The notes beneath the pieces were generated by a model. It did not search any database and had not been told where the DNA came from. It saw only the letters and a program-made list of their open reading frames with translations. Positions 1-34,988 of a DNA stretch of 34,988 bases are shown here, one piece after another. This stretch comes from a bacterium (lineage in GTDB: Bacteria; Calescibacteriota; Calescibacteriia; Calescibacteriales; Calescibacteriaceae), in the NCBI GenBank assembly GCA_030550715.1, contig JAUQOU010000022.1:1-34988 (forward strand), in the 5' to 3' direction. The position numbers were made by a program, and so were the translations under genes. Every line of letters begins with the position of its first letter. Positions within the stretch are counted from its first letter, which is position 1.

Positions 1-554
1 CTTGATTCCTCTGTCAAAAGCTTATCTTCTCTGTTAGTTTGCTGAATTTGCTTGTTAATATCTTTAATTTCCTCTTTTTTAGCTCTATCATCAATACTGA
101 ATTCTGTAATTACCTGTTTTCCATCAATTGAAAATGCCTTTTGATTTTCACCACTGCCTTGGGATTGATTTGATTGCACATCATCTGAATTAATACTTCC
201 TTCTTGAAATTTAGTTTGTGGTTCGGATGCAAAATTAAGTATAATATGTAAAGGATAAGTAAGTAAGTCATCTTGTGATTTTCCTGCTTCATCTTCTTTT
301 GTCTCCGAATTTTCGGTTTTTTTCAAGGATTGCAATAAATCTTGCAGAGAATCGGAAAAATCTTTCTCGCCAGATTGCAAAATTTTCTTTATGATCTCAT
401 CAAAATTTGCTGAACTATCTTTCAGAGTTTTGATGAGTTCTTTGAGTATATCTTCAAAGTTCGGAGCATTCCCTGATACCTGCTGACCTGAACTTGGACT
501 CGAAACATCAAGAGAAAAGAGAAGATTGAGAAGTTTCTGTATCAGATCAACCAT
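1..554 (-). CDS. Hypothetical protein, partial (C-terminus beyond left edge)
   Basis: An open frame runs from an ATG at 554 to the left edge, giving about 184 codons without a stop, so only the N-terminal part is seen. It begins MVDLIQKLLNLLFSLDV and then becomes very hydrophilic and rich in Ser, Gln, Glu, Asp and Lys, with short amphipathic stretches such as ILKELIKTLKDSS and LQDLLQSLKK. There is no cleavable signal peptide, membrane segment or motif that I recognise. No Shine-Dalgarno precedes the ATG, but TATTCT lies at -10 to -5, matching the leaderless pattern of this genome. It follows mtnA on the same strand by 48 bases, with a possible terminator between. A FliK-like or other low-complexity secreted protein is possible, but nothing visible decides this. 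The frame is convincing; the function is unknown. Confidence 0.7.
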   Translation of the reverse strand, partial: MVDLIQKLLNLLFSLDVSSPSSGQQVSGNAPNFEDILKELIKTLKDSSANFDEIIKKILQSGEKDFSDSLQDLLQSLKKTENSETKEDEAGKSQDDLLTYPLHIILNFASEPQTKFQEGSINSDDVQSNQSQGSGENQKAFSIDGKQVITEFSIDDRAKKEEIKDINKQIQQTNREDKLLTEES

Positions 555-582
555 CTAAAGAATAAAGGCAAAAATCATACCA

Positions 583-599
583 TGGGAAAAAATTTCCCA
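583..599 (-). terminator. Possible terminator hairpin after mtnA
   Basis: A perfect 7-bp inverted repeat (TGGGAAA / TTTCCCA, 3-base loop) lies 4 bases beyond the mtnA stop codon. The loop and arm give a T6 run inside the hairpin, but no clean T tract follows, so it is only a candidate. Confidence 0.4.
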
Positions 600-602
600 G
601 AA

Positions 603-1745
603 TCAATCAAAGTTATAGGGGTAAGAGAAAATTCCTTCCTCTGTGATTATACCGGAGATAAAATCTGGGGGAGTTATATCAAAGACGAAGTTGAGAGCTT
701 TTGCAGGTTTCGGGGCAACCTGAACTCCGCCAAAACTCTTTACCTCTTCCTCTGACCTACTTTCAATAACTATATACTCTGAGTTTTTATCAATGGTCGT
801 AGATGGAGCAAGAACATAAAATGGTATGGAAAACATCTTTGCGGAGAGAGCCAACATAAATGTTCCGATTTTGTTGGCAGTAGTTCCGTTTCTCAAAATT
901 CTATCTGCTCCTGTAAGAACGGAGATGCTTTTTGGTGTCTCATCTAAAATCTTTTTCATCATAAATGGAGCAGAGGAATCAACAATGAGATAGAAAGGGA
1001 TTTTCTCTTTTAGGAGTTCCCAAGCTGTCAGGCGAGAGCCCTGCAAAAATGGTCTTGTTTCAAGAGCAACAACTTCAAAATTTTTCCCCAATTTTTTTGC
1101 GAATTTTATAGCAGAAAAAGCTGTTCCCCAACCTCCCGTAGCCAAAGACCCCGTATTGCATATAGTGAATACAAATCCATCTTCCGGGATAACCTCTGAA
1201 CCCCATCTGCCTATAAGATAGCATGAGAGAAAATCTGAAAACCATATTTTTTTTGCTCTTGCGTAGATTTTATCAATGTCTCCACCACTCACTTTAAACT
1301 CTTCTTCCATCTCATCAAGTGCCTTTTGGAGATTGAAAGCTGTCGGACGGGTATTAAAAAGGGTTTCTTTTATCTCTCTGAAAACCTCGTAAGTTAGATT
1401 TTCTCTTCTCTGCACTCTTTTTTTAAGTCCGTAGAAAACTCCGAAACTCGCCGCTATTCCTATTGCAGGAGCGCCTCTTACAACCATACTTTTTATGGCT
1501 GATGCGACATCTCTTTCATCGTAGCATCTCACCCATTGTTCCTTATGAGGTAAAAGACGCTGGTCTAAAAACTCAATATATTCATCATATAGACGAAACC
1601 ATACATGTTTTTTTCCCTCTTCTGTTTCTTCGTAAAAGGTTTTCTGCGCTTCCTCAAGAATCTTCTCAAATTCCTTCCTTTTTCTCTCCTGAACCAATTT
1701 CATGAAGCTTTGCCTGACAGAGTTAAAATAGTTTTCATCTACCAT
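603..1745 (-). CDS. mtnA: S-methyl-5-thioribose-1-phosphate isomerase (MtnA), N-terminally extended
   Basis: Converts methylthioribose-1-phosphate to methylthioribulose-1-phosphate in methionine salvage; eIF2B-like isomerase family, cytoplasmic. The 380-residue product carries the family hallmarks in order: VVRGAPAIGIAASFG (88-102), NTRPTAFNL (131-139), the TICNTGSLATGG loop with the putative catalytic Cys196, ETRPFLQGSRLTAWEL (229-244), GADRI with the putative catalytic Asp281, ANKIGTF (290-296), and a C-terminal DITPPDFISGIITEEGI. The usual DNMAA segment reads DSSAP. Family members usually begin close to the segment that starts near residue 46 here, so about 45 charged residues (KLVQERKRKEFEKILEEAQ and similar) are extra. 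It starts 18 bases after the thiolase stop and is probably cotranscribed with it. No other salvage gene is nearby. Confidence 0.93.
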   Translation of the reverse strand: MVDENYFNSVRQSFMKLVQERKRKEFEKILEEAQKTFYEETEEGKKHVWFRLYDEYIEFLDQRLLPHKEQWVRCYDERDVASAIKSMVVRGAPAIGIAASFGVFYGLKKRVQRRENLTYEVFREIKETLFNTRPTAFNLQKALDEMEEEFKVSGGDIDKIYARAKKIWFSDFLSCYLIGRWGSEVIPEDGFVFTICNTGSLATGGWGTAFSAIKFAKKLGKNFEVVALETRPFLQGSRLTAWELLKEKIPFYLIVDSSAPFMMKKILDETPKSISVLTGADRILRNGTTANKIGTFMLALSAKMFSIPFYVLAPSTTIDKNSEYIVIESRSEEEVKSFGGVQVAPKPAKALNFVFDITPPDFISGIITEEGIFSYPYNFD

Positions 1746-1763
1746 ACCGAGTTTTGCGTCGTG

Positions 1764-2933
1764 TTATTCTGTTCCGAGTATCGTAACGCAGGCAACAGAA
1801 CCCGGTCCGCCCAAATTGTGAGCAAGTCCTATACCGTTTCTTATCTTAACCTGTCTTTCTTTTTCTACTCTGCCTCTGAGCTGATTTACAACTTCGTAAA
1901 TCATTCTAAGACCCGATGCTCCTATTGGATGTCCGAAGGATTTCAAACCACCGGAAGGATTTACAGGTATTCTGCCACCTATTTCGGTTTCACCTTCCAT
2001 AATAAGCTTCCAGCCCTGACCTTTTTCGGCAAAGCCGAGGTCTTCGTAGTTTGATATTTCTGTCCATGTGAAGCAATCGTGAACTTCGGCAAAATCAACA
2101 TCATCTGGTTTTATTCCAGCCATAGAATAAGCTTGCTCTGCTGCAAGATGTGTTGCAGGAAATCCGATGTATTCAAAATCTGGTTTGAACTGCGGTCGCG
2201 CAGATGTCACAGCAAGCCCAATTCCTAGAATTTTTATATAATCTTTTTTGAGTTCTCTTGCTACTTCTTTACGGGCGATTAAAGCACACGCTGCGCCGTC
2301 TGTGACGGGACAGCAATCAAAAAGTCCGAAAGGATAAGCAACCATAGGGGCAGATAAGGCATCTTCTTCTGTTATTGTTTTTTGAAAGTGGGCTTTCGGG
2401 TTTTTGGCACCGTTTCTGTGGTTTTTCACAGCAACGCGAGCGAGTGGCTTTCTATCTATGCCGTACTTATGCATATATCTTACCGCTGGGAGAGCAAAAA
2501 CGCCGGGAGCAGTATTACCTTTTATAAGGAGTGGGTGCCAATCTATGCGGGGCAGTCCGCGGGATTGTCTATCTTTCAGTTTTTCAACTCCAAGAGCAAG
2601 GGCTATATCATATACTCCGGCAGCAACAGCAAACACTGCATTTCTAAATGCCTCCATACCTGTGGCGCAGTAGTTTTCAACGCGCGTTATGGGTTTCCCA
2701 TATATTTTTATGGCGTCTGCCAGAGATGAGCCAGCCATTCCACCTCCGAAGCCAGGGAAGAACGTACCGAGCCACGCAGCTTCTATATCTTCTCTGCTTA
2801 TTCCAGCATCTTTCAAACACTCTTCAAACGCTTCAACCGCAAGGTCCTCATAAGATTTATCGTATCTTTCTCCGAACTTTGAACAGCCTACTCCTATTAC
2901 CACCACATCATCTAATCTGCCTCTTTTAGACAT
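1764..2933 (-). CDS. Thiolase family protein (acetyl-CoA acetyltransferase, SCP2/archaeal type)
   Basis: 389 residues with the thiolase fold: the nucleophile loop VENYCATGMEA (Cys89), EVHDCFT (His285), GHPIGASG (His335) and, near the C-terminus, GLAHNLGGPGS (His372) instead of the CxG motif of classical degradative thiolases. That HNLGG form is typical of the archaeal/SCP2-type thiolases, which often sit beside a DUF35 Zn-ribbon partner and HMG-CoA synthase; neither is in this window. The substrate cannot be read from sequence. The protein starts MSKRGRLDDVVVIGVG. No Shine-Dalgarno is visible; TAATAT lies 12-17 bases before the ATG. It is followed by mtnA after 18 bases, which suggests an operon, though the functional link is unclear. 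Confidence 0.88.
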   Translation of the reverse strand: MSKRGRLDDVVVIGVGCSKFGERYDKSYEDLAVEAFEECLKDAGISREDIEAAWLGTFFPGFGGGMAGSSLADAIKIYGKPITRVENYCATGMEAFRNAVFAVAAGVYDIALALGVEKLKDRQSRGLPRIDWHPLLIKGNTAPGVFALPAVRYMHKYGIDRKPLARVAVKNHRNGAKNPKAHFQKTITEEDALSAPMVAYPFGLFDCCPVTDGAACALIARKEVARELKKDYIKILGIGLAVTSARPQFKPDFEYIGFPATHLAAEQAYSMAGIKPDDVDFAEVHDCFTWTEISNYEDLGFAEKGQGWKLIMEGETEIGGRIPVNPSGGLKSFGHPIGASGLRMIYEVVNQLRGRVEKERQVKIRNGIGLAHNLGGPGSVACVTILGTE

Positions 2934-3011
2934 TTCATATTTGAATATTATGAAATTTGATAAAAAAATGTTTTGAACAAAAACAATTTATCACACGAAA
3001 AAATTTGAAAT

Positions 3012-3689
3012 CTATGTTTTTTCAAATTTTTCAAGTTCTTGCTTTATGAGAAAGATATTTGATTGTATGTCGCCTTTGAAAATGAAGGCACCAAACACAA
3101 GAATATCAGCTCCGGCTGAAACGACATTACTGAGGTTTTCATCGCTCAAACCTCCATCAACCTCTATTAAAAATTTCAGACCGTTTTCCTTTCGCATAGC
3201 ATCTATTTCTCTTATCTTCCTCACAGATGAAGGTATGAACTTCTGACCGTAAAATCCGGGATCAACGCTCATCACAAGAACAACATCAACAATATCTAAA
3301 ATCTCTTTCACAGCAAAAGATGGTGTAGCTGGATTTAAAGCAACCCCTGCTTTCTTTCCGAAACTCTTTATCTTCTCTATAACTCTATGTACATGGTATG
3401 TTGATTCAAAGTGAAACGAGATTATATCTGCTCCTGCAAGAGCGAAATCTTGAATATATCTTTCTGGCTCTGAAATCATAAGATGGACATCAAAGGTGGT
3501 ATCTTTGAATTTTTCGCGAAGAGATTCTATAACAGGTATGCCGAAAGATATGTTTGGAACAAATCTACCGTCCATGACATCAAAGTGTATCATATCTGCT
3601 CCTGCAATAAGAGCTTTTTGAATCTGCTCTCCAAGACATGAAAAGTCCGCCGCTAAAATGCTGGGTGAGATAAAAAATTTTTTATTCAT
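3012..3689 (-). CDS. rpe: Ribulose-phosphate 3-epimerase
   Basis: Interconverts ribulose-5-phosphate and xylulose-5-phosphate in the pentose phosphate pathway. The TIM-barrel signature is complete: SPSILAADFSCLGEQI, HFDVMDGRFVPNISFG, DVHLMISEPERYI, GADIISFHFE, VMSVDPGFYGQKFIPS and IEVDGGLSDEN, which include the His/Asp metal and acid-base residues. I place the start at ATG 3689 (MNKKFFISPS) rather than an upstream in-frame ATG at 3749, because the first 20 residues of the longer form are Lys/Arg-only and lie inside the FmdB-like gene. A GGAGG sits 12 bases before 3689. The start overlaps the end of the upstream gene by 8 bases, indicating translational coupling. The resulting length of 225 residues is normal for the family. 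Confidence 0.94.
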   Translation of the reverse strand: MNKKFFISPSILAADFSCLGEQIQKALIAGADMIHFDVMDGRFVPNISFGIPVIESLREKFKDTTFDVHLMISEPERYIQDFALAGADIISFHFESTYHVHRVIEKIKSFGKKAGVALNPATPSFAVKEILDIVDVVLVMSVDPGFYGQKFIPSSVRKIREIDAMRKENGLKFLIEVDGGLSDENLSNVVSAGADILVFGAFIFKGDIQSNIFLIKQELEKFEKT

Positions 3690-4071
3690 TATCAGTTCCT
3701 GCCTCCGAAGATTCTTCTCCTTCCTCTTTTTCTCCCTCTTTTTTGCCAATTCCCATCTCTTCGCTTAAACTTTCAACAGCTTCATCTATATCAATATCTC
3801 CTCCCTCAATCTCTCCCGAATATTCTTTAAGGGTCTTTTTCATCCATCTTTTTATGCTTTCGGGATCGTTTATATCAACTGACCTCATAGCGTCTTCAAC
3901 TGTGCTCTCAACTCTTTCTTCATCTGACCTCAGGCGGGCAAACCTTGAAATTATCCTTTCAAGATTATCCGAAGAACATCTTTTGCATTTTAAAACTTCG
4001 TCCTCCCAAGGGTATATAAGAAACGAGTTTTTACTTCCGCAATTTTTACATATGTATTCGTAAATTGGCAT
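3682..4071 (-). CDS. FmdB-family zinc-ribbon protein
   Basis: 129 residues. The N-terminus MPIYEYICKNCG is the classic FmdB opening, with two CxxC knuckles (Cys8/Cys11 and Cys29/Cys32) forming a small zinc ribbon. The rest is acidic and helical, ending in a low-complexity Glu/Lys/Gly tail (GKKEGEKEEGEE) with no domain that I recognise. Proteins of this family are annotated as putative regulatory proteins after FmdB of methanotrophs, but their real role is not settled. No Shine-Dalgarno is present; TATATT lies 7-12 bases before the ATG, suggesting a leaderless message. It overlaps rpe by 8 bases and is probably the first gene of an fmdB-rpe unit. Confidence 0.88.
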   Translation of the reverse strand: MPIYEYICKNCGSKNSFLIYPWEDEVLKCKRCSSDNLERIISRFARLRSDEERVESTVEDAMRSVDINDPESIKRWMKKTLKEYSGEIEGGDIDIDEAVESLSEEMGIGKKEGEKEEGEESSEAGTDNE

Positions 4072-4077
4072 ACTAAA

Positions 4078-4083
4078 AATATA
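4078..4083 (-). promoter_or_regulatory. Leaderless-type -10 box (TATATT) for the FmdB-like gene
   Basis: TATATT occupies -12 to -7 relative to the ATG, the spacing expected if transcription begins at the start codon. No -35 match is evident. Confidence 0.45.
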
Positions 4084-4132
4084 TTATTTACGGAGCTGAA
4101 TTTGAGATAGAGATAGGTAAAAATTTTTTGCA

Positions 4133-4558
4133 CTATCTTACCTGTTGAACAGTAGATAATATAGATGGTTTTCCCAAAATCTCAATAACTTTCTGAGATG
4201 GGGTAAATATTTTGATGGTTGGTATAACAGGCATCTTGATATTTCCCAAAAAAGGTATAACAGAAGAGAGCATTGCTGAAAAATCATAAGCGTCAACTTG
4301 AACTTTGTATCCCTCAGGAATCTCACTCGGATATATATCAACATTGTATTTTTGTTTTATGTATGTTTCCGACGGGACCGAGAAGGTAAGGAACACTGCG
4401 TTTGACATTTCGTCTATTTTTCTGGCGATTTTCAGGTTAGCTATATGTATTCCAAGGAGAGCAACAAGCGTAGTTCCTAAAATCCACACAGCTACGAGAA
4501 CCTCAATAAGAGTAAAAGCCCTGTGAAAATTCAACTTTGTTATTTTCTCACTTCTCAT
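4133..4558 (-). CDS. Type II secretion / type IV pilus prepilin-like protein (GspI-like)
   Basis: 141 residues with a class III prepilin leader: a short basic N-terminus (MRSEKITKLNFHRA), a predicted prepilin-peptidase cut between Ala14 and Phe15, then FTLIEVLVAVWILGTTLVALLGI with Glu at position +5 (Glu19) and a single hydrophobic helix. The FTLIEVLVA core and the short size resemble the GspI minor pseudopilin; the C-terminal domain is not recognisable. It would be inserted in the inner membrane, processed by PilD and assembled into a pseudopilus. No other secretion gene is nearby. Its ATG overlaps the stop of the restriction endonuclease fragment as ATGA, and no good Shine-Dalgarno is seen, so it may depend on coupling to the restriction-modification genes. 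Confidence 0.8.
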   Translation of the reverse strand: MRSEKITKLNFHRAFTLIEVLVAVWILGTTLVALLGIHIANLKIARKIDEMSNAVFLTFSVPSETYIKQKYNVDIYPSEIPEGYKVQVDAYDFSAMLSSVIPFLGNIKMPVIPTIKIFTPSQKVIEILGKPSILSTVQQVR

Positions 4559-4965
4559 CTTGAAGATATTTTGCCTTCCGCTAGCAAATATTCTTGCTTA
4601 TAAAGCTCTTTATTACTTGCATTAAATTCATGCTTAACTTGCACTTTCAGTTTTTCTAATGTATAAAGTTGCCACGACACTGGCACAAATGCAATCTGTT
4701 CACCTCTTTCTCCTTTTGCCAATTCAAAGCTTAAAAGCATATGGAATGCATTTTTTGTAATTTTAGGGTTTTTAGATGGAGAAAAATAAAATGTCCTAAA
4801 TGATTGGTTTTTGGTTTTCGTGGCATATGTCTTACATTCAAGATAAACAACCCTTCCTTGTTTGTCAATAATTTCAATATCAGGGTAGCCTGCGGATTTT
4901 TTCTTTCCGATTTTTGTTAGAGGTTTATCTGCTTTAAGCCCTAATTCCCTTAATGCTGAAATCAC
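4555..4965 (-). CDS. Type II restriction endonuclease, C-terminal piece (frameshifted gene)
   Basis: This frame carries a PD-(D/E)XK nuclease core: GYPDIEIIDKQGRVVYLECK, with Asp29 of the PD pair and Glu43/Lys45 of the ExK pair, counting from the nominal start MISALRELG. The frame is already open upstream of that Met, encoding IIARRPNEAGNRIEPFV directly before it, as far as a TAA at 5017-5019. The N-terminal half lies in another frame (4994-5227). Removing one base near 5016-5024 would fuse them into one protein of about 220 residues. The adjacent methyltransferase supports a restriction role. The stop codon overlaps the prepilin start (ATGA). As sequenced, the enzyme would not be made whole. 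Confidence 0.75.
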   Translation of the reverse strand: MISALRELGLKADKPLTKIGKKKSAGYPDIEIIDKQGRVVYLECKTYATKTKNQSFRTFYFSPSKNPKITKNAFHMLLSFELAKGERGEQIAFVPVSWQLYTLEKLKVQVKHEFNASNKELYKQEYLLAEGKISSR

Positions 4966-4993
4966 AAAGGGTTCTATACGATTGCCTGCTTCA

Positions 4994-5227
4994 TTAGGTC
5001 TTCTTGCAATAATTCCTTATTTTATATGCTTCTTCGCCTGCCTTTTGTGCCGCGGTTTTCAAAAGCTCTAATAATTCCTGATTATTTTTATCTGATAAAT
5101 CAAAATGTAAAACTTCGCACACTGTCAATACCTTTATCGCAATTGAATATGGAATTTCTTTTATTGGTTCTAAAAATTTGCTTATTATTGTTTCAAGTTG
5201 CTTAATATATTCTTCTGGGTCATTCAT
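4994..5227 (-). CDS. Type II restriction endonuclease, N-terminal piece (frameshifted gene)
   Basis: 77 residues, MNDPEEYIKQLETIISKF onward, helical and charged, without a catalytic motif of its own. It overlaps the methyltransferase stop by 8 bases (GAATGA), as expected for the second gene of a restriction-modification operon. Its last in-phase residues, EEAYKIR, lead naturally into IIARRPNEAG in the +1 frame, so the last seven codons (NYCKKT and stop) are probably out of frame. The break lies in the A-rich stretch AAAATAAGG. Alternatives are a sequencing slip or a separate small protein; the first or a true inactivation is more likely. The piece is helical only by inspection; no structure was computed. 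Confidence 0.7.
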   Translation of the reverse strand: MNDPEEYIKQLETIISKFLEPIKEIPYSIAIKVLTVCEVLHFDLSDKNNQELLELLKTAAQKAGEEAYKIRNYCKKT

Positions 5228-6488
5228 TAGCTTTGCCTTTTTTTAATATCAATATGTTTTCTTTTTGCATAACATTGTAAAGCCCAAAAATTATTTTATC
5301 TATGTTGTTTACAAGTTTAAACCCGATTTTTTCTGCATAATCTATAAAAAATTCAACTGTTTTTATTTCTTCTCCCTGATAAGTTGCATTTCCAATTACT
5401 ATTACAGCGTATTTTTCAGGTTTTAGAACTCTGTACATTTCCCTTAAACTTGTCTTCATATCTTCGTTATAAAGGTCTATTCTTTCTTGTCCTTTCCCTC
5501 TAACACCGATAAATTTTTCCCTCAATTCATTTAAGTCATATCCTAATGCTTTTAATGCGTGGGCATCATTTGAAACATAGTCCAATGCAATTGAATAAGG
5601 CGGAGATGTTATTATACCATCAATACTATTATCATCAAATGGCAAATTTCTTGAATCCCCTAACCTTATATCAACCTTTCCAAGTTTTAAGTTCAGCTCT
5701 TTTACTATATCAACATAATCTTTAACGGATAGAATCATTAAATCCAGATTTTTCATAAACGACTTGATAAAATCTTTTCGCCTCCTCGCATTATCACTTA
5801 TTGCAACCAGCTTTGCCATCAAGAAAAAATTTCTTACCTTCTCATTAGAAATGTTTTCTATTGTTTTATCAAGTGCTTTATCATGAAAATTAAACAGAGA
5901 TAATTGGGCTTTTTTTAAAATTTCATTTTTCCACTCTAATATTTCCGAAAAGACATATATTGATTCGGTCTTTACCTTACTTTGAAGAACACATAAAGGA
6001 GAAATATCAATACCTACCGAATTTATACCTAATAATTGCGCCTCCAAAGCTGTTGTTCCACTTCCAAGAAATGGGTCTAAAACAGTGTCGCCTTCTTTTA
6101 GTCCTATGATGTTGAGCAAAGCTCTGATCATTTGAGGATGAAACTTCCCCTTATATGGATATATCCAGTGTGTCAGATATTGATTTATAGACCTCGTGCG
6201 ATTTTTCCTTACAATATAAAAGTAATCTGTATATTTACCTTTAATCAGTTTGAAATAAGCAAGTTTTCTTCTGAGTGGTTCAATATCTTCCAGATCCTCT
6301 AAAAGTTTGAACTCTCTTAGTCCGTCAGTAATTTCAAATTGTACTCCAAAGGACTTTAATTCAAGCTGTGCTAATGCTAATTCATATATAAATTGCACAT
6401 TATCAAAAAGAACAAGTTGCTTTTTTTCCTCTAAAGATTCATTTTGAAATGCCCATACCTCACCAATCTTTTCTGCCTTTTCCAACAT
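5220..6488 (-). CDS. DNA methyltransferase of a type II restriction-modification system
   Basis: S-adenosylmethionine-dependent amino-methyltransferase. Motif I is DPFLGSGTTALEAQ (about residues 138-151 from this start), followed by VGIDISP; motif IV is TSPPYSIALDY (294-304). TSPPY is the form common in N4-cytosine enzymes, though N6-adenine activity is not excluded. Motif I precedes motif IV, so the order is not the classical beta-class one. The start at 6488 has AAAGGAG five to eight bases upstream; an in-frame ATG at 6536 would add 16 residues (MDETIMRQK...) but lacks a Shine-Dalgarno. The next gene downstream is the cognate but broken endonuclease. Codon use favours ATT, TTA and CAA more than the neighbours, which hints at acquisition. 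Confidence 0.87.
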   Translation of the reverse strand: MLEKAEKIGEVWAFQNESLEEKKQLVLFDNVQFIYELALAQLELKSFGVQFEITDGLREFKLLEDLEDIEPLRRKLAYFKLIKGKYTDYFYIVRKNRTRSINQYLTHWIYPYKGKFHPQMIRALLNIIGLKEGDTVLDPFLGSGTTALEAQLLGINSVGIDISPLCVLQSKVKTESIYVFSEILEWKNEILKKAQLSLFNFHDKALDKTIENISNEKVRNFFLMAKLVAISDNARRRKDFIKSFMKNLDLMILSVKDYVDIVKELNLKLGKVDIRLGDSRNLPFDDNSIDGIITSPPYSIALDYVSNDAHALKALGYDLNELREKFIGVRGKGQERIDLYNEDMKTSLREMYRVLKPEKYAVIVIGNATYQGEEIKTVEFFIDYAEKIGFKLVNNIDKIIFGLYNVMQKENILILKKGKANE

Positions 6489-6700
6489 TATTTCTCCTTT
6501 GGCTTTGATCTTTTGCCTCATAATAGTTTCATCCATAATAACATAATTAGTTCCAAATTTTTCAATATACTACCAGAATAACAAGTATGCAAAATTATCT
6601 CTGTTTTTTATGGTGAAGAATATCTCCTTCGTTTTATTGTCGCCGATAAAATAAGTTCTCAAAACTCAAAGTATATCAAAAATCTGTCCGACCTAAATTT

Positions 6701-7486
6701 TCAGTTTTCATTCTTTTTAACTTTCAGCTCTTCTAAATGTTTGAGCAAAAAGCGAGAAAGAACATCTATATCTTTTGTAATGCTCTCTTGAAAATCTTGA
6801 ATTATAGGAGATTGATTTAAAAACGGAGCTTTACCAGAAATTGATTTCAAACTCTCAAAAATATTTAAGTTCTTCACAGAAATAGCAAAACCTATATTAT
6901 CTTGCACTTTCCATGTTATTATACCTATCAACTTTCCATCTTTTGCTCTGAACATGCCACCACCGGAATTTCCCGGACCCACCGCTGCGTCGGTCTGGAT
7001 TATCTCGTAATCAGGACAATTCCCTCCTTCGGAAACGGTTCTCACACCGCTTACAATTCCTCTGCTCACGCTTGAACTCAAACCGTATGGATTCCCGACA
7101 ACAAACACACTATCTCCAACATTATAAACCTGGCTTATTTCAGCAGAACTATCAAGCTGAGAAGGAATCTTGATAACAGCAAGGTCAAGGCAATCACCTT
7201 CATCAACTATATCAGCAGTTCTATATAAAACGTCGTCTTTTAATCTCACCTCTATACTGCTTTTCAAATCAGGTACAAAATCTTTCACAACATCTAATAT
7301 GCATGTATAATCCCAGCAATCGGAAGTTGAAGAATAACAATTCCCAAGCTGTGAAGAACAGATGTCATCATTTGTACATCTTTCAAATGACCTTTGAAAC
7401 CTTTGATCACAATCCTTGTCAATTCCACAAAATCCCCATCTTATATGAGTTTGAAGGCAAGAGATATTATTAAAGCAAGCATTCAC
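6701..7486 (-). CDS. Trypsin-like serine protease, C-terminal piece (gene split by in-frame TGA)
   Basis: This open frame has a nominal GTG start and is in the same phase as the upstream piece ending at 7514, separated only by a TGA codon and nine sense codons (GGIKFCQDS). It contains the protease Asp (CLDLAVIKI, Asp101) and the nucleophile loop (TDAAVGPGNSGGGMF, Ser174) of an HtrA/S1C-like trypsin fold; the His lies in the upstream piece. Before Asp101 there is a Cys-rich stretch with nine Cys between residues 4 and 62. After the protease domain about 60 residues follow without a PDZ domain. A GGAGG lies directly after the TGA, about 20 bases before the GTG, so separate translation is conceivable, but it would lack the catalytic His. 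Confidence 0.75.
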   Translation of the reverse strand: MNACFNNISCLQTHIRWGFCGIDKDCDQRFQRSFERCTNDDICSSQLGNCYSSTSDCWDYTCILDVVKDFVPDLKSSIEVRLKDDVLYRTADIVDEGDCLDLAVIKIPSQLDSSAEISQVYNVGDSVFVVGNPYGLSSSVSRGIVSGVRTVSEGGNCPDYEIIQTDAAVGPGNSGGGMFRAKDGKLIGIITWKVQDNIGFAISVKNLNIFESLKSISGKAPFLNQSPIIQDFQESITKDIDVLSRFLLKHLEELKVKKNEN

Positions 7487-7513
7487 ACTATCTTGACAAA
7501 ACTTAATTCCTCC

Positions 7514-7894
7514 TCATGACTCTCCGCTACCTGTACCAGATTGCTGACTGCTGTAATAATCTATTATATAATTCCAAGCGATTGTCCATTTATCAACCAC
7601 ATGAGCGTTAGTTACTATTTTCCCGTCGCGAGATAAGATAACTCCTGAACCGAGAATTTCATATCTACTTGAACTCCACGAGCGGTCTTCAAGCCATATT
7701 TTAGTTCTTACCTCTGTGACGACCTTTTGTATATCTTTAATAATTTCCTGCTCTGACTTCTGTTTGCTTCCTCCACCACAAGAAAATGCAGAAAAAAGCA
7801 AGATCAAAAAAACAAATTTTGTTTTCAGAGCATTTATAAAACTATTTTCCCCTTCTGCTGAAACATTGCAGCAGAAAGAAATGAGTTTTTTCAT
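7514..7894 (-). CDS. Trypsin-like serine protease, N-terminal piece with catalytic His (ends at in-frame TGA)
   Basis: 126 residues. After an unusually long N-region (MKKLISFCCNVSAEGENS...) comes a hydrophobic segment, KTKFVFLILLFSAFSC, with Cys39 in a lipobox-like position followed by GGGSKQK, so a periplasmic lipoprotein is likely, although Phe at -2 is not ideal. The first half of a trypsin-like fold follows: GSGVILSRDGKIVTNAHVV, with the catalytic His98. The frame then runs into YYSSQQSGTGSGES and a TGA at 7514-7516; translation past that codon continues in phase into the Asp/Ser half of the same enzyme. The start is supported by GAAGGAAGGTGA upstream of the ATG. Nonsense mutation, sequencing error or recoding are all possible. 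Confidence 0.75.
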   Translation of the reverse strand: MKKLISFCCNVSAEGENSFINALKTKFVFLILLFSAFSCGGGSKQKSEQEIIKDIQKVVTEVRTKIWLEDRSWSSSRYEILGSGVILSRDGKIVTNAHVVDKWTIAWNYIIDYYSSQQSGTGSGES

Positions 7895-7935
7895 TCCGCT
7901 TCACCTTCCTTCAAAATTTTAATTTATGCTAAGAT

Positions 7936-8673
7936 TTACTTTTCTTGTCTAAATCCGCCACCACCTATTGTGAGACGTATAAAAGGTCCAGTCGGAGCAA
8001 CACTCGGACCGCCAGAAACAGCTACTCCGCTCATCCTCCAACTACCCATGAGAGGAGAAAAAATGTACCCTAGCCGAAGCCCAAAGTCCAATCCTCCCTC
8101 TCCTCTCTCACTCCTTCCCAATGCCAAAAAGTAATCCAAACCTACTGCAAGATTAACGAGAAAACCTCCAACCGAAACTACTGATTGCCCCCTGGGATTA
8201 CTCAGAAGGTCATCAAAAGAAGGTGAGATACCTTTCTCTGCTAATTCAAGAGAAATAGCTCCGCCACCGAGACCAAGTAATGGATAAACGCTCAAACCTT
8301 TTGTGTGATAAACAAGATACCCTACATTGAAAAAGCCGTACCCACCTCCAATTGAAGCCCTATAACCGATATTCTGTGTTTCCTTACTAAAAAATCCATG
8401 ACCTTCTCCACCTATGATAAATCTTTTGATTGTAAAGTGTCCTCCTCCACCAAGAGAGATAAAATTATTTGATACTTTCGGATATCCTTTGCTTTCTAAT
8501 TTTGTGTTCAGGGAAGAAAGGTTTATCATTTTTCCACCGAAAATAAAGTATCCTACTCCGCCTATTTTACTGGTTTGCCCAGAATCCTGGGCATACAGGT
8601 CAGAAGAGGAAATAATCAAAGCCATAACCACCAACAAAAACATACTTCTATTTCTTTTTGCTCTCTTATACAT
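7936..8673 (-). CDS. Outer-membrane beta-barrel protein (OmpW/OmpA-barrel-like)
   Basis: 245 residues with a clear Sec signal peptide (MYKRAKRNRSMFLLVVMALIISSS, predicted cut after LYA, before QDSGQ). The mature part is rich in Gly, aromatic residues and alternating beta-strand patterns (FIIGGEGHGFF, ASIGGGYGFFNVGYL, YPLLGLGGGAI, GLDFGLRLGYIF, GPFIRLTIGGGGF), typical of an 8-10-stranded barrel. There is no enzymatic motif. The start has a strong GGAAGGAGGTG six to eight bases before the ATG, and an AT-rich tandem repeat lies upstream. It precedes the split protease by 42 bases on the same strand, so the two may be cotranscribed. The specific function is unknown. Confidence 0.75.
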   Translation of the reverse strand: MYKRAKRNRSMFLLVVMALIISSSDLYAQDSGQTSKIGGVGYFIFGGKMINLSSLNTKLESKGYPKVSNNFISLGGGGHFTIKRFIIGGEGHGFFSKETQNIGYRASIGGGYGFFNVGYLVYHTKGLSVYPLLGLGGGAISLELAEKGISPSFDDLLSNPRGQSVVSVGGFLVNLAVGLDYFLALGRSERGEGGLDFGLRLGYIFSPLMGSWRMSGVAVSGGPSVAPTGPFIRLTIGGGGFRQEK

Positions 8674-8700
8674 ATTTTTTCACCTCCTTCCCAAAAATAA

Positions 8701-8733
8701 AAAATAATTTAAAAATAATTTAAAAATAAAAAA
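8701..8733. repeat. 11-bp AT-rich tandem repeat upstream of the outer-membrane protein gene
   Basis: AAAATAATTTA occurs twice in tandem at 8701-8722 and a third, degenerate copy follows. The tract lies just upstream of the Shine-Dalgarno of the 8673 gene and may contain its promoter. Confidence 0.5.
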
Positions 8734-8776
8734 ATATTATAGTAATTTTTTCAAACTCTTTTCGTCAATTTCTATT

Positions 8777-9093
8777 TTAGCTTTGTTTTTTTCGTATATA
8801 AACAACTTTTTTCTCCTCTGCTATCACATTTCCATCTTCATTTTTAATCTCAGCCCTAAAAGCAAAGTCGGCTTTACCGTTTTTATCAACGATTTGCTTT
8901 ATCTCACGTAATTGTAGAAACGAAGAGGCATCTTGACAACAAAAGTTCTGTAATCTTTTGATATATAAACAACTCGAATCCCGGCTCCAAGATAGGGAGG
9001 ATAAAGATTGAATAAAAAACGAAATAAAAATCGCTTCTGATCTTTCTTGAAAATTTCAAGCTTTCCCAGCATAATCAGATGGAGACGACTCAT
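8777..9093 (-). pseudogene. DUF4442-like (hotdog thioesterase-related) gene with internal deletion
   Basis: The N-terminal 60 residues (ending in GAGIRVVYISKDYRTFVVKM and PLRFYNYV) match my memory of the opening of DUF4442 proteins, which are hotdog-fold relatives of thioesterases. The frame then stops at once (TAA, 8899-8901). From about 8905 down to a TAA at 8777-8779 a second frame encodes REIKQIVDKNGKADFAFRAE and, further on, VIAEEKKVVYIRKK, which matches the C-terminal end of the same family. The middle third, where GTHFGGSLYAM-like motifs are expected, is absent, so the gene has lost roughly 50-60 codons and its phase. The start overlaps the rsfS stop as ATGA, which shows it was once the second gene of that operon. 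Confidence 0.7.
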
Positions 9094-9476
9094 AAGTTTT
9101 CGGGGATTTTTATCTGAGGGGCATCTGACCAGAGACCTTCAATATCGTAAAACCTCCTTACTTCTTCCTCAAACACATGGACGATAACATCATCTAAATC
9201 AAGAACATTCCACTGAGAAAGCGGATTAAAATCAGAGAACAAAACTGATATTTTCAGGTTTTTCATTTCTTCTTCAAGAGATTCTATGATGGCTTTTCTA
9301 TGATTAGAACTTTCACAGGTGCAGATGATAAAAAAATCAGTTATGTGATTGAAGTTTCTGAGGTCTATTACGACTATGTCTCTTGCTTTTTTATCCATTA
9401 ATTTTTTTATGATTTTTTGAATTTTGACCTGATCCGAAAGGAGTTTTACATTCTCTAAAAATACAACTTTTTCCAT
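9090..9476 (-). CDS. rsfS: Ribosomal silencing factor RsfS (YbeB/Iojap family)
   Basis: 128 residues. RsfS binds ribosomal protein L14 and blocks joining of the two ribosomal subunits when nutrients are short. Recognisable family segments are KARDIVVIDLRNFNHITDFF, the IICTCESSNHRKAI stretch and LSQWNVLDLDDVIVHVFEEE, with VRRFYDIEGLWSDAP closing the domain. The common neighbour nadD is absent. No Shine-Dalgarno precedes the ATG; TATTTT sits at -12 to -7, suggesting a leaderless transcript. The 3' end overlaps the start of the decayed DUF4442-like gene. Length and motifs are normal. Confidence 0.92.
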   Translation of the reverse strand: MEKVVFLENVKLLSDQVKIQKIIKKLMDKKARDIVVIDLRNFNHITDFFIICTCESSNHRKAIIESLEEEMKNLKISVLFSDFNPLSQWNVLDLDDVIVHVFEEEVRRFYDIEGLWSDAPQIKIPENL

Positions 9477-9482
9477 CGCTAC

Positions 9483-9488
9483 AAAATA
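9483..9488 (-). promoter_or_regulatory. Leaderless-type -10 box (TATTTT) for rsfS
   Basis: TATTTT at -12 to -7 of the ATG; no ribosome-binding site between it and the start codon. Confidence 0.45.
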
Positions 9489-9552
9489 GAGTTAAAAAAA
9501 GCGATTAATATATCTTTATTTCCCTAATTATTTTATTTTAGTTCCAAAAGTT

Positions 9553-11352
9553 ATGAAGGTGATTTTCAAAAACAAATTTGTTGAAATACTGTTAATCAAT
9601 GCGTTTTTGATTTTTCTTTTTCTCTGTGTCAAATCATACTCGTTCGCACAAACTGAAACATCAGAACCCCCAACAATAATTTCATTTATACCAAAAGAGA
9701 CATCAAGAGAAACCATAGAAATAAAAGGTGTTTCGTGTCCCCGATGCGAAGTTATAGTTGAAGTAAACGAAAACAAGTTCTCGACAAAAAGTGATGAAAA
9801 GGGAAACTTCTCAATAAAAGCAAAGCTTGAAAAAGGAAAAGAAAATATACTGAGAATATACTCGGTTTCAAAAAATAAAACATCAAAATTTTCTGAATAC
9901 AGAATAGTTCATAAGGAACTGCTGGCTCCAAAGAGCATAAAGGAGCCCCCATCAGTAGATTTAGGAAGCATACCACCGTTCACAAGAGAACCGGGAATAA
10001 CTGTATTTGGGAGAGCTTTACCGAAAATAAAAGTAGTTGCAAAAGGTGGTTCATCCCCCGCACAAGCGTTCTCAGACGAAAATGGCTACTTTGAAATTCT
10101 CGTTTTCCTCAAATTTGATCAGATGAATCAGATAGAAATATTTATGGAGGAAGAAGGAGGATTTCTATCCCCAGCGGTAAAATTCAATATATATCAGATA
10201 ACAAAAGCTCCACCAGCCCCAAAAATAGACACTTTCCCAGAATACACAAATAAAAGCAAGATAAAAATAAAAGGAGAAACTATTCCGGGAATAAAAGTCG
10301 TAGCCGAACTCCCAACAGGAGCAAAAATTGAAACAGTAGCAAACAAAGAAGGAATATTTGACTTAGAAACATCGCTAACTCCTAACTCGGAAAATCAGTT
10401 AAGTTTCTTTTCGGTTGATCCAGCTGGAAACATCTCCGCTCCCACGAGAATAAAAATATTTCAGGATTCAATACCTCCTGACCCTCCTAAGATAGAATTT
10501 TTTCCCTCACGCGTCTTTCAAGAAAAAATAACAGTTATAGGTAAAGGAGAACCTGAGACAAAACTAATAGCAAAAATCTTAGATAAAGAAATAGAGTTAG
10601 GAGAAGTAGGAAAAGTTGGGGACTTTGTTGTTCAGGTACCAGTTATGAAATACCAAAGGCAGGTGAGGAGAAACTATATACAGATTTTTTCAGAAGATAG
10701 GGCGGGAAACAGGTCTGAACCCACTATGATAATAGTAGATGCTCTCCCGGAAATAAAAAGATTATCAGTTGAACCGACAATAGGATTTCACACATTCACG
10801 GGAATATTTGAAAATTCATTTTTCGCAAGAATAGAAAATTCGCCCTATAAATTTTTCGGTCCCTCTTTTGAAATCCAGCTTCTTTACATTATGCAACCGG
10901 GAAGTGGATTAAGTGTTGGAGGGACATTTGGTAGTTCGTTTTCACGAAGCATAAGGTTTGAACCACCATTCTTGCAAGACCCAAATGTAAAAGTTTCAAA
11001 CCCCGAAGAAGTGTCAAAACTCTCTTTTGCAACAACATTTATTTTATTTTCTCCAAAATTTATTTTTCTGGCTGAAAGCTTTGATATATCTTTCGGGATA
11101 GATATTGGTCCGATATTCCTTGTAAAAAGTGCTCCAGAAGAAACAGAACAAGGGGTAGAGAGAATCAACAGATTATTTAATGGAATACTTCTCAGATTGA
11201 GTTCAAAGATAAGGTATTTTTTAACACCGGCTATCAGCGTATTCGTAAATCCTGCATTAGGATATGCTCCGATACAGAAAATAAATAGAGAAGGAGATAA
11301 AATAGATGCTGGGGGAGTGTACATAAATTTGGGAATAAGTTTTGGGCTATAA
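9553..11352 (+). CDS. Surface protein: four Ig-like repeats plus C-terminal beta-barrel
   Basis: 599 residues. A signal peptide (hydrophobic core LLINAFLIFLFLCV, likely cut after SFA, residue 32) is followed by four repeats of about 85 residues, at roughly 39-120, 131-214, 221-304 and 308-395. Each opens with Pro-Pro and a phrase like KIKIKGETIPGIKVVAE, followed by a KEGIFDLE-like strand, and the later ones end in DPAGN or DRAGN, as in bacterial Ig-like/carboxypeptidase-regulatory-like modules. The last about 195 residues (from near 404) switch to a barrel-like pattern (GFHTFTGIFENSFFARIE, FFGPSFEIQLLYI, GGVYINLGISFGL) and end in a C-terminal Leu. The protein is probably anchored in the outer membrane with its Ig stalk exposed. 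I recognise no named family for the whole. It is flanked by divergent rsfS and convergent rplP. Confidence 0.75.
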   Translation: MKVIFKNKFVEILLINAFLIFLFLCVKSYSFAQTETSEPPTIISFIPKETSRETIEIKGVSCPRCEVIVEVNENKFSTKSDEKGNFSIKAKLEKGKENILRIYSVSKNKTSKFSEYRIVHKELLAPKSIKEPPSVDLGSIPPFTREPGITVFGRALPKIKVVAKGGSSPAQAFSDENGYFEILVFLKFDQMNQIEIFMEEEGGFLSPAVKFNIYQITKAPPAPKIDTFPEYTNKSKIKIKGETIPGIKVVAELPTGAKIETVANKEGIFDLETSLTPNSENQLSFFSVDPAGNISAPTRIKIFQDSIPPDPPKIEFFPSRVFQEKITVIGKGEPETKLIAKILDKEIELGEVGKVGDFVVQVPVMKYQRQVRRNYIQIFSEDRAGNRSEPTMIIVDALPEIKRLSVEPTIGFHTFTGIFENSFFARIENSPYKFFGPSFEIQLLYIMQPGSGLSVGGTFGSSFSRSIRFEPPFLQDPNVKVSNPEEVSKLSFATTFILFSPKFIFLAESFDISFGIDIGPIFLVKSAPEETEQGVERINRLFNGILLRLSSKIRYFLTPAISVFVNPALGYAPIQKINREGDKIDAGGVYINLGISFGL

Positions 11353-11407
11353 GAAAAGGAAGGGAGCAATCGCCTATCTCTTTATGAAGCCAAGCGAGAA
11401 CGGGGGC

Positions 11408-11434
11408 AAAAAAGAAAATTCTATCAAGAATTTT
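11408..11434 (-). terminator. Intrinsic terminator overlapping the rplP stop codon
   Basis: On the minus strand, AAAATTCT / AGAATTTT (8-bp arms, 11415-11422 and 11427-11434, 4-base loop) is followed after one C by six T. The loop contains the TGA stop of rplP. The stem is AT-rich and hence weak, but the T tract is well placed. Confidence 0.5.
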
Positions 11435-11882
11435 GAGAGATGAGGGATTTTTGCTTTAGAGCAAGCCAGGGATTTTTTGGTACTATTGCGGTTTTATATT
11501 GAAGCTTATCTGCTGCGAGTTTCAGGGCTCTCTGAGCATCTACATCAGATACACCGTCTAACTCAAATATAACGGTTCCTGCTTTTACTCTTGCCTCGTA
11601 TCCGACAACGTCTCCCTTACCACCACCCATTCTCGTTTCAGCTGGCTTTTTCGTGACGGGACGCCATGGAAAAATTCTTATCCAGAGTTTAGCACTTGAA
11701 GGCAACGACCGAAGTATAGTAAGACGGCACGCCTCTATTTGTCTTGCCGAAATTCTCGCAGGTTCTAAAACCTTCAAACCCCATTTTCCAAAAACAACAG
11801 TGTATCCCCTTGATGCTTTTCCCCGCGTTCTTCCCTTCCTCCATTTTCTATATTTCATCTTTTTCGGTTGCAGAAGAGACAT
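11424..11882 (-). CDS. rplP: Ribosomal protein L16 (uL16), isolated from the S10 operon
   Basis: Large-subunit protein at the A/P tRNA-binding region. Typical L16 blocks are all present: QPKKMKYRKWRKGRTRGKA, GKWGLKVLEPARISARQIEA, RIFPWRPVTKKPAETRMGGG and KGDVVGYEARVKAGTVIFEL. At 152 residues it is some 12-15 longer than usual, mainly at the C-terminus (KQKSLISQNS). A strong GGAGG lies 9-10 bases before the ATG. In nearly all bacteria rplP sits between rpsC and rpmC; here it is alone, convergent with the Ig-barrel gene and divergent from dxr. A second copy in the S10 operon elsewhere is possible. Confidence 0.93.
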   Translation of the reverse strand: MSLLQPKKMKYRKWRKGRTRGKASRGYTVVFGKWGLKVLEPARISARQIEACRLTILRSLPSSAKLWIRIFPWRPVTKKPAETRMGGGKGDVVGYEARVKAGTVIFELDGVSDVDAQRALKLAADKLQYKTAIVPKNPWLALKQKSLISQNS

Positions 11883-12039
11883 AATTTCTCAACCTCCTTT
11901 TTGTATCATCTCTTAAAATTAAACTCAAATTAAAATAACAAAAACAAACAAAAGCAAATTACAAAATTAAAATCTTAAAGATAAGTTTAAGGATAAATCA
12001 AAATAGTTTGCCTGAAATTTTTTAAATTCTGCCAGAGCT

Positions 12040-12045
12040 TAAATT
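12040..12045 (+). promoter_or_regulatory. Leaderless-type -10 box (TAAATT) for dxr
   Basis: TAAATT at -11 to -6 of the dxr ATG, with no Shine-Dalgarno in between. No convincing -35 element is seen. Confidence 0.45.
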
Positions 12046-12050
12046 TTAGA

Positions 12051-13244
12051 ATGAGAAACAAAAAGAAAAAAAGAATAGCGCTTATAGGTTCAACCGGCTC
12101 AATCGGAACTCAATGCTTACAAGTAGTTGATTCTCTACCTGAAAAGTTTGAAGTTGTCGGGATTACAGCTATGACAAATTTCAAGCTTCTTGCAAAGCAA
12201 ATAATGAAGTATAAACCGAAGTATGTATGTATATCTCCGGAAAAAAGAGCAGACCTTGAAAGGGAACTCAAAGAAAGTTTGTTCAAAGCAAACTTTGAGT
12301 ATGCTGAAATTTCAGATATAGTCCGCAGAGAGGATATAGACCTCGTGGTCGTAGGAGTTCCGGGATTTGCTTCATGCGAGCCGGTTTTCAATGCAGTACG
12401 GGCAGGAAAAGAAATAGCAGTTGCATCGAAAGAAGCTATACTCTGCCTTGGGAAAATGCTCTTTGAAGAAGCAGAAAAGAAAAAAGCAAAGATACTCCCA
12501 GTAGATAGCGAACACTCATCGCTGTGGAAACTTATTGATTCTTACCCAAGAGAAAACATCAAGAAAGTTTATATAACTGCATCCGGAGGACCTTTTTGGA
12601 AGCATGATAAATCTAAAATAGAGAATGCTCCTTATGAAGAGGTCATCAAACATCCCGTGTGGAACATGGGCGTGAAAATAACAGTAGATAGCGCCCTTCT
12701 TATCAATAAAGCATTTGAGATAATTGAAGCATCATATCTTTTTGCAATTCCGCCGGAGAAAATCGGAGTCAAAATACATCCGGAAGCAATAGTCCATTCA
12801 GCAATAGAGCTGAAAGATGGAACTTTTATCATGAGCGCTCACTTCCCAGATATGAGAATTCCTATAATGTATGCTATGCTGTACCCATATGTTGAGGATA
12901 TTCCTTTTGAAATCCCTTCTATATGGGAAAAACCTCTGAATTTTTTTGAACCAGATTTTGAGAGGTTTCCATCTTTACTTTTAGGATGGAGATGCGCAAA
13001 ACTGCAAGAACCATTCCCATGCATACTCGTATCAGCAGATGAAGTAGCAGTAGAATACTTTATTTCAAGAAAAATAAGGTTCTGGGATATATACACAATA
13101 GTTGAAAAAACAGTATCGTATTTTGAGAAAAACAGAAAAGAACTTCCAAGCTCTATAACGAGTATTGAAGACGTCAAAAAAATTTACGAAATTTCAAAGA
13201 AAAAAGCAAAAGAAATAGCGGACTTACTGGTGGAAAAGACATAA
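12051..13244 (+). CDS. dxr: 1-deoxy-D-xylulose 5-phosphate reductoisomerase
   Basis: Second enzyme of the MEP isoprenoid pathway: NADPH- and metal-dependent rearrangement and reduction of DXP to MEP. At 397 residues it has the expected length. The NADPH-binding GSTGSIGTQ (13-21) is followed by the ASKEAI segment, the metal-binding PVDSEHSSLWKL, ITASGGPFW, HPVWNMGVKITVDSALLINK (usually HPNWSMG...DSATLMNK) and IHPEAIVHSAIELKDG. The flexible catalytic loop is present (NMG in place of SMG). It begins MRNKKKKRIALIGS; no other start fits better and a -10-like box lies just upstream. pyrR follows after 40 bases. Confidence 0.95.
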   Translation: MRNKKKKRIALIGSTGSIGTQCLQVVDSLPEKFEVVGITAMTNFKLLAKQIMKYKPKYVCISPEKRADLERELKESLFKANFEYAEISDIVRREDIDLVVVGVPGFASCEPVFNAVRAGKEIAVASKEAILCLGKMLFEEAEKKKAKILPVDSEHSSLWKLIDSYPRENIKKVYITASGGPFWKHDKSKIENAPYEEVIKHPVWNMGVKITVDSALLINKAFEIIEASYLFAIPPEKIGVKIHPEAIVHSAIELKDGTFIMSAHFPDMRIPIMYAMLYPYVEDIPFEIPSIWEKPLNFFEPDFERFPSLLLGWRCAKLQEPFPCILVSADEVAVEYFISRKIRFWDIYTIVEKTVSYFEKNRKELPSSITSIEDVKKIYEISKKKAKEIADLLVEKT

Positions 13245-13271
13245 AATAGATAGCACAAAGCCAAAATATTT

Positions 13272-13277
13272 TAAAAT
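13272..13277 (+). promoter_or_regulatory. Leaderless-type -10 box (TAAAAT) for pyrR
   Basis: TAAAAT at -13 to -8 of the pyrR ATG, no Shine-Dalgarno. pyrR could have its own promoter despite following dxr closely. Confidence 0.4.
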
Positions 13278-13284
13278 TTATCAG

Positions 13285-13821
13285 ATGAAAGTTATCTTCG
13301 GAGAAGATGTAATAGAAAAGTTCATCTCGGAGTCAGCCGAAATAATCGGTCAAGAAGAAGGGGAAAAATGCATCATAGGTATAAAAACAGGTGGTTTTAT
13401 TCTCGCAAAAAGAATTCACAATATACTCCAAAAAGAAAGTAAAGATGTAAAGATTGGATCGGTTGATATAACTTTCTGGCGAGATGACCTCTCACGTAAT
13501 CCTTACCCAATCGTCAAAGGTTCTGAAATAAACTTCTCAACAGATGACCTTATCGTCTTTTTGATAGATGATGTTATATATACAGGGAGAACCATACGAG
13601 CAGCTCTATGTGAAATTTTTGAATTCGGAAGACCAAAAATGGTAAAGCTTTTTACTCTGGTAAACAGAGTGGGAAGGGAAATGCCAATACACCCGGATTT
13701 TTTCTCTCTGCACATAAAAGTTGATGAGTCAGAAAGCATAGAGATACTACTCAGAGAAATGGGATTTGAAAAAGATATAGGAGTTGTAATAAAGAAAGGC
13801 GAAAAGATAAAAAGAGGTTAA
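13285..13821 (+). CDS. pyrR: PyrR-family phosphoribosyltransferase (bifunctional pyr regulator / uracil PRTase)
   Basis: 178 residues. It has the type I PRTase PRPP loop VFLIDDVIYTGRTIRAAL and the PyrR-typical GIKTGGFILAKRI, DITFWRDDLSRNPYP, EFGRPKMVKLFTLVNR and HPDFFSLHIKVDESESI segments. In many bacteria PyrR binds pyr mRNA and controls attenuation, with a weak uracil phosphoribosyltransferase activity. The usual YRDDL reads FWRDDL and the RTRG motif is KTGG, so RNA binding may differ. No pyr biosynthetic gene or attenuator is seen next to it, so the regulated genes must be elsewhere. Followed after 15 bases by the truncated winged-helix gene. Confidence 0.85.
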   Translation: MKVIFGEDVIEKFISESAEIIGQEEGEKCIIGIKTGGFILAKRIHNILQKESKDVKIGSVDITFWRDDLSRNPYPIVKGSEINFSTDDLIVFLIDDVIYTGRTIRAALCEIFEFGRPKMVKLFTLVNRVGREMPIHPDFFSLHIKVDESESIEILLREMGFEKDIGVVIKKGEKIKRG

Positions 13822-13836
13822 AATAATAAGTGAAAA

Positions 13837-14187
13837 ATGAAGACAAAAAGAGAAAAAATCATAGAAAAGGCAATAGAGATACTCAAGTCAAATCCTAATG
13901 GTGTTCGTTATTCAGATCTTGTGAGAAAAATACATGGAAACTTTCCAGAAATTCCTATTAACACAATCCATGGAACGGTTTGGAATTTAGATAGACGTAA
14001 GCCTGAGGAAATTTATAAAGCTGGACGAGGACTTTTCCGCCATGTTAAATTTAAAGAAGAAAACATTAGCGAAAAACGAGAGACCCATCAAAAGAGTATA
14101 AAAGAAGAGGATTTTTATGAGGCTTTTGCAAACTGGCTTGTAAATGGGATAAAAGAATACACTAAGGCGATACCATTTTTAAAATAA
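13837..14187 (+). CDS. Winged-helix domain protein, probably truncated
   Basis: 116 residues. The first 70 or so read as a winged-helix module: KREKIIEKAIEILKSNPNGV, the RYSDLVRKI helix, INTIHGTVWNLDRR and a GRGLFRHVKF wing. After a charged linker comes EEDFYEAFANWLVNGIKEYTKAIP. From memory, related archaeal and bacterial proteins of about 300 residues carry a nuclease-like domain beginning at that phrase (EEDFYEPFADWLVN...CTKAIPLGG), so the protein here appears cut at the start of its second domain. It stops 3 bases before the convergent acylase gene. It uses CGT and CCT codons more than its neighbours. Whether the remnant still binds DNA is unknown. Confidence 0.65.
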   Translation: MKTKREKIIEKAIEILKSNPNGVRYSDLVRKIHGNFPEIPINTIHGTVWNLDRRKPEEIYKAGRGLFRHVKFKEENISEKRETHQKSIKEEDFYEAFANWLVNGIKEYTKAIPFLK

Positions 14188-14190
14188 AAA

Positions 14191-14463
14191 TCAATCTCTT
14201 GTAAGAACGATGACTTTTTCAAAATTATCAAAGTCGGTCAATCTCTTGAACTTGATATAACCCCTACCAAAATATGTAGGGAGAAGGTCGTTAAAATGCT
14301 TTGATATATCTGGTTTTTGAAGGTCTTTTCCAAAACCAAATACCCCTCCAGGGAAGGCAAACTCAATAGAAAATAATCCGGTCTTATCATCTGGAACTGC
14401 GATAGACCTCATAGATGGTCCCCCTTGAATAAGGACCAATATCAAACAGAGATAAATTAGCAA
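14191..14463 (-). CDS. Penicillin-acylase-family protein, C-terminal piece (frameshifted)
   Basis: From the C5 tract at 14420-14424 (G5 in the coding sense) down to 14191, this frame encodes GGPSMRSIAVPDDKTGLFSI, then a HFNDLLPTYFGRGY stretch and a final FEKVIVLTRD, which read as the natural C-terminal end of the acylase beta chain. The nominal Met start upstream of the tract is a chance codon; the real upstream sequence is in the other frame (14387-16780). One extra G in the tract would give SRGGPSMRS without interruption. The stop is 3 bases from that of the convergent winged-helix gene. Confidence 0.7.
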   Translation of the reverse strand: MLIYLCLILVLIQGGPSMRSIAVPDDKTGLFSIEFAFPGGVFGFGKDLQKPDISKHFNDLLPTYFGRGYIKFKRLTDFDNFEKVIVLTRD

Positions 14464-16780
14464 AAGAAGTGAAGTGGAAAAGTTTTAGCTTGCTTAATTT
14501 CCCCCAAAGCCAGCTTTCTGGGTTTTGCCCGAACTTTTTGGAAAGATAAGACACCGCTTGCCTGAAACTCAAAAAAGCAATATCTTCAAAATTTTCTCTG
14601 TCACCAGTCCTTAAATCATCAAAAAAATCTATCTTATGCGTTCCCTGAGAGTAAAAGTATAGCTGTTTGAGAAAGTAGTCCTCAAAAGAAGGAGAGATTT
14701 TCAGGTTATACTTTTCAAATTCGTCTGAAAATGTATTTTTTATTATGTTTGTGACAGAAACCCAAAATATTGTGCATGCGGAAGAGTTGTTTCTCACCTT
14801 CTGATCATCAAGTTCAGCAAACTGCAAATTTTCAAGGTCAGAAAGAGTGAAACCAGATCTACATGTCATATCCCAGCTTTTCAAAAGGGAGAGAGCTTTT
14901 TTCTCTAAATCTGTCATATTGGGTTCAAAACCAGAAAGCGCATTCAGAAAAGAAGGTAAAAATCCACGAGTCCAATATGAAACAGTATCATGCTGAATCT
15001 CCTTCACATCCGAAACACTTATTTTGCCTTTTTTCAACTTTTCCTGAACCATATAGGTAATTTCAGCAACTCTGTATCCAGGATCATACGACCAAAAGAG
15101 ATACAGAGGGTCATCAAATGGGTCTCCATCTGATGTATAACCGGGAAGGTCGTTATTTGCGGTAACTATAAAACCTTTTGGGGGATTTATGGTATGAGGG
15201 AATTTATTTTTTTCTGCCCATTTTTCCCAATCGCAACAACCATCTGTTGGGAGCGCTACGATAGGTGGAAATTGATAGAGATTCCATTTTCTATCTGGGA
15301 GGAGAGCATAAGTTGAGTATCCTATATTTCCTTTGAGATCAGCAACGACAAAGTTTATTGGAGCAACTTCAAATTCAGTTGCTCGCTTCAAAAACTCTTG
15401 AACATCGCCTGCAAGAAGAATGTCTAAAAACACAAGAACTTCACGAGATTGCTCTCCACCATTCCACCTGAAAGAAAGGAACTCACCTTCCGATAAAACT
15501 ACCCGAGCGGGAATCTTCCCTTTCAATACATCTTCTCTTTTCCCTAAAATTACTCCATGCTTTTTACAATAGAAAAGCTCAAAACTTTTGCTTGAAGGAA
15601 CTTTTATCTCGCTTGATTCAACACAAAAATCATCAGTCGGATTTGAACGATTATGTACAAACTTAAATCCCGTCTTACAATTTGCGTCTGGTTCTAAAAA
15701 TTCTTTGTAGATATCAAGTGAGTCGTATCCACCGTTTGTCACAGCCCATGCGACTTTACCGTTTGTTCCGGAGAGAATTCCCGGAATACCTGCAAGTGCG
15801 AAACCTTCAATTATATCTTCTCCAAATTCTCCTTTCCATGGGAACCACAAAGGAGGGTTAAAAAGAGGGAGATGAGGGTCATTCGCAACTATTGGTTTTC
15901 CATCAGCTGTGAGGGTAGATGAAATAACCCAGTTATTGCTACCAAGTTTTTCAGAAGCAGAGAGAAAATCAAGCACATCAAAAATCACAGGGTTGGGTAA
16001 TGAAGGTGGAGATGGTAATGTGAATATATTCACTCCTGCCCTTGCAGTGAGCATTTCAAGAAAATAAGTTCTAAAAACCTCATCGCCAACAACTTCTTTT
16101 ATATATTCTCTTAAAGAGTCAAGAGCTAAATCTCCTTGACCTGTAAGGTACCACTCAAAAAACCTCGCTATAGCCAGAACCTGCTGAGGAGTGAAGAAAA
16201 ATTTTTGCGGGTCATTCTTCGGGTTTCTTGCAGAAAGAATAGATGAGTACTCAGGAGGCAGTTCCTCAAGCCCTTCGGACAACCTCTTTATGTAAAAATT
16301 TATACCTTCGGTAAAAGCCAGCAATAAAAGAGCAGAAGATATCCTTTGAGATTGCAAGAGCTCCCACTGCATATCGGTAACCAGTTTTCCAGTAGATGGA
16401 TTAAGAAGCGTTCTCAAAGTGAGAGCGTCTATCTCTCTTGCTTGCTCTATATCTATTATAGAAGAAACCATACCGTTGGATATAACTCTTAGGAGGTCAA
16501 TCTGTGAATATCTCGCTTTCGCCATAATATAGCCGAGAGCAAAAATTCCAGATAGAAAATCGTCTGACTTTATATAAGGAATTCCATCCTTATCTATAAG
16601 TATTATCGCTGAAAACTGAGAGCTCTTAACTTCCTCACGAGGTATAGTTGATGGAATCTTATCTAAAAAGTTCTCTTTTTTTTGTGTTTGACATGACAGG
16701 AAAGAAAGAAAAGGAACAAGAAAAAGGGAAATTGCCGTTTTATATGAAGGAAAAATTAACCTGAAAAGTTTTTCAAGCAT
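14387..16780 (-). CDS. Penicillin acylase-family Ntn hydrolase, lipoprotein (frameshifted near the 3' end)
   Basis: 797 codons. A lipoprotein signal (FLVPFLSFLSC, then QTQKKEN) leads to a periplasmic precursor in which an alpha chain, a spacer and a beta chain are made by autocleavage. The expected cleavage site and catalytic Ser is present in KLGSNNWVISSTLTADGKP, followed by VANDPHLPLFNPPLWF and a GIPGILSGTNGKVAWAVTNG stretch, which are standard family motifs. Substrates range from acyl-homoserine lactones to cyclic or N-acyl amides, and nothing here selects one. The last dozen residues (TIYEVYRSSR) are out of phase: after FDIGPYSRG the family continues in another frame (14191-14424). The start is leaderless-like, with TAAATT at -12 to -7. 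The protein as read lacks about 75 C-terminal residues. Confidence 0.85.
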   Translation of the reverse strand: MLEKLFRLIFPSYKTAISLFLVPFLSFLSCQTQKKENFLDKIPSTIPREEVKSSQFSAIILIDKDGIPYIKSDDFLSGIFALGYIMAKARYSQIDLLRVISNGMVSSIIDIEQAREIDALTLRTLLNPSTGKLVTDMQWELLQSQRISSALLLLAFTEGINFYIKRLSEGLEELPPEYSSILSARNPKNDPQKFFFTPQQVLAIARFFEWYLTGQGDLALDSLREYIKEVVGDEVFRTYFLEMLTARAGVNIFTLPSPPSLPNPVIFDVLDFLSASEKLGSNNWVISSTLTADGKPIVANDPHLPLFNPPLWFPWKGEFGEDIIEGFALAGIPGILSGTNGKVAWAVTNGGYDSLDIYKEFLEPDANCKTGFKFVHNRSNPTDDFCVESSEIKVPSSKSFELFYCKKHGVILGKREDVLKGKIPARVVLSEGEFLSFRWNGGEQSREVLVFLDILLAGDVQEFLKRATEFEVAPINFVVADLKGNIGYSTYALLPDRKWNLYQFPPIVALPTDGCCDWEKWAEKNKFPHTINPPKGFIVTANNDLPGYTSDGDPFDDPLYLFWSYDPGYRVAEITYMVQEKLKKGKISVSDVKEIQHDTVSYWTRGFLPSFLNALSGFEPNMTDLEKKALSLLKSWDMTCRSGFTLSDLENLQFAELDDQKVRNNSSACTIFWVSVTNIIKNTFSDEFEKYNLKISPSFEDYFLKQLYFYSQGTHKIDFFDDLRTGDRENFEDIAFLSFRQAVSYLSKKFGQNPESWLWGKLSKLKLFHFTSFANLSLFDIGPYSRGTIYEVYRSSR

Positions 16781-16786
16781 AAATTC

Positions 16787-16792
16787 AATTTA
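16787..16792 (-). promoter_or_regulatory. Leaderless-type -10 box (TAAATT) for the acylase gene
   Basis: TAAATT at -12 to -7 of the acylase ATG, no Shine-Dalgarno. An inverted repeat (AAATTCAA at 16781-16788, TTGAATTT at 16805-16812) overlaps it and could be an operator or the end of the fliM transcript. Confidence 0.45.
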
Positions 16793-16857
16793 AAAGACAA
16801 TTTTTTGAATTTTAATTTTCGGTTTATTTTTGAGAAATTGATTTATAAAAATTTTTT

Positions 16858-17988
16858 TCAGAAAACAATTTTTGAGAGGACTTTTTGGAGGAGTTCTTGC
16901 TCTGATCTAAGAACTTTGGTCACAAGCATAGCTTTTGATTCTCCGAAAGTTCCCGGTATTCCGATGTACTTTGGAACTCCCTGCACAAAGGCAACTGCTG
17001 ACTCTTCATTTGGAGAAGAGTTAAGCTTTATTATGTCTCCCTTTTTGAAACTGAGGAGTTCTCGCAGAGTTATTTTTGCTCTTCCGATCTCACACTTTAT
17101 CTCAACGGGACACTCCTTAAGCTTACTTATCAATCTTTCCAACCATCTTCTATCTATTTCAAGGCTTGATGGCTGATAACCCGCTTGAAGTTGAGATCTT
17201 ATTGGTTCTAAAATAGCATACGGAATACCTATATAGAGTTTTCCGGAAACCATTCCCAAATCTATCTCATATCTTGTTGAAACTATGAGGTCTGATTCAG
17301 GGATTATAGTGACAAATTGCGGATGACTTTCAAGCCTGACGATTTCAGGTTCAATATGCATTACAGGGTCCCACGCTTCTTGATAAGGTTTAAGCATAGT
17401 AGAAATCACTCTTTTGAGTAATCTCTGCTCTATTCTTGTAAATTCTCTTCCCTCCGCCTTTGTACCTTTTCCGGTTCCCCCAAGAAGTATATCTATTATT
17501 GAAAGAACAAGTGGTCCTTCGAATGCCCAGAGAGAAAATCCTCGTAGTGGCTTCATAGATACAACAACAAAAGAAGCAGGTAAAGGAATGTTGTCAAGGA
17601 AAGAAGAGAACTCTCCCACCGTAACATCTATCATACCTATATCTATTATTTTTTGTAATGCTGCTGAAAGGATTGAGCGTGCCTCTGTTGCAAATCTTCT
17701 GTGAATAACTTCAAGAGATGGAAGGCGCATTTTTGATACGAATCTCCCGACCTTTCTGAAATCATACCTTGGATACTTTTCTTTTTCCTCTGGTTTAACC
17801 TCTTCTGGTACGGCTACGGGAATTTCCCCACGTCTCAAACTCCGCAAAAGAGCATCAACTTCATCTTGAGTCAAAATTTGCGAAGGTGTTATCTCCTCTC
17901 TCTTTTCTTCCTTTTCCCCTTTCTTTTCCTTTTCCTCCTCTTCTATCTCTCTTCTTCTGATAGGTTTTCTTTCTCTTTCTCTCATCAT
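16858..17988 (-). CDS. fliM: Flagellar motor switch protein FliM
   Basis: FliM forms the C-ring with FliG and FliN and binds phosphorylated CheY. After a charged N-terminal stretch (RERERKPIRRREIEEEEK...) comes the conserved ILTQDEVDALL (the usual opening LSQDEIDALL), then a CheC-like middle domain with RRFATEARSILSAAL, the GEFSSFLDNIPLPASFV and FEGPLVLSIIDILLGG segments, and a C-terminal SpoA-like domain (CEIGRAKITLRELLSFKKGD). The extra 40-residue acidic/basic N-terminus before the CheY-binding-like motif is unusual, because that motif is normally at the very start. I choose ATG 17988 (MMRERER) over a TTG at 18006 because TAAAAT lies at -13 to -8. No other flagellar gene is in the window. 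Confidence 0.92.
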   Translation of the reverse strand: MMRERERKPIRRREIEEEEKEKKGEKEEKREEITPSQILTQDEVDALLRSLRRGEIPVAVPEEVKPEEKEKYPRYDFRKVGRFVSKMRLPSLEVIHRRFATEARSILSAALQKIIDIGMIDVTVGEFSSFLDNIPLPASFVVVSMKPLRGFSLWAFEGPLVLSIIDILLGGTGKGTKAEGREFTRIEQRLLKRVISTMLKPYQEAWDPVMHIEPEIVRLESHPQFVTIIPESDLIVSTRYEIDLGMVSGKLYIGIPYAILEPIRSQLQAGYQPSSLEIDRRWLERLISKLKECPVEIKCEIGRAKITLRELLSFKKGDIIKLNSSPNEESAVAFVQGVPKYIGIPGTFGESKAMLVTKVLRSEQELLQKVLSKIVF

Positions 17989-17995
17989 AGAATAA

Positions 17996-18001
17996 ATTTT
18001 A
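17996..18001 (-). promoter_or_regulatory. Leaderless-type -10 box (TAAAAT) for fliM
   Basis: TAAAAT at -13 to -8 of ATG 17988. It falls inside the longer TTG-initiated reading, which supports the shorter start. Confidence 0.45.
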
Positions 18002-18059
18002 ATCAATATTATTTTTTGAGTTTTTGTTTATTTGAGGTTTTTGTTTTATTTTTTTGTAA

Positions 18060-18131
18060 GGGCGTGTAGCTCAGTGGCAGAGCGCTACCCTCACGAGGTA
18101 GAGGTCGGAGGTTCGATTCCTCCCACGCCCA
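18060..18131 (+). tRNA. tRNA-Val (anticodon CAC)
   Basis: A 72-base cloverleaf. The acceptor GGGCGTG pairs with CACGCCC, the D-arm GCTCAGTGGCAGAGC is intact, the anticodon stem CTACC/GGTAG encloses CTCACGA (anticodon CAC), and the T-arm GGAGG-TTCGATT-CCTCC is perfect. The base after A73 is C and then A and T, so a full CCA is not encoded. It lies between divergent fliM and the convergent B12-binding gene. Confidence 0.95.
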
Positions 18132-18183
18132 CATCAATCTCAAAATCTACATTCAAACCAATAAAATCTCAGAAACTATACGT

Positions 18184-18597
18184 TTAAATTCCTGTTCCAG
18201 ACCTGTACTCAGAAATCAGATTCTCAACAGTTGATATTATCTCAGAAAGCGGAGTTCCCGGCAAAAACACCGCCTTTACACCGTGTTGCTTCAGAAATTC
18301 TATATCTTCATCTGGAATTATACCACCAACAATGATGGGTTTATTATCTATCTTCCTTTTCTTCAGTTCTTCAATGAGCTTTGGTATAAGAATATTGTGA
18401 GCGCCGGAAAGAATAGAAATTCCGATAAGGTCTACATCTTCTTCAAGTGCTATTTCTGCTATTTCCTGTGCGGTTTTGTGAAGTCCTGTATAAATAACTT
18501 CAAATCCCGCCTCTTTCAAAGCGCGTGCGACAACTTTTGCCCCCCTGTCGTGTCCGTCTAACCCTATCTTACCTACTAATACTCTACCCTTTACCAT
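18184..18597 (-). CDS. Stand-alone cobalamin (B12)-binding domain, methylmalonyl-CoA mutase small subunit type
   Basis: 137 residues, the size of a single B12-binding Rossmann-like domain. It has the DxHxxG cofactor signature in KIGLDGHDRGAKVV (Asp14, His16, Gly19), the downstream GISILSGAHN and IVGGIIPDEDIEFLKQHG loops, and the end FLPGTPLSEIISTV, all typical of the C-terminal or small-subunit domain of methylmalonyl-CoA mutase. In split mutases this chain binds B12 base-off, with His16 as lower ligand, and partners with a separate catalytic chain; that partner is not in this window. Glutamate mutase or a related acyl-CoA mutase is an alternative. No Shine-Dalgarno; TATTTT at -11 to -6. Confidence 0.9.
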   Translation of the reverse strand: MVKGRVLVGKIGLDGHDRGAKVVARALKEAGFEVIYTGLHKTAQEIAEIALEEDVDLIGISILSGAHNILIPKLIEELKKRKIDNKPIIVGGIIPDEDIEFLKQHGVKAVFLPGTPLSEIISTVENLISEYRSGTGI

Positions 18598-18602
18598 ACC
18601 GA

Positions 18603-18608
18603 AAAATA
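18603..18608 (-). promoter_or_regulatory. Leaderless-type -10 box (TATTTT) for the B12-binding gene
   Basis: TATTTT at -11 to -6 of the ATG, no ribosome-binding site. Confidence 0.45.
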
Positions 18609-18696
18609 TTTTTTAATATTATAGAACCAAATTTGATAAATTTTCCAAACTCTTTTGAACAGAAGAGTCCTCTGAAAATCACACTTCCAAAATATA

Positions 18697-18702
18697 TAAA
18701 AT
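18697..18702 (+). promoter_or_regulatory. Leaderless-type -10 box (TAAAAT) for the 18.7 kb membrane protein
   Basis: TAAAAT at -13 to -8 of the ATG at 18710, in a very AT-rich stretch, so chance is a real alternative. Confidence 0.4.
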
Positions 18703-18709
18703 TAAAAAT

Positions 18710-19993
18710 ATGCTAAACTCTATTCAAAAAGTGCTGAACTCCCCTTTATCAATATTGACACTGATCTTCATAAGAGCTCTCGTCGAGGCAACAAGAGCTT
18801 ATACCGAATCGAAAGGAGGATTTTTCTTTTCAAGGTTCTGGCTATACTCAAATCTGATATGGTTTGACATTTTTTTTGCAAACCTTGTATCAAAGAAACT
18901 TCCCCCTTTTTCTGTATCTATACCTCTTGCTCTTTTTTCAACTTTCGGACTTTTTCTTGACAAGTTTTTTCTCATCACTGATTACACATCTGGAATACCC
19001 ATAAACGACCTTGCAAAAACCATAACATCTTTTTTCTTTTTTTCAAGAGGAATTCCCAAAATAAGCTTCACTTTATTTTTTCTCTCAAAAATCATGCTTA
19101 CTCTGATTTATGGAAGAGAGAACATTATAAAATCTATCATCTATGTTTTATGCTCGTATTTGCTGTGGATAATTTTCAGCACAGAAACAATTTACGGGAA
19201 ATCAAACATTTTTTTCATGATTTTACAGGAAGATATTGCTTACGGTATTTGGGGAATGATCTACGCCTTTGCGTTCTTTCTTCTTTTCCAAAGAGAGTTG
19301 CTCAAAAAGATTTTAAAATATGGATTGCAAGACCTATCAATTTTATATGCGGTAATATTAGCTATATTTGGCACTTTTTCAGCAGGTAAATTAGATTATC
19401 CTTATTTTTTCATCTCATTTGCTTCAGTTATGGCTTTCTTTCTGATCCAGTACATATTTTTGCTCCTGAATGAAGACCACTCAAAGCAGAACCTTGAAAA
19501 ACTCTCTTTCCTCATTTTCCTTGAAATAACAATTTTTTCTAATTTAAGGGGGATTTTTGTTGTTCCGACAATATTTATAGTTTTTCTTTCGGCGATATAC
19601 CATCTTCCACCTCTTGAAATCAAAAGAAGAATTTTTGCGCCGTTTTTTTCTTCCGCGTTCGCTGGCTTCCTCATAATAGTATCTCATACCTCAATAAAAA
19701 AGACATTCTCAATACCCTCCGAGATTATCTTTGTATCAATGATTTCGTGCGGATTTATCTTTCTTGATTCTCTCACATCAAAGCTTCATGGAATTTTTCA
19801 AAAGATTTCAGCTTTCATAACATGCATTTTTCCCTCATTCTTCATGAGGTCCCCGGAAAACTTCCTTGTATCTTTTTTTTTGGGTGTGCTTTCGATCAGG
19901 TTCAGCGATAAAAAAATCATAAGATTCCTCGTCGCAGCTTATTTCGTGTCCCAATACTCATACGCAAAATATAGATTACAGATTTTCTTATAG
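18710..19993 (+). CDS. Polytopic membrane protein of unknown function
   Basis: 427 residues, Phe/Ile/Leu-rich, with about ten to twelve hydrophobic helices spread over its length (for example SIIYVLCSYLLWIIFS, GIWGMIYAFAFFLLF, SVMAFFLIQYIFLLL, IFVVPTIFIVFLSAIY, FLVSFFLGVLSI). Short basic loops (KILKYGLQD, LEIKRRIF, RFSDKKIIRF) suggest cytoplasmic faces. Acidic and charged residues that might be catalytic (an NDLAKT near 100, a DSLTSKLH near 355) are not in a motif I recognise. It is followed after 27 bases by the hydratase gene, possibly in the same transcript. Transporter, polyprenyl-handling enzyme or glycosyltransferase-like roles are all open; I do not assign one. Confidence 0.7.
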   Translation: MLNSIQKVLNSPLSILTLIFIRALVEATRAYTESKGGFFFSRFWLYSNLIWFDIFFANLVSKKLPPFSVSIPLALFSTFGLFLDKFFLITDYTSGIPINDLAKTITSFFFFSRGIPKISFTLFFLSKIMLTLIYGRENIIKSIIYVLCSYLLWIIFSTETIYGKSNIFFMILQEDIAYGIWGMIYAFAFFLLFQRELLKKILKYGLQDLSILYAVILAIFGTFSAGKLDYPYFFISFASVMAFFLIQYIFLLLNEDHSKQNLEKLSFLIFLEITIFSNLRGIFVVPTIFIVFLSAIYHLPPLEIKRRIFAPFFSSAFAGFLIIVSHTSIKKTFSIPSEIIFVSMISCGFIFLDSLTSKLHGIFQKISAFITCIFPSFFMRSPENFLVSFFLGVLSIRFSDKKIIRFLVAAYFVSQYSYAKYRLQIFL

Positions 19994-20020
19994 ATATTTT
20001 CTGAACAACTAAAAAATTCT

Positions 20021-20800
20021 ATGATGGAAAGAATAAAAGTAGAGGAAAGAGACCGAGTTTTGATTCTGACCCTGTATAATCCCGAAAAAAGAAATGCAAT
20101 TGACGAAAAAATGATAGATGAGATAAAAAAAGTACTTTCAAAAGAAAGAGAGAACGAAAATCTAAAAGTTCTGCTCATTCAGGGAGAAGGAAAAATATTC
20201 TGCTCCGGAGGAGATCTCAAATGGATGGAAAGGAAAGGCAAAAGTGATTACGAGGAGAACTTGAAAGATGCACTTGAACTTGCTGAAATGTACAAAATGA
20301 TATGGGATTTTCCCACACCCGTAGTTGTGAAAGTCCAAGGCGGAGCTTACGGTGGTGGGATGGGATTTCTTGCAGTATCAGATATATCCATAGCGGAAAA
20401 AAATTCAAAATTCAGAACTCCGGAGATAAAAGTGGGATTGATTCCAGCCGTAATATCTGTTTTCCTCATCAGAAAAATAGGATTGTCTCACACAAAGTTT
20501 TTAGCTCTCACAGCAAGAGAAATAACAGCAGAAGAAGCAAAAAACATGGGACTTATAAACATCATAACAGAAGAAGATGAGCTTGATATTAAAACATGGG
20601 AGATAATAGAGGACATAAAAAACTCAGCTCCCAAAAACACAAGAAAAACAAAAGAACTGATAAACCTGATATATGAGACCGAAAACTTAAATATCTCTTT
20701 GAGGTTGGCAGGAGAATTTATATCACAGGCAAGAGCAAGCAGAGAAGGTATTGAAGGAATTATGTCGTTCCTGGAAAAAAGAAAACCAAAATGGCAATAA
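20021..20800 (+). CDS. Enoyl-CoA hydratase/isomerase family protein, LiuC-like
   Basis: 259 residues with the crotonase fold. The oxyanion hole is formed by FCSGGDLKWM (60-69) and GGAYGGGMGFLAVSD (107-121). In bovine-type enoyl-CoA hydratase the second loop carries Glu144; here that position is Gly115. The second catalytic Glu is kept in FRTPEIKVGLIPAVIS (Glu135). The combination GGGxGxxxxSD with GLIPAVIS is what I recall from LiuC-like methylglutaconyl-CoA hydratases of leucine and isoprenoid acid breakdown, so I favour such a role over general beta-oxidation. Two consecutive ATG codons are available; no Shine-Dalgarno is visible. The thiolase and B12-domain genes in this window would fit a general acyl-CoA degradation capacity. 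Confidence 0.88.
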   Translation: MMERIKVEERDRVLILTLYNPEKRNAIDEKMIDEIKKVLSKERENENLKVLLIQGEGKIFCSGGDLKWMERKGKSDYEENLKDALELAEMYKMIWDFPTPVVVKVQGGAYGGGMGFLAVSDISIAEKNSKFRTPEIKVGLIPAVISVFLIRKIGLSHTKFLALTAREITAEEAKNMGLINIITEEDELDIKTWEIIEDIKNSAPKNTRKTKELINLIYETENLNISLRLAGEFISQARASREGIEGIMSFLEKRKPKWQ

Positions 20801-20860
20801 TACTTACTGACAACAAAAGATAAAAAAAGTGATTTGAGAACAAGGCAAATGGGAAGGTAT

Positions 20861-20866
20861 TAAATT
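20861..20866 (+). promoter_or_regulatory. Leaderless-type -10 box (TAAATT) for the class A PBP gene
   Basis: TAAATT at -13 to -8 of the GTG start at 20874. A TTGAGA is found 21 bases further upstream, too far for a standard -35. Confidence 0.45.
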
Positions 20867-20873
20867 TAATTGT

Positions 20874-23273
20874 GTGAAATTAGAAGCAAAAGTAGAACTG
20901 AAAAGTCAGGTGAGAAGAAAAAAAATTCAAATACAAACAAAGAAAATCCTGATTTTCGTTTCTCTTTTTCTTCTGAGTTTCCTTGCAATAACAACGCTTG
21001 CTCTTTGGTATATTTATTTCTATCCCGATTCCATAATAAATTTTCTTCAAAAGATAGATGAAGATAAAAAGATAACGAGGACGGAAATACTACAAAAATT
21101 TTACTCTATTCCTGAGCCGACATTTTTCATTTCAAAAAGCGAGAACACAGTTGGAATGCTGTTTGAAAGATATAAAGAAGAATTAAAATATGATGAAATA
21201 CCGCAAATAACAATAAAAGCTTTTATAGCAGCGGAAGATGAGGATTTTTTTACACACAGAGGAATAAACCCCAAAGCAATAGTAAGAGCTATAATTACAA
21301 ACATAAAGGAGATGAGAGTTGTACAGGGAGGAAGCACAATAACACAACAGCTCGCAAAAAATTTGTTCCTAACTCACGAGAGAACTCTGACAAGAAAATT
21401 GAAGGAGCTAACATACGCTCTCCAAATTGAAAAAGAACTGACAAAAGAAGAAATAATTTCTCTTTATCTTTCATCAATATTTTTTGGGAACGGGGCTTGG
21501 GGTCTGAAAGCAGCAGCAAGAAACTACTTCAAAAAAGATATAAAAGACCTGACTCTTGCAGAATCAGCACTTCTTGCAGCACTTCCACGCTCTCCAATCT
21601 ACTACTCACCTATAAAGTATCCTGAAAAAGCAAGAGCAAGACAAATATGGGTTTTAAAAAGAATGAAAGAACTTGGCTTTATAAGTGAAAAAGAATTTGA
21701 AGATGCAAAAAACGAGAAAATCACAGTATACTCATGGGATAGCGGATTTTCAACATACTTTTGGTATCTCGAACACATCAGAAGAGATGTTCTGAAAATT
21801 ATTGGAGATGAGAACGAGATAAAAAGAGGATACAAAATTTTCACAAACCTTGATGAGGATTGCTATAAATTCGCTCAAAAAGCACTCCGATATGGATTAG
21901 AAAGAGCGGAAATACTCAACGGGAAGCACCCTCTCAAAGACCCATCAAAAATAGTTAATACGAACCAAATAGAAAGTATAACCCTTCCGGACGGCAAAAT
22001 AAAATATAAAGAAGAAGACAAAATATTCAACGCTAAAATATTAGATTCAAATCTCAAAGCTAAGGTGAAAGACGGAGAAAAGGAGTTTGAAGGATTTATA
22101 AATCCTGAATTCTCACAGGTTCTGAAACCAGGGGATGAAATAGTTGTAAGGAAATGTCCCGACGAAAAATTCTTCTGTCCAATCCCAGAAGATGTTGAGC
22201 TTGAAGGAGCAGTAGTAGTTATCTCTCCATCAGACGGGAAAGTTTTATGCATGATAGGAGGGTATAACTTTCAGAAATCGCATTTTATAAGAGCGGTTCA
22301 GGCAAAAAGACAGGTTGGTTCAGCAATAAAACCTATCGTATACACAGCAGCAATAGAGACAGGACTTTTCTCACCGGCAACAGTTGTAGAAGATACTCCG
22401 ATAGTATTTGAATGGGTAAAATCAGATAGCTCGGGCGAAGAAGAATTAGAGACATGGAGACCAAAAAACATAGAAGGATTTTCAGGATATATAACTTTGC
22501 AGGAAGCTCTTGCAAAATCTATAAACGCAGCAACAGTAAGAGTAGCAAACAAAATAGGAATACAAAAAATCGTCGATATGTTCAAAAGGGTTGGAATAGA
22601 ATTAAATGGGAACTACGATTTGACAATAGCTCTTGGGTCAATATCTTTAAGTCCTATTGAACTCGCAAGAGCATACACACCTTTTGCTAATTCAGGCAAA
22701 CTCGTGGAGCCATACTTTATCAGCAGAATAGAAAAAGGAAAAAACATCATTTTTGAATACAAAGCATCTGAAACAGAGATTATACCAGAGGATTTAGCTT
22801 TTGTCGTAGCATGGATGATGAGAAACGCGGTGTTGCACGGAACAGGTTGGAGAGCGAAATCTCTAAAAATACCAGTAGCCGGCAAAACAGGCACAACAAA
22901 TGATGGGAAAGATGCGTGGTTCGTCGGATTTACTCCTGAAATCCTTGCAGTTATCTGGGTAGGAAAAGATGATTTCACTCCGATAGGTAGAAAAGTCAAT
23001 TCAGGTCCAACAGTAGCAGTCCCGATATTTGTTGAATTTATGAGGAAATATCAGGAGAAGCTAAAAGGAGTTGGATTTGATATTCCCGAAGGAGTTGAAT
23101 TTGCAAAAATAAATCCAATAACAGGAGAATATTCAGACGAAAATTACTATATCATGGCTATTCCAAAAAGAGATGAGCAGAAGGATTTCATTGAAGAAGA
23201 TAAAAAAGATGAGTCAAACGGAGGTAAAGAGGGAGAAAAGAAGGATTTCAAAGGAGATATATTTGATTTCTGA
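20874..23273 (+). CDS. mrcA: Class A penicillin-binding protein (PBP1A family), glycosyltransferase plus transpeptidase
   Basis: 799 residues from a GTG start. A basic N-terminus and one membrane helix (ILIFVSLFLLSFLAITTLAL) precede a GT51 glycosyltransferase domain: AAEDEDFFTHRGINPKAI with catalytic Glu121, then GGSTITQQLAKNLFL and LYLSSIFFGNGAWGLKAAA. An OB-like insert and the transpeptidase domain follow, with SAIK (Ser483 nucleophile, Lys486), SIN (549-551) and KTGT (671-674). All catalytic motifs are intact, so it should polymerise and cross-link peptidoglycan in the periplasm. The C-terminus is a charged tail (KKDESNGGKEGEKKDFKG). A 20-kb neighbourhood of envelope genes (BamD, barrels, M23) fits. 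The symbol is by family likeness; pbp1A-type paralogues exist. Confidence 0.92.
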   Translation: MKLEAKVELKSQVRRKKIQIQTKKILIFVSLFLLSFLAITTLALWYIYFYPDSIINFLQKIDEDKKITRTEILQKFYSIPEPTFFISKSENTVGMLFERYKEELKYDEIPQITIKAFIAAEDEDFFTHRGINPKAIVRAIITNIKEMRVVQGGSTITQQLAKNLFLTHERTLTRKLKELTYALQIEKELTKEEIISLYLSSIFFGNGAWGLKAAARNYFKKDIKDLTLAESALLAALPRSPIYYSPIKYPEKARARQIWVLKRMKELGFISEKEFEDAKNEKITVYSWDSGFSTYFWYLEHIRRDVLKIIGDENEIKRGYKIFTNLDEDCYKFAQKALRYGLERAEILNGKHPLKDPSKIVNTNQIESITLPDGKIKYKEEDKIFNAKILDSNLKAKVKDGEKEFEGFINPEFSQVLKPGDEIVVRKCPDEKFFCPIPEDVELEGAVVVISPSDGKVLCMIGGYNFQKSHFIRAVQAKRQVGSAIKPIVYTAAIETGLFSPATVVEDTPIVFEWVKSDSSGEEELETWRPKNIEGFSGYITLQEALAKSINAATVRVANKIGIQKIVDMFKRVGIELNGNYDLTIALGSISLSPIELARAYTPFANSGKLVEPYFISRIEKGKNIIFEYKASETEIIPEDLAFVVAWMMRNAVLHGTGWRAKSLKIPVAGKTGTTNDGKDAWFVGFTPEILAVIWVGKDDFTPIGRKVNSGPTVAVPIFVEFMRKYQEKLKGVGFDIPEGVEFAKINPITGEYSDENYYIMAIPKRDEQKDFIEEDKKDESNGGKEGEKKDFKGDIFDF

Positions 23274-23382
23274 TTCAGGCGATAGATTCTTGTGTTTTGC
23301 AATTTGGGGTTGATTGATAGGAATTATTTTACTGACTGAAAGTTTTTTTATTTTGTAGGTTATTAATATTTTTTGATATTGA

Positions 23383-23468
23383 GCCGGGATGGCGGAATTG
23401 GAAGACGCGCAGGACTCAGGATCCTGTGGGGGTAAAACCCCGTGCGGGTTCGAGTCCCGCTCCCGGCA
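23383..23468 (+). tRNA. tRNA-Leu (anticodon CAG)
   Basis: An 86-base class II tRNA. Acceptor GCCGGGA pairs with TCCCGGC, anticodon stem CAGGA/TCCTG encloses CTCAGGA (anticodon CAG), the long variable arm GGGG-TAAAA-CCCC is clear, and the T-arm GCGGG-TTCGAGT-CCCGC is perfect. After A73 the sequence is CCC, so CCA is not encoded. Confidence 0.95.
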
Positions 23469-23515
23469 CCCAAATCCCCCAAATACGAAAATCAAAAAAA
23501 GAATCTCTGAGCGAA

Positions 23516-23521
23516 TAATGT
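23516..23521 (+). promoter_or_regulatory. Leaderless-type -10 box (TAATGT) for the BamD-like gene
   Basis: TAATGT at -13 to -8 of the ATG, no Shine-Dalgarno. Confidence 0.4.
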
Positions 23522-23528
23522 AAAAGAT

Positions 23529-24233
23529 ATGAAAACCAAGAGATTAAAAAATTTTCTTCTATGTCTCTTTGCGGTTTTTTTTATATACGATTGCTCACAG
23601 AAAAAAGTTCCGGAAAATCCAGAAGAACTATACAACGAAGCGATGAAGAAGTTAGAAGGAAGTATATTTACAGCAGATTACGATACAGCGGAGCAGTATT
23701 TTGAAAAAATCATAGAGCTTTTTCCCGGCACAAAATATGTTCCCGATGCAAACTTCGGGATCGCATACGCAAAGATGAAAAAGGGAGATTGCGCCGAAGC
23801 AGCAGTTCTATTTGAGAGTTTCTACCAAAAATACACATCACACCAAAAAGCTCCCCTTGCTCTATACTACTCTATAAAATGCTACATGAAATTTGTTGAT
23901 ACTCCCGACAGAGACATAACATATGCCGAAAAGGTAAGAGTGTTGGCATCTCTTTTCCTTCAAAACTACAAAGATAACGAAAAAAAAGACGAGATTTCAA
24001 AAATTCATAAAGAGGTTTTAGAAATCATAGCGCAACATCACCTATCAGTAGCTGAGTTCTACATAAGAAGGAAAGTATATCCACCAGCAACAAGAAGAAT
24101 AAAAATCATTTTAGAAGATAGAGAGCTTTCTGAAACCGAACCCGGAAAAAAGGCAAAAGAAATATATGAAAAACTTATCAAAGATAAGAAAGAATTTTCC
24201 GATACCAATGAATTCTTTCGTTCAATTCATTAA
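23529..24233 (+). CDS. bamD: BamD-like outer-membrane assembly lipoprotein (TPR)
   Basis: 234 residues. A short signal peptide leads to Cys22 (FFIYDC, then SQKK), which I take as the lipidated residue although Asp at -1 is not canonical. Tetratricopeptide-like helices follow: PEELYNEAMKKL, YDTAEQYFEKIIELFPGTKY, DANFGIAYAKMKKGDCAEAA, KAPLALYYSIKCYMKF, then the BamD-typical IAQHHLSVAEFYIRRKVYPP and a final ATRRIKIIL helix. BamD is part of the BAM complex that folds beta-barrels into the outer membrane, consistent with the two barrel proteins in this window. YbgF-like or other TPR lipoproteins are alternatives, but the HHLSVAEFYIRR phrase favours BamD. Confidence 0.82.
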   Translation: MKTKRLKNFLLCLFAVFFIYDCSQKKVPENPEELYNEAMKKLEGSIFTADYDTAEQYFEKIIELFPGTKYVPDANFGIAYAKMKKGDCAEAAVLFESFYQKYTSHQKAPLALYYSIKCYMKFVDTPDRDITYAEKVRVLASLFLQNYKDNEKKDEISKIHKEVLEIIAQHHLSVAEFYIRRKVYPPATRRIKIILEDRELSETEPGKKAKEIYEKLIKDKKEFSDTNEFFRSIH

Positions 24234-24300
24234 AGTGTTTCCCCCTTCTCATAAAGTTATCAAACCTTTTTATTTATCTCTCATTTTAATCTGGCTTTGC

Positions 24301-25302
24301 TTATTGGTTTTTCTGCTTTTGGAATTCTTTTTTGTATTTCTGCAATTTTTTTCTTTTCAGGATTTCAAAATATACTTTCGGCGGAACATAGGGTTTTGGA
24401 GAACCTGTTAAAAATTCTCCTTCCATAAATCCAAATGAATAAATTACTGGAACTTTCTCATATCTCCCGAAAGAATCTCTGGCTCTTATTTTCACTATAT
24501 TGAGTCCCAATTTCAAATCTTTTATCTTCAGGGGTGAGGAGCATTTTTTCCATCCCGAATCGTTTATATTGCACTCAAATTCAACATCTTCTTCATCTGA
24601 GGTAAATTCAAATTCCGCATGGTTAATATTTGTAGCACTCGGAGGAGCAGATAAAAGCAAAGTCAGGGGAGGTTTTGCATCAACTCTGAAAAAAAATTCT
24701 TTTGGAGGATTCTCTTCGTTTCCAGCGAGGTCAACCGAAAATGCAGATATTTTATGCCACCCATCTTCTATATTTGTCAGAATAATTTTTCCCGAGGAAC
24801 AATCCATCCAAAAACCATCATCTACACTACATAGTGTTGATTTATACGGTTCATTAACGATAAAGTCAATTTCACCTTCTGGTTTTGTGAGGACATCAGA
24901 AAAATCAACTGGCTTTATTTCGGTGATGGGAGGAGTCGTATCCACAATGAAATTATATTCCAGAATCTTTCCCACACATTTCCCTTCAACATAGTATACA
25001 GAAAAAGTTTTCTCTCCATCTTCCTCAACCGAAACCAAACTTGATAAGGAAACAGGACAGGGAAATTCTTTATCATTGAGATAACACAAAAAAGTTATGG
25101 GTGGAGAGAAAGAAAATTTTGCATCATTTTTGTTCCATAATTTCGGAGGGCTCTCAAGTAGTTTTGCGGGGGACTTTATTTGAGGACACTCTTCTTTACT
25201 TTCTATCTGGATTGTTCTGGTTTGAGTTGGAAGATAAATTTCTTCTGGTTCCCATTCCCTTGCTCCTAATTTTTCAATTTCTTTTACTGCAGTATGAGGC
25301 AA
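24301..25302 (-). CDS. Ig-like repeat protein, main piece (frameshifted from its membrane anchor)
   Basis: 333 residues from a nominal TTG; the frame is actually open up to 25368. It holds about three beta-sandwich repeats with the recurrent pattern of two Cys flanking a Trp or similar residue (FLCYLNDKEFPCP; TLCSVDDGFWMDCSS; FECNINDSGWKKCSSP), followed by phrases like DGWHKISAFSVDLAGNEENP and linkers with TTPP or KPPL. Such modules are frequent in large surface proteins of Gram-negative bacteria, and the Cys pair probably forms a disulphide. The protein ends in a Lys-rich tail (RKKLQKYKKEFQKQKNQ). The N-terminal anchor lies in another frame (25346-25516), so the nominal start here is probably artificial. 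Confidence 0.65.
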   Translation of the reverse strand: MPHTAVKEIEKLGAREWEPEEIYLPTQTRTIQIESKEECPQIKSPAKLLESPPKLWNKNDAKFSFSPPITFLCYLNDKEFPCPVSLSSLVSVEEDGEKTFSVYYVEGKCVGKILEYNFIVDTTPPITEIKPVDFSDVLTKPEGEIDFIVNEPYKSTLCSVDDGFWMDCSSGKIILTNIEDGWHKISAFSVDLAGNEENPPKEFFFRVDAKPPLTLLLSAPPSATNINHAEFEFTSDEEDVEFECNINDSGWKKCSSPLKIKDLKLGLNIVKIRARDSFGRYEKVPVIYSFGFMEGEFLTGSPKPYVPPKVYFEILKRKKLQKYKKEFQKQKNQ

Positions 25303-25345
25303 AGAAGGAGATTTTTTTTCTTTTCCTTCCTGGGAACTCTCAATT

Positions 25346-25516
25346 TCAGCTTGTCTCTGCTTTTTCCTTCAGAATTTTAATTTCTGTTATTTTTGGCTTC
25401 CCATAGAATGGACATTTTGAAATCACGAGTCCAAGAATTAACCCGATCAAAAGCGAAATTATATTGGATAAAATTTTTTGAGAGGTTTTCTCTTTTTCTT
25501 TGCGGTCAGCTTTCAC
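25346..25516 (-). CDS. N-terminal membrane-anchor piece of the Ig-like repeat protein
   Basis: 56 codons from a GTG preceded by GGGAGG. The sequence has a basic N-terminus (KADRKEKEKTSQK) and one membrane helix (IISLLIGLILGLVISK), followed by CPFYGKPKITEIKILKEKA and a TGA. Dropping one A from the A5 tract at 25361-25365 converts KILKEKA into KILKEKQRQAEIESS and joins the frame of the Ig-like piece. The result would be a signal-anchored periplasmic or surface protein of about 400 residues. Confidence 0.6.
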   Translation of the reverse strand: MKADRKEKEKTSQKILSNIISLLIGLILGLVISKCPFYGKPKITEIKILKEKAETS

Positions 25517-25680
25517 TTTTCTCTTTACCTCCCTTATCCCCCACTATATCTTACCTCTATTAAACTTCTTAAACATAATTTAGTAATTTTAAATTCTTAA
25601 AACAAAAAAAAGAATGAGGTTCCACTTATATTTTACAGACAGAACCCAAATGAAACCCGCTCGCACAGATTGTCATAGAT

Positions 25681-25775
25681 TATCTGAAAGAGTATTTGTA
25701 TATCTGACAACAAAAAGAAAAAACAAGTTTTTTATCAGATATAGGGAATGGTTCGTGTTGCATAGTTATATCTGA
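25681..25775. repeat. Four TATCTGA units, one inverted, between argF and the Ig-like gene
   Basis: TATCTGA occurs at 25681-25687, 25701-25707 and 25769-25775, and its complement at 25735-25741. The second and third units form a 9-bp perfect inverted repeat (TATATCTGA / TCAGATATA) 27 bases apart. The stretch 25517-25785 otherwise holds no gene that I accept. It could be an operator set or structured 3' end of argF. Confidence 0.5.
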
Positions 25776-25785
25776 AAAATTTATT

Positions 25786-26649
25786 CTAAAAATCTATACT
25801 CTCGAGGATAGAGATAGCGGAATACAGCTTCATATGAGCTTGCGTAAAGATAACATCTTTGAATTTCTCAAAAACATCATAAGAAATCTCTTTATCTTTT
25901 TTCGCAGGTAAGCAGTGCATAACAAGCTTAGCATACTTTGCTTTTTCGGAATCAACTGCATACTTTTTCATCTTCTCTTCTTTTTCAGGTGAAAACTCAT
26001 CTCCCATAGAAAACCAAACATCTGTGTATATAATGTCTGCACCTTTTACGGCTTTTAATGGGTCATACTCAATCTTATATCCTGATTTAAGTTCTGGCTC
26101 AAAGCCCTCTGGACATGAAAAAACGAGCTCAAAACTTCCCAGTACTTCTAATGCTTCAATCCAAGATCTCGCAACATTATTTTTTGCATCTCCCATAAAG
26201 ACGATCTTTTTTCCCTCGTATTTACCGAGGAGGAGTTCTATTGTCGCAAGGTCTGAAATTATCTGTGTCGGATGACTCAAATTGCTCAGAGCGTTTATAA
26301 CAGGTTTTTTCACATTTTCTGAAAATATCTCAAGTGCTCTGTGGTCATACACCCTGCATATAAAAAAATCAACATAACCATCTAACACCCTTGCGAAATC
26401 AGTTCTATCTTCTCCTCTCAAAATCTGAGTATCTTTATCTGTTGAATATATGGTTGATCCCCCGAGTTTTATCACAGCTACCTCAAAAGAAATTCTTGTT
26501 CGCGTTGAGGGCTTTTCAAAGTAAATCAGACCAATCTTATCTTTAAGCTTTTTGACGGGCATTTCTCCTCTGAAAAGCTCAACCGATCTTTTTATGAGAT
26601 AATCAAGCTCTCTTTTAGAAAGGTCAAAAAGTGTGATAATCTTTCTCAT
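25786..26649 (-). CDS. argF: Ornithine carbamoyltransferase, divergent
   Basis: Joins carbamoyl phosphate and ornithine to citrulline in arginine synthesis. 287 residues, slightly short. The carbamoyl-phosphate loop STRTR (48-52) is intact, the HPCQ motif is HPTQ (126-129), the ornithine loop SMG is present in DVWFSMGDE (210-218), and the catalytic HCLPA is at 245-249. The family's usual HCLPAHRGEEV and FDEAENRLH at the end read HCLPAKKDKEI and FTQAHMKLY, so the C-terminal helix region is atypical. Another transcarbamoylase acting on an ornithine derivative cannot be excluded. It stands alone with no arg neighbours. An AAAGG lies a few bases before the ATG. Confidence 0.82.
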   Translation of the reverse strand: MRKIITLFDLSKRELDYLIKRSVELFRGEMPVKKLKDKIGLIYFEKPSTRTRISFEVAVIKLGGSTIYSTDKDTQILRGEDRTDFARVLDGYVDFFICRVYDHRALEIFSENVKKPVINALSNLSHPTQIISDLATIELLLGKYEGKKIVFMGDAKNNVARSWIEALEVLGSFELVFSCPEGFEPELKSGYKIEYDPLKAVKGADIIYTDVWFSMGDEFSPEKEEKMKKYAVDSEKAKYAKLVMHCLPAKKDKEISYDVFEKFKDVIFTQAHMKLYSAISILESIDF

Positions 26650-26769
26650 AACCTTTTAATAACTTCATAATAAGGAAAAGACAAAAAAATTCAAAAGCAG
26701 TAGAAAAATTAAAATTCCGAAACAATAAAAAAGCAAAATCTCTAAAACTTAATTAGAATTATTTTTGGT

Positions 26770-27828
26770 ATGATTTTCTTATCAGGTGCAAGCGGATTTA
26801 TAGGGTCTCACGCACTTGAAGAACTTCTCAAAAATAAATACAAGGTCAGAATATCTTTGAGAAAAGGTTCAAACACTGATAACATAAAAAAGTTTCTTGA
26901 TAAAGTTGAGGTATTTTACGGAGACCTATCTGATAGATACTTTGCGGAAGAATGCGTAAAAGACAGCGAATATGTAATTCATATAGCTGGAAAAGTTGAT
27001 ACATCTGTATCAAGTTCAAAAAGAGAAGAGATAATTTTATCTAATTATCTCACAACAAACAACATTTTTTCCTCTGCACTGAAAGCAAAAGTCAAAAAAG
27101 TAGTATTTTTGGGGTCTATATTCGGACTCGGCAAAAGCAAAAATAAAACACCTGCTGATGAAAATGTTGAGTTCAATCTCTATCACCTCGCAAAGAAAAT
27201 ACCGTATATAAGAGCAAAAAGGATGAGTGAAATAATGGCAGATGATTTTCTTGAAATGGGGCTCCCCATAGTCAGGGTTTATCCGAACTTCTGCATAGGT
27301 AAAGGTGATATTTATCTTTCATCATCAAAAGCAATCTTACCTTTCCTGAACGGAGTGAACATTTACTTTGAAGGGGGGATAAATTTGCAATGGGTAGGAG
27401 ATGCAGCAAAGGCGCTGGTTCTCGCTCTTGAAAAAGGAAAAGAAGGTGAAAAGTATCTGGTTGGCGGAGAAAACCTGACCTCAGAAGAGATATTCGAGAA
27501 AGTAATGAAAATAACAGGAAAAGAAGCAAAGGGAAGGAAAATTTCTCCGTCGGTCTTCAAAATATTTTTCTACCTCCCTCAACCCATACTAGATATAGCA
27601 GAAAGAATGCTCAAAAGAAAAATAAAACTTGATATCGGCTCGCTTATGATACTCACCGAAAAATATTGGTTTTACTCAGACGAAAAGGCAAGAAGAGAAC
27701 TCGGATATACTTCAAGACCAATAGATGAAACCATATCAGAAGCAGTAAATTGGCTGAAAGAATTTCTAAAAACAAAAAAAGAAAAAGGAAAGAATCCAAA
27801 TCTCAGAAGAGAAGATGAAACACATTGA
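26770..27828 (+). CDS. NAD(P)-dependent epimerase/dehydratase (extended SDR, dihydroflavonol-reductase/HpnA-like)
   Basis: 352 residues. The Rossmann nucleotide loop is GASGFIGS (6-13), followed by YGDLSD (50-55), HIAGKVD (71-77), the FLGSIFGLG Ser strand (113-121) and the catalytic YIRAK (Tyr146, Lys150). The C-terminal half (VGDAAKALVLALEKG, GGENLTSEEIFEKVM) matches the extended SDR group with dihydroflavonol 4-reductase and HpnA. The substrate is probably a nucleotide sugar or a small ketone; I cannot tell which. The C-terminus is a charged tail (KTKKEKGKNPNLRREDETH) in which the next gene starts (14-base overlap). TAGAAT lies at -16 to -11 of the ATG, slightly further than in the clearest leaderless cases. 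Confidence 0.87.
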   Translation: MIFLSGASGFIGSHALEELLKNKYKVRISLRKGSNTDNIKKFLDKVEVFYGDLSDRYFAEECVKDSEYVIHIAGKVDTSVSSSKREEIILSNYLTTNNIFSSALKAKVKKVVFLGSIFGLGKSKNKTPADENVEFNLYHLAKKIPYIRAKRMSEIMADDFLEMGLPIVRVYPNFCIGKGDIYLSSSKAILPFLNGVNIYFEGGINLQWVGDAAKALVLALEKGKEGEKYLVGGENLTSEEIFEKVMKITGKEAKGRKISPSVFKIFFYLPQPILDIAERMLKRKIKLDIGSLMILTEKYWFYSDEKARRELGYTSRPIDETISEAVNWLKEFLKTKKEKGKNPNLRREDETH

Positions 27829-28870
27829 ACCATTTTCATCTGAGGAGGAGATTCAGATTTTTTGGAAAGAAAGTCAGGGATTAAAATTTGTTGATGAAGA
27901 TGGGAGAAGAATTTTCATAGCTCATCCCGGAATAAAAAGTAAGGCGGGTCCAGATTTCAAAAATGCTGTCATATTCGTAAATGATATAAAGATTGAGGGA
28001 GATGTAGAATGTCATCTCAAATTATCTGATTGGTTCGCTCATAAGCACGATGAGAACCCCGAATTTTCATCTGTGAAAATACATGTTGTTTGGAAAAAGG
28101 ATTGCGAAGTCAATGGCATCACAATATCGCTTGAAAACATATCACTCCTGAACTCCGAGAAAAAATACCTTTGTGAAAAAATTGATGATGAGAAGAAGAG
28201 GAAAGAGATATTCTCGCTTGGGAAAATGAGAATTTTGAGAAAATCCGAAAGAATAAAAGAGAGGATTTCAGAGATAAATGACGAAAGACAGGCGGTATAT
28301 GAATTTTTAGCGGAGGCATTAGGGTATGAAAGGGCGAGAAATTTTATGCTACACATAGCAAGAAAATACCCACTGAGCTATGTTGAGAGAATAGACGAAA
28401 AATCTTTTACTGATATTGTTCTTTCAGAGATTAAAAATTTCGGTTTGAGATTTCGCGGGAGACCGAAAAACTATCCTCTGCAAAGAGCTCGCGCTCTTTA
28501 TTATCTTTTTACCAAAAAAGATTTCATAGGTTCTGTAAAGAAGCTTTTTGAGTCAAGAAAAAAATATCAGGAGTGGGGAAAAAATTTAGCAGTGGGAGGG
28601 TTAGGGAAAGGTAGGTTGAGAACGGCAATTGCGAATGTGATTTTACCCTACCTTTTAATCACTTATCCATCGTCAGAAGAGATTTTTGAGTACTTTTCGG
28701 GCTTTCCTCAGGAGGAGGAGAATAGATTTATAAGGGAAGGAAAAAAGGTACTTCGGATAAAAAGGTGCAATCTGATAGAGGGTCAGGGATTAATAGAGAT
28801 TTACAGGATGAGGTGTTCAAGGTTTTTGTGTTATGTTTGTGGTTTAGGTGGTGCCGAGGGCGGGACTTGA
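27815..28870 (+). CDS. DUF2851-family protein of unknown function
   Basis: 351 residues, translationally coupled to the SDR gene by a 14-base overlap. The N-terminal half has the DUF2851 pattern: HPGIKSKAGPDFKNAVI, then EGDVECHLKLSDWFAHKHD and VKIHVVWKKD. The middle is helical and basic (RNFMLHIARKYPL, GRPKNYPLQRARALYYLF), and the end carries a Cys cluster (YRMRCSRFLCYVCGLG) as in the family, where GQGLIEIY precedes two or three Cys. The function is unknown; the conserved Asp/Glu/His residues at the front make a nuclease-like role thinkable but unproven. The last codons (GGAEGGT and TGA) are contributed by the tRNA-Leu gene on the opposite strand. Confidence 0.82.
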   Translation: MKHIEPFSSEEEIQIFWKESQGLKFVDEDGRRIFIAHPGIKSKAGPDFKNAVIFVNDIKIEGDVECHLKLSDWFAHKHDENPEFSSVKIHVVWKKDCEVNGITISLENISLLNSEKKYLCEKIDDEKKRKEIFSLGKMRILRKSERIKERISEINDERQAVYEFLAEALGYERARNFMLHIARKYPLSYVERIDEKSFTDIVLSEIKNFGLRFRGRPKNYPLQRARALYYLFTKKDFIGSVKKLFESRKKYQEWGKNLAVGGLGKGRLRTAIANVILPYLLITYPSSEEIFEYFSGFPQEEENRFIREGKKVLRIKRCNLIEGQGLIEIYRMRCSRFLCYVCGLGGAEGGT

Positions 28871-28935
28871 ACCCGCACGGGCTTGCGCCCATCGCCCCCT
28901 CAAGACGACGCGTCTACCTATTCCGCCACCTCGGC
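28849..28935 (-). tRNA. tRNA-Leu (anticodon GAG), CCA encoded
   Basis: Read on the minus strand, acceptor GCCGAGG pairs with CCTCGGC in the complement. The anticodon stem TCGTC/GGCGA encloses TTGAGGG (anticodon GAG). A long variable arm (GGGC-GCAA-GCCC) and T-arm GCGGG-TTCAAGT-CCCGC follow. After A73 comes CCA (28849-28851), unlike the other two tRNAs here. The 3' end overlaps the 3' end of the convergent DUF2851 gene by 22 bases. Confidence 0.95.
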
Positions 28936-28949
28936 AAATCTACTCAATT

Positions 28950-28955
28950 ATTATA
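28950..28955 (-). promoter_or_regulatory. Probable -10 element (TATAAT) of tRNA-Leu(GAG)
   Basis: A perfect TATAAT on the minus strand, 14 bases before the mature 5' end, leaving a leader of roughly 8 bases. The -35 region is not recognisable. Confidence 0.5.
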
Positions 28956-29033
28956 ATCCAAAAAGAAAAATTATCTCTTTTGATAAAATTATTTGCTAAC
29001 AAAACAAAATAACCACCATCAACAGAAAAAACA

Positions 29034-31391
29034 TCAGTGCAGAACAGCTGTTCCCTCATCCTGTTCCGCTAATCTGCCCTTCCATATCTTCTCTTTCGGA
29101 GCATCAAGAGAAAGTTCAACAACCTCATCCATATGTTCAACAAGCTTTATGTTAAGGTCTTTGAGTATCTCCCTCGGAACATCTTCTAAATCCTTTTCGT
29201 TCTCCTTCGGTATTATAACATTCTTTATATTATACCTGTGAGCTGCGAGGAGTTTTTCTTTTATACCACCTATCGGAAGAACTCTACCGCGAAGCGTTAT
29301 CTCTCCCGTCATAGAAACATCGGCTCTTACAGGAATTTTCGTGAGAGCAGATATTATAGCAGTAGCAATAGTTATTCCAGCAGAGGGACCATCTTTTGGA
29401 ACCGCTCCCTCGGGTACGTGAACGTGTATATCTGTCTTTGAGTAGAAATCAGGATCAATTCCAAGTTCTCTTGCTCTTGACCTAACATAAGATATAGCTG
29501 CTTTTACAGATTCTTGCATAACATCGCCGAGCTTTCCCGTTATAGTGAGTCGTCCCGAACCCGGCAGTATTGAGACCTCTATCATAAGAACATCACCACC
29601 AAACTCGGTCCAAGCAAGACCTCTTGCAACCCCAACAAGCGATTTTGAATCAACATCAGAGGGCTTGAACCTCGGAGGTCCCAAGAACTTCAGAACATCT
29701 TTCACATTTATAGTGAATTTCGGATTTGATTTTATGTCTATGTTCTGCTCAACTATCTTTTTAGATACTTTTCTTATTACATTTCCTATTTCTCTTTCAA
29801 GGTTTCTTACTCCTGCCTCCCTCGTGTATTCTCTTATTATCTTGTAAAGGGCTTCCTTTGTGAAATTAACGGTATCTTCATTAAGTCCTGAGTTCTTCGC
29901 TTGTTTTGGTATAAGAAACCTTCTGGCTATTTCATATTTCTCATGCTCTGTGTATCCCGGAATTCTTATGACCTCCATTCTATCGAGCAAAGGAGCAGGA
30001 ATAGAGTATGTCACATTCGCGGTGCAGATGAAAAATACCTCTGAAAGATCGTATTCAATATCTATGTAGTGATCGAGGAAAGAGTGATTCTGTTCAGGGT
30101 CTAGAACTTCAAGCAGAGCTGCTGCTGGGTCTCCTCTGAAATCAGCACAGAGTTTATCAACCTCATCAAGCAGGAAGACAGGATTTTTCGTCCCGGCTTT
30201 TCTCATCATCTGGATTATCCTTCCCGGAAGAGCTCCTATATAAGTTCTTCTGTGTCCTCTTATTTCTGCCTCATCTCTTACTCCACCAAGAGAAAGCCTT
30301 ACGAACTTTCTGCCTGTTGCCCTTGCTATTGACTTCGCAAGAGATGTCTTACCAACTCCGGGAGGACCAACAAAACACAAAATAGGAGCTTTTGAAGGTC
30401 CCGCTAATTTTCTCACCGCAAGGTATTCAATAATTCTCTCTTTAACCTTTTCAAGCCCCCAGTGATCTTCATCAAGAATTTTTTTTGCCTCTTTGAGATC
30501 GAGTTTCTCTTCGCTTCTTTCCGTCCACGGAAGTGAAAGAAGCCAATCAACATAATTCCTCACAACAGTTGCCTCAGCTGCAAGAGGAGTCATAAGTTTC
30601 AGTTTTTTTATTTCCTTCAAGACCACTTCTCTTACTCTTTCGGGAAGGTCTTTTTCTTCTGCTCTTCTTTCAAGTTCCTCTATTTCTTCTCTCCACTCAT
30701 CTTGAATGAAGTCACCCTGACCTATTATTCCGCTTGATTCACCTCTTCCCCTTGCCCTTACCCTTGCTCTCTTTTCTGATTCAAACTGAGATAGCTCTTC
30801 TTCAATTATTGATTTGAGCATTTTCAATCTCTTGAGGACATCAACTTCATCAAGAAGGGATTGCTTTTTCTCAATAGGTATGGAAAGTTGAGCAGAAATC
30901 ACATCGCAAACTTCCCCGGGATTTTTGATATTGTAAAGTATATCAATGTACTCTGATGATATTCTCATATATTTTGCGAGGTTTCTGAAAAGTTCTATAA
31001 CTTCTTTTGCCATCGCCTTTGCTTCTGGATGGGATTGGTTTATCTCCTCGAGTATCTCAACTTCTGCTGAAAGGAAATCTCCGTTATCTATTAACCTTAT
31101 CATTCTTGCTCTGTGTAATCCTTCAATTATTATTTTTCTGTTTTCGTTAGGTACTCTCTGGTGTCCTTTTATTTTACATATAGTTCCAATCTCATATATA
31201 TCCTCCTGTTTTGGTTCGTTTATTCTTGGGTTTTTCTGAGTTGGAAGGAATAAGAGTTTCTCATCTGTTGCTAATGCTTCATCTAATGCTCTCACTGATT
31301 TTGGTCGTCCGACTATAAGAGGCATAACTATATGAGGAAAAGCAATTATGTCTCTTAAAGGTATTGTTGGGAAAACCTTTCTTTCTCCCAT
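29034..31391 (-). CDS. lon: ATP-dependent protease Lon (LonA)
   Basis: 785 residues, full length. The N-terminal substrate domain opens [20 protein letters not shown]. The AAA+ module has Walker [10 protein letters not shown] (342-350), Walker [11 protein letters not shown] and the downstream [19 protein letters not shown] arginine region. The protease domain carries the Ser-Lys dyad: KDGPSAG (Ser670) and [12 protein letters not shown] (Lys713). It degrades misfolded and regulatory proteins in the cytoplasm. The start is fixed by a GGAGG about 10 bases before the ATG. It lies 96 bases downstream of the M23 gene. No CIRCE element or other heat-shock operator is visible in that gap. Confidence 0.97.
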
Positions 31392-31487
31392 AACTAAAAA
31401 CCTCCTTATCTAATTAATTTTATTCATCTGATAGTATCTCGGAGCATTAATCAGCAAATTTATTATGAGCTGGAAATAGACCGAAAA

Positions 31488-32486
31488 TCAGTCAATTGAG
31501 ATAAAATCAAGAGGGTTAAGAGGTTTTGTCCCCCGTCTTACTTCAAAGTGGAGATGAGGAGTTGTCGCATTACCTGTCTGACCGACCTTACCTATAACCT
31601 GACCTCTTTTGACAAATTCATTCTCTTTAACCGTGTTATATTTATTATGAGCATAAACCGTAAAATAATCTCCTTCGTGTTTTATTATGACAACATTTCC
31701 GTATCCTTTAAGAAAACCTGAAAATATCACAACTCCGTCTTCTGCTGCAAGTATATCTGCTCCTTCGGGAGCAGATATATCTATTCCTTTGTGTTCCCTT
31801 CCGTTTCTGTCTCCGAAGTTTGAAATAACTTTGCCTTTTACGGGAGGTATAAAAGACAACTTTCCAGAGTGAGACCTATCTGCTGATGCGAGATTTAATT
31901 TCTCAAAGCCCTTGCTTTCTTTCTTTGGTATCACAGATACCTTTTTATCTGATAAGCTTGATTTTTCTTTTCGTAAATTACCTTTCTCATCAGAAATTAA
32001 GTTCTCACTTTGATTTGGCTTATGAAGAGCAGAAAGAGTTAAGTTTTTCTTATAGTTTTCATCTTTCACATTTGATATGTCTCCTTCTTTATCTTTATCT
32101 TCATGGTAGTATGAGGTTTTTTTGTTCGTTTCGGTTTTATCTGTGTTTTTTTTCTTATCCCACTCCACACTTTCGCTTTTTGCGGATTTCTTATCAAGCG
32201 GTATATATATAACATCGCCTTCTTTCAATCCCTTTGTGTCAAATCCCCAAGGAAATTTTTTATTCTCCTCCAATATATCTTTTTCTGATACTCCGTATTT
32301 TTTTGCTATGTCAGACAGGGTTTCTCCTTTTTTAACCTGGTGGTATATTCCATAGCCACAGCCAATAAGATAGAGGGAAAAGTGAAGTGCAATCAAGCAA
32401 AAGAGCAAAAATTTTCTTTTACCTTTTTTGAACTGATATCTTCTCAACCGAATCCGTATTTTCCTTTTAATTTCACAAATTTGCAT
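31488..32486 (-). CDS. LysM plus M23 (LytM) peptidase, NlpD-like lipoprotein
   Basis: About 332 residues. A basic N-region and hydrophobic helix end in LIGC (lipobox) before GYGIYHQ. One LysM domain follows (HQVKKGETLSDIAKKYGVSE to EGDVIYIPL), then a long charged linker, then an M23 domain. The zinc ligands are kept: HKGIDIS (His and Asp) and HLHFEV, plus YAHN, so unlike Escherichia coli NlpD, whose LytM is degenerate, it is probably an active endopeptidase that cuts peptidoglycan cross-links. I use ATG 32486 because GGAG lies 8 bases before it; an ATG at 32492 is too close to the same site. Both overlap pcm by more than 40 bases; a TTG at 32447 would give a simple TTGA overlap and a neater signal peptide. 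Confidence 0.88.
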   Translation of the reverse strand: MQICEIKRKIRIRLRRYQFKKGKRKFLLFCLIALHFSLYLIGCGYGIYHQVKKGETLSDIAKKYGVSEKDILEENKKFPWGFDTKGLKEGDVIYIPLDKKSAKSESVEWDKKKNTDKTETNKKTSYYHEDKDKEGDISNVKDENYKKNLTLSALHKPNQSENLISDEKGNLRKEKSSLSDKKVSVIPKKESKGFEKLNLASADRSHSGKLSFIPPVKGKVISNFGDRNGREHKGIDISAPEGADILAAEDGVVIFSGFLKGYGNVVIIKHEGDYFTVYAHNKYNTVKENEFVKRGQVIGKVGQTGNATTPHLHFEVRRGTKPLNPLDFISID

Positions 32487-33163
32487 GGGCATATCTCCTG
32501 TTTCTCGTATCCCTTTCCATTTCCTACTTTTATAATTTTACTAAGAATTTGTTCTTCCTCATCGCCAATAGGTATAAGCATTATTCCGTTATCTTTGAGC
32601 TGATCAATAAGAGGTTCTGGTACAGAAGGAGAGGCGGCCGAGACACAAATCCTATCGTATGGTGCCAGAAATTCAACACCACAAGAACCATCTCCTACAA
32701 CAAACCTCACATTATTCAAACCTAAAAGTGAGATTTTCTCTTTTGCGGAATCAGAAAGAGAGCTTATAAATTCTATTGTTACCACCTCTTTGCTCAGAAG
32801 AGATAGGACCGCAGTGTGATAACCTGAACCTGTTCCGACCTCAAGAACTCTTTCTTCACCCTTGAGCTCAAGGTTTTCAGTCATAAGAGCTATTATATAT
32901 GGTTGAGATATGGTTTGACCGAAACCTATGGGCAAAGGTTTATCTTCGTAAGCCAGGTGTTGCAGGTTTTTCGGAATAAATATATGTCTTGGAACAAGAA
33001 GCATAGCCAAGATAACCCTTTGGTCTTTTATTCCCCTGCTTATGAAAAGCTCTATCATCTTTTCTCTTTCGTATTTATACTCTTCAAGATGGTTCAAAAT
33101 TTCTTTCGTGATGGTAATTTTGAGTTCCTGGGCTTTTTTGAGAAGCTCTTCTAATCTTTTCAT
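32444..33163 (-). CDS. pcm: Protein-L-isoaspartate O-methyltransferase
   Basis: 239 residues. Repairs isoaspartyl residues in aged proteins using S-adenosylmethionine. The signature is clear: SRGIKDQRVILAM (42-54), AYEDKPLPIGFGQTISQPYI (71-90), SAM motif I VLEVGTGSGYHTAVL (106-120), VVGDGSCG and VSAASPSVPEPLIDQL. The first 30 residues (MKRLEELLKKAQELKITI...) are an extra coiled segment; the family usually begins near YEREKMIELF. It overlaps the M23 gene downstream and lies 15 bases after the GGDEF gene, so the three are probably one operon. pcm next to an nlpD-type gene is also seen in enterobacteria. Confidence 0.93.
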   Translation of the reverse strand: MKRLEELLKKAQELKITITKEILNHLEEYKYEREKMIELFISRGIKDQRVILAMLLVPRHIFIPKNLQHLAYEDKPLPIGFGQTISQPYIIALMTENLELKGEERVLEVGTGSGYHTAVLSLLSKEVVTIEFISSLSDSAKEKISLLGLNNVRFVVGDGSCGVEFLAPYDRICVSAASPSVPEPLIDQLKDNGIMLIPIGDEEEQILSKIIKVGNGKGYEKQEICPCKFVKLKGKYGFG

Positions 33164-33178
33164 AAAAATTTTCAGAAC

Positions 33179-34561
33179 TCAAGCGATTATTTTACCTTTG
33201 CTTTCTTTCTTAGCTAAAAGAAGTTTTCTATCTGCAAACTCAAATATTTCTCTTGCGTCTTTACACTCTTCGGGAAACTCTGATACACCACCACTTATAG
33301 ATATATTGACCTGATTTTCCTCTCCAAGCTGACTTATGAGTTCGGATATTTTTTCCATTTCCCTTACAGCTTTTCTTCTTGACACACCCGGAATCAAGAT
33401 AGCAAACTCATCTCCTCCAAACCTTGAAATCACATCTAACCTGCGAAACTCCTCCCTGAGAACTCTCGCAACTTCAACGAGAACCTTATCTCCAAAAGAG
33501 TAACCGTATTTCAAATTTATATCTCTGAAATCATCAATATCAAAAAGAACAAAGGAGAAGTTCTGTCCCATACCTATTATCTTTTGGACTTCTTCCATCA
33601 TTCTTGTTCTGTTGAGGAGCCCCGTGAGATTATCTTTGCCATACATACTCTTTATTTGTTTGAGGAGGTTTGAGTTTTTTATAGCTATCGCAAGCTGGTC
33701 TGCAACTCTTTTTAGAAGTTCTATCTCTTCGTCGCTGAAAGATGCAACTCCCGATTTATTGAAGTTCAAAACACCCATAATTTCATTTCCGAATTTTATA
33801 GGGACTGATAAGAACGAACCGTATTCTACGAATTCTCCCTTCCAGTGAAGATACCTTCTATCTCTTGCAGTATCTGGGACATATATATACTCACCTGTTG
33901 AGAAGACAAGACCAGATATTCCCTCTGTTGGAGCGAACTTCATATTGCGCAGGTTTTTTGGGAAACCATAAAGTGCTTTAACTTCGAGCAGGTCTCCGTT
34001 TTCATTTTTAAGAAGGACAGCGAGTTTCTCAACTTTAAGTTTTTCGCCTATTATCTTGACCACAAAATCAAGAATATCTTCCGCCTCAATAATTGAATTT
34101 ACCTTTGAAGTTATATCGTATATTATTTGAAGGTGAGAAACTTTCTCCTCCATCTTTTTTATTTTGTCGCTCGCGGTTTTGAGTTCTTTCCTCAATCTAT
34201 CAACTTCTTCAACATTCGCATACTTTACCATATTCTCAAGCTCTATTTTCTGGACCTCATACTCCTGAATTCGCTTCAAGAGAAACTCCATAGCATCTAC
34301 GAACATGTGATAGTGTTGTGGTAATCTTTTTTTCAGAGAGCTTATATCTGCATATTCTGGGAAATCCTTTACATCTTTGATTATATCGCTTGCAGTTTTG
34401 ACCTCTCTTTCCTTCATTTTAGATTTCAAAAAGAACCCCAAAAGAAGTAAGAGCAAGGCAGTACCAATTTTATAGTTAATATGAATATCGCTCATTCCTA
34501 CAACAAAAGAAAAGATAACCGAAAATATAAGTGGAATATCTGCTTTCTCCAGAAATCTCAT
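33179..34561 (-). CDS. Membrane-bound GAF-GGDEF diguanylate cyclase
   Basis: 460 residues. Two membrane helices (IPLIFSVIFSFVVGMS, 9-24, and IGTALLLLLLGFFL, 32-45) are followed by a coiled coil (about 90-145), a GAF domain (about 150-300) and a GGDEF domain (307-460). The active loop RFGGDEFAI (380-388) is intact, and an RxxD inhibitory I-site (RRLD, 373-376) stands five residues before it, so the enzyme should make cyclic di-GMP and be inhibited by its product. The GAF domain could bind a cyclic nucleotide, haem or small ligand; the sequence does not decide. The start has AAAGGAG about 13 bases upstream, rather far. It heads the pcm/M23 operon and could link cyclic di-GMP to motility (fliM is in the same window). 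Confidence 0.92.
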   Translation of the reverse strand: MRFLEKADIPLIFSVIFSFVVGMSDIHINYKIGTALLLLLLGFFLKSKMKEREVKTASDIIKDVKDFPEYADISSLKKRLPQHYHMFVDAMEFLLKRIQEYEVQKIELENMVKYANVEEVDRLRKELKTASDKIKKMEEKVSHLQIIYDITSKVNSIIEAEDILDFVVKIIGEKLKVEKLAVLLKNENGDLLEVKALYGFPKNLRNMKFAPTEGISGLVFSTGEYIYVPDTARDRRYLHWKGEFVEYGSFLSVPIKFGNEIMGVLNFNKSGVASFSDEEIELLKRVADQLAIAIKNSNLLKQIKSMYGKDNLTGLLNRTRMMEEVQKIIGMGQNFSFVLFDIDDFRDINLKYGYSFGDKVLVEVARVLREEFRRLDVISRFGGDEFAILIPGVSRRKAVREMEKISELISQLGEENQVNISISGGVSEFPEECKDAREIFEFADRKLLLAKKESKGKIIA

Positions 34562-34696
34562 ATCTCGTTTTTTCTCCTTTCCCCTACCAAATGTAAAATT
34601 AAGACAGAAAAGAAAAATTCTAAAATTTTGCCAGCAAGATTACAATTAATCATCTAAAAGCTATTTCAGATAACCCATGGCTTGTTTTTTGAGAAT

Positions 34697-34702
34697 TAAA
34701 AT
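34697..34702 (+). promoter_or_regulatory. Leaderless-type -10 box (TAAAAT) for the right-edge gene
   Basis: TAAAAT at -14 to -9 of the ATG at 34711, no Shine-Dalgarno. Confidence 0.4.
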
Positions 34703-34710
34703 TTAAAAAG

Positions 34711-34988
34711 ATGCTTAACATAAAATTAAGCTTTTCACAGAGAGACAAAGAACCATGGTTCTTTGAATATAAAGACGAAAACGAAACGGAATCGTACAAA
34801 GAGATAGTAGAAATTGAAGATGAAATGGATAAAAAATCATTCCCACACGATTGCTCTCAAAATCAGATAGGTTTTGTTTTTGTAGATGGAGTCCTTGACA
34901 AGATAGGAGAAGGCAAGATAAAAATTTCAGAAAGAGAAAGTGAGTTTCATCTTTTTTCAATGTGTGTCGGATGCGGATTTGAAAATGG
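34711..34988 (+). CDS. NurA-domain-like nuclease, partial (C-terminus beyond right edge)
   Basis: An open frame of 92 codons from ATG 34711 to the window end. It starts MLNIKLSFSQRDKEPWFFEY, is acidic, and then shows IGFVFVDGVLDKIGEGKIK followed by FHLFSMCVGCGFENG. The VDGV phrase followed by a small-residue segment is what I remember from bacterial NurA-domain proteins (FVDGVRR...GAV), in which the Asp is a metal-binding nuclease residue. NurA normally works with the HerA helicase in DNA end resection; HerA would be expected beyond the edge. Other nuclease-like families remain possible since only the front is visible. The gene is divergent from the GGDEF gene with 149 bases between them. Confidence 0.5.
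   Translation, partial: MLNIKLSFSQRDKEPWFFEYKDENETESYKEIVEIEDEMDKKSFPHDCSQNQIGFVFVDGVLDKIGEGKIKISERESEFHLFSMCVGCGFEN

Follow-up and report, generated by a model that had tools for sequence, protein, structure and literature searches.

A single in-frame TGA in an HtrA-like serine protease gene is probably a recent nonsense lesion

When one stop codon stands inside an otherwise continuous protease frame, is it a lesion, an error of the assembly or a codon that the ribosome passes? The question is raised by positions 6701–7894 of the reverse strand of the window, the 34,988-nt stretch of DNA from an uncultured bacterium analysed here. Translation from 7894 down to 6701 yields 126 sense codons, a TGA (7516–7514), 270 further sense codons and a terminal TGA (6701–6703), which translation and the stop count mark as the gene's normal stop. 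The His motif (TNAHVV) lies 5′ of the internal TGA, while those of Asp (CLDLAVIKI) and Ser (GNSGGG) follow on its 3′ side, in the same frame. According to translation, Pfam and alignment, the 5′ half (7517–7894) comprises a signal or lipoprotein leader and that portion of an HtrA-like trypsin domain which holds the catalytic His, and the 3′ half (6704–7262) comprises the catalytic Asp and Ser parts and a C-terminal tail; a Cys-rich insertion (7263–7501) separates the His and Asp parts. The sequence-only reading, which had described a His half and an Asp/Ser half in one frame with only the TGA at 7514–7516 between them, was correct on translation in both coordinates and description. The locus is one HtrA-like (S1C) serine protease frame split by a TGA.

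The family assignment rests chiefly on Pfam Trypsin_2 (PF13365), which matches the downstream half at 5e-15 (profile positions 37–144) and the upstream half weakly and under the cut-off (profile positions 1–23). The best PDB matches of the protease are DegP-like, HhoA and HTRA1. Like HtrA/DegP-type (S1C) proteases, the protein contains the ordered His, Asp and Ser motifs and the GNSGG site, whereas it differs from them in the lack of a PDZ match (none was found in a Pfam scan of the intact protein), in an insertion of approximately 75 residues with 10 Cys between His and Asp, and in the TGA interruption itself. The NCBIfam DegP, DegQ and DegS models all scored far under their cut-offs, and the protein is therefore not assigned to DegP, DegQ or DegS proper. 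Given the lipoprotein-like leader LFSAFSCGGG, the product would be an ordinary secreted HtrA-like serine protease and putatively a lipoprotein, the lipobox having been judged by eye. A structure of the read-through protein predicted from a two-row alignment only (mean pLDDT 35.7) was left unused.

The nearest genome, that of bacterium HR19 (a literature search on HRbin19 found no papers), is syntenic with the whole window at roughly 80–90 % DNA identity. At the same position and among the same neighbours it encodes an intact orthologue of 379 aa, 79 % identical, in which Trypsin_2 matches at 7e-20 (Pfam scan) and the His, Asp and Ser motifs are all present. Because this single protein spans both halves, a chance adjacency of two open reading frames is ruled out; its presence without the stop in a sister lineage is the situation expected of a pseudogene. 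DNA alignment revealed that an in-frame stretch of 15 nt starting with the TGA (7502–7516, placement approximate) is absent from HR19; past the leader, every other indel that separates the two genes also has a length divisible by three. A further orthologue from the same family, in genome G003 (410 aa, 38 % identical), carries another linker sequence at this place, and the linker varies in length among relatives. It had been proposed beforehand that close homologues would reveal which residue stands at the TGA: HR19 has no residue there, the G003 linker reads EEVDPDPF, and neither protein has a Cys or Sec opposite the TGA. The TGA is thus not conserved in HR19 or G003, and the intact protein is one polypeptide.

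The window's genome appears to read UGA in the standard way. TGA is the commonest stop in the window, where it ends 15 of the 30 likely genes, including those of the PBP, the methyltransferase and the protease itself, which bears out the earlier remark that it is a normal stop elsewhere in the window. Release factor RF2 scored 482 bits, over the cut-off, and was also found in three of the four other family genomes. The look-up of selA, selB and selC suggested with that reading gave a uniform outcome. selA was absent from all five family genomes (the assemblies are 82–87 % complete, yet the five absences agree), and selB had no match over the cut-off in these genomes, the matches below it being best explained as other translation GTPases. 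Nothing convincing emerged among the family genomes for tRNA-Sec. The best match of the tRNA-Sec model was inspected in two of them, and is tRNA-Leu(UAA) in the window's genome (52 bits, compared with 66–80 bits in selA-bearing genomes) and tRNA-Ser(UGA) in the related genome G001.

Taken together, these observations suggest that the TGA is probably a recent nonsense lesion in the gene of a dispensable secreted protease, which would then be a pseudogene or a strain variant, in other words ordinary gene decay. This reading is favoured by the intact syntenic HR19 orthologue without the TGA, by the presence of RF2, the prevalence of TGA as a stop and the lack of selA and of selB over the cut-off in the family genomes, and by the lack of a usable Shine–Dalgarno sequence and start after the TGA. 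It is also favoured by three more window genes that are broken by differing types of lesion, and by the lack of any broken window gene in HR19. The gene for a secreted HtrA-like lipoprotein protease would have acquired the lesion in this genome, and translation would end at the UGA after 126 residues, leaving a truncated product with the His and without the Asp and Ser. Since Asp and Ser would be missing, no active protease is expected. The TGA in the sequence, the intact orthologue, the lack of recoding machinery in the assemblies searched and the other broken genes are observed directly, whereas we infer that the organism's own DNA carries the TGA and that its product has no activity. The locus resembles recent bacterial pseudogenes interrupted by a nonsense codon in its single disabling stop, in the intact orthologue of a sister species and in the lack of other decay; it differs from them in that the stop is part of an insertion and does not replace a shared codon, and is otherwise not distinctive.

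A counterpoint is that the remaining gene is undecayed. The catalytic residues and cysteines are kept, and in the comparison with HR19 dN/dS amounts to 0.16 for the part before the TGA and 0.36 for the part after it (0.20 for the protease domain beyond the insertion). With G003 as the outgroup, the changes unique to the window and to HR19 number 3 and 4, respectively, before the TGA and 10 and 7 after it, and the window's branch has no excess of changes. The lack of a decay signal implies that the lesion is very recent, polymorphic or an artefact. Divergence from HR19 is also uneven along 6704–7894 (reverse strand), with a dS of 0.92 before the TGA and 0.25 in the 3′ protease domain, and this unevenness might reflect recombination.

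When every gene in the window was compared with HR19, breaks were seen in one direction: of the 29 HR19 genes, 4 are disrupted in the window, and of the 30 window genes, none is disrupted in HR19. Besides the protease, two genes carry 1-nt insertions and one has lost approximately 80 bp. In the gene at about 4555–5227 (reverse strand), an A run near 5018 is lengthened by a 1-nt insertion, and the HR19 copy is intact at 223 aa; the gene has no significant Pfam match, and a guess from its sequence is that it may encode an endonuclease. The penicillin-amidase-like gene at 14387–16780, within the region 14191–16780 (reverse strand), lacks approximately 80 bp of the HR19 sequence near 14430, which shifts the frame, and its C-terminal part carries on in another frame. 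In the gene at 24301–25507 (reverse strand) a 1-nt insertion is followed by a stop near 25360, the HR19 copy being intact at 388 aa. The rate of breaks elsewhere was sampled on eight other contigs (about 60–70 genes compared). Inspection left one clear break, a 1-nt shift relative to HR19 in a glycosyltransferase gene on contig C41 (L081:1178-2054); several other apparent breaks outside the window, on C70, C44, C52, C55, part of C41 and C29, were rejected as antisense open reading frames or start-site differences.

These additional breaks bear on the explanation ranked second, in which the gene is intact in the organism and the TGA, perhaps together with the 15-nt stretch, stems from base-calling, strain mixing or a metagenome mis-join. 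The genome is a draft (87 % complete, 70 contigs), the protease gene shows no other decay, and several broken neighbours, including the abrupt loss of approximately 80 bp in the penicillin-amidase-like gene, are what a poor contig might contain. However, the lesions are of mixed types, the sampled contigs elsewhere are nearly clean, and the broken genes are poorly conserved: random base errors would strike Lon and the PBP in proportion to gene length, yet these long, conserved genes are intact. The mean protein identity of the four broken genes is 80.5 %, below that of length-weighted random picks (P = 0.0025, for a test with n = 4 devised after the genes had been seen), as relaxed selection predicts. 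The local excess of breaks, 4 of 29 versus about 1 of 60, has a P of about 0.04, with the same caveat. The 15-nt stretch absent from HR19 and the other broken genes also speak for a genuine lesion and against a base error. An artefact of sequence or assembly is regarded as rather unlikely. The best reading of the broken window genes is that they are probably dispensable and mostly fast-evolving and that their lesions are probably recent, the protease lesion being one among several.

Leaky read-through, in which the ribosome would sometimes insert an amino acid at the UGA and produce a little full-length protease, possibly as a control of expression, fares considerably worse. The downstream half keeps its catalytic residues and a signal of purifying selection, and interrupted genes under constraint have been described in bacteria, some of which may be read through (PMC7918605). 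The dN/dS signal, however, may mostly predate the lesion, the TGA is conserved in neither HR19 nor G003, and no structure was found downstream of it. Nothing here points specifically to read-through, which we consider improbable; by analogy with what has been proposed for some interrupted constrained bacterial genes, a leaky UGA could conceivably be a switch that holds a secreted protease with a Cys-rich insert at low expression, an idea that is slightly more doubtful still.

That the halves are two separate proteins, the second restarting after the TGA, is very improbable. Right at the TGA there is an AGGAGG, but approximately 22 nt separate it from the first start codon in frame (GTG 7486), no in-frame start with a Shine–Dalgarno sequence at a usable distance was found after the TGA, the downstream piece would lack the signal peptide and the catalytic His, and the relatives in HR19 and G003 have one protein in one open reading frame with no restart.

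An in-frame UGA with sense codons beyond it could in principle be decoded as selenocysteine or by a reassigned code; with negative outcomes for selA, selB, tRNA-Sec and the hairpin and no aligned HR19 residue at the TGA, the former is effectively excluded, and with RF2 present and TGA used as a stop so is the latter, leaving this explanation hardly credible. The hairpin test also justified the initial doubt about a CAAG/CTTG stem as a SECIS element, the 60 nt from the TGA onwards folding worse than shuffled sequences (z = +0.84); Rfam has no match at the site. The sequence-only reading, which ranked selenocysteine behind a nonsense mutation or a base error, is therefore supported by intact homologues without the TGA and by the lack of selA and of selB over the cut-off in the family genomes. 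An annotation of the protease gene as a selenoprotein or a case of recoding is to be avoided. A commonplace broken gene of this kind in a draft genome matters little by itself, although the window, which holds several lesions, calls for caution.

The locus also draws attention to a Cys-rich form of HtrA-like protease that is specific to this lineage, in a group of bacteria about which little is known. The 10-Cys insertion is the only unusual point of the protein, and a side one. It matches no Pfam family, its 10 Cys are conserved in the window's genome, HR19 and G003, and a search of 145 genomes with its profile matched only three, all from this bacterial family, so that it is lineage-specific among the genomes searched. 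The related G001 protein has a different Cys-containing insertion. By inspection, two further Cys are common to all four aligned proteins, one located two residues before the catalytic Asp (listed as invariant in the alignment) and one before the Ser region, and these two may form a disulfide.
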